From Archangium lipolyticum (lineage in GTDB: Bacteria; Myxococcota; Myxococcia; Myxococcales; Myxococcaceae): a stretch of 64,000 nucleotides of DNA. This document shows, piece after piece, positions 1-64,000 of this stretch (the stretch's first letter is position 1; each line of letters begins with the position of its first letter). A model generated the notes under the pieces. That model was not told the origin of the DNA and did not search any database. It was given only the letters and a program-made list of their open reading frames with translations. Both the position numbers and the translations under genes were made by a program. Where the stretch lies: the NCBI RefSeq assembly GCF_024623785.1, contig NZ_JANKBZ010000022.1, forward strand, positions 62,001 to 126,000. Reading direction: 5' to 3'.

Positions 1-1
1 G

Positions 2-562
2 GGACTCATCCTCGCGGACATGGGCCGGCGCGTGGAGGCGCGCACGTCCTTCAAGACGGCGCTGTTGCTGGACCCACAGGCCCGGCTACCGGTGCGCACC
101 TCTCCCAAGGTGGAGCAGGAATTCGAGGAGCTTCGAGAAGCGGTGCGCAAGGAGCTGAAGCTCCCGGAAACCGAGCCCCAGGCTCGAGCGCCCAGCCCGG
201 ACGATCGCCCGGAGACACCCTCGGTGGAGCTCGTGCCGGAGACGGAGCAGCGCCCGTGGCTACCCTCCTCGGTAAGGATGGGGAGCGTGTCCGTGCCCAC
301 GCCGAGCCTGGCGCTGCTGGGAGCCGGAGTAGTCGCGGGCGGAGTGGGCGGCTTCTTCGGGCTGCGCTCACGCGGGCAGATCCAGGACGCACGAGACGCG
401 AGCTACCAGCAACCGATGGCCGCACACCGCGACGAGGCCCTGGGAAGCGCGCGCGTGGCCAACGTCCTCTTCGGCGCGGCCGGGCTGTTGGCCACGGGTG
501 CGGTCGTCACCTGGCTGCTGTCCGGCGGAGAAGAAGTGCCCCACACGGAGGCAGCGCGATGA
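2..562 (+). CDS. C-terminal part of a TPR/membrane protein (5' end outside window)
   Basis: The frame is open from the window edge, so the gene begins upstream; the ATG at 20 is probably internal. The first ~20 residues visible (EARTSFKTALLLDPQARLP) read like the last helix of a tetratricopeptide-type repeat. A charged Pro/Glu-rich linker follows, then two hydrophobic glycine-rich segments near the end (around LALLGAGVVAGGVGG and NVLFGAAGLLATGAV). These could be a helical hairpin in the membrane. Repeat proteins of this layout are common in myxobacteria as envelope scaffold proteins; that is inference. The stop overlaps the start of the next gene by ATGA, so the two are likely translationally coupled. 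Confidence 0.6.
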   Translation, partial: GLILADMGRRVEARTSFKTALLLDPQARLPVRTSPKVEQEFEELREAVRKELKLPETEPQARAPSPDDRPETPSVELVPETEQRPWLPSSVRMGSVSVPTPSLALLGAGVVAGGVGGFFGLRSRGQIQDARDASYQQPMAAHRDEALGSARVANVLFGAAGLLATGAVVTWLLSGGEEVPHTEAAR

Positions 563-1512
563 GGATGCTCCTGAAGATGGCGGCCCTGCTGGGAGTGCTG
601 CTCACGGGCTGTCTGGTACCAACGATCGACGACTTCAACCAGGAGGACGCACGGCGTTGTGACAGCGAGAACACGTGCCTGACGGGTTATGTCTGCGTGG
701 AGGGCCGCTGCCAGCCCGAGCAGGGCACGGCATGTCGACCCGGCACGTCGGCGCTCTGCGGCCCGGACATGGGCGAGTGCCAGGCCGGTAAGCGCCCCTG
801 CGACACGGGAGGGGCCTATGGGCCTTGTGAAGGGGCCGTGTCCGCGGTGGACGAGGTGTGCAACGGCAAGGACGACGACTGCGACGGCACCCCGGACGAG
901 GGACTCCCCTGCGACCCAGCCTGCACGATATGCACGTACAAGGGACGCGCCTGCGAGAACGGACAGTGTGGGGGCTGTCTGGACAGCCACTACGAGAACG
1001 GGACCGAGTGCATTCCCAAGGTGGGGCTCGGAAAGGGCTGCACCGAGAATCGCATGTGCGACTCCGGCTTCTGTGTGGATGGCATCTGCTGCAACGTCTC
1101 CGCCTGCGACAAAGCGCCGGACCAGTGCTTCGCGCCTGTCGGCTCCTGCGCCAGCGGCACGTGCCAATACGCCCCCCTGTCAACGGGAACGCTCTGCAAC
1201 GATGGCAATGCCTGCACCTCCGACGACAAGTGCAACGGCTCCGGCGCGTGCGGGGGAACCGCCAAGGCCTGCAACACCCCCCCGGGCCAGTGCTTCAATC
1301 CTACCGGCACCTGCAACCCGGCCACTGGAGCCTGCACCTACCCGCCCAAGCCCGCCGGCACGGGTTGTGACGATGGGCGCGGCTGTTACGGTCCCGATGT
1401 GTGCGATGGCTCCGGCGCGTGCGGAGCCACTTATTATCTGTGCTGCAAGAATCAATACTGCTCCAACAACGAATGCGTCTGTAACACCAGCCCTTGCTAC
1501 TGCCAACTGTGA
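559..1512 (+). CDS. cysteine-rich lipoprotein with MopE-type metal-binding motif
   Basis: 317 aa. The start at 559 overlaps the previous stop (ATGA) and gives a clean lipoprotein signal peptide, with lipobox LLTGC around residue 20. The mature part is very rich in cysteine, arranged in repeated blocks of the type CNDGNACTSDDKCNGSGAC. An early block, CNGKDDDCDGTPDEG, matches the putative metal-binding motif found in MopE and many myxobacterial surface proteins. The Cys/Asp/Gly repeats probably form disulfide-stabilised metal-binding modules on the outer surface. Partner of the TPR/membrane gene just upstream. No enzymatic domain is visible, and the role (adhesion, metal capture) is unknown. 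Confidence 0.8.
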   Translation: MRMLLKMAALLGVLLTGCLVPTIDDFNQEDARRCDSENTCLTGYVCVEGRCQPEQGTACRPGTSALCGPDMGECQAGKRPCDTGGAYGPCEGAVSAVDEVCNGKDDDCDGTPDEGLPCDPACTICTYKGRACENGQCGGCLDSHYENGTECIPKVGLGKGCTENRMCDSGFCVDGICCNVSACDKAPDQCFAPVGSCASGTCQYAPLSTGTLCNDGNACTSDDKCNGSGACGGTAKACNTPPGQCFNPTGTCNPATGACTYPPKPAGTGCDDGRGCYGPDVCDGSGACGATYYLCCKNQYCSNNECVCNTSPCYCQL

Positions 1513-1526
1513 CGTGAAGGAGTGGG

Positions 1527-1976
1527 TCAGCTGTCGCGATAGGCGTCGGCGATGCCGCACAGGTTCTGGATCACCACCATCCTCGTGATGAGCCCCTGGT
1601 GGAAGTCCGTGACGACCGCGTACTCGCTGCGAAAGGTCTTCCCCGTCTTCTTCACGAGGAAGGAGTCGTCCCCCAGGACGATGACCTGGTCACCGTGGTC
1701 GATGAACTCCTGGGGCCGCTCCTGGTGGAACTCGGCGATTTCAGGCAGCCGGGAGTAGTAATCGATCACGGCCTGCTTGCCGCGGAACTCTCCGCTGAGG
1801 GGCGTTCCGTCCGGAATCGTCACCTTCCAGACCACGTCTTCCGCCATGTGGTCGAGCAAGGGCTTCGCATCCATCACCCTGTCCATCTCCTCGAAAATCC
1901 ACTTCAAGAGACCCGCGTTGTCCTTCGACATGCGCGCGCCTGTCCCCAGCTCCATTTCCGCGACCGTGCTCTCCAT
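1527..1976 (-). CDS. SnoaL-like / NTF2-like polyketide-cyclase fold protein
   Basis: 149 aa. The ATG at 1976 is chosen because a GAAAGGGA ribosome site precedes it; the longer frame upstream reads through a promoter region. The pattern is that of SnoaL/ketosteroid-isomerase-like small proteins: a helix-rich start with LLKWIFEEMDR, then DVVWKVTIPDGTPLSGEFRG and a central FIDHGDQVIVLGDD strand pair. Such proteins bind hydrophobic ligands; some are cyclases or isomerases and others act in stress tolerance. The substrate here is unknown. It is divergent from the AraC regulator at 2148. The shared intergenic region carries a direct-repeat element (2071-2114) that is repeated at 3827, so it is a likely target of that regulator. 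Confidence 0.75.
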   Translation of the reverse strand: MESTVAEMELGTGARMSKDNAGLLKWIFEEMDRVMDAKPLLDHMAEDVVWKVTIPDGTPLSGEFRGKQAVIDYYSRLPEIAEFHQERPQEFIDHGDQVIVLGDDSFLVKKTGKTFRSEYAVVTDFHQGLITRMVVIQNLCGIADAYRDS

Positions 1977-2070
1977 GACCGTTCCCTTTCTTTCAAGCCC
2001 GCTGGAGCAGCGATCCAGCCAGGCACCTTTCATATGGAAAGATGCGGACCACGCTCGAAGTGAGCACCGC

Positions 2071-2114
2071 GAGGACTGACCCGATGCGCCAGAGTGACTT
2101 GCAGGACGCGCCAC
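2071..2114 (-). promoter_or_regulatory. candidate AraC-family operator, copy A
   Basis: Read on the minus strand, this 44-bp block matches the block at 3827-3870 at 37 of 44 positions. Both contain the hexamer TGGCGC twice, 22 bp apart (TGGCGCGTCC then TGGCGCAT), about two helical turns. That is the spacing expected for the two half-sites of an AraC-family activator. It lies 95 bp upstream of the SnoaL-like gene and 34 bp from the AraC start, so autoregulation is possible. Seen: the repeat and the conservation. Inferred: the binding protein. Confidence 0.5.
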
Positions 2115-2147
2115 ATCTCCCTAGCGTTTTCCTGGAGGCGCACGCGG

Positions 2148-3227
2148 ATGACCCATCCGTCCATCCAGATCTCCGCTCGTCTGGCACTCCCCCAGCTGGC
2201 ACTGGCCCGGCGGCGTGGACTGGATGAGAGCTCGCTCTGCCAGGATGCGGGCCTGGACCCCGCCGTGCTGCGGGACCCCGAGGCACGTATTCCCCTCTCC
2301 GCGTTCGAGCGGCTGATGGAGGCGCTCGCTTCCCGGGTGAAGGAGCCCACGTTGGGGCTCGAGCTGGCGCGGGAGTTCACGCTGGAAGCCTATGGCGTCG
2401 GTGGGCTGGTGCTGATGGCCAGTCCCACGCTACGAGAGGGCTTCGAACGGGCCTTTCGCTACCAGCGGCTCTGGGAGGATTTCGAGCGCCTCGCCCTGGA
2501 GCCCTGTGAGGGTGGCGGCAGGCTCCGCTTCCTCTCGCATGAGCCACGGCGGCCGGTCCACTGGCTCCTCGCGGAGTGCATCCTGGCGGAGCTGCTGCTG
2601 GCGACACGTGCGCTCACCGCCACGCCCGTGGTGCCCCTGTGGGTGCACTTCGAACACGAGCCCCCCTCCGACACCTCTGCGCACGAGGCCTTCTTCGGCA
2701 CTCCGGTCTTCTTCGGAGCACCGACCACGGAGATTGCCTTCTCCAACGCCACGCTGGACCTGCCGCTCACCCACGCCAACGCGCTCTTCCTCTCCTTCTT
2801 CGAGCAACAGGCGAAGGTGAAGGTCGAGCAGTTGCCTTCCACGAGCCTGTTGAGCGAGCAGGTGCGGACGGCGCTGCGCGGGGCACTGGGCGGTGGGGAT
2901 TACAGCCTGGTGGCGGTGGCGGCGAAGCTCCACATGAGCCCTCGTACCCTCCAGCGCCGGCTGAGAGAGGAGGGAATCAGCCATGAGGTGCTGCTCGATG
3001 GGCTTCGGCAGGAGTTGGCGAGGGTCTACCTGGAGAAGCGGCTGAGCATCTCCGAGATCTCCTTCCTGCTGGGCTATTCCAACCCGACGGCCTTCCACCG
3101 GGCCTTCAAGCGCTGGACGGGCTCCAGCCCCGAGTACTACCGGGCGCGCTCCGGCGCCCGGGGCGGGCCGGAAACGTCTCCTCCCACCTTCATGACATGG
3201 GGACGGGCCAGCAGCCGCTCGACATAG
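2148..3227 (+). CDS. AraC-family transcriptional regulator (OruR/ArgR-like N-domain)
   Basis: 359 aa. The start at 2148 has GGAGG nine bases upstream; a longer in-frame start at 2094 lacks one. Residues ~1-190 match the arabinose-binding-type domain typical of OruR-like AraC regulators (LGLELAREFTLEAYGVGGLV). The last ~100 residues are a double helix-turn-helix with AAKLHMSPRTLQRRLREEG and the family signature ISFLLGYSNPTAFHRAFKRW near the C terminus. It is divergent from the SnoaL-like gene, and its 3' end overlaps the convergent GST gene by 91 bp. The two flanking intergenic regions carry the same 44-bp direct-repeat element, which suggests a local regulon of detoxification genes. Confidence 0.9.
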   Translation: MTHPSIQISARLALPQLALARRRGLDESSLCQDAGLDPAVLRDPEARIPLSAFERLMEALASRVKEPTLGLELAREFTLEAYGVGGLVLMASPTLREGFERAFRYQRLWEDFERLALEPCEGGGRLRFLSHEPRRPVHWLLAECILAELLLATRALTATPVVPLWVHFEHEPPSDTSAHEAFFGTPVFFGAPTTEIAFSNATLDLPLTHANALFLSFFEQQAKVKVEQLPSTSLLSEQVRTALRGALGGGDYSLVAVAAKLHMSPRTLQRRLREEGISHEVLLDGLRQELARVYLEKRLSISEISFLLGYSNPTAFHRAFKRWTGSSPEYYRARSGARGGPETSPPTFMTWGRASSRST

Positions 3228-3751
3228 GCATCGATTGCAGGCCGGCCGGTCGGCGAGGCCCACCTCCGCATCCATATGCACATCGAGCCGATCATCACGT
3301 CGGCCGCGGTGAACCAGTCACCAAACAGATAAGGTCCCTTGCCCAGCTCCTCTTCGACCACATTCAGCGCCGTCTCGAAGTCCGTCCAGCCACGCTGGGG
3401 CAGCGTCTCCACCTTCAGCATCCTGTCTGCCATGGCGGGTTCGAGTTGCGAGGTCGAATACACCATCAGGGAGAGATAGCGCCCCCGCTCCGGCGAGCCG
3501 ATCTTCGGCGCGAGGTTGGCCTGGGGGTACTTGTCGGCGAGGTACAAACAGATGGCCGCTCCCTCGAACACCTTCGTCTCGCCATCCACCAGCGCCGGCA
3601 GCTTGCCGGCGGGGTTGATCTTCAGGAACTCCGGCGTCTTGTGCTCGCGCTTCGCGAAGTCGATGGGCACGAGTTCGTACTCCGCACCACACTCATCGAG
3701 CATCCACTTGCTGACGACCGCGCGGCTTTGGGGATTGAAGTAGAGCTTCAT
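3137..3751 (-). CDS. glutathione S-transferase family protein
   Basis: 204 aa, the normal length for the family. The start at 3751 follows a GGAGGAG ribosome site. The N-terminal thioredoxin-fold half has NPAGKLPAL at ~46-54, with the cis-proline used to hold glutathione, and EGAAICLYLADKY at ~63-75. The C-terminal half is the all-helical domain (GKGPYLFGDWFTAADVMIGS). Family members conjugate glutathione or related thiols to electrophiles or reduce peroxides in the cytoplasm. The 3' end overlaps the AraC gene on the other strand. It shares its upstream region with the alpha/beta hydrolase at 4035, where operator copy B lies. The substrate cannot be told. Confidence 0.88.
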   Translation of the reverse strand: MKLYFNPQSRAVVSKWMLDECGAEYELVPIDFAKREHKTPEFLKINPAGKLPALVDGETKVFEGAAICLYLADKYPQANLAPKIGSPERGRYLSLMVYSTSQLEPAMADRMLKVETLPQRGWTDFETALNVVEEELGKGPYLFGDWFTAADVMIGSMCIWMRRWASPTGRPAIDAYVERLLARPHVMKVGGDVSGPPRAPERAR

Positions 3752-3826
3752 CGGTTCTCCTCCGAAACAATGTGAGTCCTGAACGATGGATCCGCGAGGC
3801 CGTTCATGTGAGTGGCTCGCTCAGGC

Positions 3827-3870
3827 GTGGCGCGTCCGGTAAGTCATTCTGGCGCATGCGGCCAGTCCCC
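3827..3870 (+). promoter_or_regulatory. candidate AraC-family operator, copy B
   Basis: Counterpart of the block at 2071-2114 (37/44 identical), in opposite genomic orientation. It has the same pair of TGGCGC hexamers 22 bp apart. It lies in the 283-bp region between the GST (start 3751) and the hydrolase (start 4035), so it could serve either gene. The conservation in two non-homologous promoter regions flanking one AraC gene argues for a binding site rather than decayed coding DNA. Confidence 0.5.
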
Positions 3871-3885
3871 TTGGAGACACCCGTC

Positions 3886-3926
3886 GAACAACGCCTGGCC
3901 GGGCCTCACCAGGCCCAGGTGGAAGC
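3886..3926 (+). repeat. 41-bp duplicate of an internal piece of the downstream hydrolase gene
   Basis: This intergenic stretch matches 5093-5134 inside the hydrolase gene, with one mismatch and one single-base gap. The gene copy encodes NNARPGLTKAQVEA. The upstream copy contains a perfect small inverted repeat, GGGCCT-CACC-AGGCCC. It may be a remnant of a duplicated hydrolase gene or a piece captured by recombination, sitting between operator copy B and the hydrolase start. The rest of 3752-4034 shows no gene. Confidence 0.55.
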
Positions 3927-4034
3927 TCACAACCCCATCAAAGTGCCTGAGTCTGGCGCACCACGGCCCCCATTGGATTGCGCTCACAGGTCTTCTCTGT
4001 GAAGTTCCCGGGCTCTCTCGGAGCACGAACGAAC

Positions 4035-5501
4035 ATGAAGCATCCCACTTTTGCAGCCGTGGTCGCGGTCTGGGGCGCACTCGTCTTGAGCGGTTCTTCG
4101 CACGCGTCCGATCAGGGCACGGCGGCCCGTGCCGATGAGTTCATCGGTTGCCCGGACGCGAAGGAGGATGACGCCCTCGCCGGCTCCCTCTGCGCTCGCT
4201 TCAGCGCACCGTTGGACTACGCGGATCCGAGCCGTGAGAGGATCGAGCTTTTCATCCGCAAGTTCCCGGCTCCGGGGCGATCGGCCGGGCAGGTCTGGCT
4301 CGTGGCGGGCGGGCCCGGCGAGTCAGGGGCTTCGTTCTACCCTCTGCTGAAGACCCTGCGGGCCGCCTTCCCGGGATATGACCTGCTGGTCCCCGATCAT
4401 CGCGGGACCGGTTTCTCGAGCCGGCTCTGCCAGAAGGAGGAGGCCGCCGACAGCGACGGTGGCTCCGCGCTTCAAGGCGCCGAGTGGGCGACATGCTTCG
4501 AGGCGCTGGAGTCCGATTCCAAGCGCACCCGCGCCTTCACCATCACCCACGCCGCCTACGATCTGCGCGCGCTGATGGAGCGCTACTCCGCCGGCCGGCC
4601 GACGTGGCTCTATGGGGTCTCCTACGGCACGCAGCTGGTGTTGCGCATGATGACGGTCGCCCCACCGCGGCGCCTCGAGGGGATCGTGCTCGATTCCCTC
4701 GTCCCTCCGGAAACGGCCGAGCAATGGGACCTCAGCCATCGCTCTGCCGTCGTCGACGAGGTGGGCCGCGCGGTTCTCGCGCAGTGTGATGCGGACCCGG
4801 GCTGCCGTGCTCGTCTCGGAGGCTCGGCGGTTGCCGCCATGCAGGGGCTCGTCGACGACTCCAAGTTGTCCGCGTCCGTCCCCGGGGGGCGTCCGAAACT
4901 CTTCTTCGGCGCACTGTTGGATGGCCCGGAGCTGCGGGCGCGGATTCCCCTGGTCCTCGCGGGCCTGAGGGGCGGCGACCTCGAGCCATTGCGGCAGGTC
5001 CAGCAGGACCTGGAGGCACTGAACGCCCAGTTCGGCCGTTTTCCGCAGTCGTCGATGTCCATCCCGCTCGTCAGTGTCATCAGCGCATCCGAGAACAACG
5101 CCCGGCCGGGCCTCACCAAGGCCCAGGTGGAAGCCGAAGCCGCCCGGTTCCTGTTCGTCAGCAGCCTGCCGGGCCAGCTCGTCGGTCGGGCGTCTCTGGC
5201 CTATCCGCGCGACGAGTGGTTCGGCCGGTCTCCCACCGCTCTTCCGCCAGTCCTCGTTCTCCAGGGCGACATGGACCCCAAGACACCCCATGCTGGCGCC
5301 CAGGCCCATATCCGGCTCCTGCCCAAAGCCGCTGGCGTCAATCTGTTCACCGTCAAGGGCGGGCCGCACTTCCTGCTCTTCACGGCGCCAGATTGCTTCA
5401 AGGCCGCGGTGAGCACCTTCGTCCAGAAGCGGCGAGCGCCTCGTGCGGCCTGCTCGATTCGACCCCTAGCATCATCGGGCCGGGGTCAGCCCCATCAATA
5501 G
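4035..5501 (+). CDS. secreted alpha/beta hydrolase, TAP-like peptidase family
   Basis: 488 aa. The start at 4035 gives a cleavable signal peptide ending near SGSSHASD, so the product is exported. The N-terminal half is an alpha/beta-hydrolase fold: oxyanion region VAGGPGESG, then DHRGTGFSS, and the nucleophile elbow GVSYGTQ with Ser196. The C-terminal part resembles the TAP-like cap/C-domain, with acid LQGDMDPKTP and histidine in KGGPHFLL. Members of this family release N-terminal peptides or amino acids, or hydrolyse esters. Upstream lie operator copy B and a 41-bp duplicate of the gene's own sequence. The last ~20 residues are low-complexity and may be a run-through tail. Confidence 0.82.
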   Translation: MKHPTFAAVVAVWGALVLSGSSHASDQGTAARADEFIGCPDAKEDDALAGSLCARFSAPLDYADPSRERIELFIRKFPAPGRSAGQVWLVAGGPGESGASFYPLLKTLRAAFPGYDLLVPDHRGTGFSSRLCQKEEAADSDGGSALQGAEWATCFEALESDSKRTRAFTITHAAYDLRALMERYSAGRPTWLYGVSYGTQLVLRMMTVAPPRRLEGIVLDSLVPPETAEQWDLSHRSAVVDEVGRAVLAQCDADPGCRARLGGSAVAAMQGLVDDSKLSASVPGGRPKLFFGALLDGPELRARIPLVLAGLRGGDLEPLRQVQQDLEALNAQFGRFPQSSMSIPLVSVISASENNARPGLTKAQVEAEAARFLFVSSLPGQLVGRASLAYPRDEWFGRSPTALPPVLVLQGDMDPKTPHAGAQAHIRLLPKAAGVNLFTVKGGPHFLLFTAPDCFKAAVSTFVQKRRAPRAACSIRPLASSGRGQPHQ

Positions 5502-5603
5502 AGGTTCTTCCGGACGGATTGCTCATAGTAGGCATCGATCGCTTCCGCCTGGGCAGGCGCACCAAGGACCCGGCTTCATCTGCCAGATGACGACGCTCAG
5601 CGT

Positions 5604-6341
5604 TCAGCGCGAGAGTCGTACCGCGATGCCGTCGAGCACGCAGTCCAGCCCCCTGTCGAACCTGACGTCGGACGATGGGTGGGTGGCGTCCCGAACCACC
5701 TTGGCGAGCGTCGGGAAGCGGCCGGTGGCGATCATCCGCTGGATGTAGGGCCACGTGGCGTTCTGCCATTCCGTCTCGTTCATGCCGCTTTCGAGCTCGG
5801 CACGCAGCTCGCTGGCTTCACTCAGGAGCGCGCCGATGACGTAGGCATTGACGGTCCTGACGGCATGGAGGACGTCATCGATGTTCTCGAAGCCCGGCGT
5901 CTCGCTCAGCGCGGCGAGTGAGGCCTCGGAATAGGCCAGGGCATTCGGGCCGAGATGCTGACGGCCTCCCAGCAGGTCGATGAACCACTTGTGCTTCCTG
6001 GCCGCCTGCCGGGTGCGCTGCGCGATCGACCGGAGCACCTCGCGCCAGTTGCCGCGGAGCTGCCCGGCGGAGGCCATTTCGCCGTAGACCACGTCCACCA
6101 TGAGCTCGAGCAGCTCCTCCTTGGTGGACAGATAGCCGTAGAGCCGCATGGGCCCGGCATTGAGCTGGGCTCCGACCTTTCGCAACGACACCGAGGCGAG
6201 GCCTTCCTTGTCGGCGAGCGCGATGGCGGCGCGCACGATCCGGTCCCTGCTCAGGGGTCCGGGCGCGGGACGGTTCGCGGGCTCGGGGCGCTCCCAGATG
6301 AGCGCCGCCTCGGCTGCGGGCGGTTTTTTTCGAGCGGGCAT
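5604..6341 (-). CDS. TetR-family repressor
   Basis: 245 aa, starting at 6341 behind an AAGAAGAG ribosome site. A basic leader is followed by the HTH at ~33-80 (IVRAAIALADKEGLASVSLR then LYGYLSTKEELLELM) and a C-terminal ligand domain of the tetracycline-repressor C type. It is divergent from the FAD monooxygenase at 6432. The 90-bp gap holds two back-to-back 17-bp palindromes over a TTGACA promoter, which makes this the likely repressor of the monooxygenase and of itself. The inducer is probably the monooxygenase substrate, an aromatic compound or antibiotic. Confidence 0.9.
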   Translation of the reverse strand: MPARKKPPAAEAALIWERPEPANRPAPGPLSRDRIVRAAIALADKEGLASVSLRKVGAQLNAGPMRLYGYLSTKEELLELMVDVVYGEMASAGQLRGNWREVLRSIAQRTRQAARKHKWFIDLLGGRQHLGPNALAYSEASLAALSETPGFENIDDVLHAVRTVNAYVIGALLSEASELRAELESGMNETEWQNATWPYIQRMIATGRFPTLAKVVRDATHPSSDVRFDRGLDCVLDGIAVRLSR

Positions 6342-6372
6342 CGCGGCTCTTCTTGTCCCGAATGGAGCGCGG

Positions 6373-6423
6373 TTGACAACCCTGCCCGGCCGATACACTG
6401 TATCGGCCAATACAGCGTATCGG
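6373..6423 (+). promoter_or_regulatory. promoter with tandem TetR operators
   Basis: A -35 box TTGACA lies at 6373-6378. O1 at 6390-6406 is CCGATACACTGTATCGG, a perfect palindrome about a central base. O2 at 6407-6423 is CCAATACAGCGTATCGG, with arms matching at 6 of 8 positions. They abut with a 17-bp repeat and cover the -10 region and the ribosome site of the monooxygenase gene (ATG at 6432). Binding at either would block transcription initiation. Confidence 0.75.
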
Positions 6424-6431
6424 AGCCAGTC

Positions 6432-8003
6432 ATGAAAGCAGAGTCAACCGCGGTGCTCGTGGTCGGGGGCGGCCTGGTGGGTTTGTCGGCCGCGATGTTC
6501 CTCTCCTGGCGCGGGGTGCCCACCGTCCTCGTCGAGCGGCACCCAGGCAGCTCTCCGCATCCGCGTGCGATCGGCTACACGCCGAGGACGCTGGAGCTCT
6601 TTCGTGCGATCGGGCTGGGCCCTCGCATTCCACAGATGCCGGCCGACTTCCGGCTGCGCCGGAGCCGGGTCGAGAGTCTGGCCGGGAAGTGGTTCGAGGA
6701 GACCCCCTGGACACCCGAGACCCGGCAGTCGCCCAGGCTCGAGTACTCGCCGTGCGCGGGCGCCGCGCTCTCCCAGGATCGTCTCGAGCCCATCCTTCGT
6801 GAGAAGGCGATCGCGCTCGGTGCCGACATCCGGCTCTCAACGGAGTTGATCCGGTTCGAACAGGATGCGGATGGTGTCGTCGCCTCGCTGCGCGCTCGCG
6901 ATGGACGAGAGTACGCGATGCGGGCCGCATACCTGATCGCGGCGGATGGCCATGCCAGCCCGATTCGCGAGGCATTGGGAATCGGCCAGCAGGGACGCGG
7001 CTCCATCCGGACGCTGCGCAGCGTTCTCTTCCGGGCTCCGCTCGAGGAGTACCTTCGCTCGGGGATCTCGCAGTTCAACATCGACCAGCCGGGACTCAAG
7101 GCATTCCTCACGACCTACGGCGATGGTCGCTGGGTGCTGATGTTCTCGGATGACGAGGAACGCGATGAAGGCACGTTGAGGGCAATGGTGTTCAAGGCGA
7201 TCGGCAGGACGGACCTCGAGGTCGAGCTCATCACCACCGGCCGTTGGGAGCTGAGCGCACGCATCGCGGACAGCTTCGCGTCCGGTAGGATCTTCCTGGC
7301 CGGGGACGCCGCGCACACCCTGCCGCCTACGCGTGGTGGCTATGGTGCGAACACCGGCATCGAGGATGCGCACAATCTCGCGTGGAAGTTGTCCGCGGTC
7401 CTCTCCGGTGCATCGACGCCGCGGCTGCTCGACACCTACGACGCCGAACGGCGCCCGATCGCGTGGCTCCGGCATGGGCAGCTCTTCGCCCGAAGCGACT
7501 ACGCGTCGGACGCGGCCGGGACCGCCAGGGACGTGCCGATCATCGACGACGACGCCATGGAGTTGGGTCAGCTGTATCGCTCGACCGCGGTGCTCGATGC
7601 CGGTGACGGACTCCCGCCCGCGCTGCGGCCCGAGCAGTGGGCTGGTCAACCCGGCACGCGCGCGCCGCATCTGTGGATGACCAGGGACGGCGAGCGGGTG
7701 TCCACGCTCGACTTGTTCCAGCGAGGCTGGGTGCTGCTTGCCCAGGACGCGCGGTGGTGCCCCGCCGCAGCGCGGATCGGCAAGCAGTTGGGCATCGATG
7801 TGCAGTGCCTCCGCATCGGCATCGATGTGCGTCCGTCCGATGAGAGCACTTTCCGGACGGCTTTCGGCCTCGGGGCAGGAGGGGCCTCGCTGATCCGTCC
7901 GGATGGATACGTGGCCTGGCGCGCGATCGAGCTGCCGGCGGATCCACTCCGTTCGCTCGGCGAAGCCCTCGAGCGGGTGTCGTGCGCCACGCTGGCCTGC
8001 TGA
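6432..8003 (+). CDS. FAD-dependent aromatic monooxygenase (PHBH/anthracycline hydroxylase type)
   Basis: 523 aa. The dinucleotide-binding motif VGGGLVG lies at 11-17. A central region carries the DG-type motif (YLIAADGHASPIREALGI), and the second FAD motif GRIFLAGDAAHTLPP sits near residue 286. A thioredoxin-like C-terminal domain ends the chain, as in the polyketide hydroxylases. The reaction is NADPH-dependent insertion of one oxygen atom into an aromatic or polyketide substrate. The divergent TetR gene and double operator are typical of resistance or catabolic modules that inactivate a toxic aromatic. The start at 6432 lies directly after operator O2, giving a very short leader. The substrate is unknown. 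Confidence 0.9.
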   Translation: MKAESTAVLVVGGGLVGLSAAMFLSWRGVPTVLVERHPGSSPHPRAIGYTPRTLELFRAIGLGPRIPQMPADFRLRRSRVESLAGKWFEETPWTPETRQSPRLEYSPCAGAALSQDRLEPILREKAIALGADIRLSTELIRFEQDADGVVASLRARDGREYAMRAAYLIAADGHASPIREALGIGQQGRGSIRTLRSVLFRAPLEEYLRSGISQFNIDQPGLKAFLTTYGDGRWVLMFSDDEERDEGTLRAMVFKAIGRTDLEVELITTGRWELSARIADSFASGRIFLAGDAAHTLPPTRGGYGANTGIEDAHNLAWKLSAVLSGASTPRLLDTYDAERRPIAWLRHGQLFARSDYASDAAGTARDVPIIDDDAMELGQLYRSTAVLDAGDGLPPALRPEQWAGQPGTRAPHLWMTRDGERVSTLDLFQRGWVLLAQDARWCPAAARIGKQLGIDVQCLRIGIDVRPSDESTFRTAFGLGAGGASLIRPDGYVAWRAIELPADPLRSLGEALERVSCATLAC

Positions 8004-8126
8004 GGCCTGACCCTGCGTTCGCGTTGCAGGTCGCAGTGCCAATTGCTCCACAAAGTGCTATATACTCCCCAAGAATCGAGCACTTCATGGAACAATAGGG
8101 AACACGAACCGGAGCGGGAGCCGGGT

Positions 8127-8543
8127 ATGTCCGAGGAGTTCTACACGGTTGAGATGGCGGCCGAGCGGCTGAGGCTGCACGCCAAGACCGTGCTGCGGTT
8201 CATCCGCGACGGACGGCTCAGGGCGACACGGATCGGCAAGTCGTACCGGATCCTTCGCTCGGACCTGGAGGCGTTCGGCGGGGCAAGCCCCAGGCGCGGT
8301 CCCCCCGTCCCGACAGCCCAGGTGACCAGCATCATCGACATCCCCGGCATCGGCCGGGAGGCCGCGATCCGGATGGCCAACCGGGTCGTCGCCGTCGTGG
8401 GCAGCCGGGAGGCCCACCCTGCCCCCGTCCGCGTCGACACCGCCTATGACCCTGAGCGCGAGCACCTGAAGATCGTGATGTTCGGTTCTCCGGGTGACAC
8501 GGCCGAGCTCATCCGGCTCGTTCAGGCCTGGCTGGAAGCATGA
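8127..8543 (+). CDS. small helix-turn-helix protein (excisionase/MerR-like HTH_17)
   Basis: 138 aa. The start at 8127 is preceded by a GGGAG site; an earlier frame start at 8043 would run through the AT-rich promoter. Residues ~5-50 form a winged HTH of the excisionase type (YTVEMAAERLRLHAKTVLRF, then GRLRATRIGKSYRIL). The remaining ~85 residues are an unrecognised alpha/beta domain that could sense a ligand. It is followed after 18 bp by a DUF4180 gene, so the two form an operon and the regulator may control its own partner. A TATACT hexamer at 8061-8066 is a possible -10 element. Confidence 0.8.
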   Translation: MSEEFYTVEMAAERLRLHAKTVLRFIRDGRLRATRIGKSYRILRSDLEAFGGASPRRGPPVPTAQVTSIIDIPGIGREAAIRMANRVVAVVGSREAHPAPVRVDTAYDPEREHLKIVMFGSPGDTAELIRLVQAWLEA

Positions 8544-8561
8544 GACTGGAGGCTACACGCA

Positions 8562-8924
8562 ATGACTGGAAGAATCCTCGAGCTCGCGGGCGTGCGCGTA
8601 TTCCTATGCGCGGCCGATGGGCCGGTAATGGCAAGCGACCGTGATGCCACCGACGTCATCGGCGAGCTCTTCGGTACGGACGTGAAGATGGTCGCCATTC
8701 CGCTGGAGCGCCTCACCCCGGACTTCCTGAAGCTTCGCTCGCGCCTCGCTGGGGAGATCCTCCAGAAGTTCGTGAACTACCGGCTCCGGGTGGCGATCCT
8801 GGGCGACATCGCCGCGGCGGTCGAGGCGAGCGACGCGCTCAGGGACTTCGTCCGCGAGTCGAACCGCGGGGAGACGATCTGGTTCGTCCCCAACCTGGCC
8901 GCGCTCGAACAGAAGCTCACATAG
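8562..8924 (+). CDS. DUF4180 domain protein
   Basis: 120 aa, the full length of the family. The features seen are the early strand RVFLCAADGPVMASDRDATD, the central VAIPLERLTPDFLKLRSRLAG and the ending TIWFVPNLAALEQKL. The biochemical role of DUF4180 is not established. The LAGEILQKFVNYRLRVAILGD section looks like a Rossmann-like or SpoIIAA-like fold; that is inference. Co-transcribed with the small HTH protein upstream, so probably its effector or anti-factor. Confidence 0.8.
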   Translation: MTGRILELAGVRVFLCAADGPVMASDRDATDVIGELFGTDVKMVAIPLERLTPDFLKLRSRLAGEILQKFVNYRLRVAILGDIAAAVEASDALRDFVRESNRGETIWFVPNLAALEQKLT

Positions 8925-8954
8925 AACACCCGGACGGGCGGGCCCGCCCGCCAG

Positions 8955-9935
8955 CTACGGGACGAAGCGGACGACCTCGATGCCCTTCTTCGTCCCCACG
9001 GCGAAGCGGCGCCCCACGGGATCCATCGCGAGTGGAGGCAGGCACCCAACCCCACGGCAGATGCTGCTGGACTGCGTGCCCGTGCCGAGCTCGGGCCAGC
9101 GCTCCACGAAGCGGCCGGTCGCGAGCTCGATGAGCTGGGGGTGCTCGAAGAAGCTCACCACGTACCCGTCCATCACCATCATCGTCCCCGCGGGCCGCTC
9201 CAGCGGAGCCTTGGACAGCACCCGCTTTTCGGTGAGCGAATACGACATGAGGGGCGCCGAATCGACCTCTTCGTCACCCGAGCAATGGAAGACGAGCGTG
9301 TCGCGCTCACCGAAGGCCGCCGAGTAGAACTCCACGAATACGTCACCCAGCCCCAGCTCGAGCTCGCGCATTTCGTCCAGGGACGCGGGCCGTTCGAGCG
9401 CGCGGGCCACGTCGAAGACATACAACACGTCCACGGGATGCCAGACCCACCCCGCGCTGAGCAGGTAACGGCCATCGCGGCTGAACTGGAGCCGGGAGTG
9501 GAAGACGTCGGGAGAATCGCCCTCGCGCCGGGTGAGCCGCTCCCCTGTCTCCGCGTCCTCCAGCTCCAGGCGGCAGTACTCGTCGGGGCAGTGCGCCAGG
9601 AGCGTGCGGCCACTCGGGAGCGTACACAGGGCCACGGGGTACTCGTAGGCCTCGGCGTGGTAGTAGCTGCGGTTGAGCTCACGCACGAACTTGCCCTGCC
9701 GCAGCAGGAGCCCCTTCGTGCCAAGCCGCTCGTAGATGACGGCGTACTGGCCGTCCTGGGACATCACCGCGCCATCGAAGCGGTAGCCATAGCGCACACA
9801 GGGATCGAAGGAGCTTCCGTCCAGGCCATGGCGGAGACCGCCGGAGACCCAGTCGATGAGCGCATCTCCGCTCCAGCAGAGCGATTCGGGCGCGCAGTCG
9901 GTGGGAAGGAAGATGCGTTCGGCGCGGAGCGTCAT
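8955..9935 (-). CDS. WD40-like beta-propeller protein of unknown function
   Basis: 326 aa from the ATG at 9935. The ribosome site is weak (GAGAACG); a start at 10043 would add an unlikely leader. No signal peptide is present, so it is probably cytoplasmic. Repeated strands with SQDGQYAVIYE, LQFSRDGRYLLSAGWVW and AMDPVGRRFAVGTKKG are the aspartate-turn pattern of WD40-like blades. Acidic turns and several cysteines are present but no catalytic motif. Relatives in myxobacteria are stand-alone genes of unknown role. Downstream convergent with the DUF4180 gene. Confidence 0.6.
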   Translation of the reverse strand: MTLRAERIFLPTDCAPESLCWSGDALIDWVSGGLRHGLDGSSFDPCVRYGYRFDGAVMSQDGQYAVIYERLGTKGLLLRQGKFVRELNRSYYHAEAYEYPVALCTLPSGRTLLAHCPDEYCRLELEDAETGERLTRREGDSPDVFHSRLQFSRDGRYLLSAGWVWHPVDVLYVFDVARALERPASLDEMRELELGLGDVFVEFYSAAFGERDTLVFHCSGDEEVDSAPLMSYSLTEKRVLSKAPLERPAGTMMVMDGYVVSFFEHPQLIELATGRFVERWPELGTGTQSSSICRGVGCLPPLAMDPVGRRFAVGTKKGIEVVRFVP

Positions 9936-10060
9936 GACGTTCTCGTTTGAAAGAGGGGGGCCAGTCCGGCCTGCCGCCTGGGACGCGGGAGCCCCGGGAG
10001 ACCTGACACGGGCCACGACGAACAGACGCTGAGCCGAGCTCACGCGCGGCTGACGAAGAA

Positions 10061-10098
10061 GGACACCGGGCTGGACGAAGAACGTCAGCCCGGTGTCC
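10061..10098 (-). terminator. intrinsic-type terminator hairpin
   Basis: A perfect 12-bp stem GGACACCGGGCT / AGCCCGGTGTCC with a 14-nt loop. It sits 11 bp past the stop of the MYXO-CTERM gene and, on the minus strand, is followed by TTCTTCGTC. It would end the 12028-10110 transcript. Confidence 0.7.
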
Positions 10099-10109
10099 GT
10101 GAACGGATT

Positions 10110-10763
10110 TCAGCCCTGGCGACGGCAGAGCAGGGCCAGGAAGGTTCCGGCCATCGCGAGCATCCACACGGGCGAGCCACCCGTGGTGGAGCAACCTCCC
10201 TTGTCATCATCACCTTCGTCGCCCGTGCCGCCCGAGCCCGCGTCGGGTGAGCCCGATCCCGCGTCGGGCGAGCCTTTGCCAACGTTCACGCTCCACTTCG
10301 TGGCCGCGGGCTTGTCGCCACCGCTGTCGAGGTCCGCGTTGGCGGAATTCCCGGCGCCAAAGAGCGTGAGGGTGACATCCGTGGAGGGAGCGACCAGGGA
10401 GAAGTCGAAACGAAGCTCGTTGCCATTGAAGGCCTTGGGCGCCGAGTGGGTGAGCTCGCTCCCCAGCTTCTTCAGGCCCTCTCCGGCCTGGAGAACCGCC
10501 GCCGCGTTATCCACGGCGATGTCCACACCTCCTATTTTCGCGGCCCCACCCCGGATGATGAACGAGTACCGGCCCGTCTCTCCCGGAGCGAGCGTCGTGG
10601 GACCCTGGAACTCGACGGTGGGGGTCGGCCCCCCCTTGTGGCACATGTTGCACGCGGGCCCCTCCTTGCCGGATTGACCGGTGATGCCCGTGCTGGTGGC
10701 AAGAGCGGGAGTCGACAACAGCCAGACAGCAACCACGCCCACGGTACGGAAGGCAAAACGCAT
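10110..10763 (-). CDS. MYXO-CTERM surface protein with a CxxCH motif
   Basis: 217 aa. The start at 10763 has GGAG upstream and yields a signal peptide cut near ALA-TS. CNMCH at 38-42 fits a c-type haem attachment site. A beta-rich middle follows (VEFQGPTTLAPGETGRYSF), which resembles a reeler-type fold. A Gly/Ser/Asp linker with a repeated GSPDAGSG precedes the MYXO-CTERM tail: a GGCSTTGG cysteine motif, a hydrophobic helix and final RRQG. Such tails are processed and anchor proteins on the outer surface of myxobacteria. The layout recalls the MXAN_6652 family. It lies 53 bp behind the MxcI-like lipoprotein gene and probably shares its iron-responsive promoter. Confidence 0.8.
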   Translation of the reverse strand: MRFAFRTVGVVAVWLLSTPALATSTGITGQSGKEGPACNMCHKGGPTPTVEFQGPTTLAPGETGRYSFIIRGGAAKIGGVDIAVDNAAAVLQAGEGLKKLGSELTHSAPKAFNGNELRFDFSLVAPSTDVTLTLFGAGNSANADLDSGGDKPAATKWSVNVGKGSPDAGSGSPDAGSGGTGDEGDDDKGGCSTTGGSPVWMLAMAGTFLALLCRRQG

Positions 10764-10816
10764 CGGAACTCCATGAATGGGTGAAGGCAATCGTGTCGTT
10801 ACAGCGGGAATGTGCG

Positions 10817-12028
10817 CTAGCGCAGCTGGAGGAAGGAGAAGGAGAGCCCTTGCGTGGTCACGGTGGGCCTGCCGCTCTCGCCCAGCACGTGCAGGGTCGT
10901 CGACGCGCTGCCTGCCCCGAATTCGCTGTAGAGAGTCTGATTCTGCGACTCGAAGAGGAAGACACTGCCCGTGGTGGACGGGAAATCGGTCCTCCGCGTC
11001 GCGGTCAGGGTGTCGAGCTTCAACTGCCACCACTGCCAACCGGTCCCACTCGCCACGGTACGGGGATGGGTGCCCTCGTTCACGGGGGCGATGCTCTCAT
11101 CGAGCACGCGCACGTAGGCCGTTCCCTGGGGGCCGGGGATGAGCGCACCCGCGGTGCCTCCACCCACCAGCGAGCCGAGCTCCTCGTAGAAGGAGGGATC
11201 GAAGGTGCGCGTCTGGGGATCGAACTTGAGCAGGCACGGCTCCGGCGTGTCCCCTCCCACCACCCGGTACACCGCGGCGCCGTACGCCTCCGTGGCGATG
11301 TAGACCTTGCCATCGGGGCCGACGGCGGCATCGTGCGTGTAGCCGCACCGGTCATCCATCGCGATGGTGGGCTCATCCGTCCGTGTGTCGACGGAGACGA
11401 CGCCCGCCTTCCTGGTGATTCCCACTCCCGAGACCGGACGCCAGCCCACGGGCATGATGATCTGGTTGTCGAGGTGCACGATCGCCCCCGAGAAGGACAG
11501 GATCGTGCCCGGGATGTTCAGCGCGTCGAGCGGAATGGTCTTCGTGACCGTCATCTCGGAGGGATTCCAGATGACGAGCTGGGCGGTGGTCCCGTCGAAG
11601 TAGTACGCCTTGGTCGCCGAGATGAACTGGAAGTTGTTCTGGTACTCCCCGAGCGACGAGATGCCCTGGCCCTCGAGGCTCAGGGTTCCCGCCTGCTCCA
11701 GGCCTCCGCTGCTCGTCAGCTTGTAGCGGGTGATCGTCGCGCTCTCGTCACTCACCAAATAGAGCGAGCCAGACTTGGGACTGCCCACGCCGAGCGCGCG
11801 GCCGGGAACCTTGATGGCGTTGTCCAGCGAGAGCGTCGCGGTCTGCTCCGCCTGGTCCGTCACGATGACGTAGCTCTCCATCGGGTCCGAGGAGAACAGC
11901 TGCGTGGTGATGGCGTACAGCGGCCTGGTATCGCCGTTGCCCGGTTCGTCACCGCAACCGGAGAGCAGGGCGAAGGCGAGCATCGCGGAGGAGAGTCTCG
12001 AGGAGAGGAAGGAAACAGGATGCTTCAT
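10817..12028 (-). CDS. MxcI-like lipoprotein, iron-responsive
   Basis: 403 aa. Lipoprotein signal peptide with LLSGC at about 22-26. The mature part is a beta-propeller-like succession of strands (YAITTQLFSSDPMESYVIVT, SLYLVSDESATITRY, DGKVYIATEAYGAAVYRV). It resembles MxcI, a protein encoded beside myxochelin siderophore genes in myxobacteria; this assignment is from memory and moderate. A Fur-like box sits 63-83 bp upstream of the start, supporting expression in iron limitation. The CxxCH MYXO-CTERM gene follows in the same direction. Likely role: an outer-membrane component of iron or siderophore handling, not an enzyme. Confidence 0.65.
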   Translation of the reverse strand: MKHPVSFLSSRLSSAMLAFALLSGCGDEPGNGDTRPLYAITTQLFSSDPMESYVIVTDQAEQTATLSLDNAIKVPGRALGVGSPKSGSLYLVSDESATITRYKLTSSGGLEQAGTLSLEGQGISSLGEYQNNFQFISATKAYYFDGTTAQLVIWNPSEMTVTKTIPLDALNIPGTILSFSGAIVHLDNQIIMPVGWRPVSGVGITRKAGVVSVDTRTDEPTIAMDDRCGYTHDAAVGPDGKVYIATEAYGAAVYRVVGGDTPEPCLLKFDPQTRTFDPSFYEELGSLVGGGTAGALIPGPQGTAYVRVLDESIAPVNEGTHPRTVASGTGWQWWQLKLDTLTATRRTDFPSTTGSVFLFESQNQTLYSEFGAGSASTTLHVLGESGRPTVTTQGLSFSFLQLR

Positions 12029-12090
12029 GGGGGGAACTGCCTTTCTGCCGTGGGGGGAAGTGGGGGGTCAGTGCCCCACAAAAATGAAAT

Positions 12091-12111
12091 TGATACGCAT
12101 TCTCATTTTCA
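12091..12111 (-). promoter_or_regulatory. Fur-box-like sequence
   Basis: The plus-strand sequence TGATACGCATTCTCATTTTC reads on the minus strand as tandem AATGAG-AATGCG-TATCAA hexamers, the array seen in Fur boxes. It shares the core ATTCTCATTT with the site before bfd (40666-40690). Position relative to the MxcI-like gene: 63-83 bp upstream. The remainder of 12029-12282 holds AT-rich promoter DNA and no convincing gene. Confidence 0.65.
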
Positions 12112-12282
12112 GCACGTGTTAAATCCATTGCCGCGTCCTGTCAAGAAGCAGGTTCGTGTGTCCCCTTATGTCAGGAAGCGTTGAGGATCAGGGACCGACC
12201 ACCCGGGCGATCGCCTTAGAGACTCTTCCCGTTGAAGCGCTGGATGTTCAGGGTCGTGACCTCGACGTCATCGAGGCACCGC

Positions 12283-12750
12283 TTATTTCCAGAAGCCCTC
12301 GTGCACCTCACGGGCCTCCGGCAGCGCCACCGGACCCACCACCTCGGTGGGCTCGGAGCCGCGGGCGAAGACGTCGCGGCAGGACATGCGAAGGGTGGGC
12401 GCGGAGGGGTTCGTGAACTGGCTCAGCTCCGCGGAGGAGAGCGCGAAGACGACCCTCCGCACGCCGCCCCAGAAGATGGCGCCCGCGCACATGGCACAGG
12501 GCTCGGTGCTGGCGTAGAGGGTGGAGCCAACCAGCTCCTCGGGAGGGTATCGCTGGGTGGCCTCGCTCATGAGGTTGGACTCCGCATGGCCGGTGCAGTC
12601 CCTCGTCGTCCCCTGGGTGTTCTTGCCCTCCAGGAGGACGCGTCCCCTCGCGTCCACCAGCACCGAGCCGAAGGGATTGTCTCCCCGTGCCCGGGCCTGT
12701 CGTGCCAGGTCGATGGCATGCATCAGGTGCTGCGTGTCCTCCGGTCTCAT
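12283..12750 (-). CDS. nucleoside/guanine deaminase-like zinc enzyme (CMP/dCMP deaminase superfamily)
   Basis: 155 aa, typical length. Zinc site and proton donor in HAE at 55-57 and PCAMC at 84-88, the exact cytidine-deaminase-superfamily signature. An early NPFGSVLVD motif is shared by guanine deaminase and TadA-type members. The likely reaction is hydrolytic deamination of a free purine or related base. The separate GEPC-type tRNA recognition tail of TadA is not obvious, so a tRNA role is less likely. It stands alone: downstream is an iron-regulated promoter, upstream a divergent kinase-like gene. Confidence 0.85.
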   Translation of the reverse strand: MRPEDTQHLMHAIDLARQARARGDNPFGSVLVDARGRVLLEGKNTQGTTRDCTGHAESNLMSEATQRYPPEELVGSTLYASTEPCAMCAGAIFWGGVRRVVFALSSAELSQFTNPSAPTLRMSCRDVFARGSEPTEVVGPVALPEAREVHEGFWK

Positions 12751-12911
12751 GGTGTCCCTCGTGACTGTCAGGGTGCATGCTCAGGGTAGCACGCACGGCC
12801 AGCGCGGCGAGGAGCCGATCGACGCCGGCGAATCTGGCTTATGGTTGGTCAACGCATCTTCTATTCCGACGATGATTTCCAGTGAGCAATCGCTTCAATA
12901 GGAAGAATCCG

Positions 12912-13601
12912 ATGCACTCCGACAAACCTCACGTGAACGAAGAGCACGGTACGGGCGGCAACGTCATCGTGCTGAATGGCCCTTCGGTCGCGGGAAAGAC
13001 GAGCATCCAGAAGAAGCTCCAGGAGCTCTTCGAGGAGCCCTACATGGCGATGGGCATCGACTCGATCCTCGTCGGCATGCTGCCGCCGCGCTACTTCATG
13101 GGCGCTCCTCCCGACGGCGAGCAGGTGCTCTATGGCGTACCCTCCACGGACGAGAGCGGCTCGCCGCTCTTCACGCTGCGTTTCGGACCCAAGGGGCAGC
13201 GAGTCATCGCGGGCATGCACCATGCCATCGCGGCCTTCGCGGAGCAGGGCAACAACGTCATCGTGGACTACATCCTCTACGAGCGCGAGTGGCTCCCTGA
13301 CTTCGCGAACGCGCTGCGCTCCGTGAACGCGTATTTTGTCGGTGTTCGCATTCCCCTGGAGGCTCTCGAGGAGCGAGAGCGGCAGCGTGCGACGTCCCCG
13401 CGCGGACATGCGCGTAGCCACTACGCCACGGTGCATGCGCATGGGTTGTACGACGTGGAGGTCGATACGTCGCGCGCCTCTCCCGAGGAGTGTGCGGCCC
13501 GGATCCACGAGTACGTGCGCACCCACCCCGAGCCGACTGCCTTCGCGCAGCTGCGAGAGCGGTTCCAGGCTGGCCAGGCCTCACCCGCTGGCCGCTCGTA
13601 A
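12912..13601 (+). CDS. chloramphenicol-phosphotransferase-like P-loop kinase
   Basis: 229 aa. The ATG at 12912 has AGGAAGA upstream; a GTG at 12882 is in frame but weaker. P-loop GPSVAGKTS at 23-31, then LFEEPYMAMGIDSILVGMLP and NNVIVDYILYERE, the pattern of CPT-type small-molecule kinases. The C-terminal lid has RERQRATSPRGHARSHY. Members phosphorylate a hydroxyl on chloramphenicol or on unknown metabolites. True resistance enzymes have GxSSAGKS, so the Val-Ala change suggests a relative with another substrate. It converges with the RCC1 gene (17 bp apart). Confidence 0.75.
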   Translation: MHSDKPHVNEEHGTGGNVIVLNGPSVAGKTSIQKKLQELFEEPYMAMGIDSILVGMLPPRYFMGAPPDGEQVLYGVPSTDESGSPLFTLRFGPKGQRVIAGMHHAIAAFAEQGNNVIVDYILYEREWLPDFANALRSVNAYFVGVRIPLEALEERERQRATSPRGHARSHYATVHAHGLYDVEVDTSRASPEECAARIHEYVRTHPEPTAFAQLRERFQAGQASPAGRS

Positions 13602-13618
13602 GAGGGCTCCTGTCGCGC

Positions 13619-15865
13619 TCAATCCAGCAGGGAGCGAACGACCAGGGTCGCATACACGGGCGGAGCATTGCCGAGCTGGCCGAAGGCGTTGTCACCCCAG
13701 GTCCACACGGTGCCATCGTCGCGCACCGCCAGCGAGAAGGCACCACCCGCGGCCAGGGCCACCACGCCGCACAAGCCCTGCACCCGAACGGGCGCGAGGC
13801 GCCGGTCCAAGGTGCCATCCCCCACCTGCCCCCGGGCATTGTGGCCCCAGGCCCACACGCCACCATCGGCGCTCAGCGCCAGCGAGTGGCTGCTGCCCGC
13901 GGCCACGGCCACCACCTCGCCCGGCCCTTGCACAGGCATCGGCACCGAGCGAGAGGTCGTGGTGCCATCCCCCAGCTGGCCGGAGCTGTTGTCGCCCCAG
14001 GACCACGGGAAGCCGTCGGAGCCCACCGCCAGCGAGAAGCCATAGACCGCGGCCACGGCCTCGACCTTGCCCGCTGCCTTCACTTCCACGGGCGCCAGGC
14101 GACTGGCCAGGGAGCCATCCCCGAGTTGACCCTTGACGTTCTCCCCCCAGGCCCATGCGGTGCCGTCGGAGCGCACCGCCAACGAGTGGTTACCGCCCGC
14201 GGCCACGGCCACCACCCCTTCCAGCCCCTTCACCGCCACCGGCACGTAGCGGTACGTCTTGGTGCCATCCCCCAGCTGGCCGTTCAAGTTGTAACCCCAG
14301 GCCCACACGGTGCCATCGGCCAACAGCGCCAGCGAGTGGTGACCGCCCGCGCTCACGGCCACCACCCCTTGCAGCCCTGGCACCCGTGCTGGCACGGAGC
14401 GGCTGGCCCTGGTGCCATCCCCGAGCTGGCCAAAGGTGTTGTCGCCCCAGGACCACACGGTGCCATCGCCAAGCAGCGCCAGCGAGTGGCTGCTGCCCGC
14501 GGCCACGGCCACCACCCCTTCCAGCCCCTCCACCCGCACGGGAGCCGGGCTGTTGCGTGTGGTGCCATTTCCGAGCTGGCCACTCCTGTTGTAGCCCCAG
14601 GCCCACGCGGTGCCGTCGGCGCTCACCGCCAGCGAGTGGAAGGTGTTCGCGGCCACGCCCACCACTCCGCTCACCCCGGGCACCTGCGTCGGCGCGGAGA
14701 GCTGGCCCGTGGTCCCATCCCCCCGCTGGCCCTCCGCGTTGGAGCCCCAAGCCCACACGGAGCCGTCGTCGCCCACCGCCAGCGAGTGGTTGCTGCCCGC
14801 GGCCACGGCCACCACGCCTACCAGCCCTCGCAGTTGCTCCGGCCCGGAGTTGTCGACCAGGGTGCCATCCCCCAGCTGGCCATGGCCGTTGTAGCCCCAG
14901 GTCCACACGGTGCCGTCGTCTCGCACCGCCAGCGAGTGGTTGTCGCCAGCGGCCACGGCCACGCTCCCGCGCACCTGTGGGATCCGCCCCGGAATCCACA
15001 GCCCGAACGTGGTGCGGTCAATTCCGAGCTGGCCGTAGCTGTTGTCCCCCCAGGCCCACACGGAGCCATCGGCGCTCACCGCCAGCGAGTGGTTGGCGCC
15101 AGCGGACACGGCCACCCCTCCGGTCACCCGTTGCACCTGCACCGGCTGGGACGTGTTGAGCTCGACGCTCATGTTGCCCAACTGGCCAGAGAGGTTGTCA
15201 CCCCAGGCCCACAGGGTTCCGTCGGAACGCACCGCCAGCGAGTGGCCCACACCCGCGGCCACGGCCACTCCCCCGCTCAAGCCTTGCACCCGTACCGGCA
15301 CGGCACGGTTGTCGAAGGACCCGTCCCCCAACTGGCCGGAGGAATTGTTGCCCCAGGCCCACACGGTGCCATCGGAGCACACCGCCAACGAGTGGCCCGC
15401 CCCCGCGGCCACGGCCACCACCCCGCTCAAGTCTTGAACTCGCACGGGCTCGACACGGTTGGCGAAGGACCCGTCCCCCAGCTGTCCGGAGGAATTGTCC
15501 CCCCAGGCCCACACGGAGCCGTCGGAGCGCAGCGCCAGCGAGTGTCCGCCGCCCGCGGCCACGGCCACCACTCCGCTCGAGCCTCGCACCCGCACCGGTA
15601 CCTGGCGAGGGCTCGTGGTCCCATCTCCCAACTGGCCCGCGGAGTTGCCGCCCGCGGCCCAGACCGTGCCATCCTGGCGCACTGACAGGGAATGAGTGCT
15701 TCCCGCCGCGACGCGGACCGATGCCCGCGCGGCCCGCAGGGGAGAGGCGCGCATCCCCTGCTCACCAGAAACATCTCCAGACCGCCCACAGCCAGCCAAC
15801 AGCAAGACGCCAAGCCAGACACCCAACAGCAGTCGATTCATGCACCACCCCGTGCTGCTTTGCAT
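13619..15865 (-). CDS. RCC1-repeat lipoprotein, 14 blades
   Basis: 748 aa. The start at 15865 follows GGAGG; the ATG at 15841 is in frame but has no such site. Signal peptide with lipobox LLAGC (~22-26). From residue 50 to the end the chain is 14 copies of a ~50-residue repeat with consensus VVAVAAGxxHSLAVxxDGTV then WAWGxNxxGQLGDG. That number would give two complete seven-blade RCC1 propellers. Such secreted RCC1 proteins are numerous in myxobacteria; roles in adhesion or binding are inferred. A Fur-like palindrome lies 57-87 bp upstream, which points to induction under low iron. Confidence 0.85.
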   Translation of the reverse strand: MQSSTGWCMNRLLLGVWLGVLLLAGCGRSGDVSGEQGMRASPLRAARASVRVAAGSTHSLSVRQDGTVWAAGGNSAGQLGDGTTSPRQVPVRVRGSSGVVAVAAGGGHSLALRSDGSVWAWGDNSSGQLGDGSFANRVEPVRVQDLSGVVAVAAGAGHSLAVCSDGTVWAWGNNSSGQLGDGSFDNRAVPVRVQGLSGGVAVAAGVGHSLAVRSDGTLWAWGDNLSGQLGNMSVELNTSQPVQVQRVTGGVAVSAGANHSLAVSADGSVWAWGDNSYGQLGIDRTTFGLWIPGRIPQVRGSVAVAAGDNHSLAVRDDGTVWTWGYNGHGQLGDGTLVDNSGPEQLRGLVGVVAVAAGSNHSLAVGDDGSVWAWGSNAEGQRGDGTTGQLSAPTQVPGVSGVVGVAANTFHSLAVSADGTAWAWGYNRSGQLGNGTTRNSPAPVRVEGLEGVVAVAAGSSHSLALLGDGTVWSWGDNTFGQLGDGTRASRSVPARVPGLQGVVAVSAGGHHSLALLADGTVWAWGYNLNGQLGDGTKTYRYVPVAVKGLEGVVAVAAGGNHSLAVRSDGTAWAWGENVKGQLGDGSLASRLAPVEVKAAGKVEAVAAVYGFSLAVGSDGFPWSWGDNSSGQLGDGTTTSRSVPMPVQGPGEVVAVAAGSSHSLALSADGGVWAWGHNARGQVGDGTLDRRLAPVRVQGLCGVVALAAGGAFSLAVRDDGTVWTWGDNAFGQLGNAPPVYATLVVRSLLD
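13622..15718 (-). repeat. 14 tandem ~150-bp RCC1-coding repeats
   Basis: The DNA repeats with a period near 150 bp, and neighbouring units keep long identical runs (the codons for GHSLAV and WAWGDN). Units 4 and 5 are the most diverged and differ in length. Recent unit-level homogenisation is likely, and the region may be prone to expansion, contraction or assembly error. Confidence 0.8.
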
Positions 15866-15921
15866 TCAAGGCCTCCAGGTCGAAGCGGTCTCCAGGGACG
15901 GAAGAGACGGCCCACGTCCTA

Positions 15922-15952
15922 AATGAAATAGATTATCAAAGTCAATTTCATT
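15922..15952 (-). promoter_or_regulatory. Fur-box-like palindrome
   Basis: Inverted repeat AATGAAAT (15922-15929) and ATTTCATT (15945-15952) around GATTATCAA. On the minus strand the core reads TTTGATAATC, close to the classical iron box. It lies 57-87 bp upstream of the RCC1 lipoprotein start. Confidence 0.6.
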
Positions 15953-15973
15953 GAGCGGACCCGGGTCAATCCT

Positions 15974-15996
15974 GCCTCGCGCTTTTCGAGGCTTTT
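15974..15996 (+). terminator. terminator-like hairpin in the leader of the metalloprotease gene
   Basis: Stem GCCTCG / CGAGGC with a 7-nt loop, followed by TTTT and CCATTTCTT on the plus strand. No plus-strand gene ends nearby. It could be a leader attenuator for the gene at 16114 or could insulate the two divergent promoters. Confidence 0.4.
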
Positions 15997-16113
15997 CCAT
16001 TTCTTGAGAGTCATAACAGCCCTGGGACTTCAAGAGATTGGAGAGCGTTCGGGAGTAGACGTTCCCGGTGTGGCGTGCTGGGGTCGCGGGTCCCAACCCG
16101 CAGCGAGGTACTC

Positions 16114-18858
16114 ATGACCCTGCCGTTCCGCCAAAGGTGGGCGAGTTTCTGGCTCGCCACCCTGTTCCTCCTGGGCTGTAACCAGACAACCCCTCCGGCC
16201 GCCGAGCCCCGTCCCGCCGTGGTGGGCGCCAATGCATTCACGGCGTTCGATGCCTGGACGGAGCGTTACCTGAGAACGGATGCCGCGGCCCGGTCATCCC
16301 TCGTGCCCGAAGGCGAATCCCTCGCAATGACACGCAGGGAGGCCCTCTCGGCGCTCATCTCCGCGGCTCCCCGTGAGGCGCTGCGGCACGAGGTGGCCTT
16401 CCATGTGCGCGGGGAGATGCCAGAGCAGGTGCTGCGGCACCTGGAGCAGCCCGTCAGCGGCATGGGCGATCTCAACGTCCTCAGCGCCCTGCCCCCCGAG
16501 GGCACCTCGGAGCAGCAAGAGCACGTCGAGCGGTTCGTGACGCTCGCGGGCCGGACGTACCGGGCCTTCGTGTATGGCTGGCGGCTGGACCAGCCGAGCC
16601 AGGAGAACATCCCGCTGCACGGCATGGTGCTCGACGAGCGCATGGCGGTGAGTGACAGCCCGGTGCGGGTGCTGGCTCCGGAAGAGAGCGTACAAGGACT
16701 GCCGGTTCGGTTGGACACCTCGTGCGCTGGAAGGAGCGTGAGCGCCGGGGGTGGCCTGCGCGTGCATGCCGGAGACGTGGTGATGGTGCTGTGCGAGCAG
16801 CAGCGCCTGTCCGTGCTCAGCGAGTCCTTGAAGGACAAGAGCCGTGAGCAGGAGCGCTCGGCGCTCGGCGTCTCACAGCTCTCCGCCTGGACGGAGGGCC
16901 ACAAGCGCGTGCTCCTCATCCTGGTGGACTTCAGCGACCTGCCCGGTGAGCCCGTCTCCGCCAGCACAGTGCAAACGCTCATCGACACGACCGTGAGCAA
17001 CTACCTCAAGGCCAGCTCCTACGGGCGCACCACGGTCGGGGCCACCGTGACGCCGGTGTTGCGGATGCCCGAGACGGCCGCCTTCTACAAGAACGACCGA
17101 GCGGCCCTGCAACGGCACGCGCGGGAAGCCGCGCTGGCCGCGGGCTGGGACACGGCCGGGTACGAGCTGGACATCATCGGGTTCAAGAAGATCTACAGCG
17201 ACTGGGCCGGGCTCGCCACCGTGGGGAACAAGGGGCAATGGGTCAACGGGGAGTTTTCCTTCCGGGTGATCGCGCACGAGTTGGGGCACAACCTCGGCCT
17301 GCGTCACGCCAACGCCTGGGTGCCGACGAATGGACTGAGCATCGGTGAAGGCACGAACCAGGACTACGGCCACCCGTTCGACACCATGGGTTTGAACGGC
17401 ACGCCGAAGTACGACTTCAATACCTGGTTCAAGACGTTGCTCGGGTGGGTCGAGCCCACGCAAGTACAGACGGTGACGGCCAGCGGCACCTACCGCCTCT
17501 ACGCACTCGAGCCCTCCGGTTCCAGCACGTATGCACTGCGGATTCCGCGCTCCAGTGGCACGAAGAGCTACTGGGTGGACTTCCGCCAGTCCGTCACCGC
17601 GAACCGCTGGTTCATGAACGGGGTCTCCATCAACTGGGGCTATACGACGCCCCAGGCGAGCCATCTGCTCGACATGACACCCGGCAGCCCCAGCGGCCGG
17701 AACGACTCCGCGCTCGTCATCGGTAGGACCTTCTCCGACGAGAACGCCGGCATCCACGTCACGCCGGTGCGCCTCGGAGGCACGCAGCCCCAGTCCCTGG
17801 ATGTCGTGGTGAACCTCGGCAGCTTCCCGGGCAACCGCGCGCCCCAGCTCTCCGTGAGCGCGAGCGCCACCGCGGTGCCGCTCAATGGCTCCGTCACCTT
17901 CACCGCCACGGCGCAGGATCCGGATGGAGACGCACTCGCCTACTACTGGGACTTCGGGGATGACACCTTCGGGACCAACAGCCCCACCGTCTCCCGCACC
18001 TTCAATGCCACGCGGGACTACCGCGTCCGGTGCACGGTGACGGACATGAAGGGCCGGACCGCCAGTGCCTCCGTCCTGGTGAAGGTGGGTGCGCCAAGCT
18101 CCTTCGTCCTCTCCGGTCGGGTGACGCACGGGGGTCTTCCGCTCGCGGACGTACGTATCTCGGATGGCACCGGCACTCGCGTCACGTACACCGACTCGGA
18201 TGGCAGGTATGCGCTCGCCCACGTTCCCTCGGGCAACCACACCCTGAACGCCAACCGCTACGGTTACACCCTCACGCGCGGATTCACCGTGCCGGTGGCG
18301 GTGTCTGGCGCTCAGACGGGCCTGGACTTCACCGCCACGGCCATCTCCGGCTACACCATCCAGGGCCGGGTGATGCACGGAGGAATCGGAGTGGCCGGAG
18401 TGCGCGTGAGCGATGGCACCCGTTCCGCGGTGACGAACAGCACCGGGGATTACTCCCTGGAAGGCGTGCTGGACGGCTTCCACACGCTCACGGCCACGCT
18501 GGAGGGGTGGCAGTTCATCCCGCAGGGCTTCACCCAGCCCATCGAGGTCCAGGGCGGCACCGTCACGGGGAAGAACTTCACCTCCAGCGGCTGGTACGCC
18601 TACGGCACCATCTCCGGGGCCACCGGGCCCGCCACCATCTCCGATGGGCTGAGGACCACCACCTCCTACTACAGCTCGGGACAGGGCATCTGGAGGTACA
18701 GCCTGGGTCCCATTCCGGCGGGGCAGTGGACGCTGACCGCCTCCATCCCGGGTGCGGTGGTCGAGCCGGCGAACTTCACCAATCCCATCACCCTCACGGC
18801 CTCCAGGGGCGCCCTCGACTTCGTGGTCACCGGGACGGTCGCTGCCTCGCCACGATAG
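16114..18858 (+). CDS. secreted M6-like metalloprotease with PKD and carboxypeptidase-regulatory-like domains
   Basis: 914 aa. The start at 16114 has GAGG upstream and gives a lipoprotein signal (FLLGC). A ~270-residue propeptide-like region precedes VLLILVDFSDLPG, the start of the immune-inhibitor-A (M6)-type catalytic domain. The zinc site HELGHNLGLRH lies at 388-398, with the three metzincin-type histidines and the glutamate present. A PKD domain follows at ~572-658 (WDFGDDTFG, YRVRCTVTD). The C terminus carries three carboxypeptidase-regulatory-like beta domains (SGRVTHGGLPLADVRISDG, QGRVMHGGIGVAGVRVSDG). Probably a surface or secreted protease used in predation. It converges with the next gene, with a single base between the stops. 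Confidence 0.85.
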   Translation: MTLPFRQRWASFWLATLFLLGCNQTTPPAAEPRPAVVGANAFTAFDAWTERYLRTDAAARSSLVPEGESLAMTRREALSALISAAPREALRHEVAFHVRGEMPEQVLRHLEQPVSGMGDLNVLSALPPEGTSEQQEHVERFVTLAGRTYRAFVYGWRLDQPSQENIPLHGMVLDERMAVSDSPVRVLAPEESVQGLPVRLDTSCAGRSVSAGGGLRVHAGDVVMVLCEQQRLSVLSESLKDKSREQERSALGVSQLSAWTEGHKRVLLILVDFSDLPGEPVSASTVQTLIDTTVSNYLKASSYGRTTVGATVTPVLRMPETAAFYKNDRAALQRHAREAALAAGWDTAGYELDIIGFKKIYSDWAGLATVGNKGQWVNGEFSFRVIAHELGHNLGLRHANAWVPTNGLSIGEGTNQDYGHPFDTMGLNGTPKYDFNTWFKTLLGWVEPTQVQTVTASGTYRLYALEPSGSSTYALRIPRSSGTKSYWVDFRQSVTANRWFMNGVSINWGYTTPQASHLLDMTPGSPSGRNDSALVIGRTFSDENAGIHVTPVRLGGTQPQSLDVVVNLGSFPGNRAPQLSVSASATAVPLNGSVTFTATAQDPDGDALAYYWDFGDDTFGTNSPTVSRTFNATRDYRVRCTVTDMKGRTASASVLVKVGAPSSFVLSGRVTHGGLPLADVRISDGTGTRVTYTDSDGRYALAHVPSGNHTLNANRYGYTLTRGFTVPVAVSGAQTGLDFTATAISGYTIQGRVMHGGIGVAGVRVSDGTRSAVTNSTGDYSLEGVLDGFHTLTATLEGWQFIPQGFTQPIEVQGGTVTGKNFTSSGWYAYGTISGATGPATISDGLRTTTSYYSSGQGIWRYSLGPIPAGQWTLTASIPGAVVEPANFTNPITLTASRGALDFVVTGTVAASPR

Positions 18859-18859
18859 G

Positions 18860-19984
18860 TCAAGGAGGCGCGGGGACAGCCGCCGGAATGGGGACCCCAT
18901 GGGAGATGAAGACCAGGCCCCCACCGCCGACGAAGTACTCAGCCCCGTCCTTCCTGGCCTTGACCAGCCCCACGTCGGCCCAGCCCACGGTGTTTGGCGG
19001 AAAATACCAGGCCCAGTTGTTGACGTGGGGGGCATCGTAGGTCCCCGCGTTCTGCGCGAGGTGCACGTGCCCGCCTCCGTCCACGTTGAAGATGATGCCC
19101 TGGTTTCCGCAGGCAACCGACGCCTGTGTGATCTGAATCCCCGCGGATGGAATCAAATGGATCTGCGGGTAGTCTTCACCCATCGCGGGCGGCGAATCCC
19201 TGAGCCGCGCCTTGAAGTGATCCAAGCAGACTTCCAGGCCGAAGCGGATGCCCGCCATGGTGAACTGGCCTCCACCGCCCAGACCGGAAGCACTGCCTTC
19301 CCTTCCGCGCCCGGGAGCGTTCGTGCCCTTGGCGAGATGATCCCTCGAGCCCCGTGTGGGCCTGAGAATGGTCATGCGTTGATTCGGCTTGTCCGCCAGT
19401 GCCAATCGGTGGTCGGCCCGATTGACATCCCAATTCGTGAAGTCACTCGTGTGGACGAAGGTGCCGCAGCTTGGACATGGGGCGCCCGTTCTCACGTTGG
19501 GGCGGATGAAATCGACGCGCGAGATATACTCTTTCATGACCAGCCTGGCGTTATCCTTGTCGTCCGATTGGGTTCCGCCACGCTGGATCAGCGCGATGTT
19601 GAAAATCTCCTTGGTCGGGCCATCCGTCAGATAGCCCAGTGCCGTTCCGAAGACGAAGAGCCAGTCCTTGTAGGCCGCTGAGTGGGTCCACTGCCGAAGC
19701 CTGGGCAGGATCGCCGACACTTCCTCGATGGGATAGGCCCCCTGCTCTCCGCGGAAGAAGAACTCCGGTGCAACGAAGATCTTGAGGGTGTTTCCGCCCG
19801 CGATGGACACGCTCTTCGCGGCCGTCCGCACCGCATCCATCATGACCTGACAGCGCTTCGACAGGTCGATCTTGCTGTTCACATTGCCCAGATACTTCGA
19901 ATGGAAGGGATTGTTTGGATCCGCATCCGCCGCGGGCAACGTGTTGATGGAGAATCCGATGAACTGGACGTTGTTGTAGGCCAT
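18860..19984 (-). CDS. nitrilase-superfamily-like protein
   Basis: 374 aa. The start at 19984 is set by GAGGG upstream; the frame continues open but out of character beyond it. The layout resembles a carbon-nitrogen hydrolase: an early VQFIGFSIN strand, IFVAPEFFFRGE with candidate catalytic Glu74, KEYISRVDF with candidate Lys151, and FGLEVCLDH with candidate Cys253. If real, that Glu-Lys-Cys triad would hydrolyse amides or nitriles. A Gly-rich loop (GLGGGGQ) and a CPSC pair are unusual for the family. The ending GIIFNVDGGGHVHLAQNAG and VGGGGLVFISHG is unfamiliar. No signal peptide. Functional class is inferred, not certain. Confidence 0.55.
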   Translation of the reverse strand: MAYNNVQFIGFSINTLPAADADPNNPFHSKYLGNVNSKIDLSKRCQVMMDAVRTAAKSVSIAGGNTLKIFVAPEFFFRGEQGAYPIEEVSAILPRLRQWTHSAAYKDWLFVFGTALGYLTDGPTKEIFNIALIQRGGTQSDDKDNARLVMKEYISRVDFIRPNVRTGAPCPSCGTFVHTSDFTNWDVNRADHRLALADKPNQRMTILRPTRGSRDHLAKGTNAPGRGREGSASGLGGGGQFTMAGIRFGLEVCLDHFKARLRDSPPAMGEDYPQIHLIPSAGIQITQASVACGNQGIIFNVDGGGHVHLAQNAGTYDAPHVNNWAWYFPPNTVGWADVGLVKARKDGAEYFVGGGGLVFISHGVPIPAAVPAPP

Positions 19985-20103
19985 GAATCCCTCATCGGCG
20001 GCGGTGGGTGACGGAACGGCGTGGAACAAGGTATCATTCGATTCCTGGTTTTTCCATCCAGTGTCCGGTGCCCTGATGTCGCCGCTCGAGCAACTGCGTG
20101 CGG

Positions 20104-21294
20104 CTACCGCTGCAGGACGCGGTTGTCGCCGAGCGCGTCGATCACCGCGATGACATCGTTGGGGGCTCGCTCGAAGAGGCCGGGCGTGTAGTTGCGCGAG
20201 GTCGCGGTCCATACGGGACTCGCGCCGGACCAGGTCTCGAAGTTGGTGGTCGTGCTGACGTACCCGACGTGGCAGTTGCGCTGGTCCACGGGCGCGCTCG
20301 AGAGGTCGGGGGAGCCCGCCTTGTCCTCGTCGGTGCAGAACGCGACCCCCACGGGGCCGTTGCCGACGCGGATCGCATAGGGCACGTACGCGTTGTAACG
20401 GCGCCCGGAGACGGGATCGATCCGTGACTGGTAGACGGTACGGCGCAGCGAGTCGTCCCACGTCCTGCCGCCATCCCACGACTGGCTGGCATGAATGACG
20501 TTGGCGCGGGCACCGCCCGTCGTGAACGGCTCGACTCCCTCGTTCACGAGCATGATGCGGTCGCCACCGAGCTGAACCACGGTGGGCATGCCCTCGCGGC
20601 TCAGCGCGCCGGCGCGCTTGTCTCGCGAGGCGGTGACGACGCCATACGCGGTCCACGCCCCGGTCCTGCCGCTGCGGCCCTGCATCGCGATCCACTGGTG
20701 ACCGGGGTAGCCCTGCTGCGCGGCGAGCTGCTCGGAGTCGTAGTAGACCTGCAGATCTCCGTTCGCGCGCAGGAAGAGGAACGGCGCGCCCACGAAGCGG
20801 GAGTACGGACCGGCGGGGGTGCTGTCGTAGACCCAGCTGTCACCGTCGTTGTCGCTCCGGGTGACGGTGATGCGCCACTGGCCGTTGGCGTACTCGCGGA
20901 AGGCACAGTAGATGGTGCGCGTCCCTGGAATGGCGAGCATCATCACGTCGCCGAAGTCCACGGCCGCGTTGTTGGCCACGGAGCCGTGCGGCGTCCAGCT
21001 CGCGCCGCCATTGGTGCTCTTCCAGACGCTGATGCCGTGGCCCGTGCTCGCCCCACCGATCAGCGCCCCATCCGAACGGCGGGTGATGGTGCGGATCGGC
21101 GCCCCTCCACTCGGCATCAGCGTTCGCCAGCCCCCGGCCGGGAGCGCCGCCTCGTTCGTCGCGACAGGCTCGTCGCTGCCGGGCTGCTCCTCGGGTGCGC
21201 ACGCGCAGAGGGGAGCGGCGAGCAGCGCGAGCGCTGCCAGCAGTCGTGGCGTGAGACAGGAGGAGGTTCGAGTGCGGAGAGGACTCGGAGTCAT
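20104..21294 (-). CDS. sialidase-like (BNR-repeat) lipoprotein
   Basis: 396 aa from the ATG at 21294 (another at 21315 would only extend the leader). Signal peptide with a lipobox-like LCACA stretch, so exported and probably lipid-anchored. Asp-box-like repeats are visible: STNGGASW, SDNDGDSW and SWDGGRTW. These mark the turns of a six-blade sialidase propeller. An arginine in RTITRRSDGALIGG could be the substrate-binding residue, but the full Arg triad was not traced. It may cleave sialic acid or simply bind glycans. The next minus-strand gene lies 119 bp downstream with no hairpin seen. Confidence 0.7.
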   Translation of the reverse strand: MTPSPLRTRTSSCLTPRLLAALALLAAPLCACAPEEQPGSDEPVATNEAALPAGGWRTLMPSGGAPIRTITRRSDGALIGGASTGHGISVWKSTNGGASWTPHGSVANNAAVDFGDVMMLAIPGTRTIYCAFREYANGQWRITVTRSDNDGDSWVYDSTPAGPYSRFVGAPFLFLRANGDLQVYYDSEQLAAQQGYPGHQWIAMQGRSGRTGAWTAYGVVTASRDKRAGALSREGMPTVVQLGGDRIMLVNEGVEPFTTGGARANVIHASQSWDGGRTWDDSLRRTVYQSRIDPVSGRRYNAYVPYAIRVGNGPVGVAFCTDEDKAGSPDLSSAPVDQRNCHVGYVSTTTNFETWSGASPVWTATSRNYTPGLFERAPNDVIAVIDALGDNRVLQR

Positions 21295-21555
21295 GACCGT
21301 GAACGTGCCGCACATGACTTCACGGAATCAACAGAATAAGCTGAAAAATCCGTATGCATCGTCGACGTAGGCTACCGGCGGACAGGAGTGCCTTCAGAAT
21401 CGCCTCGGAGCGGCGTTGTCCATAGCCGTGCCCAGAGGATCGGCTGCAATCGATCCGAAGCGGTACTCGGCTTCGCCCCTGCTTGGGGGAGCGAGCGCTG
21501 ACTGCGGCAATAAGACGCAGCGGGTTCATGATCGGAGTCAGTTAAATACAGACCC

Positions 21556-22416
21556 ATGCAACGACTTCATGCCTTGCTCCCGGCCCTGTGTCTGGCCACT
21601 GCCGCGCTCGCCGCCGAACCCACCGCTTCCCCGCAGCGGCCGAAGGCCCCCATCTCTGTCGCCTTCGTGCTCGCGGCGGGCGCCGAGGTGGTCGACTTCG
21701 CGGGCCCGTGGGGTGTATTCCAATACGTGAACGTGCCCGGCGGTTCAGGCCCGGCGTACAAGCTCTTCACCGTGGCGGAGACGAAGCAGCCCGTGAAGGT
21801 CTCGGGCGGACTCACGGTGTTGCCCGATTTCAGCTTTGGCAATGCGCCCATGCCCGACGTGGTCGTCGTCCCGGCCCTTGGGGCGGAGCCCTCGCCCGCG
21901 GTGCTCGCCTGGCTCAAGAAGGTCAGCGCCCACACGGAGTTGACCATGTCTGTGTGCACCGGCGCCTTCGTGCTCGCGGCGGCGGGGCTCCTCGACGGCA
22001 AGCAGGTCACCACGCATCATTCGGCACTCGGCCTGCTCGCATCCAGCTACCCGGCGGTCGACGTCAAGCGGGGCGCCCGCTTCGTGGACTCCGGCCGGGT
22101 CGCGACCGCCGGTGGACTCACCTCGGGCATCGATCTGGCGCTGCACGTGGTGGATCGCTCCTTCGGGCGCAAGGTGGCCGAAGCGACCGCCACCCAGCTG
22201 GAATACCAGGGGCTTGGCTGGAAGGATCCCGCGAGCAACGCCGCCTTCGCGCAGCGGGCCGTGTCCACCGCGGAGCACCCGCTGTGCCCGGTCTGCGAGA
22301 TGGAAGTCGACCCGAAGCACGCCCCGGCACTCGACCATGAAGGGCAGCACTACCTGTTTTGCTCGGAGGGCTGCCGGAAGGCGTTCCAGAAGGCGCCGAA
22401 ATACTTCGAGCGGTGA
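21556..22416 (+). CDS. exported DJ-1/PfpI-family protein with C-terminal YHS metal-binding domain
   Basis: 286 aa. A cleavable signal peptide (LATAALAA) puts it in the periplasm. Residues ~33-225 are a DJ-1/PfpI fold: [23 protein letters not shown], then the nucleophile elbow [14 protein letters not shown] with Cys134. The last ~45 residues are a YHS/TRASH-type domain ([10 protein letters not shown], then [11 protein letters not shown]), which normally binds Cu or other soft metals. The fusion suggests a metal- or redox-sensing role outside the cytoplasm. An IS3-family remnant begins ~20 bp after the stop. The 261 bp upstream hold no recognisable gene. Confidence 0.85.
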
Positions 22417-22435
22417 GTGCGCGCCCCAGCGAAGA

Positions 22436-22891
22436 GTGCCGCCTCTGCCCGAGTTCCTGCTTCAAGCTGCTGAAGAAGCTCTCCACCACGGCGTTGTCCA
22501 AGCAGCTGCCCTTGCGCGACATGCTGCATTGAATCCCGCGAGCGGCCAGCGCCTGCTGGTAATCGGTGCTGGCGTACTGGCTGCCCCGGTCCAAGTGGTG
22601 CACACCTCCTTGCGCAACCGGACCAACTCCTCCCGCTCGGCCGTGGAGAGCGCGCCTGCCGACTCCTTGCCCTCGCCTCCGTCCGCCTCGCGCACCCAGT
22701 TACGCAGGGCCGATTCCGTCAGGTCGATGTCGTTGGCCACCTGGGGCAGGCTCTTGCTGCCCTCTCGCGCCAGCCGGACCGCCTCGGCCCTGAACTCCGG
22801 GGTGAAACTCCGCCTCTTCCTTCGCTCCATGAACACTACCTCCCGTGTAGCCGACTTACGAGGTGTGTCCACAAAATCGGGGCAGGCTCAC
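22436..22891 (-). mobile_element. IS3-family remnant, left copy (internally deleted)
   Basis: Minus strand. OrfA starts at 22830 (MERRKRRSFTPEFRAEAVRL) with its HTH ([19 protein letters not shown]). After LVRLRKEV it jumps into the end of orf[21 protein letters not shown] and [20 protein letters not shown], which hold the second Asp and the Glu of the DDE site. The first Asp and most of orfB are deleted, as is the far end, so the copy is dead. Its orfA-side end from 22891 inward (GTGAGCCTGCCCCGATTTTG) is identical to that of the right copy at 26134. Confidence 0.85.
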
Positions 22892-23761
22892 TCACCGCCG
22901 GCGCAGCGTCACCGGCACCAGGACGCGTGTGGCGCCGGGTAGGCTGATGGCGCGAGTGCGCGGTGGAACGAGCTTGCTCGACCTCGGTAGCGTGCGCGAG
23001 AGCGCCGCGTTCCCGCGCACCTGCAATGACGGGTGAAAACGACCTTCGATCATCTGAACCACCAGGGTGGCCTTACCGTCGCCGATCTCGATCGACTCGG
23101 CGCTGTCGAGCAACGATACGAGCTCCGGCAGCAGCAAGCTCGCACTGTACGTCGCCTCGAGCACCTCGTCGGATCCCGCCGTGGCGAGTTCGAAGTCGGA
23201 GTCCTGGGCAAGCACCTCGTCATCCGCGATCACCCGCTTTCGGCGCACCTCGGGCGTGCCGAAATCCACCCTCCACTGCTTGGAGCGCCCCTCGCGCGCG
23301 CCAACGTACGACTTCCCACCACGGATTCCCTGCCGGATCACCCGCCGTGTCATCACGGTCCACGCTCGTGACCGATCCGCCAGCGTTGTCGGCTGATGGA
23401 GATCGTATGCGATCGGCGCGAAGACTAACGTGGAAAAGCCCAGCAACACGAGCCCGTCCGAGGCCGCATGCGGGGCGCGATACTCCGCGACGTCGGTGTG
23501 AGCGATGAGCCGAATACCTTTGCGATCCCGTAGCTCGAAGAACACCGCGATCGGCTGAACCTTTGCGACGAGCTCGAAGTCGTAGGCATCCGCCGCGGCG
23601 GAACCCAACCGCTCGGCCTCTACCCCCACGGCCATCGCGGCCTCGACAGCCTTGCACTGGACTTGCTCGGCCAAACACTCGATCTGCGTTCTCAGCCGTA
23701 CCGGTGCTGCAACGGCATCGCTGGCCAGCAGGGCCCCGACGATCAGAAGGATCATGCGCAT
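22892..23761 (-). CDS. exported protein of unknown function
   Basis: 289 aa. The start at 23761 (MRMILLIVGALLASDAVAA) is a clear signal peptide; the frame is open further upstream but only through decayed DNA. The mature chain has a Cys pair near the front (ECLAEQVQCKAVEAA), a middle hydrophobic stretch (LVLLGFSTLVFAPIAY) and an acidic/basic C-terminal half ending RVLVPVTLRRR. It resembles no family I can name. The stop codon abuts the end of the IS3 remnant exactly, so the C terminus may have been altered by the insertion. Confidence 0.6.
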   Translation of the reverse strand: MRMILLIVGALLASDAVAAPVRLRTQIECLAEQVQCKAVEAAMAVGVEAERLGSAAADAYDFELVAKVQPIAVFFELRDRKGIRLIAHTDVAEYRAPHAASDGLVLLGFSTLVFAPIAYDLHQPTTLADRSRAWTVMTRRVIRQGIRGGKSYVGAREGRSKQWRVDFGTPEVRRKRVIADDEVLAQDSDFELATAGSDEVLEATYSASLLLPELVSLLDSAESIEIGDGKATLVVQMIEGRFHPSLQVRGNAALSRTLPRSSKLVPPRTRAISLPGATRVLVPVTLRRR

Positions 23762-23840
23762 CGAGCAGACAGTAGCACGGCGAGCCCGCCATACCTGCGA
23801 CGATTTTTCAGCCCATGCGAAAGCGCACGGGGTCTGGCAG

Positions 23841-24030
23841 GACTCAACGCGAGCCGAACGCGGCGAGCACGGCGATGTCGACCGCGTCCGCGGCGGCGTA
23901 GAGCGACTCGCCGTAATGGGAAGGAATGGTGCCCAGAAGTACGGGTGCACGTGCTTCTGCCGTAACACCTGCATCGCCTGGCGCTGGAGCGCGTCCACAC
24001 GCCCCGCTACCTCGACGGCGTATAGGCGGG
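23841..24030 (-). pseudogene. CHAT-protease C-terminal remnant
   Basis: Minus strand. One frame reads VDALQRQAMQVLRQKHVHPY then FWAPF (23998-23924), the signature end of CHAT (caspase-like) domains. After LPI the sense moves to another frame, which reads SHYGESLYAAADAVDIAVLA and stops near 23844. A start, the catalytic His-Cys part and a single reading frame are all missing, so this is debris of a larger gene. The rest of 23762-24149 holds no intact gene. Confidence 0.55.
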
Positions 24031-24149
24031 ATAGAGACCATGTGGAGGGTGAGGGCTGGTGCAGAGAGGCCGAGGAGGTCCGCGGCGGCAGGACGTCTGG
24101 CAATGGCCGCCATCTCATGCGGCGACCCGCGGCGAAGTGCGGGGCCGTA

Positions 24150-24650
24150 TCATCTGGATGAAGGATTCCGCTCCGCGGTGATGAGTTTTGCCAGAAGATT
24201 GGAAAGTTGTTCCTGTTCGCTCTTCGTGAGGACGCTCAGGATCATCTGTTGGTTTCGTACGTGCGGGCCAATGGCGCGTTCAATCACATCCAGCCCTTTG
24301 GGCGCCAGCGCGACCAGTGTCCCCCGGCGGTCGGTTGGATGCGGTCTGCGCTTGACCAACCCCGCCTTCTCCAGCCGGTCGATGCGGTTGGTCATGCTTC
24401 CGGAGGAGATCATCGCGGCATCGTATAACGCGGTTGGCGTCAGCTCATAGGGGGCGCCGCTCCGCCTCAAGGTCGCCAGGACATCGAACTCTCCAGGTTG
24501 GAGCCCGTACTCGGCGAAGAGCGGATTGAGTCGCTCCTGGGCAATACGGTGCGCCGCTTCGAGCAAGCGGCCCAGCACCACCATGGGTCCCGTTTCGATA
24601 TCTGGCCGTTCCCCTCGCCACTGCTCGGCCGCCTTCATCGCGCGATCCAT
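24150..24650 (-). CDS. MarR-family repressor
   Basis: 166 aa. The start at 24650 is preceded by ACGGAGCAAG; an ATG at 24692 would lie inside the operator. Winged HTH with GEFDVLATLRRSG, LTPTALYDAAMISSGSMTNR and the wing KRRPHPTDRRGTLVALAPKG. Dimerisation helices at both ends are typical of the family. It is divergent from the MFS transporter at 24778. The gap carries a TTGACA promoter over a perfect 12-bp palindrome, so it most likely represses the transporter and responds to a compound the pump exports. Confidence 0.88.
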   Translation of the reverse strand: MDRAMKAAEQWRGERPDIETGPMVVLGRLLEAAHRIAQERLNPLFAEYGLQPGEFDVLATLRRSGAPYELTPTALYDAAMISSGSMTNRIDRLEKAGLVKRRPHPTDRRGTLVALAPKGLDVIERAIGPHVRNQQMILSVLTKSEQEQLSNLLAKLITAERNPSSR

Positions 24651-24669
24651 CTTGCTCCGTCCATGTGTC

Positions 24670-24697
24670 TTGACATGGAGATATCTCCCCATATATC
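24670..24697 (+). promoter_or_regulatory. promoter and MarR operator
   Basis: -35 TTGACA at 24670-24675 and -10-like TATATC at 24692-24697 (16-bp spacer). Between them GGAGATATCTCC (24677-24688) is a perfect palindrome, followed by a partial second copy CATATATCTC. The repressor would sit in the promoter spacer. Confidence 0.65.
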
Positions 24698-24777
24698 TCG
24701 GCGTGAAGATACTCTACGTCAAGATGAGTGCGGGTGCAAACCGGGAGCGCGCCTCGTGGCCCCGCCGAAAGGCGAAC

Positions 24778-25953
24778 ATGTCGAAGTTCGGGAAAAGCTC
24801 CTTGTTGTTGCTCATCGCCATCGTCCTGGTTGGCTTGAATCTGCGTCCGGCGCTTGCGTCCATCGGGCCGCTTCTCGACGCGATTCAACGGGCGATCGGC
24901 CTCACCGACACACGCGCGAGTCTGCTGACCACCATTCCAGTCTTTCTCATGGGGGCCTGTGCGCTCAGCGCCTATCGCCTGCGGCGGCTGACGGGTGAGC
25001 GTTACGGTATCCTGCTCGGAATCGCTGTCATCGGGTTGGCGTGCGCGGGGCGCGCCGGGGTCTCTACCGGCGCGGGGCTGGTCGGAACGGCTGTGGCCGC
25101 TGGAATCGGGATCGCCATTGTGCAGGCATTGCTGCCGGCCTTCATCAGACGCTGTTTCGCTGAAAGGGCCGGCGGAGTCATGGGTTACTACTCGACCGCG
25201 ATCATGGGAGGAGCTGTATCCGCGAGCGTGCTGTCCCCGCGTCTGGCCAGCCACTTCGGGTGGGTGGCGGCGTTGGCGAGCTGGTGCCTTCCCGCCCTGC
25301 TCGCGGCAGGAGCGTGGATGCTGGCAACTCGTGGAGCGGGACACTCCGTTGTCATCACCGAAGCAACCAGGACACCGTTTTCCCGCAGTCCACGCGCCTG
25401 GCTCCTCGCGCTGTTCTTCGGGCTTGGCACTGGCGCCTACACGCTCGTTCTTGCGTGGCTTCCTCCCTACTACACGGGCCTGGGGTGGGCTCCGGTGGAC
25501 GCAGGAGAATTGCTCGGCGTGGTGACGCTCGCCGAAGTCGTCGCGGGTCTTGCTGTGTCCTTCTGGATCGACCGCCTGCCAGATCGACGGCCCGCCCTCC
25601 TCTCTGCGATTCTGTCGCTGTTCGTCGGCCTGCTCTGTCTGCTCATCACCCCCCTTCAATTGGCCTTGCCGTCCGCCATCTTGATGGGGCTCGGCATCGG
25701 CGCGCTGTTCCCCTTGTCATTGATTGTCGCGATGGACCATGCGAGCGATCCCCGCCAGGCCGGTGAGCTCGCCGCCTTCGTGCAGGGGAGCGGATATCTG
25801 ATCGCCGCGACGTTCCCCTTCATTGCCGGCGTTCTCCGGCAACACATGGCCAGTCTCAGCCTGGCCTGGGTGCTGATGGCGGGTCTCTCTCTCGTGCTCG
25901 TCGGAATCGCCCTGCGCTTCTCGCCTGCGTCATACGCCCGGATGAGCGGGTAA
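24778..25953 (+). CDS. MFS transporter, CynX/NimT type
   Basis: 391 aa from the ATG at 24778 (ribosome site GAAAGGCG); an in-frame ATG at 24724 would add 18 polar residues. About twelve hydrophobic helices are visible. The first has the family-typical VGLNLRPALASIGPLLDAI, with the arginine and proline of the CynX/NimT subfamily. A basic loop RLRRLTGERYG joins helices 2 and 3. Family members move cyanate, 2-nitroimidazole or related small anions across the inner membrane. The divergent MarR repressor suggests substrate-induced efflux. The alpha/beta hydrolase fragment 30 bp downstream was probably once in the same operon. Confidence 0.85.
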   Translation: MSKFGKSSLLLLIAIVLVGLNLRPALASIGPLLDAIQRAIGLTDTRASLLTTIPVFLMGACALSAYRLRRLTGERYGILLGIAVIGLACAGRAGVSTGAGLVGTAVAAGIGIAIVQALLPAFIRRCFAERAGGVMGYYSTAIMGGAVSASVLSPRLASHFGWVAALASWCLPALLAAGAWMLATRGAGHSVVITEATRTPFSRSPRAWLLALFFGLGTGAYTLVLAWLPPYYTGLGWAPVDAGELLGVVTLAEVVAGLAVSFWIDRLPDRRPALLSAILSLFVGLLCLLITPLQLALPSAILMGLGIGALFPLSLIVAMDHASDPRQAGELAAFVQGSGYLIAATFPFIAGVLRQHMASLSLAWVLMAGLSLVLVGIALRFSPASYARMSG

Positions 25954-25983
25954 CCATTTCCTTCGAAGTCAGGGAGGCTCGCC

Positions 25984-26133
25984 TTGGCCCGTTATGAGAA
26001 TGAAGGTCGCAGGAATTACTTCATGGAGTTCGGTTCTGGCCGGCCGGTGATCCTGCTGCACGGCATCAGCAATTCCGGTCGTGCCTGGGGCCCGCAGATC
26101 GTCCCACTCGCGGACGCGGGGTTCCGGGTGATC
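25984..26133 (+). pseudogene. alpha/beta hydrolase, truncated by IS3 copy
   Basis: TTG start with AGGGAGG upstream. Fifty codons of a normal hydrolase N terminus: [20 protein letters not shown] with the HG oxyanion motif, then [17 protein letters not shown]. The frame runs directly into the IS3 end at 26134, losing the nucleophile elbow and everything after. It follows the MFS gene by 30 bp. Confidence 0.8.
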
Positions 26134-26478
26134 GTGAGCCTGCCCCGATTTTGTGGACACACCTCGTAAGTCGGCTACACGGGAGGTAGTGTTCATGGAG
26201 CGAAGGAAGGGGCGGAGTTTCACCCCGGAGTTCAGGGCCGAGGCGGTCCGGCTGGCGCGAGAGGGCAGCAAGAGCCTGCCCCAGGTGGCCAACGACATCG
26301 ACCTGACGGAATCGGCCCTGCGTAACTGGGGGCGCGAGGCGGACGGAGGCGAGGGCAAGGAGTCGGCAGGCGCGCTCTCCACGGCCGAGCGGGAGGAGTT
26401 GGTCCGGTTGCGCAAGGAGGTGCGTCATCTGGAGATGGAGCGCGACTTCCTGAAAAAAGCGGCGGCCTTCTTCGCGAA
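26134..26478 (+). mobile_element. IS3-family remnant, right copy (orfA only)
   Basis: Plus strand, in inverted orientation to the copy at 22436-22891. It retains the orfA-side end and orfA from 26195, through the HTH to the coiled coil LEMERDFLKKAAAFFAKE, then breaks off; orfB is absent. The orfA proteins differ at only a few residues (RRKG versus RRKR; NWG versus NWV), so both descend from one element. After the break the DNA belongs to a GlxA-like remnant. Confidence 0.85.
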
Positions 26479-26703
26479 GGAGACCTCGAGGCGTAGGTAG
26501 ACGACCAGCTCGCGCGCCACGCGGGCCACCATCAGCGGGCCGTGGTCCTCCCCGAACCCGTTGGCCTCGAAGAGCGCCTGCACCGGACCGGACAAATCCA
26601 GCAGGTGGACATGCGGGAGCACGGCGACGTGCCGTGTCCGGACCGCCTTCCCCGCTCGCTCGCGCTGTCCTTCCCTCGGGGGCGATGATCGGATCGCCTT
26701 CAT
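26479..26703 (-). pseudogene. GlxA-type AraC regulator remnant (internal deletion)
   Basis: On the minus strand from 26703 the reading HVAVLPHVHLLDLSGPVQAL then FEANGFG is the start of the DJ-1-like domain of GlxA-type AraC regulators. It then skips to GPLMVARVARELVVYLRLEV, which in intact proteins lies just before the AraC HTH. Most of the sensor domain and the whole HTH are gone. One edge is the break of the IS3 copy. The other edge overlaps the last codon of the aldo/keto reductase. Confidence 0.65.
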
Positions 26704-27683
26704 CGGAGACCTCGCGGCTCACGTTCGCTGTCGAGCAGCTCCATCAACCGTGGCAGGTACCGCGTTCCGGCGACTGCCTCTCGCGGAACGGCGGCCTCAA
26801 TCCTCGCAAGGTCTTCCGCACTGAGCTCGATGCTCAGCGCCGCCAGGGTCTCCGAGAGCTGGGCCACGGTCCGCGCGCCGACGACCGGCACCAGGTCCTT
26901 CCGCCGCGCCAGCGCCCAGGCGATCGCCAGCTGCGACGTGGCGACCGCCTTCTCGGCCGCGATCCTCGACAGCGCGTCGACGAGCTTCACGTTCTGCTCG
27001 AAGTTCCCCGGGTGGAACCACGGCAGGTGCGTTCGATGCCCTGTCCGGTCCGCAGGTCTCGCCTTGCCGCTCAGGAGGCCGTGCGCGAGCACACCGTACG
27101 CCGTCACCCCGATGCCGAGCTCGCTCAATACGGGAAAGACGCTCTGCTCGGGCTTGCGACTGAACAGCGAGTATTCGATCTGCAGGTCGCTGATCGGATG
27201 CACGGCGTGCGCACGGCGGAGGGTGTCCGCGCCCATCTCGGACAGTCCGATGTGCCGCACGTACCCGGCCTTCACCAGGTCGGCGATGGCACCGATGGTG
27301 TCTTCGATGGGCACCACCGGATCGAGCCGAGCCGGGCGATAGACGTCGATGTGATCGACGCCCAGCCGCTTGAGTGAATACGAGAGGAAGTTCTTCACCG
27401 ACGTCGGCCGCGCATCGAGACCGACGAACGTCCCGTCGGGAGAGCGAAGCCCCCCGAACTTCACCGACAGCTTCACCTTGTCGCGACGGCCCTCGATCGC
27501 CCTGCCGATCAGCTGCTCGTCACCGCCCGCGCCGTAGAAATCGGCGGTGTCGAGCAGCTCGACTCCGCGCTCGATCGCCTCGTGGAGCACCCGCATGCCG
27601 TCACCGTGGGCGAGCGCCTCCGAGCCGAGTGCGATGGGAAAGACCACCGGTCCGCCGTTGCCCAGCTTTCTCGAATCCGCCAT
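26700..27683 (-). CDS. aldo/keto reductase
   Basis: 327 aa from the ATG at 27683. A TIM-barrel AKR with DTADFYGAGGDEQLIG (catalytic Asp and Tyr), KLSVKFGG (Lys) and the NADP-binding end VPVVGARTVAQLSETLAAL. At the place of the usual QHRVD histidine it reads YRPARLDP, so the canonical catalytic His is replaced, as in some pyridoxal-reductase-like AKRs. It would reduce aldehydes or ketones with NADPH. It is divergent from a TetR regulator, with a 15-bp palindrome between them. The C-terminal tail (EREPRGLR) runs into the neighbouring GlxA remnant and may not be native. Confidence 0.85.
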   Translation of the reverse strand: MADSRKLGNGGPVVFPIALGSEALAHGDGMRVLHEAIERGVELLDTADFYGAGGDEQLIGRAIEGRRDKVKLSVKFGGLRSPDGTFVGLDARPTSVKNFLSYSLKRLGVDHIDVYRPARLDPVVPIEDTIGAIADLVKAGYVRHIGLSEMGADTLRRAHAVHPISDLQIEYSLFSRKPEQSVFPVLSELGIGVTAYGVLAHGLLSGKARPADRTGHRTHLPWFHPGNFEQNVKLVDALSRIAAEKAVATSQLAIAWALARRKDLVPVVGARTVAQLSETLAALSIELSAEDLARIEAAVPREAVAGTRYLPRLMELLDSEREPRGLR

Positions 27684-27707
27684 TGATGGTACCCTCATTG
27701 TTACTTA

Positions 27708-27722
27708 TTACAACATTTGTAA
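27708..27722. promoter_or_regulatory. TetR operator between AKR and TetR genes
   Basis: Perfect inverted repeat TTACAA-CAT-TTGTAA in an AT-rich 76-bp gap between divergent genes (AKR start 27683, TetR start 27760). Overlapping TTACTTATTACAA and TTGTAAGTTGTAA offer a second half-site pair. It probably controls both promoters. Confidence 0.6.
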
Positions 27723-27759
27723 GTTGTAACCAAACCATCGTCAAGGGAATCGCAGCGCC

Positions 27760-28341
27760 ATGCCTCGAACCGGATCGTCCCCCGCTGAGCTCAAGACCCG
27801 CGCCATCGACGTCGCGCTCGCGCGCATCCGCACCCAGGGGTTCGAGAAGGTTCGGCTGACCGACATCGCCCGCGAGCTGGGGATCAGTCACGTCGCGCTC
27901 TACGCGTACTTCGAGAGCAAGGAGGCGCTCCTCGACGCGGTGCTCGAGCGGTGGCTGGGGGAGACGACCTCTGAGCTCGAGAAGGTCTGCGCGTCGAATC
28001 GAAAGGCGTCGCAGAAGCTCGAACAGTGGTTCGTCGCCCAGTACGCGATGAAGCGAGACCGGGCGCTGAACGATCGCGAGACCTATGCAGCGTTCGAGAC
28101 GGCCACCGCGGTGAAGAAGCCGTTCGTGCAGGCGTACCTCGAGCAGCGGACCAGGCAGCTCGTCGGTCTGCTCGAGGAAGCCGGAGACCCATCACCGCAG
28201 CGCCACGCCGAAGTGCTCCTCGACGGCACGGCGGGGTTCTTCCATCCGCGCTTGATCCTCGAGACCGCAGAGAAGAATCGCGAGCCCGAGCTCAAGCGGG
28301 TGCTGCAGACGCTGCTGCGCGGGCTCGCCGCCGCGAAATGA
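27760..28341 (+). CDS. TetR-family repressor
   Basis: 193 aa. HTH at ~15-60: AIDVALARIRTQGFEKVRLT, DIARELGISHVALYAYFESK. The C-terminal part, with FVQAYLEQRTRQLVGLLEEA, is the ligand/dimer domain of TetR proteins that often guard oxidoreductase genes. It probably represses the divergent aldo/keto reductase and itself through the palindrome at 27708. A strong hairpin (28426-28450) follows 85 bp downstream. Confidence 0.88.
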   Translation: MPRTGSSPAELKTRAIDVALARIRTQGFEKVRLTDIARELGISHVALYAYFESKEALLDAVLERWLGETTSELEKVCASNRKASQKLEQWFVAQYAMKRDRALNDRETYAAFETATAVKKPFVQAYLEQRTRQLVGLLEEAGDPSPQRHAEVLLDGTAGFFHPRLILETAEKNREPELKRVLQTLLRGLAAAK

Positions 28342-28425
28342 CCTCTTCGCCGATGAGCAGGAGCACCTAGCTCACACCAGCCCCCACGCGCGGTGCTGCT
28401 CCTCGGTCGCCGGCCCAAGCGGCCA

Positions 28426-28450
28426 CCCCGGGTCAGAAGCTGACCCGGGG
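28426..28450. terminator. strong perfect hairpin, possible bidirectional terminator
   Basis: CCCCGGGTCAG-AAG-CTGACCCGGGG, an 11-bp GC-rich stem with a 3-base loop. No T-run follows on either side, so intrinsic termination is uncertain. It lies between the TetR gene (+) and the end of the GH31 remnant (-), whose stop codon is inside it. Confidence 0.45.
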
Positions 28451-28806
28451 CAAACGCGCCCTACCTGTACCGGTAGGCCACGTCCAAACCCAGGCTCGTC
28501 GAGGGCCGTCGACACGGAGCGCCGCGAGCTGGCCGCCCTCGGTGTAGCGGATGTCCGTGCTGGTGCTCTGCTTGCGGTCGGAGGTCGTGCCGTCGTCCTC
28601 GAAGAGGCTGGCGTGCCCCGTCGCGCCCGCCGCCACCGTGAGCGTGACCGCGTCCAGCGGGTTCTGGACGTCGTTGGTGACGTCCTTGCTGCGCGTGGGC
28701 ACCATCCCGCCGGACTTGACGAACACCGGCATGGTGTCCAGCCCGGTGGTGATGCTCTGGGTCGTGCCGCCCGCGTACGTCTTGCCGGTGAACCAGTCGG
28801 TCCATC
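28433..28806 (-). pseudogene. GH31 glycosidase C-terminal remnant
   Basis: Minus strand. TDWFTGKTYAGG, then TMPVFVKSGGMVPTRS, and after a short gap SLFEDDGTTSD. This is the proximal/distal C-terminal beta region of family-31 alpha-glucosidases and xylosidases (the EDDG motif of DUF5110). The catalytic barrel is missing: sense stops abruptly at ~28806, where an unrelated plus-strand fragment begins. Confidence 0.7.
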
Positions 28807-28973
28807 CAGAATGGAACGGTCACGACCAGGTGACCCAAGGAGGGTCGTACCAGTTTCACTTCCTGCGTGAGTTCGAGGAAGCCGGCAAGAAATACAAGAT
28901 GTTTGCCATTGTCAACGTAACCGAAGCCGGAGAGGTCTTCCTGGCGACCTACATGAATCAAGGAGCGAAATGA
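28807..28973 (+). pseudogene. C-terminal tail of an unknown (possibly toxin) protein
   Basis: An open frame without a native start reads SYQFHFLREFEEAGKKYKMF then AIVNVTEAGEVFLATYMNQG and stops at 28973. The final strand pattern (IVNVTxxGEVxxAxY) is like the end of BECR-fold RNase toxins; this is weak inference. The stop overlaps the start of the next gene by ATGA, the usual toxin/immunity arrangement. The 5' part was lost at the junction with the GH31 remnant. Confidence 0.4.
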
Positions 28974-29482
28974 GAGCAGAGGCCTTGACACAGATCCTGG
29001 AGGGAGCCCGTCGGAAGCTCGATGTCCTTCGACAGGGGGGCGATGGCTACGAGAACGGCGCGGTCGCGGAGCTGATGGCCGACACGTACCAGGTGGGGAA
29101 GGTGCTCACGACATCCCCCGAGCTCCGCTCCGAAATCGCTCTCCAGCGATTCCTGAACGAGACCGTTTCCGTGCTCGAGAAGCAGGGTGTGGATCTCACG
29201 TTCTTCCCATTGAATGTCTTGCACCAGTTCGAGGGAATCTGGGAAGCCAATGAGTGGGAGCAACTGTGTGTCATCCGCTCCGGGCTCCAGTTCTTCATCG
29301 AGCTGTTCCAGGAGACCGTGCTCGCCGAGCACGTGGCCTCCATCGATACCAGTGCCATCGATGGGCTCATCCGCGAACGGGGAAGCGAAGGCTACCTGTC
29401 CGACGACCAAATCCCGCCCGAGCTCCCGCTCTCTCACTGGTGGTGGTGGTATCCCGAGCCACCGCGACGGCGACAAGCATGA
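28970..29482 (+). CDS. hypothetical protein, possible immunity partner
   Basis: 170 aa. The start overlaps the previous stop (ATGA), indicating translational coupling to the truncated gene before it. The product is soluble and acidic, mostly helical (ALTQILEGARRKLDVLRQGG, QLCVIRSGLQFFIELFQETV), with a tryptophan-rich end (SHWWWWYPEPP). There is no signal peptide and no catalytic motif. Coupling to a toxin-like tail and the acidic helical composition fit an immunity protein, but this is inference. 29483-29668 downstream holds no gene. Confidence 0.5.
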   Translation: MRAEALTQILEGARRKLDVLRQGGDGYENGAVAELMADTYQVGKVLTTSPELRSEIALQRFLNETVSVLEKQGVDLTFFPLNVLHQFEGIWEANEWEQLCVIRSGLQFFIELFQETVLAEHVASIDTSAIDGLIRERGSEGYLSDDQIPPELPLSHWWWWYPEPPRRRQA

Positions 29483-29668
29483 ATCAAAGCGCGCGCCAAC
29501 TCGCAAGTCCTCGGAACCATTTGACGATGGGTGGGTTCAACCGTCCATGCCGAGTCTCGTTTCGGCTCAAAGTCCCACGTTTCCGAATCCTTTGATACCT
29601 TCCGGGCGTGAGGGACCAGCAATGGCCGCAACTTCGCGCCTGGAAGGACTTCACAACTGGGAGAACAC

Positions 29669-30088
29669 ATGCGAGCGATGATCGGAGCACTGCTGTTGAC
29701 CGGGCTGCTGGCGGGATGCGGTGGTACGGAGATGGAAACCCCGGCCACCGTCAAGGCGGCCAGCTGTGACGACTGCCACTGGCTCTACGTGCGGTGCATG
29801 TCGCGCGCGACGACTGCCGAGGCCAAGGAAAACTGCGAAATCGGCCGCATGGACTGCGAGGCCACCTTCTGCCCGGACCCGCCGGCCCGTGAGGACGCCC
29901 TCAGCGCCGAGAAGGCCTCCACCAGCGAGTGGACCACCCTGCCCTATTGCTATCAGCTCGACGCGCTCGCCTGCGGCGCCATCGGCACGAAGCGCAGCTG
30001 CACGGATGGCATCGGAGGCACCTATACGTGTTACTGCCGTGGAGAGTGGGATTGCCCGCCCTACGAGGAGACGCTCACCGGCAAGTAA
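29669..30088 (+). CDS. small cysteine-rich lipoprotein
   Basis: 139 aa. GGGAG ribosome site. Signal peptide with lipobox LLAGC (~12-16). The mature chain has ten or more cysteines in pairs (CDDCHWLYVRC, CEIGRMDCEATFC, CRGEWDC), suggesting a disulfide-rich extracytoplasmic fold. It resembles other short Cys-rich lipoproteins of myxobacteria; function unknown. It stands alone and converges with the large regulator at 30197. Confidence 0.7.
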   Translation: MRAMIGALLLTGLLAGCGGTEMETPATVKAASCDDCHWLYVRCMSRATTAEAKENCEIGRMDCEATFCPDPPAREDALSAEKASTSEWTTLPYCYQLDALACGAIGTKRSCTDGIGGTYTCYCRGEWDCPPYEETLTGK

Positions 30089-30196
30089 CGGACCCGGCCA
30101 GCGGCAGGCCGCTGTGGCCTGCCCGCGATGCGCGCTCGGAAACGCATGGCCACGTCCTCTTTAGCAGCCCCTGGGCCGCCCCTCCCCGCCGGCACC

Positions 30197-32995
30197 TCAC
30201 AGGTTCCGGTGGAGTCGCTCCTGTGCCTTCACGATGGCCGCGGTGCGCGTGGTCACCTCGAGCTTGGCGAACACGTTGCGCAGGTGCCACTTCGTGGTGG
30301 AGAGCGCCACGTTCGAGCGCTCGCTGATCTCCTGGTTGCTCAGCCCCTGCGCCAGCAGCTTGAGCATCTGCAGTTCGCGCTCGGTGAGCGGCTCGAGCGG
30401 CACGCTGGGCGGTTCCGCCAACTCCCGCGGCCCACTCATTCCCGCCGAGAGCACGTCCTGGAACCTCTCGGTGTACCGCGAGGGCAGCACGTGGCTCAGC
30501 TTCCTCTGGGTGGCGGCCGCGACGATGACCTCCTGAAGCCCCGGCGTCTCGTCGAACACGCCCCGGTTGAAGCCGAACCGCTGCACCAACGCGATGCCAC
30601 GGTTGAGCGCGGCGAACGCCGCCGCGGGGTCTCCCCCGCGCCAGTGACACACCGCTATCGCCGCCAGCAGCGCGCTCTCCCGGGACACGTAGCCCACGTC
30701 ATGGGCGCTGGCTCGCAGGGTCTCCAGCATCGCGTGCGCCTTGCCGTACCGCCCTCGCGCCATCAGCACCCACGCCTGCGCCAGCCCGAGCCGCTCCCAG
30801 GTCTCGTCGTAGAAGCGCCGCTCGCTCCACTCTCCGCGCCGCATGCGCTCGCCCAGGCCGAACTCCCGCGCCACCTCCCTCACGCGCTCCGGCGCCTGCT
30901 CCACCAGACCGAGCCGGATCTTCTCGCCGCACACATGGGCCAGGAAGCGCGTCTGGTGACCGCACTCGAGGACGCTGTGGAGATAGTCCACGAGCTGCCA
31001 GGCCTCCGTGTACTTCCCGCGGATGGACTTGATTCGGGCCAGCACGAGGTAGGCCATCGCGAAGGTCTCGAACGCGGGCGCCTGCGGCAGCAGCGGCAGC
31101 ACCTCGATGCAGAGCGCCTCGGCCTCGTCGAGCCGGTTCTGCTCGTAGCGGGCGTTGGCCAGTGCCGTCGCCGCGTTCACCCACACCGGGTTGCGCCGGC
31201 CGCGGTTCGCCTGCGCGAACGCCGCGTCGCACCGCTCCGCCGCGTCCTTCATGTTCCCCTGCGCCCGGTCCGCCAGCGCGATGAGGACGTCCGTGTAGCC
31301 GTTGATGAAGGGGCTGTTGAGTCCCTGCAGGGTCTCTCGCGCGCTCAGCGCGAGCCGGCGCATCGCATCGAACCTGTTCATCCGGAGCGCCTGGTAGGCC
31401 TTCGCCGCCAGCAGCGCGCCCGCCATGAAGACGTCCAGGTCCTCATCGCCCGACCACGCGTCCAGCTCGAGGCCAGCGCCCGGGGCCGAGCCGGACAGGA
31501 TGGCGTGGAGCAGCGTGAGGCGCTCGAGCTGCTTCGACAGCCGCTCGCGCACCGGGCCGGACGTGGCGTGCGCGGTGGCGAGGCGGTGCTGGGCGTCCCG
31601 CAGCGCCGATGAGGCTTGCGCGTAGCGCCGGGACAGGATGAGGCACGCGATGTGCGCCACGCAGATCGCCGGCGAACGGATGATCTCCTCCGCCGTCAGC
31701 TTCTCCGTCCAGTGGAGCACGGAGGCGATCTCCCCCTCGCGCATCCACGCCTCCGCGCAGCGCGCCGTGAGCTCGAGGCACCAGCTCCGGTCGCCGGAGG
31801 CGAACGCGTGCTTCAACGCCTCGTCCGGCCGCTGGTGCTCGGCGAACCACGCGCTCGCCGCCCGATGCAGCCAGGGGATGCGGTCGCCGAAGTCGCACGC
31901 GAGCTGGGTCCTCAGGAAGTCGAGGAACAGAGCGTGGTACCGGTACCACTGACGCTGGGAGTCGAGCGGCTGGATGAAGAGCTGCGCCCGCTCGAGGTCC
32001 GCCAGCAACGCCGGGCCATGGGTGATGCCCAGGAGCGCGTTGCAGAGCTCCCCGTTGAGCTGGTCCACCACCGAGCTCAGCACCAGGAACTCCTGCACCT
32101 CCCGGGTCTGCTCGCGCAGCACCGCGTCCGCCAGGTACCGCGCCACGTCCCGGTTGGAGCCGCTGGCCTTGCGCAGCGCGTCACCCACGTTCGCGTGCTC
32201 GCCCACCGACAGCAGCGCCAGCTTCACACCGGCGACCCATCCCTCGGTGCGCGAGAGCAGGTACTCGACATCATCGGGCGAGAGCTCGGCGTCACACAGG
32301 CGCTGTCCCAGCTCGCGGATGGCCTCGCCATCCAGGCTCAGGTCTCGGCTGTCGAGCGTCACCAGTTGCTCGGTGAGCTTCAGCTTCGCCAGGTCCAGCT
32401 CGGGCAGGTTGCGCGACGAGACGACCCAGTGGACGTGCGGCGGCGAGTGCTCGAGCAGGTACGAGAAGGCCCGCACCAGCGCGCGCTCGCGCAGCACGTG
32501 GAAGTCGTCGAGCACCACCACCAGCTCGCGTCCCAGGTTCCACAGGCTCCGCAGCACGACGGACATGGCGTGGTCGAGCGGAAGCTCCACCTGCGCGTCG
32601 AGCTGGCTCGCGATGTACGCGTCGAAGTCCGGAGCGGCCCGGCGAATCGCCCCCACCAGATAGGAGAAGAACCGCTCGGGTGCGTTGTCCAGCTCGTCGA
32701 GCGACAGCCACGCGAACAGCCGCTGCGCGCGCGCTTCCTGGTACCACTGCGTCAGCAGCGTCGTCTTGCCCCAGCCGAGTGGCGCGGTGACCAGCACCAG
32801 CTTGCCGCCAGCGCCGCGGTCCATCTTCCGGAGCGGCGCGCCACGCGCCACCAGCACGGAGGTCGTCTGCGGCGGAGAGAGCTTCGTCGGCAGCAGGTGC
32901 GAGAGATGTTCGCCGAACGGTGCCGCATGCTCCGCGACGTCCGTCAGGAAAGGCGATGACGCACGACTCCTCGTTGCGGTTCGAAGGCTCGGCAT
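30197..32995 (-). CDS. MalT/AlkS-type large LuxR regulator
   Basis: 932 aa, the usual size of the LAL/MalT group. P-loop APLGWGKTT at 71-79; Walker-B-like LVVVLDDFHVL near 150. A long helical TPR-like region spans ~350-850. The C-terminal LuxR HTH at ~868-932 has LTERELQMLKLLAQGLSNQE and STTKWHLRNVFAKLEV. Members are ATP-dependent activators in which the STAND NTPase module responds to an inducer. It is divergent from the di-heme propeller gene at 33256 with a 260-bp gap, so that gene is the most likely target. The start at 32995 has GGGGGAC upstream. Confidence 0.9.
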   Translation of the reverse strand: MPSLRTATRSRASSPFLTDVAEHAAPFGEHLSHLLPTKLSPPQTTSVLVARGAPLRKMDRGAGGKLVLVTAPLGWGKTTLLTQWYQEARAQRLFAWLSLDELDNAPERFFSYLVGAIRRAAPDFDAYIASQLDAQVELPLDHAMSVVLRSLWNLGRELVVVLDDFHVLRERALVRAFSYLLEHSPPHVHWVVSSRNLPELDLAKLKLTEQLVTLDSRDLSLDGEAIRELGQRLCDAELSPDDVEYLLSRTEGWVAGVKLALLSVGEHANVGDALRKASGSNRDVARYLADAVLREQTREVQEFLVLSSVVDQLNGELCNALLGITHGPALLADLERAQLFIQPLDSQRQWYRYHALFLDFLRTQLACDFGDRIPWLHRAASAWFAEHQRPDEALKHAFASGDRSWCLELTARCAEAWMREGEIASVLHWTEKLTAEEIIRSPAICVAHIACLILSRRYAQASSALRDAQHRLATAHATSGPVRERLSKQLERLTLLHAILSGSAPGAGLELDAWSGDEDLDVFMAGALLAAKAYQALRMNRFDAMRRLALSARETLQGLNSPFINGYTDVLIALADRAQGNMKDAAERCDAAFAQANRGRRNPVWVNAATALANARYEQNRLDEAEALCIEVLPLLPQAPAFETFAMAYLVLARIKSIRGKYTEAWQLVDYLHSVLECGHQTRFLAHVCGEKIRLGLVEQAPERVREVAREFGLGERMRRGEWSERRFYDETWERLGLAQAWVLMARGRYGKAHAMLETLRASAHDVGYVSRESALLAAIAVCHWRGGDPAAAFAALNRGIALVQRFGFNRGVFDETPGLQEVIVAAATQRKLSHVLPSRYTERFQDVLSAGMSGPRELAEPPSVPLEPLTERELQMLKLLAQGLSNQEISERSNVALSTTKWHLRNVFAKLEVTTRTAAIVKAQERLHRNL

Positions 32996-33255
32996 GGGTA
33001 CGTCCCCCTACGACCGATTACAGAATCAATTAGACCACGGACTGCTGGCCTTTTGCTCCTATTTCGTGGAAATAGAGTTTTACAGCCCTTGTGGTGCGAT
33101 GCGTCGTGAGAAGGGTCGTCCTGCTCAGGACGCGATGCGTCAATGGGGTGTTTCCCCTCCCTTCGGTGGGGGCGATGTCGTGGCGTCGCTTGGTACTCCC
33201 CGTCCGTTGCGGTCTGGACTGCAACGCTTACCCCCCCCGTCGAGGAGGTCCAACC

Positions 33256-36138
33256 ATGGGAACCCAGCAAGTGGGCGCGAGCCCGAGCCGATGGCGCGCT
33301 CGAGCCGCTTCGTTGTGCGCCGCCGTATCGATGTTGGTTTCGGTCAATGCCGCCGCCCAGACGCCATCGTTCATCGAGTTCGATAGCGCGCACGTACGTC
33401 CGATGGCCCTCTCGCCAGACGGGACGCGGCTCTTCGCCGTCAACACGCCGGACAATCGCCTGGAGGTCTTCTCGGTCTCCGCCTCCGGCCTCTCGCTCAT
33501 CGCCGAGGTGCCGGTCGGCCTCGAGCCCGTCTCCGTCGCCGCGCGCAGCAACACCGAGGTGTGGGTGGTCAACCACCTCTCGGACAGCATCAGCGTGGTG
33601 AGCCTGGAAGGGACTCCGCGCGTGGTGCGCACCCTGCTCGTCGGCGATGAGCCGCGCGACGTCGTGTTCGCTGGAACCAAGGGCTATGCGTTCATCACCA
33701 CCGCGCACCGCGGCCAGCACCGCACCGACCCGTCCATCGCCTCCGTCCCCGGCGCGGGCGACCCGCAGCTCACCACGCCGAGCGTGGGCCGCGCGGACGT
33801 CTGGGTCTTCAACCCGGCCTCCCTGGGAACGACGCTGGGCGGCACGCCCGTGCGCATCGTGACGCTCTTCGGCGACACGCCGCGTGGGCTCGCCGTCAGC
33901 CCGGACAAGAAGACGGTCTATGCGGCCATTGCCCAATCCGGCAACCAGACGACGACCGTCAACATGGACAGCGTGTGCGACGGGTTCAAGGAATCGGGCA
34001 TCTGTTTCGTGTTCCCCGACACGTGGCCGTGGGGGAACAACCTCCTTCCGGGTGGTCTGCCCGGTCCGCGGACGAACGTCGCGGGCGCGAAGGCCCCTGA
34101 GACCGGATTGATCGTCAAGTGGAACAGCAGCACCGGCCAGTGGGAGGACGCGCTCGGCCGCAACTGGAACAACGGTGTGCGCCTGAACCTGCCCGACAAG
34201 GATGTCTTCGCCATCGACGCGGAAAGCCTGCAGGAGAAGGCCTTCTACACGGGCGTGGGCACGACCCTCTTCAACCTGGCCACCAACCCGAAGACGGGCG
34301 TGGTGTACGCGTCCAACAGCGAAGCCAACAACCTCACGCGCTTCGAGGGCCCCGGCGTCTTCGGCGGCAGCACGGTGCAGGGCAACATCGCGAAGATGCG
34401 CATCACCGTCATCTCCGGAGGAAGTGTCTACCCCCGCCACCTCAACAAGCACATCGACTACTCGAAGCTGGCCAACTCCGCCGGGTTCGACCCCACGGCC
34501 AAGAATCACAGCCTCTCCACCCCGACGGAGATGGCGATCTCGAGCGACGGCACGAAGCTGTACGTGGCCGCGTTCAGCTCGAGCAAGGTCGGTGTCTTCG
34601 ACACCGCGGCGCTGGAGGCCGACACCTTCAACCCGAAGACCGCGAGCGCCAACTACATCCCGGTGAGCGGCGGCGGCCCCAGCGGTCTGGTGCTGGATGA
34701 GGCGCGCAACCGCCTCTACGTGATGACCCGCTTCGACAACGCGGTGAAGGTCATCGACCTGTCCACCAAGAAGCAGGTGGCCTCGGCCGCCCTCTACAAC
34801 CCGGAGCCCACCACCGTCGTGGAGGGCCGTCCCTTCCTGTACGACGCGAACTTCTCCTCCGCCAACGGCGAGGCGTCCTGCGCCAGCTGCCACATCTTCG
34901 GCGACAAGGACGAGCTCGCCTGGGATCTGGGCAACCCGGACGACGAGGTGTCCACCAACCCCATCGACAAGCGCCTCGCGAGCGATCTGGCCATCGGCGC
35001 GTTCCAGCTGCTCACCGGCCACCCGGGCTCGCCCATCAACGGCACCGGAGACCAGCACGCCTTCCACCCGATGAAGGGGCCCATGACGACGCAGACCCTG
35101 CGCGGCATGGCGAACTCGGGCGCCATGCACTGGCGGGGTGACCGCTCGAACGGCTTCTTCGGCGTCAATTCGGACGCGGAGGACGTGTCGTTCAAGAACT
35201 TCATCGTGGCGTACGAGGGGCTGCTCGGCCGCGTCTCGATGCCGACCGAGGAGGAGATGAACAAGTTCACCTCCTTCCAGCTCCAGGTGCAGCTGCCGCC
35301 GAACCCCATCCGCCAGCTGGACAACTCACTCACCCCCGCCCAGAAGGCCGGCCGCGACTTCTACTTCGGCAGCCGCCGCGTGGACGGCCTCGCGATCGGC
35401 GCGGACACCGGCTTCAACTGCAACGGCTGCCACACCATCGACGCCGCGCAGGGCTTCTACGGCACCGACGGCCGCTCGAGCTTCGAGGGAATCAGCCAGA
35501 TCATGAAGATTCCCCACGTGCGGAACATGTACACGAAGGTCGGCATGTTCGGCTTCCCGGACAGCAGCTTCTTCCAGCATCCGGAGACGGGGCAGCTGGG
35601 AGACCAGATCCGCGGCTTCGGCTTCACGCATGACGGCGCGGTGGACACCCTGTTCCGCTTCTTCAGCGCCATCGTGTTCTCCAACACCAGCGTCGGAGGG
35701 CCGCTGGTGGGCTTCCCGGGCGACACCGACCGCCGCAACGTGGAGGCCTTCATGCTGGCGGTGGACAGCGACCTGGCGCCCATCGTGGGCCAGCAGGTGA
35801 CGCTCACGTCGGCGAACGCCGCCGCCGTCGGCTCGCGCATCGACCTGCTCATCGCGCGCGCCCGGGCGCCGTTCGTGTCGAAGGTCCTGGGCGGCGCCAC
35901 CTACGAGGCCGACCTGGTGGCGAAGGCGGTCGTGGGCGGCAAGCCGAAGGGCTTCCTCTACGACCGCAGCGCGGGGACGTGGAAGCCCGATGACGGCACC
36001 GCGAACATCACCACCACGGCCCTCCGCGCGCTGGCGACCAAGGCGGGCCAGGAGGTGACCTTCACCGCGGTTCCGCCGGGCTCTGGCGTGCGCATCGCGA
36101 TCGACCGCAACCTGGACGGCAAGCTCGACGGCCAGTAG
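33256..36138 (+). CDS. exported di-heme beta-propeller protein (YVTN + cytochrome c peroxidase-like)
   Basis: 960 aa. The start at 33256 is fixed by GAGGAGG. Signal peptide ends near NAAAQ. Residues ~35-520 form a propeller of YVTN/lactonase-type repeats (RPMALSPDGTRLFAVNTPDN, PTEMAISSDGTKLYVAAFSS). The C-terminal half has two c-type haem sites, CASCH at 542-546 and CNGCH at 722-726, in the pattern of MauG/cytochrome-c-peroxidase relatives. It is probably a periplasmic or surface redox enzyme. A terminator hairpin follows the stop. The divergent MalT-like gene may control it. Confidence 0.82.
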   Translation: MGTQQVGASPSRWRARAASLCAAVSMLVSVNAAAQTPSFIEFDSAHVRPMALSPDGTRLFAVNTPDNRLEVFSVSASGLSLIAEVPVGLEPVSVAARSNTEVWVVNHLSDSISVVSLEGTPRVVRTLLVGDEPRDVVFAGTKGYAFITTAHRGQHRTDPSIASVPGAGDPQLTTPSVGRADVWVFNPASLGTTLGGTPVRIVTLFGDTPRGLAVSPDKKTVYAAIAQSGNQTTTVNMDSVCDGFKESGICFVFPDTWPWGNNLLPGGLPGPRTNVAGAKAPETGLIVKWNSSTGQWEDALGRNWNNGVRLNLPDKDVFAIDAESLQEKAFYTGVGTTLFNLATNPKTGVVYASNSEANNLTRFEGPGVFGGSTVQGNIAKMRITVISGGSVYPRHLNKHIDYSKLANSAGFDPTAKNHSLSTPTEMAISSDGTKLYVAAFSSSKVGVFDTAALEADTFNPKTASANYIPVSGGGPSGLVLDEARNRLYVMTRFDNAVKVIDLSTKKQVASAALYNPEPTTVVEGRPFLYDANFSSANGEASCASCHIFGDKDELAWDLGNPDDEVSTNPIDKRLASDLAIGAFQLLTGHPGSPINGTGDQHAFHPMKGPMTTQTLRGMANSGAMHWRGDRSNGFFGVNSDAEDVSFKNFIVAYEGLLGRVSMPTEEEMNKFTSFQLQVQLPPNPIRQLDNSLTPAQKAGRDFYFGSRRVDGLAIGADTGFNCNGCHTIDAAQGFYGTDGRSSFEGISQIMKIPHVRNMYTKVGMFGFPDSSFFQHPETGQLGDQIRGFGFTHDGAVDTLFRFFSAIVFSNTSVGGPLVGFPGDTDRRNVEAFMLAVDSDLAPIVGQQVTLTSANAAAVGSRIDLLIARARAPFVSKVLGGATYEADLVAKAVVGGKPKGFLYDRSAGTWKPDDGTANITTTALRALATKAGQEVTFTAVPPGSGVRIAIDRNLDGKLDGQ

Positions 36139-36173
36139 CCAGCGAGCGAGGCAGGCCTCCCCTGCTCTTCATG

Positions 36174-36207
36174 CCCCGCCCCCGGCCTACCGGAGGCGGG
36201 GTTTCTT
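36174..36207 (+). terminator. intrinsic terminator
   Basis: Stem CCCCGCC / GGCGGGG enclosing a CCGG pairing, followed by TTTCTTCT. It begins 36 bp after the stop of the di-heme gene. Confidence 0.75.
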
Positions 36208-36312
36208 CTGTGCACGATTCGCCTACTGCGTGCACGGCGAGGAGCGCTACGCCTTCTTCCTAGCCTTCCGTGCGCGCTTCGGCGTAAGTCCCTGGAGCGG
36301 GGACAAAGCACC

Positions 36313-37230
36313 ATGCCACCCATCTGGGAAGCAGATGTCAGCCTGACCCACGAGGATGCCACCCGGCTGGTGGAGCATCAATTTCCGGAGCTCGCCCCGG
36401 CGAGGCTGGAGCACCTGGGAACGGGCTGGGACAACGTGGCGTACACGGTGAATGGGCAGTGGGTGTTCCGCTTTCCGCGCCGGAAGGTGGCGGTGGGGCT
36501 ACTGGAGAACGAGGCCCGCGTCCTTCCGCGGCTGGCCCCCCACCTGCCGCTGCGCATCCCCGAACCGGTGTGGCACGGCCAGCCGGAGGGGGACTACCCC
36601 TACCCCTTCGCCGGGTACGCACGGCTGCCGGGGGTCACCGCGTGCGCCGTGACGTGGACGCCCGGGGAGCGGCTGCGCAACGCCGGGGCGCTCGGGAGGT
36701 TCCTCGCGGCGCTGCACGGCCTTCCCGTGGATGACGAGACACGGGCGCGTGGCCCGGGGGACGAGCTGGCCCGGGCGGACCTGCGCAAGCGCGCGCCGAT
36801 GATTCTCGAGCGGCTGGCGAAGGTGGAAGCGGACGACCCGGAGGTGGATGGAGCGGCGGTGCGCGCCTGGATGTCCCGGCTGGTAGACACGCCGCCCTGG
36901 GAGCGGCGCGCCTGCTGGGTGCACGGGGACCTGTACGCGAGACACCTGCTCGTGGACGAGCACCACACGGTGACGGGGGTGCTCGACTGGGGAGACGTGC
37001 ACCTGGGAGATCCGGCGATCGACCTGACGCTCGCCTTCACCTTCCTGCCGCCGGAGGCGCGAGGCGCGTTCCGCGAGGCCTACGGCGCCATCGACGAGGC
37101 CACGTGGGACCGGGCACGTTTCCGGGCGTTCCACTATGGAGTGGCGCTGCTGCTGTACGGCAGGAGCGAGGGAGACGAAGCCATCACGCGGGTGGGCCGG
37201 GACGCGCTCCGTCATGGCATCGCCGTGTAG
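36313..37230 (+). CDS. aminoglycoside/macrolide phosphotransferase-family kinase
   Basis: 305 aa. The N-lobe has LGTGWDNVAYTVNGQWVFRF, with the nucleotide-binding loop and lysine-equivalent region. The C-lobe has the Brenner-type motif VHGDLYARHLLVD and the DWGDVHLGDPAIDL metal site. In place of the usual HGDxxxxN asparagine there is a histidine (HGDLYARH), a feature of one APH subgroup. It would phosphorylate a hydroxyl of an antibiotic or sugar-like metabolite with ATP or GTP; the substrate is unknown. The gene ends four bases from the convergent ceramidase stop. Confidence 0.8.
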   Translation: MPPIWEADVSLTHEDATRLVEHQFPELAPARLEHLGTGWDNVAYTVNGQWVFRFPRRKVAVGLLENEARVLPRLAPHLPLRIPEPVWHGQPEGDYPYPFAGYARLPGVTACAVTWTPGERLRNAGALGRFLAALHGLPVDDETRARGPGDELARADLRKRAPMILERLAKVEADDPEVDGAAVRAWMSRLVDTPPWERRACWVHGDLYARHLLVDEHHTVTGVLDWGDVHLGDPAIDLTLAFTFLPPEARGAFREAYGAIDEATWDRARFRAFHYGVALLLYGRSEGDEAITRVGRDALRHGIAV

Positions 37231-37234
37231 CCCC

Positions 37235-39391
37235 TTACAGCACCGTGAATGACGCTGAAACCCCTTCATAGGGGCTTATCTGCCCGGTCCATCCAGACTT
37301 CCAGTGGCCCTTGTGGCGGATGCGGTAGGTCCCGGCCGCGGCGTTCTTCGTGTCCCAGGTAATCGTTATCTTGGAATAGGAGATGCCGCTCCGTTCCCAG
37401 CGGTATGTCGTTTCCGGGTCCCAGTCCCACGCGATTGCGACCCATGCGCCGTTCACCAGTCTTTCGACCGCCAGGAACGAGCCCTGCGTCTGGAGATTGT
37501 TGTTCGGATGCCCGCCCCAGTACTGCACGGTCACCAAGCTTCCCCTCGAATAGCTCGCGGCCGGCTGGGTGATCACGCTCCCGAAGTCCTTGTCGAGCGG
37601 CTTGTCATCCAGCACCACCTTCGCGGTCAGATCGACCGTCTGGCCCGTCACGTCCTCGGGCGTGGGGCCGGCCGCGACGTCGGCGCCACTGACGATGGCC
37701 TTGCTGAGCCTGGTAAACTCCTGCTGAAAGGCGGCCAGCTCGTTCGGGCCGAACTGCGTGCAGGCTCCCTCATACCACTGAAGGGCGTACTCCTCCCGGG
37801 TGGCCAGGTATGACGCGTACGAGTTGGAGAGCCCGGCGATGACTGCCGTGTCGACGCCGACACTCGCAAGCTCTGTTTTCACCGTGTCCGCCAGGCGGCG
37901 GCCCGCCATGGTGGTCACCTCGGCGGGTACGGCGACGATGGCCAGGTTCCCTACTTTCAATACCTGGAGGGGCATGATCTGCGGGGTCATGGTCGGACCG
38001 TTGATGTTGAGGTGCGCCACGCCGGTCGGTATCAGCACCGGCTTTTCCGCATGGCACTGTTTGTACGCCGCGTCGGTGGTCGTCGGCCACGCGAAGGCGA
38101 AGACGCCGCCCAGGAGTTGGAAGAGCGCCGCCTTGCCGGCGCCCTCGCTCCACTGCACGCTGTCCACCGTGGTCCCGTTCGGGAAGAGCGGCGAGGGGCT
38201 CGGATTGTCATACGGGCTGCCGGCCGAGAAGGAGGCCCCCATGCCGGCCGCGCAGGTCGTGGTTCCCGCGGAAGCGACGTAGAGCGTCCTCATATCCACC
38301 CACTCGTGGCGGAAATCCACCGAGCCGGTCAGCTCCCTCGTCGCGCCGTCGTAAAGCTCTTTCGCCTTGTTGTATTGCTTGAGGGTGGCGTTCTCCAGGC
38401 TCTTGTTCTTTTCGAACGTCAAATCAGGGGGCGCCTGGCCGAACCCGATGTTCGGCGTCACATCGCCGGCGTTGGACTGGGCGAACGCGGCCACGAACGT
38501 CCTGGCCGCCAGGTAATCCGTCCCCTTGTCCTTCTCGAAGAGGTACGACGCCCAGCCCTTGTTGTCGCCGCTGATCAACTTGTTTCCAGGGCCGATGCTG
38601 TCCGGGTGCACCGCGTACCAGTTCACCATGCCGATCTCCTCGCCATCGAGGCCGACGAGCTTCAGAAGCGTCATGGTCTTGTCCGTGATGCCGTCATACC
38701 GGTCCCGCTCCGCCGCGGGGTTGTTGTTGTAGGCTTCCACCGCGCGGTTCCCGCCGCAGCCCTCGATCGTTCCTTCGTTGACGAGGATCTTGCCGGGCTT
38801 CACGTTGTCATGGGCGCGCAGGATGGACTGGTAGATGCCGTCCACGATGGCGTCGAAGTTCTGTTTCACGAACCCGTTGACGGTCGCGTCATACAGGAAG
38901 TGTCCCGAATAGCCCCCGGGGCCGCTGTGGGTATGCGTCGCCGACAGGAGGACGTTTTTCGTGCTGTAATATTGAGCGAGCTCGGCATTGGCCGCGATCT
39001 TCTCGCTCACCTTGAGTTTCACCATCTGGAAGAGTTGGCCCAGGTCGGCACTGACAAAGACGACCCGCCTGCTACCGTCGCCGATGACGAAAGCCCGCGA
39101 CCGCAACCTCATGTGGATGCCGGCGGTTTTCTGATCCGACACGGCAAATCCCATCATCGTGATCTCTCCGGCCGGGCCGGTGATGTCATAGATGCCGCTA
39201 CCGATGAGAAAGACGTTGCCACCGGACTGGGCAGTCACGCCGCTCAGGTCCTGCTCGCTCCGGTGATATCCCGTCCCTTCCGGCGGCGAGCCGTTGTCCC
39301 GGGCGCTGTCCAAGCACCCGGCTGCACAGACGATGCATCCCCAGAGCAGCAAGGAAAGAATCCGATGGATTCTGGCTATGATTGCGCGCAT
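37235..39391 (-). CDS. neutral ceramidase, exported
   Basis: 718 aa. The ATG at 39391 sits six bases after GGGAGG; the ATG at 39397 directly abuts that site, so 39391 is chosen. Signal peptide (LLLWGCIVCAAGC), possibly lipid-modified. Zinc-site motif SATHTHSGPGG at ~150-160, NWYAVHPDS with a second His, and ISGDNKGWASY all match the neutral/alkaline ceramidase family. The nucleophile motif, normally NAGDVSPN, reads NAGDVTPN at 307-314, with Thr312 instead of Ser. A C-terminal Ig-like domain follows (~560-718). Expected reaction: amide hydrolysis of ceramide to sphingosine and fatty acid outside the cell, plausible in predation or sphingolipid turnover. Confidence 0.88.
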   Translation of the reverse strand: MRAIIARIHRILSLLLWGCIVCAAGCLDSARDNGSPPEGTGYHRSEQDLSGVTAQSGGNVFLIGSGIYDITGPAGEITMMGFAVSDQKTAGIHMRLRSRAFVIGDGSRRVVFVSADLGQLFQMVKLKVSEKIAANAELAQYYSTKNVLLSATHTHSGPGGYSGHFLYDATVNGFVKQNFDAIVDGIYQSILRAHDNVKPGKILVNEGTIEGCGGNRAVEAYNNNPAAERDRYDGITDKTMTLLKLVGLDGEEIGMVNWYAVHPDSIGPGNKLISGDNKGWASYLFEKDKGTDYLAARTFVAAFAQSNAGDVTPNIGFGQAPPDLTFEKNKSLENATLKQYNKAKELYDGATRELTGSVDFRHEWVDMRTLYVASAGTTTCAAGMGASFSAGSPYDNPSPSPLFPNGTTVDSVQWSEGAGKAALFQLLGGVFAFAWPTTTDAAYKQCHAEKPVLIPTGVAHLNINGPTMTPQIMPLQVLKVGNLAIVAVPAEVTTMAGRRLADTVKTELASVGVDTAVIAGLSNSYASYLATREEYALQWYEGACTQFGPNELAAFQQEFTRLSKAIVSGADVAAGPTPEDVTGQTVDLTAKVVLDDKPLDKDFGSVITQPAASYSRGSLVTVQYWGGHPNNNLQTQGSFLAVERLVNGAWVAIAWDWDPETTYRWERSGISYSKITITWDTKNAAAGTYRIRHKGHWKSGWTGQISPYEGVSASFTVL

Positions 39392-39606
39392 GAACATCCT
39401 CCCATCCGCTCCCGAGAAAACAAACAAAGGCGCCAGACAATGCACCAGTCATGTGTTTTGCGAATACATACGACTCAACGCCATGCCCGATGCTGAACAG
39501 TCCGTACTTGAAGACCGGCTCCCCCCAGCAGAAGGTGCATCCGCAGCCGGAGCACGCGTCTGGCCCGGCCACCTCCACCGTCAGTAGGATCGCCGCAGGG
39601 AACAAC

Positions 39607-40437
39607 ATGGATAACGATCGCAATCCGCAAGCAGAACAGATGGGCGACGAGTCGATGGCGCGCAACCTCTCGCACCAGGCCCAGGCCATCTGGCCGCAGG
39701 AACAGAGGCTGTTCGACCGCTATGGCCTGTCGGGGCCGTTGAGCATCCTCGATCTGGGCTGTGGCACCGGGGAGATCACCCGGCGGCTGGCCGCGCTCTA
39801 CCCACAGGCGACCTTGCTCGGCATCGACATCCTCGAGTCGAACCTCGCGCTCGCGCGCCGCCAGGGAGACGCGTCCGGTGGGCGCATCCGCTACGAGCAG
39901 GGCGATGCCTTCGCCCTCAAGCAGGGCGATGCCAGCTTCGACCTCGTGGTGTGCCGGCACGTATCGCAGGCGGTGCCCGACTTCCCACAGGTGCTGACCG
40001 AGCTCTCCCGCGTGCTCAAGCCCGGCGGCTGGCTCCACCTGCTGTCCGAGGACTACGGCATGTTGCACATGCCCGTGCACGAGGGTGCGACCTTCGATCC
40101 GGACCGGTTCTGGAACACGCACGTGATCCCGTTCGCACACAACATCGGCTGCGATGCCCGCATCGGCCGCCATTCGCCGCCCTTGCTGGAACGGTTCGGT
40201 TATCTCGACATCGCGATGGACTACGTCACCGTCGACACGCTGCGCGTGCCGCGCGCCACCTTCGCCGGCATTCTCAAGGCCTGGCGCGACGGTTACGCGG
40301 CCCCCTTGGCGGGAGTGACCCGGCGTCCGATCGCCGAGGTCACCGCCGATTTCGATGCCATGATCTCTGCGATCGAGACCCCACCCCAATACGTGGTGTG
40401 GCACGTACCGATCGTGTCGGGCCGCAAGCCAGGGTAG
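39607..40437 (+). CDS. class I SAM-dependent methyltransferase
   Basis: 276 aa. The start at 39607 has AGGGA upstream; the longer open frame is not used. Motif I LSILDLGCGTGEITRR, then LGIDILESN, the post-I region GDASFDLVVCRHV and motif III LSRVLKPGGWLHLL identify a Rossmann-fold methyltransferase of the UbiE/type-11 kind. Acceptor unknown. It is divergent from the ceramidase. A hairpin terminator and the Fur box of bfd lie downstream. Confidence 0.88.
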   Translation: MDNDRNPQAEQMGDESMARNLSHQAQAIWPQEQRLFDRYGLSGPLSILDLGCGTGEITRRLAALYPQATLLGIDILESNLALARRQGDASGGRIRYEQGDAFALKQGDASFDLVVCRHVSQAVPDFPQVLTELSRVLKPGGWLHLLSEDYGMLHMPVHEGATFDPDRFWNTHVIPFAHNIGCDARIGRHSPPLLERFGYLDIAMDYVTVDTLRVPRATFAGILKAWRDGYAAPLAGVTRRPIAEVTADFDAMISAIETPPQYVVWHVPIVSGRKPG

Positions 40438-40616
40438 GCGCTCATGCGGGATCCTCCTTGGCGAGGACTGCCTCCGTGGATTCCAGGTGCCCGGATTCAC
40501 TCAAGATTCTGCCATGGCAAGGCCCGTGCCGGGCGTCCACCAGCGCTGCCCTCTTCGTCACGGGAGGCCGCCTGCCCTCCAGCCAGCCCGCAACCGCGAA
40601 GAGCCTGGTGTGCGCT

Positions 40617-40661
40617 CCTGGTCAGAGCCCTCCCCGGGCGCGGCTTGACCAGGGGGGTTTT
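40617..40661 (+). terminator. terminator of the methyltransferase gene
   Basis: Imperfect long stem CCTGGTCA-G-AGCC / GGCT-TGACCAGG, then GGGG and TTTT. It lies 180 bp past the stop and just before the Fur-like box, isolating the bfd promoter. The rest of 40438-40728 shows no gene. Confidence 0.6.
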
Positions 40662-40665
40662 GAAA

Positions 40666-40690
40666 CTTATTATCATTCTCATTTGAATGA
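40666..40690 (+). promoter_or_regulatory. Fur-box-like site before bfd
   Basis: The minus strand shows three adjacent hexamers, AATGAG-AATGAT-AATAAG, the standard Fur array. The core ATTCTCATTT is shared with the site before the MxcI-like gene. It lies 40-60 bp upstream of the bfd start. Confidence 0.7.
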
Positions 40691-40728
40691 GCGCCGCTTG
40701 TCGCGGCAAGTCGTGACTCGAGCCCCGT

Positions 40729-40971
40729 ATGATCGTGTGCCTGTGCCGTGTCGTGTCGGATCGGACCATTCGAGCCCGGATTTCCGAGGGAGTGCGGACC
40801 GTGGATGACCTGGGACGCGCGTGTGGAGCTGGAACCGGGTGTGGCGGGTGCAAGGGCCAGCTGGCTCAGCTGATCATGGAGACCCGGCAAGAGGCCCGTT
40901 CAACATCCGCATCCGCCGCTCGGGAGGATTGTACGGGCATCACCCTCCCGGTAGTGTCCGCGGCCATATGA
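40729..40971 (+). CDS. bfd: bacterioferritin-associated ferredoxin
   Basis: 80 aa. A BFD-type [2Fe-2S] domain: [14 protein letters not shown] with the first Cys pair (C4, C6), then [17 protein letters not shown] with the second pair. Bfd reduces the haem of bacterioferritin to release stored iron. A Fur-like box precedes it, and its stop overlaps the bfr start (ATGA), so the pair is an iron-starvation operon. The last ~25 residues are low-complexity and longer than the usual tail. Confidence 0.9.
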
Positions 40972-41444
40972 AAGGCCACCCCCAGGTCCTCGACCTCCTC
41001 AACGACATCCTGACCACCGAGTTGACGGCGATCAACGAGTACTTCCTGCACGCGCGCATCGCGAGCAACTGGGGGTATGAGCGGCTCGGAAAGAAGATCT
41101 ACGAAGAGTCGATCGGCGAGATGAAGCACGCCGACCGGATCGTCCAGCGCATCCTGTTCCTCGATGGCCTGCCCAACCTGCAGCGTCTGGGCAAGGTGAA
41201 CGTGGGCGAGACCATCCCGGAGATGCTCCGCCTGGATCTGGACCTGGAGCTCGGCTCGCAGAAGCGCCTCAACGAGGGCATCGAGCTGTGCCGCTCGTTG
41301 GCGGACAACGGCAGCCGCGAGCTGCTGGAGACGATCCTCGAGGACACCGAGGAGCACATCGACTGGCTCGAAGCCCAGATCGAGCTGATGAAGCAGGTAG
41401 GCGAGACGAACTACCTCGCCCAGCAGATCAAGAAGGAAAGCTGA
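40968..41444 (+). CDS. bfr: bacterioferritin
   Basis: 158 aa, standard length. The ATG at 40968 overlaps the bfd stop. Four-helix bundle with ferroxidase residues in [17 protein letters not shown] (Glu, Tyr), [20 protein letters not shown] (Glu, His) and [20 protein letters not shown] (Glu, His). The methionine in MLRLDLDLE (~52) fits the haem-ligand position. It forms a 24-mer shell storing iron as ferric mineral. Co-translated with bfd under a Fur-like box, although bfr genes are often iron-induced in other bacteria. Confidence 0.93.
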
Positions 41445-41456
41445 TCGAACCCGGCG

Positions 41457-42467
41457 TCACACGCGTTGAACGCGGGTGCCGAACTCCTTCAACCGCTCGA
41501 TCACGTAGGCCGGGTCGAGCAGTCCCTCGGGGTGGTAGAGCCCTGGCACCACGGGAGGACCCCCCGCGAGGCCGAGCAGCCGCTCTACCGCGAGCGCAGC
41601 GCCTCGGGCGCTCATGCCGGAGTGCACGTCGCCGTCGGTGAGCTCGTGACGGACGCGTCCCGTCGTCCCATCCTTCCGCTCGCCCACGATTTCGATGATG
41701 ACCTCGTGTGAAAGACCCTGGCCAGGGCGGCGGCTGGCCGTGGGCCTCACCGCGAAGTCGAGGCGAACGGTTCTGGCGTCCGTCGCGGCCGCGAGGCTCA
41801 CGACGTCGAGCAGCGGGTAGGCCTGCCCCTTCCACTCCGTTCCATCCACGCCCCGGAAGACGCGGGTCGCGTCCTCTCCCTGGGCCCAGAGGAACTTCCC
41901 GTCCTTGAGCAGCAGAGGATGCGGCACGCTCTGAGCGACGCGCTCCAGGTCGCCTTTCGCCGCGGGCCCGCCCACGTCCTCCTCATCGAAGACCGCGCCG
42001 ATTTCGATGGAATGAATGCGCTGGAACTCCCTGGCGAAGAGGAGGGCCGCCAGCGTCACCGTTCCGCCGAGGAAGTGGCCGAGCATGAGGATGGGGGCGC
42101 TGCCAGGCTTGTGGATGTAGTGCGCGACCACTGGACCGATGTCGAAGACGAAGTCCGAGAAGGCGACATAGGGGATGCCCTTGGCCTGCGCGTACTTCAT
42201 CGAATTGAGCGAGGTGTCCTTCAGGAACACGACCACGGCACTGAAGGCCGCATCGGTGGGGAGGCCCAGGTCCTGGCGCTCCAGGTCGATTCTCGCCGCA
42301 TTCGCACCGCCGAGCTCCTTCGCGAGCGCGTCGGCCCGGGCGAGGTCTCGCGCGCCGAGGGTCATGCGAAGGGCTGGCTGGAGCCGACGAAGTGCTCGGG
42401 CCGCGCGACTGCCGACGACGCCGGAGCCTCCGATGATGAGAACGGGCTGCTGTGTATTCGTGGACAT
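41457..42467 (-). CDS. saccharopine-dehydrogenase-like NAD(P)-binding protein
   Basis: 336 aa from the ATG at 42467 (GGAG ten bases upstream). Rossmann motif LIIGGSGVVGSRAARAL near the N terminus, then LGARDLARADALAKELGG, the start of the trans-acting saccharopine-dehydrogenase-like family. A hydrophobic middle (GHFLGGTVTLAALLFA) may be membrane-associated. Substrate unknown. An inverted repeat (42551-42569) lies ~85 bp upstream, possibly for an unlinked TetR-type repressor. Converges with bfr, 12 bp away. Confidence 0.8.
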   Translation of the reverse strand: MSTNTQQPVLIIGGSGVVGSRAARALRRLQPALRMTLGARDLARADALAKELGGANAARIDLERQDLGLPTDAAFSAVVVFLKDTSLNSMKYAQAKGIPYVAFSDFVFDIGPVVAHYIHKPGSAPILMLGHFLGGTVTLAALLFAREFQRIHSIEIGAVFDEEDVGGPAAKGDLERVAQSVPHPLLLKDGKFLWAQGEDATRVFRGVDGTEWKGQAYPLLDVVSLAAATDARTVRLDFAVRPTASRRPGQGLSHEVIIEIVGERKDGTTGRVRHELTDGDVHSGMSARGAALAVERLLGLAGGPPVVPGLYHPEGLLDPAYVIERLKEFGTRVQRV

Positions 42468-42550
42468 GTCGGGAGGGCTCCTCTGCATGGCGGGGCGGTG
42501 GCGTGGCCGGAAGCGGTCGCGCCCATCCGGCCCGGGTTCCTACCTCTAGT

Positions 42551-42569
42551 AACCTACCAATAGTAGGTT
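42551..42569. promoter_or_regulatory. inverted repeat, possible operator
   Basis: AACCTAC-CAATA-GTAGGTT, a perfect 7+7 inverted repeat in the 304-bp gap between the saccharopine-dehydrogenase-like gene (-) and the haloperoxidase gene (+). The size and symmetry suit a TetR-type site, but no regulator gene is adjacent. The rest of 42468-42771 shows no gene. Confidence 0.5.
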
Positions 42570-42771
42570 CGCCACGATTTGTTCAGGGAGTGCTGCTCGA
42601 CAGCTACGTGGCCCTCCAAGACGTCTTCGCAGGCGGCGGGCCAACAGTCGTCATGGATGAGCGTCAGTGAATCAACCGGGCTGGAGAGTGAAATTGACGG
42701 CCTTGGAGGATGAGTGATTGAGGTGGGGGCGAGGCTCGTGGGAAGCGAGCCGCGGCAGTGGGGGGAGACAC

Positions 42772-44550
42772 ATGGAAAAGCAACACGAGGACTTTCCGTC
42801 ACGGGAGTCAGCGGCGGACCACGCCCAGGCAACACCCAAGGAGGTGAACCCGCCGGCACTGCCCAGCCGCCGCAGCTTCCTGGGCGGGCTGGGAGGCACG
42901 GCGCTGGCCGCCCTGGCGGCGGGCGCCCCGGTGAGCGAATTCGCCTGTGAGCCGCCCGAGGACCCCACGAATCCGGAAACGCACCGGGCCCAGGCCCGGC
43001 GCATCCGTTCGTACCAACTGCGCCACCAGGCCGCCCTCAACGAGTTCAAGCAGGGCGTCTTCCCCAAGCGGACCAACGGGGATGAAGAGCGCTACCCCCA
43101 TCGCATTGGCAACTACTCCAAGGGCCTGCCCCACAATGAGCTGGGCGAGGTGGACCCCAGTGCCTACAACGCGATGCTGCGCGCGCTCGCCACCGGCCGC
43201 TTCGAGGACTTCGAGGCCCTCCCGCTGGGCGGCCGACTGAAGCTGACCAACCCCCTGGGCGGCCTGACGTACGATCTGGTGGGACCGGATGCCGCCGCCG
43301 TGCATCTCGACACGCCCCCTGCCCTGGCCAGTCCCGAGGCGGCGGCCCAGGTGGCGGAGCTCTACTGGATGGCGCTCTGCCGCGACATCCCCTTCACCGA
43401 CTATTCCACCGATCCCACCATCGCCGCGGCCATCGAGGATCTCAACCGGTACTCCGGCTACCAGGGCCCCAAGCCCATCACCCCGCAGACGCTCTTCCGC
43501 ATGGACAGCCCCGGAGTCCTGGAGGGACCCATGGTCTCCCAGTTCCTGCTGCGGCCCTGGACGTACGATGGCATCCCCATCGAGTCCCGGCTCAGGGTTC
43601 CGCTGCCCGTGACCACCGGCGAGGGCATCGACTTCATGACGTCCTATGACGAGTGGCTGGCGGCGCAGCGCGGCTTCCCCGCGGGGACGACCATCACCCC
43701 TCCGCGCATGGATCCGGTGCCCCGGTACATCCACGATCTGCGCGCGCTGGGCCAGAACGCCAACTCGGACGTGCACTTCACCCCCTACCTCCGGGCGGCC
43801 CTCATCCTCCTGGGCCTGGGCGATGCAGCCCTGAGCGACCGCAATCCCTACAAGGCGAGCAGGACGCAGACCGGGTTCGCCAGCTTCGGGGCGTCCCACC
43901 TGCTCACGCTGCTGGGCTGCCTCACCCGGACCAGCCACCACGGCTTCTATGGCAAGTGGTTCATCCACCGCTACCTGCGGCCAGATGCCTTTGGCGGGCG
44001 CGTGCACAACCGCCGGCAGGGCGCCGCGGACTACCCCATCCACCCGGAGCTGCTGGACTCGCCCGTGCTCGATCGCATCCATGCCTACAACGAGCTGGTC
44101 AACAAGCGGCGGGGGTTGAACGACGGCCAGGGCTCGTTCCTGCTGCCAGTCATGATGCCCATCGGCTCGCCCACGGATCCCTCCCACCCGGCGGGGCACG
44201 GCTACACCGCGGGCTCCCGCGTCTCCCTCCTCAAGGCCTGGTTCAAGGAGGACTTCGTGATCCCCAACCCCGTCAAACCCAACCGTGACGGCACGGGACT
44301 CGAGCCCTACGTGCCCGGTGTGGATGGACCCCCACTCACCGTGGCCGGGGAGCTCAACAAGCTCGCCCACAACACCTCGATGGGACGGGATGCGTACGGC
44401 ATCCACTACCGGGCCGATGATCTCGCCGGCTTCCGTCTGGGCGAGGATGTGGCCATCCGCCTTCTCCGGGAGGAGCGCCCCACCTACGCCGAGTCGGTCT
44501 TCCAGGGGTTTGCCTTCACCCGTCTGGATGGCACCCCTATCGAGCTGTGA
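42772..44550 (+). CDS. vanadium-dependent haloperoxidase
   Basis: 592 aa. The start at 42772 has GGGGGAG upstream. Tat-type signal SRRSFLGGLGG around residues 32-42 implies export in folded form. Vanadate-binding motifs in order: KWFIHRYLRP (K395, R403), SHPAGHGYTAGS (S471, G475, catalytic His476) and GRDAYGIHYRADD (R539, vanadate-ligand His545). The KWxxHRxLRP form is that of the algal bromoperoxidase group. The enzyme would oxidise halide with peroxide to make hypohalous acid. Whether the halide is bromide or iodide, or whether it acts as a phosphatase, cannot be read from the sequence. Confidence 0.88.
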   Translation: MEKQHEDFPSRESAADHAQATPKEVNPPALPSRRSFLGGLGGTALAALAAGAPVSEFACEPPEDPTNPETHRAQARRIRSYQLRHQAALNEFKQGVFPKRTNGDEERYPHRIGNYSKGLPHNELGEVDPSAYNAMLRALATGRFEDFEALPLGGRLKLTNPLGGLTYDLVGPDAAAVHLDTPPALASPEAAAQVAELYWMALCRDIPFTDYSTDPTIAAAIEDLNRYSGYQGPKPITPQTLFRMDSPGVLEGPMVSQFLLRPWTYDGIPIESRLRVPLPVTTGEGIDFMTSYDEWLAAQRGFPAGTTITPPRMDPVPRYIHDLRALGQNANSDVHFTPYLRAALILLGLGDAALSDRNPYKASRTQTGFASFGASHLLTLLGCLTRTSHHGFYGKWFIHRYLRPDAFGGRVHNRRQGAADYPIHPELLDSPVLDRIHAYNELVNKRRGLNDGQGSFLLPVMMPIGSPTDPSHPAGHGYTAGSRVSLLKAWFKEDFVIPNPVKPNRDGTGLEPYVPGVDGPPLTVAGELNKLAHNTSMGRDAYGIHYRADDLAGFRLGEDVAIRLLREERPTYAESVFQGFAFTRLDGTPIEL

Positions 44551-44580
44551 CGAATAGACCGTCACGGCCAGCGGTGCGAC

Positions 44581-45420
44581 TCACACCTTCGCCCCCGCTC
44601 GCTCGACGATCGCGCGTAGCGCGTCGGACAAGCCGTGCAGCCGACGCAGCGCGCTCTCATGGTCCGCGTTGCCGATGTCGCGCCAGATCTCGGCCTGCGT
44701 ATTGGCCAGGCCCTCGATCGTGATCGGGTAGGTCGCGGCTTCGGCGACGGCGCCCTTCTCGTTGATGAGGTAGCGGCCGTTCAAGGCGAACAGCACCTGC
44801 GCCACGCAGCACAGCGCCCGGTAGGCGCAGCCCGCGATGTGCGTCTGCTCGGCGCGCCTGGCCGCGAGCCCGGCATTCTCGATGGCGAAGCCCACTTCCC
44901 AGCCGAAGCGGGCAATCAGCGCGTCCCTCAGCGCCTCCGGGAAGGGCCAGGTCTCCCCCTTCAGCTCCGCGATGCGGCCGAACGGATCGAGGAGCGGCCG
45001 ACAGGTCGCGACCTCTCCCATCCAGATGACCGAGCAGAAGCCGTGAGGGTGGCCTGGCTGGTAGTTCATCGAGAAGCGGCCCTGCCGCGCCTCGGCGATG
45101 ACCTCGCGCACGCGTCCGAGATCGCGGTAGAGGAGATCGACCTCCGTGCCCGCGATGGTGAGCCAACCGCCGCCGTTGATCCACGGCCCCCACTCACCGA
45201 TCCGGGTCACCGTCGACGATGGAGCATCGACGAGTGGGGCGATGGCCGCCTGGAGGGCCACGAGATCGATCGGCGCGTCGGGCTCGTAGTACAGGCCGAT
45301 GTCGTAGTCGGAAGCGGGGCCAGCCGTGCCTCTTCCGCGCGAACCACCGAGAACGAGCGCGGTCAGACCAGGAACGGGCCGGAGCGCATCAACCACACGG
45401 GTAAGCATTGGATCTTCCAT
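44581..45420 (-). CDS. nucleotidyltransferase-domain protein
   Basis: 279 aa. GGSRGRGTAGPASDYDIGLY near residue 25 is the nucleotidyltransferase signature (GS motif and DxD metal site). The C-terminal half is helical (ALRDALIARFGWEVGFAIEN) like DUF4037/KNTase-C proteins. It could adenylylate a small molecule, as the aminoglycoside nucleotidyltransferases do, or modify a protein or RNA. Its ATG directly follows the stop of the putative immunity gene (TAGATG), so it is third in the 46394-44581 operon. An internal ATG at 45408 with GGAAG is an alternative start. Confidence 0.8.
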   Translation of the reverse strand: MEDPMLTRVVDALRPVPGLTALVLGGSRGRGTAGPASDYDIGLYYEPDAPIDLVALQAAIAPLVDAPSSTVTRIGEWGPWINGGGWLTIAGTEVDLLYRDLGRVREVIAEARQGRFSMNYQPGHPHGFCSVIWMGEVATCRPLLDPFGRIAELKGETWPFPEALRDALIARFGWEVGFAIENAGLAARRAEQTHIAGCAYRALCCVAQVLFALNGRYLINEKGAVAEAATYPITIEGLANTQAEIWRDIGNADHESALRRLHGLSDALRAIVERAGAKV

Positions 45421-45918
45421 CTACTGTCCACGTAACCGGGGCGGGCCCACTCTGGCGACCTTCTTCGCGTGCGCGATGGCCTCCAGGTGCTCCTCGCGGA
45501 GGGGGTTCTCTCGACGGAGTCGGTGCGCTCTCCTCTCCGTATCCTCCAACATGGCCCACGCCTCGCGAGCCTGCCGGGGAAAGAGGTGAAGTGACTGCAC
45601 GTAGAGGCAGGCGACATGAACGCGCATCCCCAGATCGCGAAAGCCGAGCTGCTGGATACGACGAAGCCACCGACCAAACTCCTTCCAAGGCAGTCTGTTG
45701 CCGTATGTCTCGGTGAGAAGGGTACTTGCGATGATGCGCTGCACCGCGAGGCGCTGGGCAGGGGTTTTCGCTTTTTGCAGCCAGTGTTTCTCCAGCATCA
45801 GGAGCTCGCGCCTGCATTGCTCATAGGGTGCCTTCGCCTTGAGCAACTCCAGGTAGTGAAGATCGAGATCCTCGTTGAAGGTCGCGGAATGCTCCTGGGG
45901 TGAAGTCTTCATGCTCAC
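45421..45918 (-). CDS. putative immunity protein (SitI-like) of lipoprotein toxin operon
   Basis: 165 aa. The GTG start overlaps the stop of the lipoprotein gene (GTGA), so it is translationally coupled. No signal peptide: cytoplasmic. Helical and strongly basic at the C terminus (EDTERRAHRLRRENPLREEH). Not a recognised enzyme. Its position after an exported lipoprotein with a compact Cys/Gly C-terminal domain is the sitA-sitI order known from Myxococcus, where SitI neutralises the toxin after delivery by outer-membrane exchange. The role is inferred from context only. Confidence 0.55.
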   Translation of the reverse strand: MSMKTSPQEHSATFNEDLDLHYLELLKAKAPYEQCRRELLMLEKHWLQKAKTPAQRLAVQRIIASTLLTETYGNRLPWKEFGRWLRRIQQLGFRDLGMRVHVACLYVQSLHLFPRQAREAWAMLEDTERRAHRLRRENPLREEHLEAIAHAKKVARVGPPRLRGQ

Positions 45919-46394
45919 GCTCCAGGACAGGGTTTCCCGTTAGCACGCAAGGGCCAGTAGCCGTACCGCATGCAGGCGTCGAAGCACGCCTTGCACTGCG
46001 ACTCACCCCAGACCCGGCCGTCATGTCTCCCACTTCTGCACTTCTCGTAGCTCGGTAGACAAATGTCCTTCTCCCACTCGTCCCTCTCGTCTTGCGTCGG
46101 AAGCTCGGGGATTGGCGACGCTTCGGACTCAGGGCGTCCAGGCGGTAGATAGTTGGGGAGAGTGGCCTCTGTTGGGGGTATTGCACCACACCGCTCGTAC
46201 TGACCTGGGTTCTGCTTGAGGCAACAGGTGACGGTGCTGTCAGTCTGGTCGCACTGTGCCTGAGCGAGTGCGAAGCTACCGCCGAGTCCCGAGACGCTCG
46301 TTGATGCACACCCAGATGGCAGAAGGGCCAGACCTACGGCGAGGCAGACCCGCCGGTACAGTTGGCCACGACCGGCGACACGGGCTTGTTGCAT
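45915..46394 (-). CDS. lipoprotein with C-terminal toxin-like domain (SitA-like)
   Basis: 159 aa. The ATG at 46394 gives a short basic region, a hydrophobic stretch and GLALLPSGC; the lipidated Cys would be residue 29, though proline at -3 is unusual. A Gln/Thr/Cys-rich middle leads into a ~55-residue end with CLPSYEKCRSGRHDGRVWGE, CKACFDACMRYGYWPL and CPG. This short cysteine block resembles C-terminal domains of myxobacterial SitA-type polymorphic lipoprotein toxins. The next gene overlaps by GTGA and would be the immunity partner. Catalytic activity cannot be told. Confidence 0.6.
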   Translation of the reverse strand: MQQARVAGRGQLYRRVCLAVGLALLPSGCASTSVSGLGGSFALAQAQCDQTDSTVTCCLKQNPGQYERCGAIPPTEATLPNYLPPGRPESEASPIPELPTQDERDEWEKDICLPSYEKCRSGRHDGRVWGESQCKACFDACMRYGYWPLRANGKPCPGA

Positions 46395-46504
46395 GACCAA
46401 CTCCAGAACCCGGGTGGGGATCCGGCCGTTTGGGGTTATCGGCGGAACGACCACCGTAGCTACTTTCCCCCAGGCAGCGCTCGACGCATCGCGTCAGCCG
46501 TCAG

Positions 46505-46969
46505 CTACATTTGGAGCCTGAAGAACAGAGCCCCGGGGATGGGATTGTCGTAGTACGGCGCCGTCCGCTCGAATCCTAAAGCCTGATACAGCCTGATGGC
46601 GGATTCCATCTCGGGCAGCGTGTCGAGGTACATGGCGGAATATCCGATGGCTCGCGCCTGCTCCAAGGCGGCCTCGACGAGCCTCCTCCCCAGGCCGTGG
46701 CTGCGATAGGCGGGACGGATGTAGAGCCGCTTCATCTCGCACGCGCCCTGCTCCAACCCGCGAATTCCCACGCAGCCCGCGGCGTCAGACCCGTCCAGGG
46801 CGAGCAACAAGCGGCCGCTCGGTGGAGAGTAGGCCCCCGGGAAATCGGCCATCTCCTGCTCGAAATCCTGGAAGCCGAGGTCGATACCCAGGGCTTTCGT
46901 GTACTCCAGGATGAGGGTACGTGCCTGATCGATCTGCCCTGGCATGGCGGCATGAACGATGTGGATCAT
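46505..46969 (-). CDS. GNAT-family N-acetyltransferase
   Basis: 154 aa. Acetyl-CoA-binding motif A in MKRLYIRPAYRSHGLGRRLV (R/Q-x-x-G-x-A type) and motif B in AMYLDTLPEMESAIRLYQAL, then LGFERTAPYYDNP. A normal small GNAT. It acetylates an amine on an unknown acceptor. Followed after 21 bp by the phytase-like lipoprotein gene on the same strand; probably not in the same operon, since transcription runs from that gene toward this one. Confidence 0.88.
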   Translation of the reverse strand: MIHIVHAAMPGQIDQARTLILEYTKALGIDLGFQDFEQEMADFPGAYSPPSGRLLLALDGSDAAGCVGIRGLEQGACEMKRLYIRPAYRSHGLGRRLVEAALEQARAIGYSAMYLDTLPEMESAIRLYQALGFERTAPYYDNPIPGALFFRLQM

Positions 46970-46990
46970 GCCGCCATCATAGCCACTGGC

Positions 46991-48208
46991 TCAGGGGCGC
47001 AGGGGCGGCACGCGGACGATGATCAGCTCGATGTCGTCCGGGCGATCGCGGGCGATCCAGCGCCCGTCACTCCCAGGGTAGTTGTTGTCATTGGCGATCA
47101 GCAGCCGTTCGGAGTCGAGCACCTCGAGGCTCTCGACGGACTGGAGGGGGAAGGAGAACGGGTCGCCGACACCGAACTCACCCGCCCGGGCCGGGAGCGA
47201 GATTCCGTTCGGGTCCCGGATCCGCAGCAGATCCACCACGAGTTGCTTCTCCAGGTACCCCTCGGCGTCCATGCGCCGCAGGTCGACCAGGTAGATCTTC
47301 TTCTGCCGGGCCTGCTCGCCCTGATCATCGTCGCGCTCGATCGCCAGGAAGCGGTTGGCATCCAGTGCCGTGAAATCGCCGATGACAGCGTCCGGGAACT
47401 CCGCGTCCACCCGGTAGTTCCACTTCTGGCTGGTGTACTTGCCGGCGGCCAGATCGAACTGGTTCACGATGCGGCGCCGGGGATCCGTATCCTCGCGGAG
47501 CGCCCCCTCGATCACAGGGTAGAGCCACTTGCCATCGGTGCTCAGGGCCATGCCCTCGAAGCCACGGCTGGCACGGAGCGTCCACGCATTTTCCCCGGGG
47601 AGGTAGGGATTCTGCGGCGACCGCACATCGGGCAGGGGAATCGGCGCCTCGAGCACCTTGCCGTTCGCGTCGGTGTGCAGGAGGAACGGCCCGAACTCCT
47701 CACCGAACCAGAAGTCGCCGGCCTGTGTGCGGCGCACGGACTCGAGGTCGAAGTCGGCGCCGGTCAGCAGCCGGTCCTGGCGAGTGAGCGCGAAGGGAAT
47801 CTTCCCATCCGGATCGCTGAGTTGCACGAAGGAGAGCACTTCGACCGTACCGCTGCCGCCCTTCTCCGTGCGGAACTGCGGGCGGATGCGGTAGATGCGG
47901 AGCAGGAAGTCCGGCGAGTTGTTCTTCGTACCGAAGCCGTTGTCGGGCATGGCCCAGAACTCACCACCCCCCGCATCGAGAATGGCCGAGAAGCCGGGGA
48001 TCGGCTGGCCCGGAAGCGGACCCGTCACACCGTTGTCGGGGGTGACGAGAGCACCCGAGGGAGGCCCCGGCTGGTAGAGATCCGAGGGTAGGATGGCCCG
48101 GCTGATGAGCGTGGGCTCCTTGACCGTGCCGTTGTCCTTGGGAGGGGAATCGCAGGCAATGCCCGATACCGCGGCGCAGAGCGTGGAGAACAGCAGCAAC
48201 CTTCTCAT
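46991..48208 (-). CDS. exported esterase-like/phytase-like beta-propeller protein
   Basis: 405 aa from the ATG at 48208. Signal peptide ends near SGIACDS, possibly a lipoprotein. The chain is a beta-propeller of the esterase-like activity of phytase family: GFSAILDAGGGEFWAMPDNG, GADFDLESVRRTQAGDFWFG, RGFEGMALSTDGKWLYPVIE and ESLEVLDSERLLIANDNNYP. The acidic runs suit calcium sites. Family members hydrolyse phosphate esters or other esters outside the cytoplasm; specificity unknown. The GNAT gene follows 21 bp downstream. Confidence 0.8.
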   Translation of the reverse strand: MRRLLLFSTLCAAVSGIACDSPPKDNGTVKEPTLISRAILPSDLYQPGPPSGALVTPDNGVTGPLPGQPIPGFSAILDAGGGEFWAMPDNGFGTKNNSPDFLLRIYRIRPQFRTEKGGSGTVEVLSFVQLSDPDGKIPFALTRQDRLLTGADFDLESVRRTQAGDFWFGEEFGPFLLHTDANGKVLEAPIPLPDVRSPQNPYLPGENAWTLRASRGFEGMALSTDGKWLYPVIEGALREDTDPRRRIVNQFDLAAGKYTSQKWNYRVDAEFPDAVIGDFTALDANRFLAIERDDDQGEQARQKKIYLVDLRRMDAEGYLEKQLVVDLLRIRDPNGISLPARAGEFGVGDPFSFPLQSVESLEVLDSERLLIANDNNYPGSDGRWIARDRPDDIELIIVRVPPLRP

Positions 48209-48342
48209 GGGGAGGTTCTCGTCGAGCAGGGATGAGCGAGAGCGCTCATGGCGGGGCATCTACCGGGCGACGATGAACCTGCGGCAACATCTGCCTGACC
48301 GGAGTGTGTCTTCCCCCCTGGCATCGAACGGACAGCGCTCGA

Positions 48343-48678
48343 TCAAGCCTTCGCTTTTGGAGGAGTTGAAACCTCCATGTCCCAGACCTGACGAAGCTCA
48401 CTCCCATACAGGGCCGATTGGATCACGCCATCGGCATCCAAGCGAATCAGGGACGGAGTCCACACCGATGCGCACTCATCGCAGATGTAACGGCTGTATG
48501 GACTCTCGGTGACCACAAAATGCTCCAGCCAGCCCTGCTCGTTGCAGCGAGGACAACTCCGCTTCACCTCCAGACATGACGTGCACTGGTACAGCCGGAT
48601 CCCCATCGGGTCCTCGCGGAGGAAGTGGACCGATCGGGTCTGACACTGCGGACACAAGATGCCCGATGGCTCGGTCAT
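48343..48678 (-). CDS. four-knuckle zinc-ribbon protein
   Basis: 111 aa. Four CxxC pairs: C9-C12, C32-C35, C42-C45 and C66-C69, so it binds two zinc ions in two ribbon-like folds. There is no catalytic motif; the C-terminal 40 residues are plain. The start overlaps the end of the CocE hydrolase gene by ATGA, so the two are made from one message. It could be a regulatory or scaffold partner, or a nucleic-acid-binding protein; function unknown. Confidence 0.75.
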   Translation of the reverse strand: MTEPSGILCPQCQTRSVHFLREDPMGIRLYQCTSCLEVKRSCPRCNEQGWLEHFVVTESPYSRYICDECASVWTPSLIRLDADGVIQSALYGSELRQVWDMEVSTPPKAKA

Positions 48679-50495
48679 GGGATTCCACCCGGAAGCTCTA
48701 CCGGCAGGAGCAGCCTCGAAGCTCCCTCCCCTCCTCCGAGCTCCACCGTCTGCGCGGCCACCACCGGCGTCGTCTCCTCGTACCAGGGGCGCGCGGTGTT
48801 CAGGTGCGCCGACAGCATGGGGTAGTTCGACGAGGACACCCAGAGCCCGAGCCGGTGGCCCTTCGCCAGCACCCACGAGGCGGGATAGAAGTCGATCTCC
48901 ACCTCGCGCTCACTGCCCAGTGCGTATGGCAGGGGCTCCAGCGTGTCCGCCAGCGGCAGACGCAGGGTCGCCGCACCGTCGGTGACATGCAGCGCGCGCC
49001 CTTCCGCATCCACGTCGACGAGCTTGGCGACGAAGGCGGTGTCCTCCGCGCTCGACCGCACGCGAAGACGCAGCCGAGCGCGGCCGGCGATGCGCATATC
49101 GGACTCCGCCGCGGGTCCAACGAAGCGCAGCACGTCCTGCCGCGCGCACGGCCACGTCTGCACCACCGGGCCCGGCGTGATTCCCTGGCGGCCCAACATG
49201 GCGAAGGCCAGCCCTCGCGCCCCACCCTCGCTCCGCCAGGGCTCGGCGGGATCGTATCGGTAGGTCAGCGACGCGGACGCGGCCGGTGGCTGGGCGCCCA
49301 ACGAGGCCGAGGCACACGCCCCGGGCGCACCTCCGGCCGGCGCCGTGTCCAGGAAGAACACCTGCTCCCGCGTCGCGGGAGGCCACGTGGGCAGGACACG
49401 GGCCCCGCTGTCCCCGTGCCCGGCGACCACCACGCGGCCCGCCTCGTACGGCAGGGGCACGCCCTGGAGCGCATGGCGCAGCCACGGAATGGTGAACCCC
49501 CACTGGTTCATGTCGTCCTTGATACCGGGGGTCTTCACGGCCCCGCTCTGCGCGCCCACATGGTTCCACGGCCCCAGCACCATCACGCTCCGGTCGCGCG
49601 AGGCGAGTGACTCCCACGTGCGCAGGGTGGCCGGCAGGAAGGGATCATCGAAGCCACCGACGAGGAGCATCGGGACCGGGAGCCGTTCCGGCATCCGCCG
49701 CAGGGCCTCGGTCTCCGGCCGCCGCCACAGGCCTCCCCCGGGCTCCAACGCGTTCAGCCACTCCCGGTAGAACGGAAGCGGCGCGCCGGTGGCCGCGACA
49801 TCGGCCTCGAGATGCGGCCGGTGCTCGAGCATCTTCCGGTAGGCCTTCCCCGCCGAGGCACGGGTCCCTTGGCGGCCCGGCATGAAGGCCGCCCACGCCG
49901 TCAACAGCTCATGCGGGAGGTGCCCTCGCTCGGAGACCACCTCCCGCAGGTCCGTGCCGAAGACGGAGACGACCACCGTCCTCACCTCGACCGGCAGTTC
50001 CCCCGTCATCGCGGCGAGCGCCGTGCCTCCGAGGTACGACATGCCGTAGAGCGCGATGTTGCCATCGACGAAGGGTTGCCCCACGAGCCAGCGCAGGGTG
50101 TCCTGGCCATCGGAGACCTCGTTCATCAGGGGCCACCACTCACCGCCACTGGCCATCCGTCCCCGCACGTCCTGCAGCACACAACCCAGGCCGTAGCGGA
50201 CGAACAGATCACAGGTCAGATCGATGAACGGCCCGAGGTCGTAGGGGTTGCGGATGAGCACCACCGGTGCGCGCTCCACTCCCTTCGGCAGGAAGATGCG
50301 CGTGGACAGCTCCACACCATCCCGCATGCGCACGGCTTCCGTTCGCCAGGACCCCGGCTCGTGGGTGAAGGCCGGAAGCTCATGGGAGGACCGCCGATCT
50401 TCCTGGATGGCGTTGCGCACCAGGCCACAGCCCACGGTGCAGCACCCCAGGAGGACGACGAAACACCGGACCCAGAACGCTCGAACACTCCGCAT
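48675..50495 (-). CDS. CocE/NonD-family hydrolase (X-Pro dipeptidyl-peptidase type), exported
   Basis: 606 aa. The ATG at 50495 gives a lipoprotein-type signal peptide (VVLLGCCTVGC); longer upstream frames lack this. Alpha/beta-hydrolase domain with VLIRNPYDLG, DVRGRMASGGEW and the nucleophile elbow YGMSYLGGT. The acid-base part is GGFDDPFLPATLR and LGPWNHVG. A C-terminal jelly-roll (~400-606) has the domain-C pattern GLWVSSSNYPMLS. It cleaves proline-containing peptides or acyl esters, probably at the cell surface. A zinc-ribbon gene follows with a 4-bp overlap. Confidence 0.88.
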   Translation of the reverse strand: MRSVRAFWVRCFVVLLGCCTVGCGLVRNAIQEDRRSSHELPAFTHEPGSWRTEAVRMRDGVELSTRIFLPKGVERAPVVLIRNPYDLGPFIDLTCDLFVRYGLGCVLQDVRGRMASGGEWWPLMNEVSDGQDTLRWLVGQPFVDGNIALYGMSYLGGTALAAMTGELPVEVRTVVVSVFGTDLREVVSERGHLPHELLTAWAAFMPGRQGTRASAGKAYRKMLEHRPHLEADVAATGAPLPFYREWLNALEPGGGLWRRPETEALRRMPERLPVPMLLVGGFDDPFLPATLRTWESLASRDRSVMVLGPWNHVGAQSGAVKTPGIKDDMNQWGFTIPWLRHALQGVPLPYEAGRVVVAGHGDSGARVLPTWPPATREQVFFLDTAPAGGAPGACASASLGAQPPAASASLTYRYDPAEPWRSEGGARGLAFAMLGRQGITPGPVVQTWPCARQDVLRFVGPAAESDMRIAGRARLRLRVRSSAEDTAFVAKLVDVDAEGRALHVTDGAATLRLPLADTLEPLPYALGSEREVEIDFYPASWVLAKGHRLGLWVSSSNYPMLSAHLNTARPWYEETTPVVAAQTVELGGGEGASRLLLPVELPGGIP

Positions 50496-50586
50496 GCGCC
50501 GAGGGTATCCACAATCGAATCCGGGCAACAGCGAGGCGTGGGTGGGGACTGTCCACCCGGGAGGGACTGCATACATTGGCGGCGCC

Positions 50587-51468
50587 ATGGATGACGCGCG
50601 GCACGAGCCGGAGAAAGACGCTTCACCCCAGAGGCGCCGCCGTCCGGTGATGGAGTCCCTGCGCGAGTACGGCCGGGGCATCGCGGGCGGGCTGCTCTTC
50701 AGCCTTCCCCTGCTCTACACGATGGAGGTGTGGTGGGCGGGCTTCATCGCCCGGCCCGCCCACCTGCTGCTCTACCTGCTGGGGACCTTCGTGCTGCTGC
50801 TCGGCTACAACCGCTATGGCGGCTTCCGGCGGGATGTGGATTGGAGCGAGGTGTTCACGGACTCGGTGGAGGAGCTGGGGCTGGGGCTCCTGGTGTCCAC
50901 GGGGGTGCTCTTCCTGATTGGCCGCATCACGGCGAACAGCTCGTGGCCGGAGGCGGTGGGAATGGTGACGGTGGAGGCGGGCACCGTGGCCATCGGGATC
51001 TCCGTGGGCAGCGCGCAGTTCGGGGGCGGAGGCGGCAAGGAAGGGAGCGAGGAGACGGAGCGCGAGGCGGCCGAGCACGTGCCCGGACAGCTCGTCATCG
51101 GCTTCTGCGGAGCGGTGCTCTTCGCGGCCAACGTGGCGCCCACGGAGGAGATCGTGATGATCGCCGTGGAGCTGACCCCCGGGCAGCTGTTGGGGACGGC
51201 GATGCTCTCGCTGCTGCTCGGGGGGCTCATCCTGTACCAGCTCGACTTCACGGGCGCGCGCCGCTTCGCCCGGCATCGCCGGCTGGGAGACGTGCTGATG
51301 GGCACGGTCATCACCTATGCGCTGGCGCTCGCCTCCTCGGCGCTGGTGCTGTGGTTCTTCGGCCGCTTCGAAGGCAATGGGTTGTCCATCTGCGTGGCGC
51401 AGGTGGTGGTCCTGGGATTCGCGGGGACGCTCGGCGCCTCCGCGGGAAGGCTGCTCATCCAATCATGA
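50587..51468 (+). CDS. TIGR02587-family seven-helix membrane protein
   Basis: 293 aa. About seven hydrophobic helices (GIAGGLLFSLPLLYTMEVWW, LLLYLLGTFVLLLGY, LGTAMLSLLLGGLILYQL and others). Conserved polar spots are TMEVWWAGF and APTEEIVMIA. This family is known as a membrane protein always paired with a TIGR02588 gene; its function is unknown. Here its stop overlaps the start of that partner (ATGA). It is divergent from the CocE hydrolase. Confidence 0.8.
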   Translation: MDDARHEPEKDASPQRRRRPVMESLREYGRGIAGGLLFSLPLLYTMEVWWAGFIARPAHLLLYLLGTFVLLLGYNRYGGFRRDVDWSEVFTDSVEELGLGLLVSTGVLFLIGRITANSSWPEAVGMVTVEAGTVAIGISVGSAQFGGGGGKEGSEETEREAAEHVPGQLVIGFCGAVLFAANVAPTEEIVMIAVELTPGQLLGTAMLSLLLGGLILYQLDFTGARRFARHRRLGDVLMGTVITYALALASSALVLWFFGRFEGNGLSICVAQVVVLGFAGTLGASAGRLLIQS

Positions 51469-51845
51469 AGGCGAATTGGAACTGGCTGGAGCGGCTCGTC
51501 TTCGCTGTCAGCTGCGTGTTCGTGGCGGCGGTGCTGGGCTACGTGGCGGTGGACGCGTGGACGATGGACGAAACACCGCCGGACCTGGTGGTCACCGTGG
51601 GGACGCCCCTTCGGGGGAGTGGATACTGGCGGGTGCCCATCACCGTGGAGAACCGCGGGGAGGAAACCGCGGAGGAGGTCCGGGTGGGGGTGGACCTGCG
51701 CCAGGGAGGCGAGGTCCGGGAGCGCTCCGAGCTCTTCCTCTCCTACGTGCCCCGCCACTCCCGGCGGGAGGGATGGGTTACCTTCATCCACGAGCCCTCC
51801 CCCGCCGGATTGGAAGCGAGGCCTCTCGGTTACGCCAGACCCTGA
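51465..51845 (+). CDS. TIGR02588-family protein, partner of TIGR02587
   Basis: 126 aa. A single N-terminal membrane helix (LVFAVSCVFVAAVLGYVAVD) and a ~90-residue soluble beta domain (YWRVPITVENRGEETAEEVR, FLSYVPRHSRREGWVTF) that should face the periplasm. The family is defined by its co-occurrence with TIGR02587, as seen here through an ATGA overlap. Function unknown; the two probably form one membrane complex. Confidence 0.8.
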   Translation: MKANWNWLERLVFAVSCVFVAAVLGYVAVDAWTMDETPPDLVVTVGTPLRGSGYWRVPITVENRGEETAEEVRVGVDLRQGGEVRERSELFLSYVPRHSRREGWVTFIHEPSPAGLEARPLGYARP

Positions 51846-51938
51846 GCGCACGCCCGGGTGACAGATCCACGAGGCGCGGGTGTTTGAGTGCGCGAACCGT
51901 ACGGGCCGCGCACGCGAGCCCCGATTGAAGGACGGCAC

Positions 51939-53078
51939 ATGCACATCTCTCGTTTCGGACGAATCTCCCTGGGTGCGGCACTGGCGTTGTGGCTCACGGG
52001 CTGTGACACGGAACCACCCCCCGGCCCTGGCGGCCAGACACCCGTCTCCACCTGTGAGCGGCTCGCGCCTCGACTGCAGAAGGCCCTCGAGACCTCCCTC
52101 CAGGAGGAGGATCTCCCCGGAATCACGGCGTCGCTTCGCCTCCAGGACTGCACCTGGCATGGAGCGGCGGGCAAATCCCAGATGGAGCCCGCCACCGAGA
52201 TGAAGGCCGAGGACCGGCTGCGTGCCGGCAGCATCACCAAGACGTATATCGCCACGGTGATGCTGCAGCTCCAGACGGAGGGAAAGCTGTCGCTGGACGC
52301 CCCGCTCTCGACCTGGTTCCCCGACATCCCCCGCGCGAACGAGATCCCCGTGCGCCGGTTGCTCAATCACACAAGCGGCGTGGCCAACTACACCACCCAC
52401 CCGGACTTCGCCGCCCAGCTCGAGGCCAACCCGGGCAAGGTCTGGAACCCCGAGGAGCTCGTCGCCCTGGGTGTCTCCGTGTCCCCCGAGTTCGAGCCGG
52501 GGACGAAGTGGAGCTACTCCAACACCAACTACATCCTCGCCGGGCTCATCATCGAGAAGGTGACCGGGACGCCGCTCACCCAGCAACTGCGCACGCGCAT
52601 CTTCGACCCGCTGGGACTGAAGAACACGGGACTCGATGGGCTCGAGCCACTGCCCGCCCTCACCGTGCGCGGCTACACCCACCCGTCGCCCGAGAGCACC
52701 GCCTGGGTGGACTACACCGACGTGCTCCACCCGAGCGCCGCGGGGAGCGCTGGCGCCCTGATCTCGACCGCCGACGAGGTCAGCGCCTTCTACCAGGCGC
52801 TCCTCGGGGGCTCGCTCCTCACCGCCCAGCAGCGCGAGGAGATGAGCCAGTGGGTGTCACGCCAGATGCCGGAGGCCCCCGACTACGGGCTGGCGCTCGC
52901 GAGACTGCCGACTCCGGCGGGCGAGCTGCACTTCCATGACGGCAACATCCCCGGCTTCTCGGCCCTCGCCGGCTACCTTCCCGAGCGCAAGGCGGCCGTC
53001 GCGGTGCTGACCAACAAGGAGAGCGCCAACGCGATCGGCGCCATGGGGCGGCTGCTGGAGGTCCTCGCCGCACCGTGA
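51939..53078 (+). CDS. serine beta-lactamase/DD-peptidase-like lipoprotein
   Basis: 379 aa. The start at 51939 has AAGGAC upstream. Lipobox LTGC at 19-22. Class C-type motifs: SITK (S98-K101, nucleophile and base), YSN near residue 191 and HDGNIPGF as the KTG-like element. The sequence is of the D-alanyl-D-alanine carboxypeptidase/esterase EstB group rather than a true resistance enzyme. It probably hydrolyses peptidoglycan or other esters/amides at the cell surface. It is separated from the TIGR02588 gene by 93 bp. Confidence 0.87.
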   Translation: MHISRFGRISLGAALALWLTGCDTEPPPGPGGQTPVSTCERLAPRLQKALETSLQEEDLPGITASLRLQDCTWHGAAGKSQMEPATEMKAEDRLRAGSITKTYIATVMLQLQTEGKLSLDAPLSTWFPDIPRANEIPVRRLLNHTSGVANYTTHPDFAAQLEANPGKVWNPEELVALGVSVSPEFEPGTKWSYSNTNYILAGLIIEKVTGTPLTQQLRTRIFDPLGLKNTGLDGLEPLPALTVRGYTHPSPESTAWVDYTDVLHPSAAGSAGALISTADEVSAFYQALLGGSLLTAQQREEMSQWVSRQMPEAPDYGLALARLPTPAGELHFHDGNIPGFSALAGYLPERKAAVAVLTNKESANAIGAMGRLLEVLAAP

Positions 53079-53106
53079 GGACCCGGGCCACCCCCGCCCC
53101 GCCCGG

Positions 53107-53790
53107 CTAGCTCGCGGAAGCCAACCAGGGCGTCGTCTGCGAGAAGTCGTAGATGCGCTCGATGGCGATCTGCTTGTAGCGCTCGACCTTCACGGCGCGC
53201 CGGGCGCACTCCCAGACGAGCTCCACGGGAGGACGATCCGGCTCCTTCTTCTTGCGCCGCTTGACCTCGGCCTTGATGGACTTCACGGCCACGCGCGGGT
53301 GGAAGCAGAAGGCGGAGGAGAACAGCAGGTGCCCGGCGAACGGAATGAGCCGGGCCTCCAGCACGTCCCCCGTCTCCAGCCCCGCCACGGTGCGCCGCTC
53401 GGTGACGTCGAAGTCCTTGCCGGAGAAGAGCTCGCGCAGGCGCACCATGCCCTTGCCCAGCTTGCGCACCTCGAAGAGACCGTGGACGGTCTCCGTGAAG
53501 CAGCGGAAGGCGTTGGCCTCCTCGGGCGAGGCCCCCTGCTGCCGCAGCTGGTACAGCTCCGCCGCTGGCGTCAGCTTGGAGATCGGCGAGACGCGGTCGA
53601 ACAGGTAGTAGTCCAGGAAGGACGCCATCCGCAGCTCGAAGATCTGATCGTCCTCGAAGACCTCGCCCGTGAGGCGCAAGTACTCCGCCTTGGCGTCGAG
53701 CAGGTCCGGCTTGCGCGACTCCTGGCTCCCGAAGGCGATCAGCTGATCCAGATAGGGCTGGTACGACAACGGCGAAAGAGGGGATTCCAT
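53107..53790 (-). CDS. conserved hypothetical, last gene of the lepA-carA run
   Basis: 227 aa. Soluble, with no signal peptide. Mixed alpha/beta with the features LRMASFLDYYLFDRVSP, FTETVHGLFEVRKLGKGM and the basic KSIKAEVKRRKKKEPDRPPV. No catalytic motif recognised; the proteins with this order seen in myxobacteria are uncharacterised. It starts 14 bp after carA, so it is probably the last gene of that operon. A functional link to pyrimidine synthesis is only positional. Confidence 0.65.
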   Translation of the reverse strand: MESPLSPLSYQPYLDQLIAFGSQESRKPDLLDAKAEYLRLTGEVFEDDQIFELRMASFLDYYLFDRVSPISKLTPAAELYQLRQQGASPEEANAFRCFTETVHGLFEVRKLGKGMVRLRELFSGKDFDVTERRTVAGLETGDVLEARLIPFAGHLLFSSAFCFHPRVAVKSIKAEVKRRKKKEPDRPPVELVWECARRAVKVERYKQIAIERIYDFSQTTPWLASAS

Positions 53791-53804
53791 GGGGCTACGA
53801 GATC

Positions 53805-54923
53805 CTACTCTCCGGCCATCAGCTTCGCGAAACGCGCGAAGAGGTACCGGGCGTCATGCGGCCCGGGCGAGGCTTCCGGGTGGTACTGCACACTGAAGGC
53901 GCGGGCGTCGGGGACGACCAGGCCCTCCACGGTGCCGTCATTGAGGTTGATGTGGCTCACCACGGCCTTGCCCTTCACGCTCGCATCATCCACCGCGAAG
54001 CCGTGGTTCTGCGAGGTGATCTCGACCTTGCCGGTGGTCAGGTCCTTGACCGGCTGGTTGGCGCCCCGGTGGCCGAACTTCATCTTGTACGTCCGGCCGC
54101 CCAGCGCCAGCGCGAGGATCTGGTGTCCCAGGCAGATGCCGAACACCGGCACCTTGCCGAGCAGCGAGGCCACCACCTTGTCCGCACCCTTCACCGCCGC
54201 GGGGTCTCCCGGGCCGTTGGCGAGGAACACGCCGTGGGGCCTGCTCGCGAGCACCTCCTCGGCCGTCGTCCCGGCGGGGACCACCTTCACGCGGCAGCCC
54301 ACGTCCACCAGGAAGTGGAGCATGGAGCGCTTGAGGCCGTAGTCGTAGGCCACCACGTCGAAGCGCAGCTCCGGCGCGGGGCGCGGGGCCTCGCCGAGCA
54401 GGTTCGGCGTGGGCGTGGTGAAGAGGTAGGACTCCTTCGTGGACACGCCGGTGGCGAGATCCTGCCCCTCCATGCCCCGGGCGGCGCGGGCGCGCTCCAC
54501 CAGCGCGGCCGCGGTGTGGCCCTCGGAGGAGATGACCCCCATCTGCGCGCCGTGCGTGCGCACGTGGCGCACCAGGCGGCGGGTGTCGATGCCCTCGATG
54601 CCCGTAATTCCATGGCGCTTCAGGTAGGCGTCGAGCGACTCCTGGGCGCGCCAGTTGGACTGCTGGGCGGTGGCGTTGCGCACCACCATGCCCACGGCGT
54701 GGGGCTTCGGCGCTTCCTCGTCACCGGGGTTGGCCCCGACGTTCCCCATCTCGGGATACGACATGGTGACGATCTGGCCGACGTAGGAGGGATCCGTGAG
54801 GATCTCCTGGTAGCCCATCATCGACGTGTTGAAGACCACCTCTCCGACCGTTTCACCGGCCGCCCCGAGAGCGCGACCCTCGAAGGTGGTGCCATCCGCC
54901 AGCGCGAGCACTGCCCGCTTCAT
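53805..54923 (-). CDS. carA: carbamoyl-phosphate synthase small subunit
   Basis: 372 aa, the full family length. The N-terminal CPSase domain has [20 protein letters not shown]. The glutaminase half is a class I amidotransferase: [17 protein letters not shown] with the catalytic Cys, and [12 protein letters not shown] with His and Glu. It supplies ammonia from glutamine to CarB for carbamoyl phosphate, feeding both pyrimidine and arginine synthesis. The start overlaps the pyrC stop by one base. The large subunit carB is not in this window. Confidence 0.96.
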
Positions 54924-56230
54924 CACCTGTGCTCCTTGATGTGACCGTCCTCGAAGACGAGCCGCCCGGAGACCCATGTCTGGGCGACCCGACCCGTCAA
55001 TCGCCGACCGTGGAAGGGGGTGTTCCGACTGCGCGAGAAGAACCTCGCCGAGTCCACCGTCCACTCCGCGTTCGGCTCCACGACTACGATGTCCGCCGGG
55101 GCTCCAGCCGCCAGATGACCGCCTGGCAGCCCGAATGCCTTCGCGGGTCCGTCCGTCAGCAGGGCAACCGCCCGCTGAAGGCTCAGCACGCCCTCGCGCA
55201 CCAGCGCCAGGGTGAGACCCAGGGCCGTCTCCAGCCCCACCACGCCATTCCACGCCTTGTCGAACTCCACCTGCTTCTCCAGCACGCCGTGGGGCGCGTG
55301 GTCCGTGGCGATGGCATCGATGGTGCCATCAGCCAGGGCCTCGCGCAGGGCTTCCACGTCGCGGCGGGTACGCAGGGGGGGATTCATCCGGGCGTGCGTG
55401 TCATAGGCGCCCACGGCCTCGTCATCCAGCGTGAAATGATGGGGCGCGGCCTCGGCGGTGACGCGCAGGCCCTGGCGCTTCGCCTCGCGGAGGAGGCGCA
55501 CACTGCCCTCGCAGGAGACGTGGGCCACGTGCAGCCGCCCCTTCGTCTCCTCCAGGAGCACCAGATCGCGCGCCACCATGGCCACCTCCGCCGAGGGAGG
55601 GATGCCGGTGAGGCCCAGCCGCGTGGAGGTGCGGCCCTCGTTCATCACGCCCTTGCCGGAGAGGGTCAGGTCCTCCTCGTGCACCATGACGGGCAGGTCG
55701 AAGAGCTGGGCGTACTGGAGGGCGCGGCGCATGAGGCCGGCGTTCATCACCGGGCGGCCGTCGTCGGTGATGCAGACGCAGCCGGCCGCGACGAGCGCGC
55801 CCATCTCCGACATCTCCTCACCCTGGAGACCCTTGGTGATGGCGCCCGCCAGGTACACGTGGCACAGCCGCGCCTCGCGGGCCTTGGCCTTCACGTACTC
55901 GGTGACGAGCACGCTGTCGTTGACGGGCTTGGTGTTGGGCATGGCCACCACGCCGGTGAAGCCACCCGCCACCGCGGCCATGCAGCCGGTGAGGACCGTC
56001 TCCTTGCCCTCCTCGCCCGGCTCGCGCAGGTGCACGTGCAGGTCGATGAAGCCCGGCAGCACCAGCTTGCCGGCGGCTTCCACCACCTGGACGTCCGGCC
56101 CGCTCGGCGACAGGGGCGCCTCGGACACTTCGGCGACGCGGCCGTCGCGCACCAGCACGTCGCGCACACCGTCCACGCCGTTACGGGGATCGATCACCCG
56201 CCCGCGGCGGAAGAGGATCGTCGAGTTCAC
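54923..56230 (-). CDS. pyrC: dihydroorotase, type I
   Basis: 435 aa. The GTG at 56230 is chosen because GAGGAGG lies seven bases upstream and it overlaps the pyrB stop (GTGA). Zinc ligands: [10 protein letters not shown] (HxH), CITDDGRPV (Asp), [10 protein letters not shown] (His), LHVAHVS (His) and ATDHAPH (catalytic Asp). All are present, so it should be active rather than a structural pseudo-dihydroorotase. It closes carbamoyl aspartate to dihydroorotate. Translationally coupled to pyrB and carA. Confidence 0.95.
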
Positions 56231-57120
56231 CGGCACACCTCCTCGAGGATGGCGCGGCGGACGGCCACCCCATGCGCCACCTGCTCCAGGATGACGCTGC
56301 GGGGACCATCGGCCACGGCCGGGGCGATCTCCACCCCGCGATTCATGGGACCGGGGTGCAGGACGAGCGCCTCCGGCTTGAGCCGCTCGGCGCGGGCGGC
56401 GTTGAGCCCGAACAGGCGGGAGAACTCGCGCGCCGAGGGGAAGAAGTTCTCCGTCTGCCGCTCCGTCTGCACGCGCAGGCACATGACGGCGTCCGCGCGG
56501 GGCAACACCGCGTCGAGGCTCGTGGACACCTCGGCGCCCAGGGACTCCAGCCCGGGCGGCAGCAGCGTGGGCGGGCCGCACAGCACCACCTTCGCGCCCA
56601 GCGCGGTGAGGCAGTGCAGGTTGGAGCGGGCCACGCGGCTGTGGAGGATGTCGCCGACGATGACCACCGTGCGCCCGTCCAGGCGGCCCCAGCGGCGGCG
56701 CAGGGTGAAGGCGTCCAGCAGGGCCTGCGAGGGGTGCTCGTGGGTGCCATCCCCGGCGTTGACGACGGCGCAGCGCACGTGCTTCGCCACCAGGTGCGGC
56801 GCCCCCGAGGAGCGGTGCCGGATGACGAGCACCACCGGGCCGGTGGCTTCGATGTTGCGCACGGTGTCCAGCAGCGTCTCGCCCTTGGACACGGAGGAGC
56901 CCGCGGCCGTCCAGTTGAGCACGCGGGCCCCGAGCGCATGCGCCGCCATCTCGAAGGAGGTGCGGGTGCGCGTGGAGTCCTCGAAGAAGAGGTTGGCCAC
57001 CACCCTGCCCCGCAGGACGTGCGAGGCGTCTGGCCCACCCTGGAGGTGTGCCTCGGCCCGATCCAGCAGCGCTTCGATGTCGGCGCGCCGCAGGCCCTCG
57101 ATTCCCAGCAGGTGTCTCAT
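56227..57120 (-). CDS. pyrB: aspartate carbamoyltransferase catalytic subunit
   Basis: 297 aa. Carbamoyl-phosphate loop [11 protein letters not shown] near the N terminus, then EHPSQALLD, the HSRVARSN hinge and the aspartate-binding HPGPMNRG. It joins carbamoyl phosphate and aspartate. No pyrI regulatory gene is adjacent, so allosteric control is not encoded here. The start at 57120 lies 11 bp after the DUF4845-like gene. Confidence 0.95.
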
Positions 57121-57131
57121 ACGCTCCCTAA

Positions 57132-57548
57132 TCAGTCCGGGATGCCTTCCTTCACGGCGCTGAAGCGCAGCGTGCGGACGGCGTTGGTCGGCTTGAGCCG
57201 GACCGTCCGCTCATAACTCACCTCGATGCGGACGTTCTGGGTGACCTCACTGCGCTCGATGAGGATCTGCTCATCCGTCAACCCCAGGCCGGGCTTGAGG
57301 ACATCCCGGTCGAACTGGTCCCTCTCCCAGTGCGAGCCCAGCTGGCTGGTGCGCTCCCGGATGATGTTGCGCAACATGGGGTCGGAGTAGTTCTTGCCCG
57401 ACAGGTTGTGGGCCACCGCGACGGCTTCCTTCACGTCGAGGTGGTCCACGTAGAAGGGCCCCACCATTGCCCCCGCGTAGATGGCCCCTCCGACAACGGC
57501 CAGGAGCAGCAGGGTACCGAGGCTGACCTTCCCAGAAGGATGGCGCAT
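57132..57548 (-). CDS. membrane-anchored DUF4845-like protein
   Basis: 138 aa from the ATG at 57548. One N-terminal membrane helix ([20 protein letters not shown]), then a periplasmic-looking domain with [18 protein letters not shown] and [19 protein letters not shown]. In many proteobacteria a DUF4845 gene directly follows lepB; the length, topology and place fit, but the family call rests mainly on synteny. Role unknown, perhaps related to protein export. Confidence 0.6.
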
Positions 57549-57601
57549 GAACCCCGGGCGTAGCAGCGGCGCGCGCGGCGCGTCAAGCACCCGCGCGGCT
57601 T

Positions 57602-58849
57602 TCAACGTACGGGCTCGAAGAGGCGGTCGGTGCGCAGCCCGGTCCCCTCCAGGAAGTTGCTGAACCAACCCCCGTACCCGAGCGCCAGCCAGATGACCAT
57701 GGCCTTGCCCTTGATGTGGCCGTAGGGGACGAACTCCACGCCCCGGCCGGGCTCGCCCAGGCCGTAGCGGCTGTCCAGGCTGTTGTCGCGGTTGTCACCC
57801 ATCACGAACACATGGCCGGCGGGGACGACGTAGGGCCCCTCGGAGTGCGTCCGGGGCGAGGGCCCGTCCTGCAGCACCGAGTGCGCCTTGCCGTCCAGAC
57901 TCTCCTGGAACAGGAACATGCGCTGGGGGAACCAGGGACCGTTGTCGCCCTTGTTGTGGACGAGCAGGTCCTCCGTCACCAGCGTGCGCTGCTGGGCCAC
58001 ACCGTTGATGTAGACGACGTTGTCGATCAGCTCCACCTTGTCACCGGGGATGCCGATGACGCGCTTGATGAAGTCCAGCTCGGGCCGCACGGGGTTGTTG
58101 AAGACGATCACATCGCCACGTGCCGGCGGGCGGACGATCTGGAACGGCACGTAGTTGGTGAAGGGCAGCCGCACTCCGTAGATGAACTTGTTGATGAAGA
58201 CCTGATCGCCGATCTCCAGCGTCGGCAGCATGGAGCCGGACGGAATCCGGTACGGCTCGATGATGAAGACGCGGATGATGACCGCGATGGCCAGCGCCTT
58301 GGCGAAGCCGGAGAAGAAGTCCCAGGCGCTCTGCTTGCGCCAGACCCCCAACAGCTGAGTGGCCAGCGTGTCGAGCGCCTTCGTCTCCTTCTCCAGCCGG
58401 GAGCCATCCGCGGCCAGCGAGGCGGCCTCCACCTGCATGGCCTGCTCGGCCAGCCGGGTGGACGTCTCGGCGGGGATCTTCCCGGGCACGCGCTTCTGGA
58501 TGCGGGCGATCTCCCCGATGAGCTCGCGCGCCTCGTGCCGAAGGTGGCGCAGCTGCCGCTCCTTGGGAGAGGCGAGGCGCCAGCCGATCAGCCCCAGGAA
58601 GTAGATGAGCATCGCCAGGGCCAGGTACTGCATGAGCGGCTGGGCCCACGCGGCGGAGGCCGGGATGAACTCGATGAGGACGAGGTAGGGGATGAAGGCC
58701 AGCCCCAGGATGACCAGGGGCGCCCACAGGCTGGTGAGCAGTTCGCGCCACAACAGGGCACGGCTGGCCTTGAGCTGCTCCGGCGTCCGGCGGGCGGCCA
58801 TGCTGGCCTCGAGGCCCCCCGGCGGAGTCGTGGTCGCGGTGGTCGACAT
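57602..58849 (-). CDS. lepB: signal peptidase I, long form
   Basis: 415 aa, longer than most because of an N-terminal extension of ~190 residues with two membrane helices and a charged helical stretch. Catalytic region: YRIPSGSMLPTLEIGD with the nucleophile Ser, FIKRVIGIPGD with the general-base Lys, and box E FVMGDNRDNSLDSR. It removes signal peptides at the outer face of the inner membrane. Starts 3 bp after lepA; the lepA-lepB order is the classical one. The many lipoproteins here need a different enzyme (Lsp), which is not in this window. Confidence 0.95.
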   Translation of the reverse strand: MSTTATTTPPGGLEASMAARRTPEQLKASRALLWRELLTSLWAPLVILGLAFIPYLVLIEFIPASAAWAQPLMQYLALAMLIYFLGLIGWRLASPKERQLRHLRHEARELIGEIARIQKRVPGKIPAETSTRLAEQAMQVEAASLAADGSRLEKETKALDTLATQLLGVWRKQSAWDFFSGFAKALAIAVIIRVFIIEPYRIPSGSMLPTLEIGDQVFINKFIYGVRLPFTNYVPFQIVRPPARGDVIVFNNPVRPELDFIKRVIGIPGDKVELIDNVVYINGVAQQRTLVTEDLLVHNKGDNGPWFPQRMFLFQESLDGKAHSVLQDGPSPRTHSEGPYVVPAGHVFVMGDNRDNSLDSRYGLGEPGRGVEFVPYGHIKGKAMVIWLALGYGGWFSNFLEGTGLRTDRLFEPVR

Positions 58850-58852
58850 GGC

Positions 58853-60664
58853 CTACTCCTCCGTCTTCAGAACCGCGAGGAACGCTTCCTGCGGGATTTC
58901 CACCGAGCCCACCTGCTTCATGCGCTTCTTGCCCTCCTTCTGCTTCTCGAGGAGCTTGCGCTTGCGGCTGATGTCACCGCCGTAGCACTTGGCGAGCACG
59001 TTCTTGCGGATGGCGGAGATCGTCTCGCGCGAGATGATCTTCGCGCCGATGGCACCCTGGATGGCCACCTCGTACATCTGCTTCGGGATGACCTCCTTGA
59101 GCTTCTGGCACACCTCGCGGCCGCGCTGGTAGGCGCGCTCCTTGTGGACGATGACGCTGAGCGCGTCCACCGGATCACCGTTGATGAGGATGTCCAGGCG
59201 GACGAGGTCCGCCTCCACGTAGCCGGCCAGCTCGTAGTCGAGGCTGGCGTAGCCGCGCGTGACGCTCTTGAGCTTGTCGAAGAAGTCGAAGACGACCTCG
59301 GCCAGCGGCATCTCGTACGTCACCTGCACGCGCGTGCCGCTGGTGCCCAGGTACTTCATGTCCTTCTGCACGCCGCGCCGGTCCTGGCACAGCTTGAGCA
59401 CCGCGCCCAGGTAGTCGTTGGGCACGTGGATGTGACAGGTGAGGACGGGCTCCTCGAACTTGGCGATCTTCTGCACCGGCGGCAGCTTGGCCGGGTTGTC
59501 CACGTGCAGCACCGCGCCCTGCGAGTCGGTGATGCGGTACACCACCGAGGGCGCCGTGGTGATGAGCGACAGGTTGTACTCGCGCTCCAGCCGCTCCTGG
59601 ACGATCTCCATGTGCAAGAGGCCCAGGTAGCCGCAGCGGAACCCGAAGCCGAGCGCCGTGGAGGACTCGGGCTCGTAGGTGAAGGCCGCGTCGTTGAGCT
59701 TGAGCTTGGCGAGCGCGTCGCGCAGGCCCTCGTACTGCTCGGAGTCCACCGGGAAGATGCCGGAGAACACCATGGGCTTCACTTCCTTGAAGCCCGGGAA
59801 GGGCGCGTCCGTGGGACGCAGCTCCTCCGTCACGGTGTCACCCACCTTGGCGTCCTGGAGCTCCTTCACGTTGGCCACCAGCACGCCCACCTCGCCGGCC
59901 ATGAGCTGCTGCACCGGGCGGGAGAACGGGCTGAAGACACCCAGCTCCTGCACCTCGAACGTCTTGTTGTTGCTCCACAGCTTGATCTTCTGCTTGAGCT
60001 TGAGCGTGCCCTCGAGCACGCGCACCAGCGTCACGACGCCGCGGTAGTTGTCGTACCAGCTGTCGAAGATGAGGGCCCGGAGCGGAGCGGCCGGATCACC
60101 CGAGGGCGGCGGCACGTTCTTCACCACCGCCTCGAGGATGTCCTTGATGCCGATGCCCTCCTTGGCGGAGGCCGGCACGGCACCGGAGCCGTCGATGCCG
60201 ATCACGTCCTCGATCTCCTGGCGCGTGCGCTCCACGTCGGCGCTCGGCAGGTCGATCTTGTTGATGACCGGGATGATCTCCAGGTTGTGGTCCAACGCCA
60301 TGTAGACGTTGGCGAGCGTCTGGGCCTCGACACCCTGGGAGGCGTCGACCACCAGGAGGGCGCCCTCGCACGCGGCGAGCGAGCGGCTCACCTCGTAGGC
60401 GAAGTCCACGTGTCCCGGCGTGTCGATGAGGTTGAGGACGTACTTCTGGCCGTCGCTTGCGGTGTAGTTCATCCGCACCGACTGCGCCTTGATGGTGATG
60501 CCCCGTTCGCGCTCCAGCTCCATGTTGTCGAGGAACTGGTCCTGCGCTTCACGCTTGGTCACCGTACCGGTGGCGTCCAGCAGGCGGTCGGCCAGGGTGG
60601 ACTTTCCATGGTCGATGTGCGCGATGATCGAGAAGTTGCGGATGTGAGCGTTGTCGGCCGGCAT
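58853..60664 (-). CDS. lepA: elongation factor 4 (back-translocating GTPase)
   Basis: 603 aa. The ATG at 60664 is the family start ([20 protein letters not shown]). GTP-binding motifs: AHIDHGKST (G1), DTPGHVDF (G3) and NKIDL (G4). EF-G-like domains II, III and V follow, and the LepA-specific C-terminal part includes [19 protein letters not shown]. It acts on stalled ribosomes. First gene of the minus-strand run ending with the gene at 53107. Confidence 0.97.
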
Positions 60665-60775
60665 GGTAGGGGGGCCTCTGGCTACGTCGAAGCCGGCTTG
60701 ACTAACACCGAAGCCCACCAAAATCCATGCATCCGAGAGCCCGGCGGGCAAGCGGGCCGCCGCCGGGATGCGATA

Positions 60776-60793
60776 CCCACCCAGGAGGGTGGG
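60776..60793 (-). terminator. stem-loop after the epimerase gene
   Basis: CCCACCC-AGGA-GGGTGGG, a 7-bp stem, 16 bp after the epimerase stop and between it and the lepA start. No T-run follows, so intrinsic termination is doubtful. Confidence 0.35.
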
Positions 60794-60808
60794 CGGGACG
60801 GCTAACGG

Positions 60809-61735
60809 CTAGCGGGCGGTGTGCTCGCGGAAGAAGGCCAGGGTACGGCGCAGGCCCTCGGGGAGCTCCACGGACGGCTGCCAGCCCAGCACCCGGCGCG
60901 CCAGGGCGTTGTCCACACAGGAGCGCATCTGCTCACCCGGCCTGGCGGGAGCGAGGATGGCCGGCTTGTCCACGCCAGCCGCCTGGGCCAGCAGGGTGTA
61001 GAGCCGGTTGATGTCCGTCTCCATGCCGGTGCCGATGTTCACCGGGCCCACCACGTCCTTCTCCACCGCCAGCAGGTTGGCGCGGGCCACGTCCTCCACG
61101 TAGACGAAGTCGCGCGTCTGCTTGCCCTCGCCGTAGATGGTGCAGTCCTTCCCGCCGAGCAGGCGCTGGCAGAAGATGGACACCACGCCGGCCTCGCCGT
61201 GCGGGTTCTGCCGCGGGCCGTACACATTGGCGTAACGCAGGGCGGCGTACTTCATCCCGTACTGGGCCTTGTAGTAGCCGAGGTAGATCTCCCCGGCCGC
61301 CTTGGAGACGCCGTAGGGCGACACGGGCCGCGTCGGATGGGTCTCGGGGGCCGGGAAGACGTCCTGCTCGCCGTAGATGGCCCCACCAGTCGAGCTGAAC
61401 ACCACCTTCTGGACACCTGAGACGCGCGAGGCCTCCAGCAGGTTGAGGAACCCGAGGATGTTGGCGTCCGCGTCGAAGCGCGGGTCCTCCACGCTGCGGC
61501 GCACGTCCATCTGCGCCGCCAGGTGGCAGAGCACCTGCGGGCGCTCGGCCCGGATGAGGCCCGCGGCCTCCGGGCTGCGGATGTCCATGACTTCCAGGCG
61601 CACCCTGGGGTCCAGGTTCTCCTTCTTCCCGCTCGACAGGTTGTCCAGCGCGATGACCTCATGGCCCGCGCGCACGAACGCATCACACACGTGCGAGCCA
61701 ATGAAACCCGCCCCACCAGTCACGAGGACTTTCAC
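60809..61735 (-). CDS. NAD-dependent epimerase, UDP-glucose 4-epimerase type
   Basis: 308 aa. The GTG at 61735 has GGAG upstream; the frame is open beyond but out of family. Rossmann motif VTGGAGFIGSH at the start, catalytic YGVSK (Tyr-xxx-Lys) and GPRQNPHGEAG. It belongs to the GalE/WbpP side of the extended SDRs. It probably interconverts UDP-sugars for exopolysaccharide or O-antigen. Downstream partner of the UDP-glucuronate decarboxylase gene, 52 bp apart. Confidence 0.88.
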   Translation of the reverse strand: MKVLVTGGAGFIGSHVCDAFVRAGHEVIALDNLSSGKKENLDPRVRLEVMDIRSPEAAGLIRAERPQVLCHLAAQMDVRRSVEDPRFDADANILGFLNLLEASRVSGVQKVVFSSTGGAIYGEQDVFPAPETHPTRPVSPYGVSKAAGEIYLGYYKAQYGMKYAALRYANVYGPRQNPHGEAGVVSIFCQRLLGGKDCTIYGEGKQTRDFVYVEDVARANLLAVEKDVVGPVNIGTGMETDINRLYTLLAQAAGVDKPAILAPARPGEQMRSCVDNALARRVLGWQPSVELPEGLRRTLAFFREHTAR

Positions 61736-61787
61736 CGCGACACTCCTGCCACTCAACAGTGGCGACCGTGAGAAAACCGCCGGAAAA

Positions 61788-62765
<978 letters not shown>

Positions 62766-62768
62766 GAT

Positions 62769-62948
62769 CTAGAGCTCGTCGAAAGAGGCCTGCCCGGGCA
62801 GCTGCGCCTTGTACTTCTCCAGCACGAGATCGATCCCCTGCCGGATGTACTCGGCCACCGGGACCTTGGTCTTCTGGTTCAACGCCTTGAGCAGATCGTT
62901 CTGCTCCGGCGTGATGTAGATGGTCGTGCTGATCTTCTTTCGGGCCAT
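62769..62948 (-). CDS. small ribbon-helix-helix protein
   Basis: 59 aa. MARKKISTTIYITPEQNDLL is the RHH strand and first helix; VPVAEYIRQGIDLVLEKY is the second helix. The end (GQASFDEL) is a short tail. A dimeric DNA binder of the CopG/Arc type. It directly precedes the UDP-glucuronate decarboxylase gene (3-bp gap) and probably autoregulates the operon. The upstream region is AT-rich with a possible operator (62943-62982). Confidence 0.8.
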   Translation of the reverse strand: MARKKISTTIYITPEQNDLLKALNQKTKVPVAEYIRQGIDLVLEKYKAQLPGQASFDEL

Positions 62949-62982
62949 GGCGATATGTGAAAATATATGGACTTACATGGCC
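62943..62982. promoter_or_regulatory. AT-rich divergent promoter flanked by an inverted repeat
   Basis: GGCCATG (62943-62949) and CATGGCC (62976-62982) face each other across the AT-rich core ATATGTGAAAATATATGG, a marked exception in this GC-rich DNA. It lies between the RHH start (62948, -) and the lipoprotein gene (63043, +). It may be the RHH binding site. Confidence 0.35.
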
Positions 62983-63042
62983 ATTGAAGCGCTGTTTTTC
63001 GGGGCCCGTGAACCGGCCGTCGAAATGGCGCCAGGAGTGGTG

Positions 63043-63657
63043 ATGTCCTCGATGAGCAAGTGGGTGGTGGGGCTCGCCCTGGTGGGTCTCTGTGGGTGCG
63101 CGTCCGACAAGGGAGCGAAGCAACCGGAGGCGGCGAAGAAGGAGGCCGGGCAACCGGCACCGGAGCCCATCCGCCCCCAGCCGGCGTCCAACGAGAAGGT
63201 GTCGGAGAGGGACACCAACACCGACGACAAGGCGGACGTGTGGGTCTACTCGGTGGAGGAGCGAGGGGCGGAGGGGGAGACGCGCCTGCGGATGGTCCGC
63301 AAGGAGCTGGACATCAACTGGGACGGCCGGGTGGACCTGACCACGTACTACGACGCCCGCGGGGAGCGTGAGCGCGAGGCGATGGACCTGGACTTCGACG
63401 GGAAGGTGGACTCGGTCGCCTTCTACGAGAAGGGCGTCAACGTCCGGAAGGAGCGGGATCTGAACGGGGATGGCCGGACGGACGAGTGGGCGTACTACGA
63501 GCGGGGCAAGCTGGCGCGCAAGGAGCGGGACTCCACGGGCGACGGCCGCGTGGACTACTGGGAGTACTGGGAGAAGGACCAGGTGGATCGCATCGGCGAG
63601 GACCTGGACGGTGACGGCAACGTGGACAAGTGGAGCCGCAACGCCCAGGCCGAGTGA
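63043..63657 (+). CDS. lipoprotein with six EF-hand-like calcium loops
   Basis: 204 aa. The start at 63043 has AGGAG five bases upstream; the ATG at 63052 is a weaker alternative. Lipobox LCGC (~16-19). After a Pro/Ala/Lys-rich linker, six spaced loops of the DxDxDG type are seen: DTNTDDKADV, DINWDGRVDL, DLDFDGKVDS, DLNGDGRTDE, DSTGDGRVDY and DLDGDGNVDK. They resemble FG-GAP/dockerin calcium sites separated by short strands (AYYERGKLARKERD). A surface protein that probably binds calcium; function unknown. It converges with the manA gene, 3 bp apart. Confidence 0.75.
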   Translation: MSSMSKWVVGLALVGLCGCASDKGAKQPEAAKKEAGQPAPEPIRPQPASNEKVSERDTNTDDKADVWVYSVEERGAEGETRLRMVRKELDINWDGRVDLTTYYDARGEREREAMDLDFDGKVDSVAFYEKGVNVRKERDLNGDGRTDEWAYYERGKLARKERDSTGDGRVDYWEYWEKDQVDRIGEDLDGDGNVDKWSRNAQAE

Positions 63658-63660
63658 GGC

Positions 63661-64000
63661 TCAGACGCCGGAGGTCGCGCGGAACACGACCCCGTCGCCC
63701 TCGAGCGACCAGGCGCCATCCGCCGCGCTCACGAACACCGACGCGCCCCGGGGCAGCGCGAGCGCCTGTCCGCCCACCGACAGCCGGGCGGCGCCGCTGG
63801 TGCACAGGAGGATCTCCGGCCCCCGCCGCTCCGGCCGCGAGACAACCCCTGGGCGGAGCTGGATGCGCGAGAGGCGGAACTCCTCGGTGGGCGTGGGATA
63901 GACGAACTCCACCCCATCCGTGGAGGACTCCGGGACGAGGGCGATGGGGCCACACCGGAAGTCCAGCACGCGGAGCAGCTCCGGGACGTCCACGTGCTTG
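63661..64000 (-). CDS. manA: mannose-6-phosphate isomerase, C-terminal part (5' end outside window)
   Basis: The frame runs off the window end as KHVDVPELLRVLDF, the conserved motif of type I phosphomannose isomerases (CPF/TPKHVDV form). The remaining ~110 residues are the C-terminal cupin domain (ILLCTSGAARLSVGGQALAL, RGASVFVSAAD). The enzyme interconverts fructose-6-P and mannose-6-P for GDP-mannose and glycan synthesis, in keeping with the nucleotide-sugar genes beside it. Confidence 0.85.
   Translation of the reverse strand, partial: KHVDVPELLRVLDFRCGPIALVPESSTDGVEFVYPTPTEEFRLSRIQLRPGVVSRPERRGPEILLCTSGAARLSVGGQALALPRGASVFVSAADGAWSLEGDGVVFRATSGV

Follow-up and report, generated by a model that had tools for sequence, protein, structure and literature searches.

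Two tandem-repeat elements as predicted operators of an AraC-family regulator beside SnoaL-like and glutathione S-transferase-like genes of Archangium lipolyticum

SphR of Pseudomonas aeruginosa is an AraC-family regulator whose operator features two direct-repeat half-sites (TGNCCSNNRNNSNCC) located 6–8 bp apart, giving a period of ~21–23 bp. The regulator is encoded divergently from its main target, sphA, responds to sphingosine as its ligand and controls a small regulon of several promoters including sphA, sphBCD and cerN (PMC3900636). The Pm promoter of Pseudomonas putida carries two 15-bp direct repeats with a 5' A-box and a 3' B-box that are read by the two HTH motifs of XylS, and the sites of the activator and of RNA polymerase overlap at this promoter (PMC5481539). 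The half-site of the AraC/XylS-type regulator ArgR of Pseudomonas is TGTCGC-N6-GNAA, with two such sites arranged in tandem 5 bp apart (PMC10963909). A literature search on TGGCGC in connection with AraC, on QhpR operators and on AraC or GST in Myxococcus returned nothing usable.

In the 64-kb stretch of A. lipolyticum DNA analysed here (the window), we identified two copies of a 44-bp element, el1 and el2, in the intergenic regions around an AraC-family gene. Judging from the sequence, we consider both to be operators of this AraC protein, with SnoaL predicted to be activated, araC autorepressed and GST included in the same regulon (probability roughly 0.86). The features of the locus are as follows.

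1527–1976, minus strand: gene of a SnoaL-like protein (149 aa, PF12680, Pfam), divergent from araC; proposed first target.
2050–2078, minus strand: predicted SnoaL promoter, with B2 (CAGTCC) replacing the -35, a 17-bp spacer and the candidate -10 AGCGTG at 2055–2050.
2071–2114, minus strand: predicted operator el1 (44 bp), reading towards the SnoaL gene; boxes A1 TGGCGC 2113–2108, B1 AAGTCA 2100–2095, A2 TGGCGC 2091–2086 and B2 CAGTCC 2078–2073.
2099–2127, plus strand: predicted araC promoter, TTGCAG 2099–2104 (inside el1, over B1), 17 bp, TAGCGT 2122–2127.
2148–3227, plus strand: gene of the AraC-family regulator (359 aa; Arabinose_bd PF12625 and HTH_18), proposed binder of both operators.
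3137–3751, minus strand: glutathione S-transferase-like (GST) gene (204 aa, Pfam); proposed second target.
3827–3870, plus strand: predicted operator el2 (44 bp), 76 bp upstream of the GST start and reading away from GST; boxes A1 3828–3833, B1 AAGTCA 3841–3846, A2 3850–3855 and B2 CAGTCC 3863–3868.
4035–5501, plus strand: alpha/beta-hydrolase gene with a TAP-like C-terminus (Pfam); probably outside the regulon.

The AraC protein matched PF12625 over positions 24–207 (E=5.8e-46) and HTH_18 over positions 258–334 (E=1.5e-19) in Pfam. This combination of an N-terminal Arabinose_bd domain and a C-terminal double HTH is that of the Arabinose_bd (PF12625) subgroup of the AraC/XylS family, and the HTH motifs are conserved with the operator-bearing clade described below. 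Its best full-length family matches were QhpR (197 bits) and GliR (190.9 bits), which are below the respective curated cut-offs of 250 bits (NF049968) and 570 bits (NF050186), and we filed it under neither name. The nearest match in the PDB was the VirS structure 8rcx (E=2e-26).

Direct alignment of the reverse complement of 2071–2114 with 3827–3870 gave 37 identical bases out of 44, with the starts of the two TGGCGC hexamers separated by 22 bp in each, as the first-pass annotation had reported; its placement of the second site between GST and the hydrolase was also correct. The similarity is confined to the 44-bp element and ends at its borders. Read in their own directions, el1 is TGGCGC-GTCCTGC-AAGTCA-CTC-TGGCGC-ATCGGGT-CAGTCC and el2 is TGGCGC-GTCCGGT-AAGTCA-TTC-TGGCGC-ATGCGGC-CAGTCC. 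In the element, two 22-bp half-sites stand head to tail in tandem, each composed of the A-box TGGCGC, 7 bp and a B-box (A/C)AGYC, and because of this composition the similarity extends beyond the hexamers to span 44 bp. A pair of direct-repeat half-sites ~21–22 bp apart, both containing an A- and a B-box, as expected of an AraC-type operator, was thus present in el1, in el2 and in the family, which bears out the earlier proposal of AraC-type half-site geometry and a definable operator.

An ungapped all-against-all comparison of 44-mers on both strands of the 64-kb window returned three classes at 37/44 or better, namely coding tandem repeats at 13.7–15.5 kb, one long inverted repeat (22603/26379) and the el1/el2 pair. 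As the only class outside the coding tandem repeats and the long inverted repeat, the el1/el2 match is well beyond chance. A chance likeness of two GC-rich intergenic stretches draws what credit it has from the hexamer pair TGGCGC-N16-TGGCGC, which by itself has 15 exact copies in the 12.6-Mb genome and, at two mismatches, shows no excess in the window (33 found against 28 expected); for the same reasons this pair, previously put forward as diagnostic, is a weak signature and was discarded. The hexamer pair combined with the AAGTCA-NTC core matched exactly only at el1 and el2 in the whole 12.6-Mb genome. The two matches to this core with three mismatches, on contigs C3 and C4, were both directly upstream of other AraC paralogues (C4:462722–463723 and C3:188124–189074). 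Chance likeness is refuted by the conservation of the element in Archangium lansinium and family-wide, and we give it practically no weight. Elsewhere in the window, the arms of a 289-bp inverted repeat (22603–22891 and 26134–26422, 99% complementary) flank ~3.2 kb with MarR-like and MFS-type transporter genes; a composite element and an IS remnant are both possible readings.

The locus of A. lansinium contains an AraC orthologue (85% identical) and, in the same position divergent from it, a SnoaL protein (80% identical), and the 28-bp core of el1 is identical between the two species. GST is found on the other side of SnoaL and in the other relative orientation, with the second operator upstream of it, after a vWA-type gene. 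Over positions 3137–3227 the 3' ends of araC (plus) and GST (minus) overlap by ~90 bp in the window; the C-terminus of araC differs here from that of A. lansinium, so a rearrangement junction seems to fall in this stretch. The hydrolase was not found in the A. lansinium locus. Since operator and GST travel together through the rearrangement, into a locus lacking the hydrolase, the latter appears incidental; GST is likely to be the second target, and the hydrolase is unlikely to hold this role. The compact AraC regulon suggested in the first-pass annotation is retained as likely for SnoaL and GST, both of which keep their operator in A. lansinium, but probably not for the hydrolase. The accompanying idea, that one compound is detoxified or degraded, is a guess, because proteins resembling SnoaL and GST have many different roles and the relatives of this regulator adjoin a methyltransferase-like or Rieske gene.

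Upstream of the GST orthologues in genome G003 (94–95% identical) and genome G004, and of a paralogue in the genome of the window, the DNA is unrelated and has no operator, and thus GST appears to have come under the operator in the branch of A. lipolyticum and A. lansinium. That such orthologues manage without an el2-type operator also suits a different reading, in which el1 is a genuine operator and el2 a relic or passenger of the rearrangement that placed GST, exerting no control over it. The orientation of el2, reading away from GST, fits the relic, as does the promoter arrangement: GST occupies the position that araC has relative to el1, yet the araC-type -10 (TAGCGT) is absent there. The B2 region of the second site in A. 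lansinium has moreover drifted to CAGCCA, leaving the 44 bp of el2 conserved only in part. Against this, the 28-bp core of el2 is kept at 26 of 28 positions between two species of differing gene order, it lies 76–108 bp upstream of the GST start in both, and A1, B1 and A2 are intact in both. We therefore regard a relic as unlikely, if far from negligible, and retain el2 as a predicted operator of GST.

Two further observations concern the surroundings of el2. Between GST and the hydrolase, the 31-bp stretch 3886–3916 shares 90% identity with 5093–5123 inside the hydrolase gene, as if it were the remnant of a deleted second hydrolase copy beside el2. A short reading frame between el2 and GST (3752–3812, minus strand), starting ATGAACGGCCTCGCGG, has a counterpart at 1610–1676 of locus L035; as read by eye, it ends in both species, despite an indel, in a TGA that shares bases with the GST start codon (ATGA). 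This frame is possibly a translated leader or a chance occurrence.

A 41-bp operator pattern was found with up to three mismatches in 44 of the 96 genomes of the family, normally in one copy each, compared with a handful of matches to the reversed pattern. With up to two mismatches, the reversed pattern gave zero matches in 145 genomes of the order, and the operator pattern itself had none outside the family among these genomes. Nearly all of the 46 loci collected have the operator between an AraC gene 42–47% identical to that of the window and a divergent 270-aa gene that we call methyltransferase-like. This target matched no Pfam family at E 0.001, so its name is a lead resting on inspection (a motif-like glycine-rich LDLGSGGSG). 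In a third group of regulators, present in four genomes of the genus, AraC is 36–37% identical to that of the window and the operator reads TGGCGC-N7-CAKTCC-TTC-TGNCGC-N7-CACTC; the divergent gene encodes a Rieske protein in the one genome examined, that of the window. The operator-bearing regulators of the three groups form one clade (tree support 0.94), with targets that are predicted methyltransferase-like proteins in most cases, Rieske proteins, or the SnoaL/GST variant, which is restricted to two genomes of one genus (the window's genome and A. lansinium). Two loci inside the clade, L040 (AraC 48% identical) and L049, had no recognisable operator within 500 bp upstream. The first-pass annotation had named three outcomes that would count against the element: random occurrence across the genome, lack of conservation at orthologous loci and lack of binding by AraC. 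The full core is not scattered in this way, and with the element kept in A. lansinium and the same grammar found beside related AraC genes family-wide, it has come through two of the three.

These distributions bear on two other explanations. The GST block beside the two copies differs in order and orientation between the two genomes, as might be seen if the repeat were mobile or recombinational (a MITE or a recombination site, for instance). However, the 44 genomes have about one copy each, located next to araC at a fixed position, and no dispersed copies; a lack of dispersed copies or of target-site footprints, which would speak against such a repeat, is thus largely seen. Its conservation is limited to the A- and B-boxes and its spacing to promoter-like hexamers is fixed. 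A repeat of this kind is very improbable. Alternatively, the operator pair could serve a different regulator and not the adjacent AraC, as three loci (L081, L093 and L094) combine the operator with a methyltransferase-like gene and no adjoining AraC gene. Nonetheless, nearly all other loci have an adjoining AraC of this clade, and in one of the three (G004) it lies ~4 kb away, where inserted genes have split it from operator and target and the operator at its own promoter has decayed. In addition, the 22-bp tandem of A- and B-boxes has AraC-type geometry, and the B-box variants differ between regulator subgroups. We consider a different regulator improbable and assign the operators to the adjacent AraC.

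In L184 (G004:C1:2437000–2444500) the full operator and the methyltransferase-like target stay together, whereas the AraC-side operator decays, a natural promoter-splitting experiment. L089 (G034:C16:33791–33831; L047) has kept the operator and the araC promoter, and the divergent methyltransferase-like gene is cut to a C-terminal tail fused close to the promoter.

The position of the boxes relative to promoter-like hexamers is similar across the clade. Of the 43 operators situated in or next to AraC loci, 37 have TTGCNN (overlapping B1 in reverse)-N17/18-TANNNT on the araC side, compared with none of the three operators lacking an adjacent AraC gene. On the other side, B2 and the candidate -10 of the divergent gene are 17 bp apart throughout the clade. 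Most methyltransferase-like loci feature B2-N17-GGCACC or a close variant, with the ATG 37–38 nt from the start of B2, so their mRNAs would be leaderless or nearly so. The Rieske group has the same layout, with B2-N18-TACATT followed by the ATG. The candidate SnoaL -10, AGCGTG, is a poor match to consensus. Such a layout would be of class-II type for the target gene and occluding for araC.

By analogy with AraC/XylS proteins, one AraC monomer would occupy each 22-bp half-site, with HTH1 on the A-box and HTH2 on the B-box. With B2, the B-box nearer the promoter, standing in for the -35 of SnoaL at el1, the regulator would, once bound to its ligand, be a class-II activator of SnoaL. Binding would at the same time repress araC, as the distal half-site would cover the -35 and the spacer of the araC promoter, and el2 would draw the neighbouring GST into the same regulon. 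Binding, activation with autorepression and ligand control are what we infer from this arrangement.

Both HTH1 (PRTLQR) and the A-box are invariant in the clade. The sequence of HTH2 varies together with the B-box: GYSNPTAFHRAFKRWTG is associated with AAGTCA, GY[AG][DE]P..FHRAFKRWWG with AAGCCG and GY.APSAFHHAFRRWTG with CAKTCC. Based on these two or three lineage changes, we hypothesise that HTH1 reads the A-box and HTH2 the B-box. The data lean somewhat towards a history in which the clade kept its A/B-box operator nearly unchanged and exchanged targets three ways, with GST recruited in one branch via a second operator copy, and only the B-box and HTH2 drifted. If this is true, the drift of B-box and HTH2 between subgroups is a natural series for the DNA specificity of AraC HTH motifs. 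The locus further yields a precise predicted operator of an AraC subfamily that is uncharacterised and retained throughout one myxobacterial family, naturally occurring operator variants (about fifty) together with their regulators, and a documented case of regulon growth in the GST orthologues without the operator and the GST genes with it. The practical consequence is modest, namely fewer candidate genes to assay and fewer bases to mutate.

In comparison with the known systems, the locus can be likened to SphR in its operator and gene layout, with an AraC-type gene divergent from the main target, two direct-repeat half-sites and a predicted small regulon of several promoters, although the half-site here is TGGCGC-N7-(A/C)AGYC and the targets differ. 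ArgR has an A-box resembling TGGCGC, and TGTCGC itself serves as A2 in several operators of the family; its B-box, spacing and many-promoter arginine regulon are different. The boxes of XylS are TGCA and GGTA, 6 bp apart, whereas those found here are TGGCGC and (A/C)AGYC, 7 bp apart, and XylS also differs from the window's AraC in its N-terminal domain and effector. Judging by the layout at el1, the regulator would activate the target and repress its own gene, in the manner of SphR/XylS-type systems. The operator pair is very probably an ordinary AraC-type gene switch of this known kind, whose layout is kept with other targets in dozens of related bacteria.
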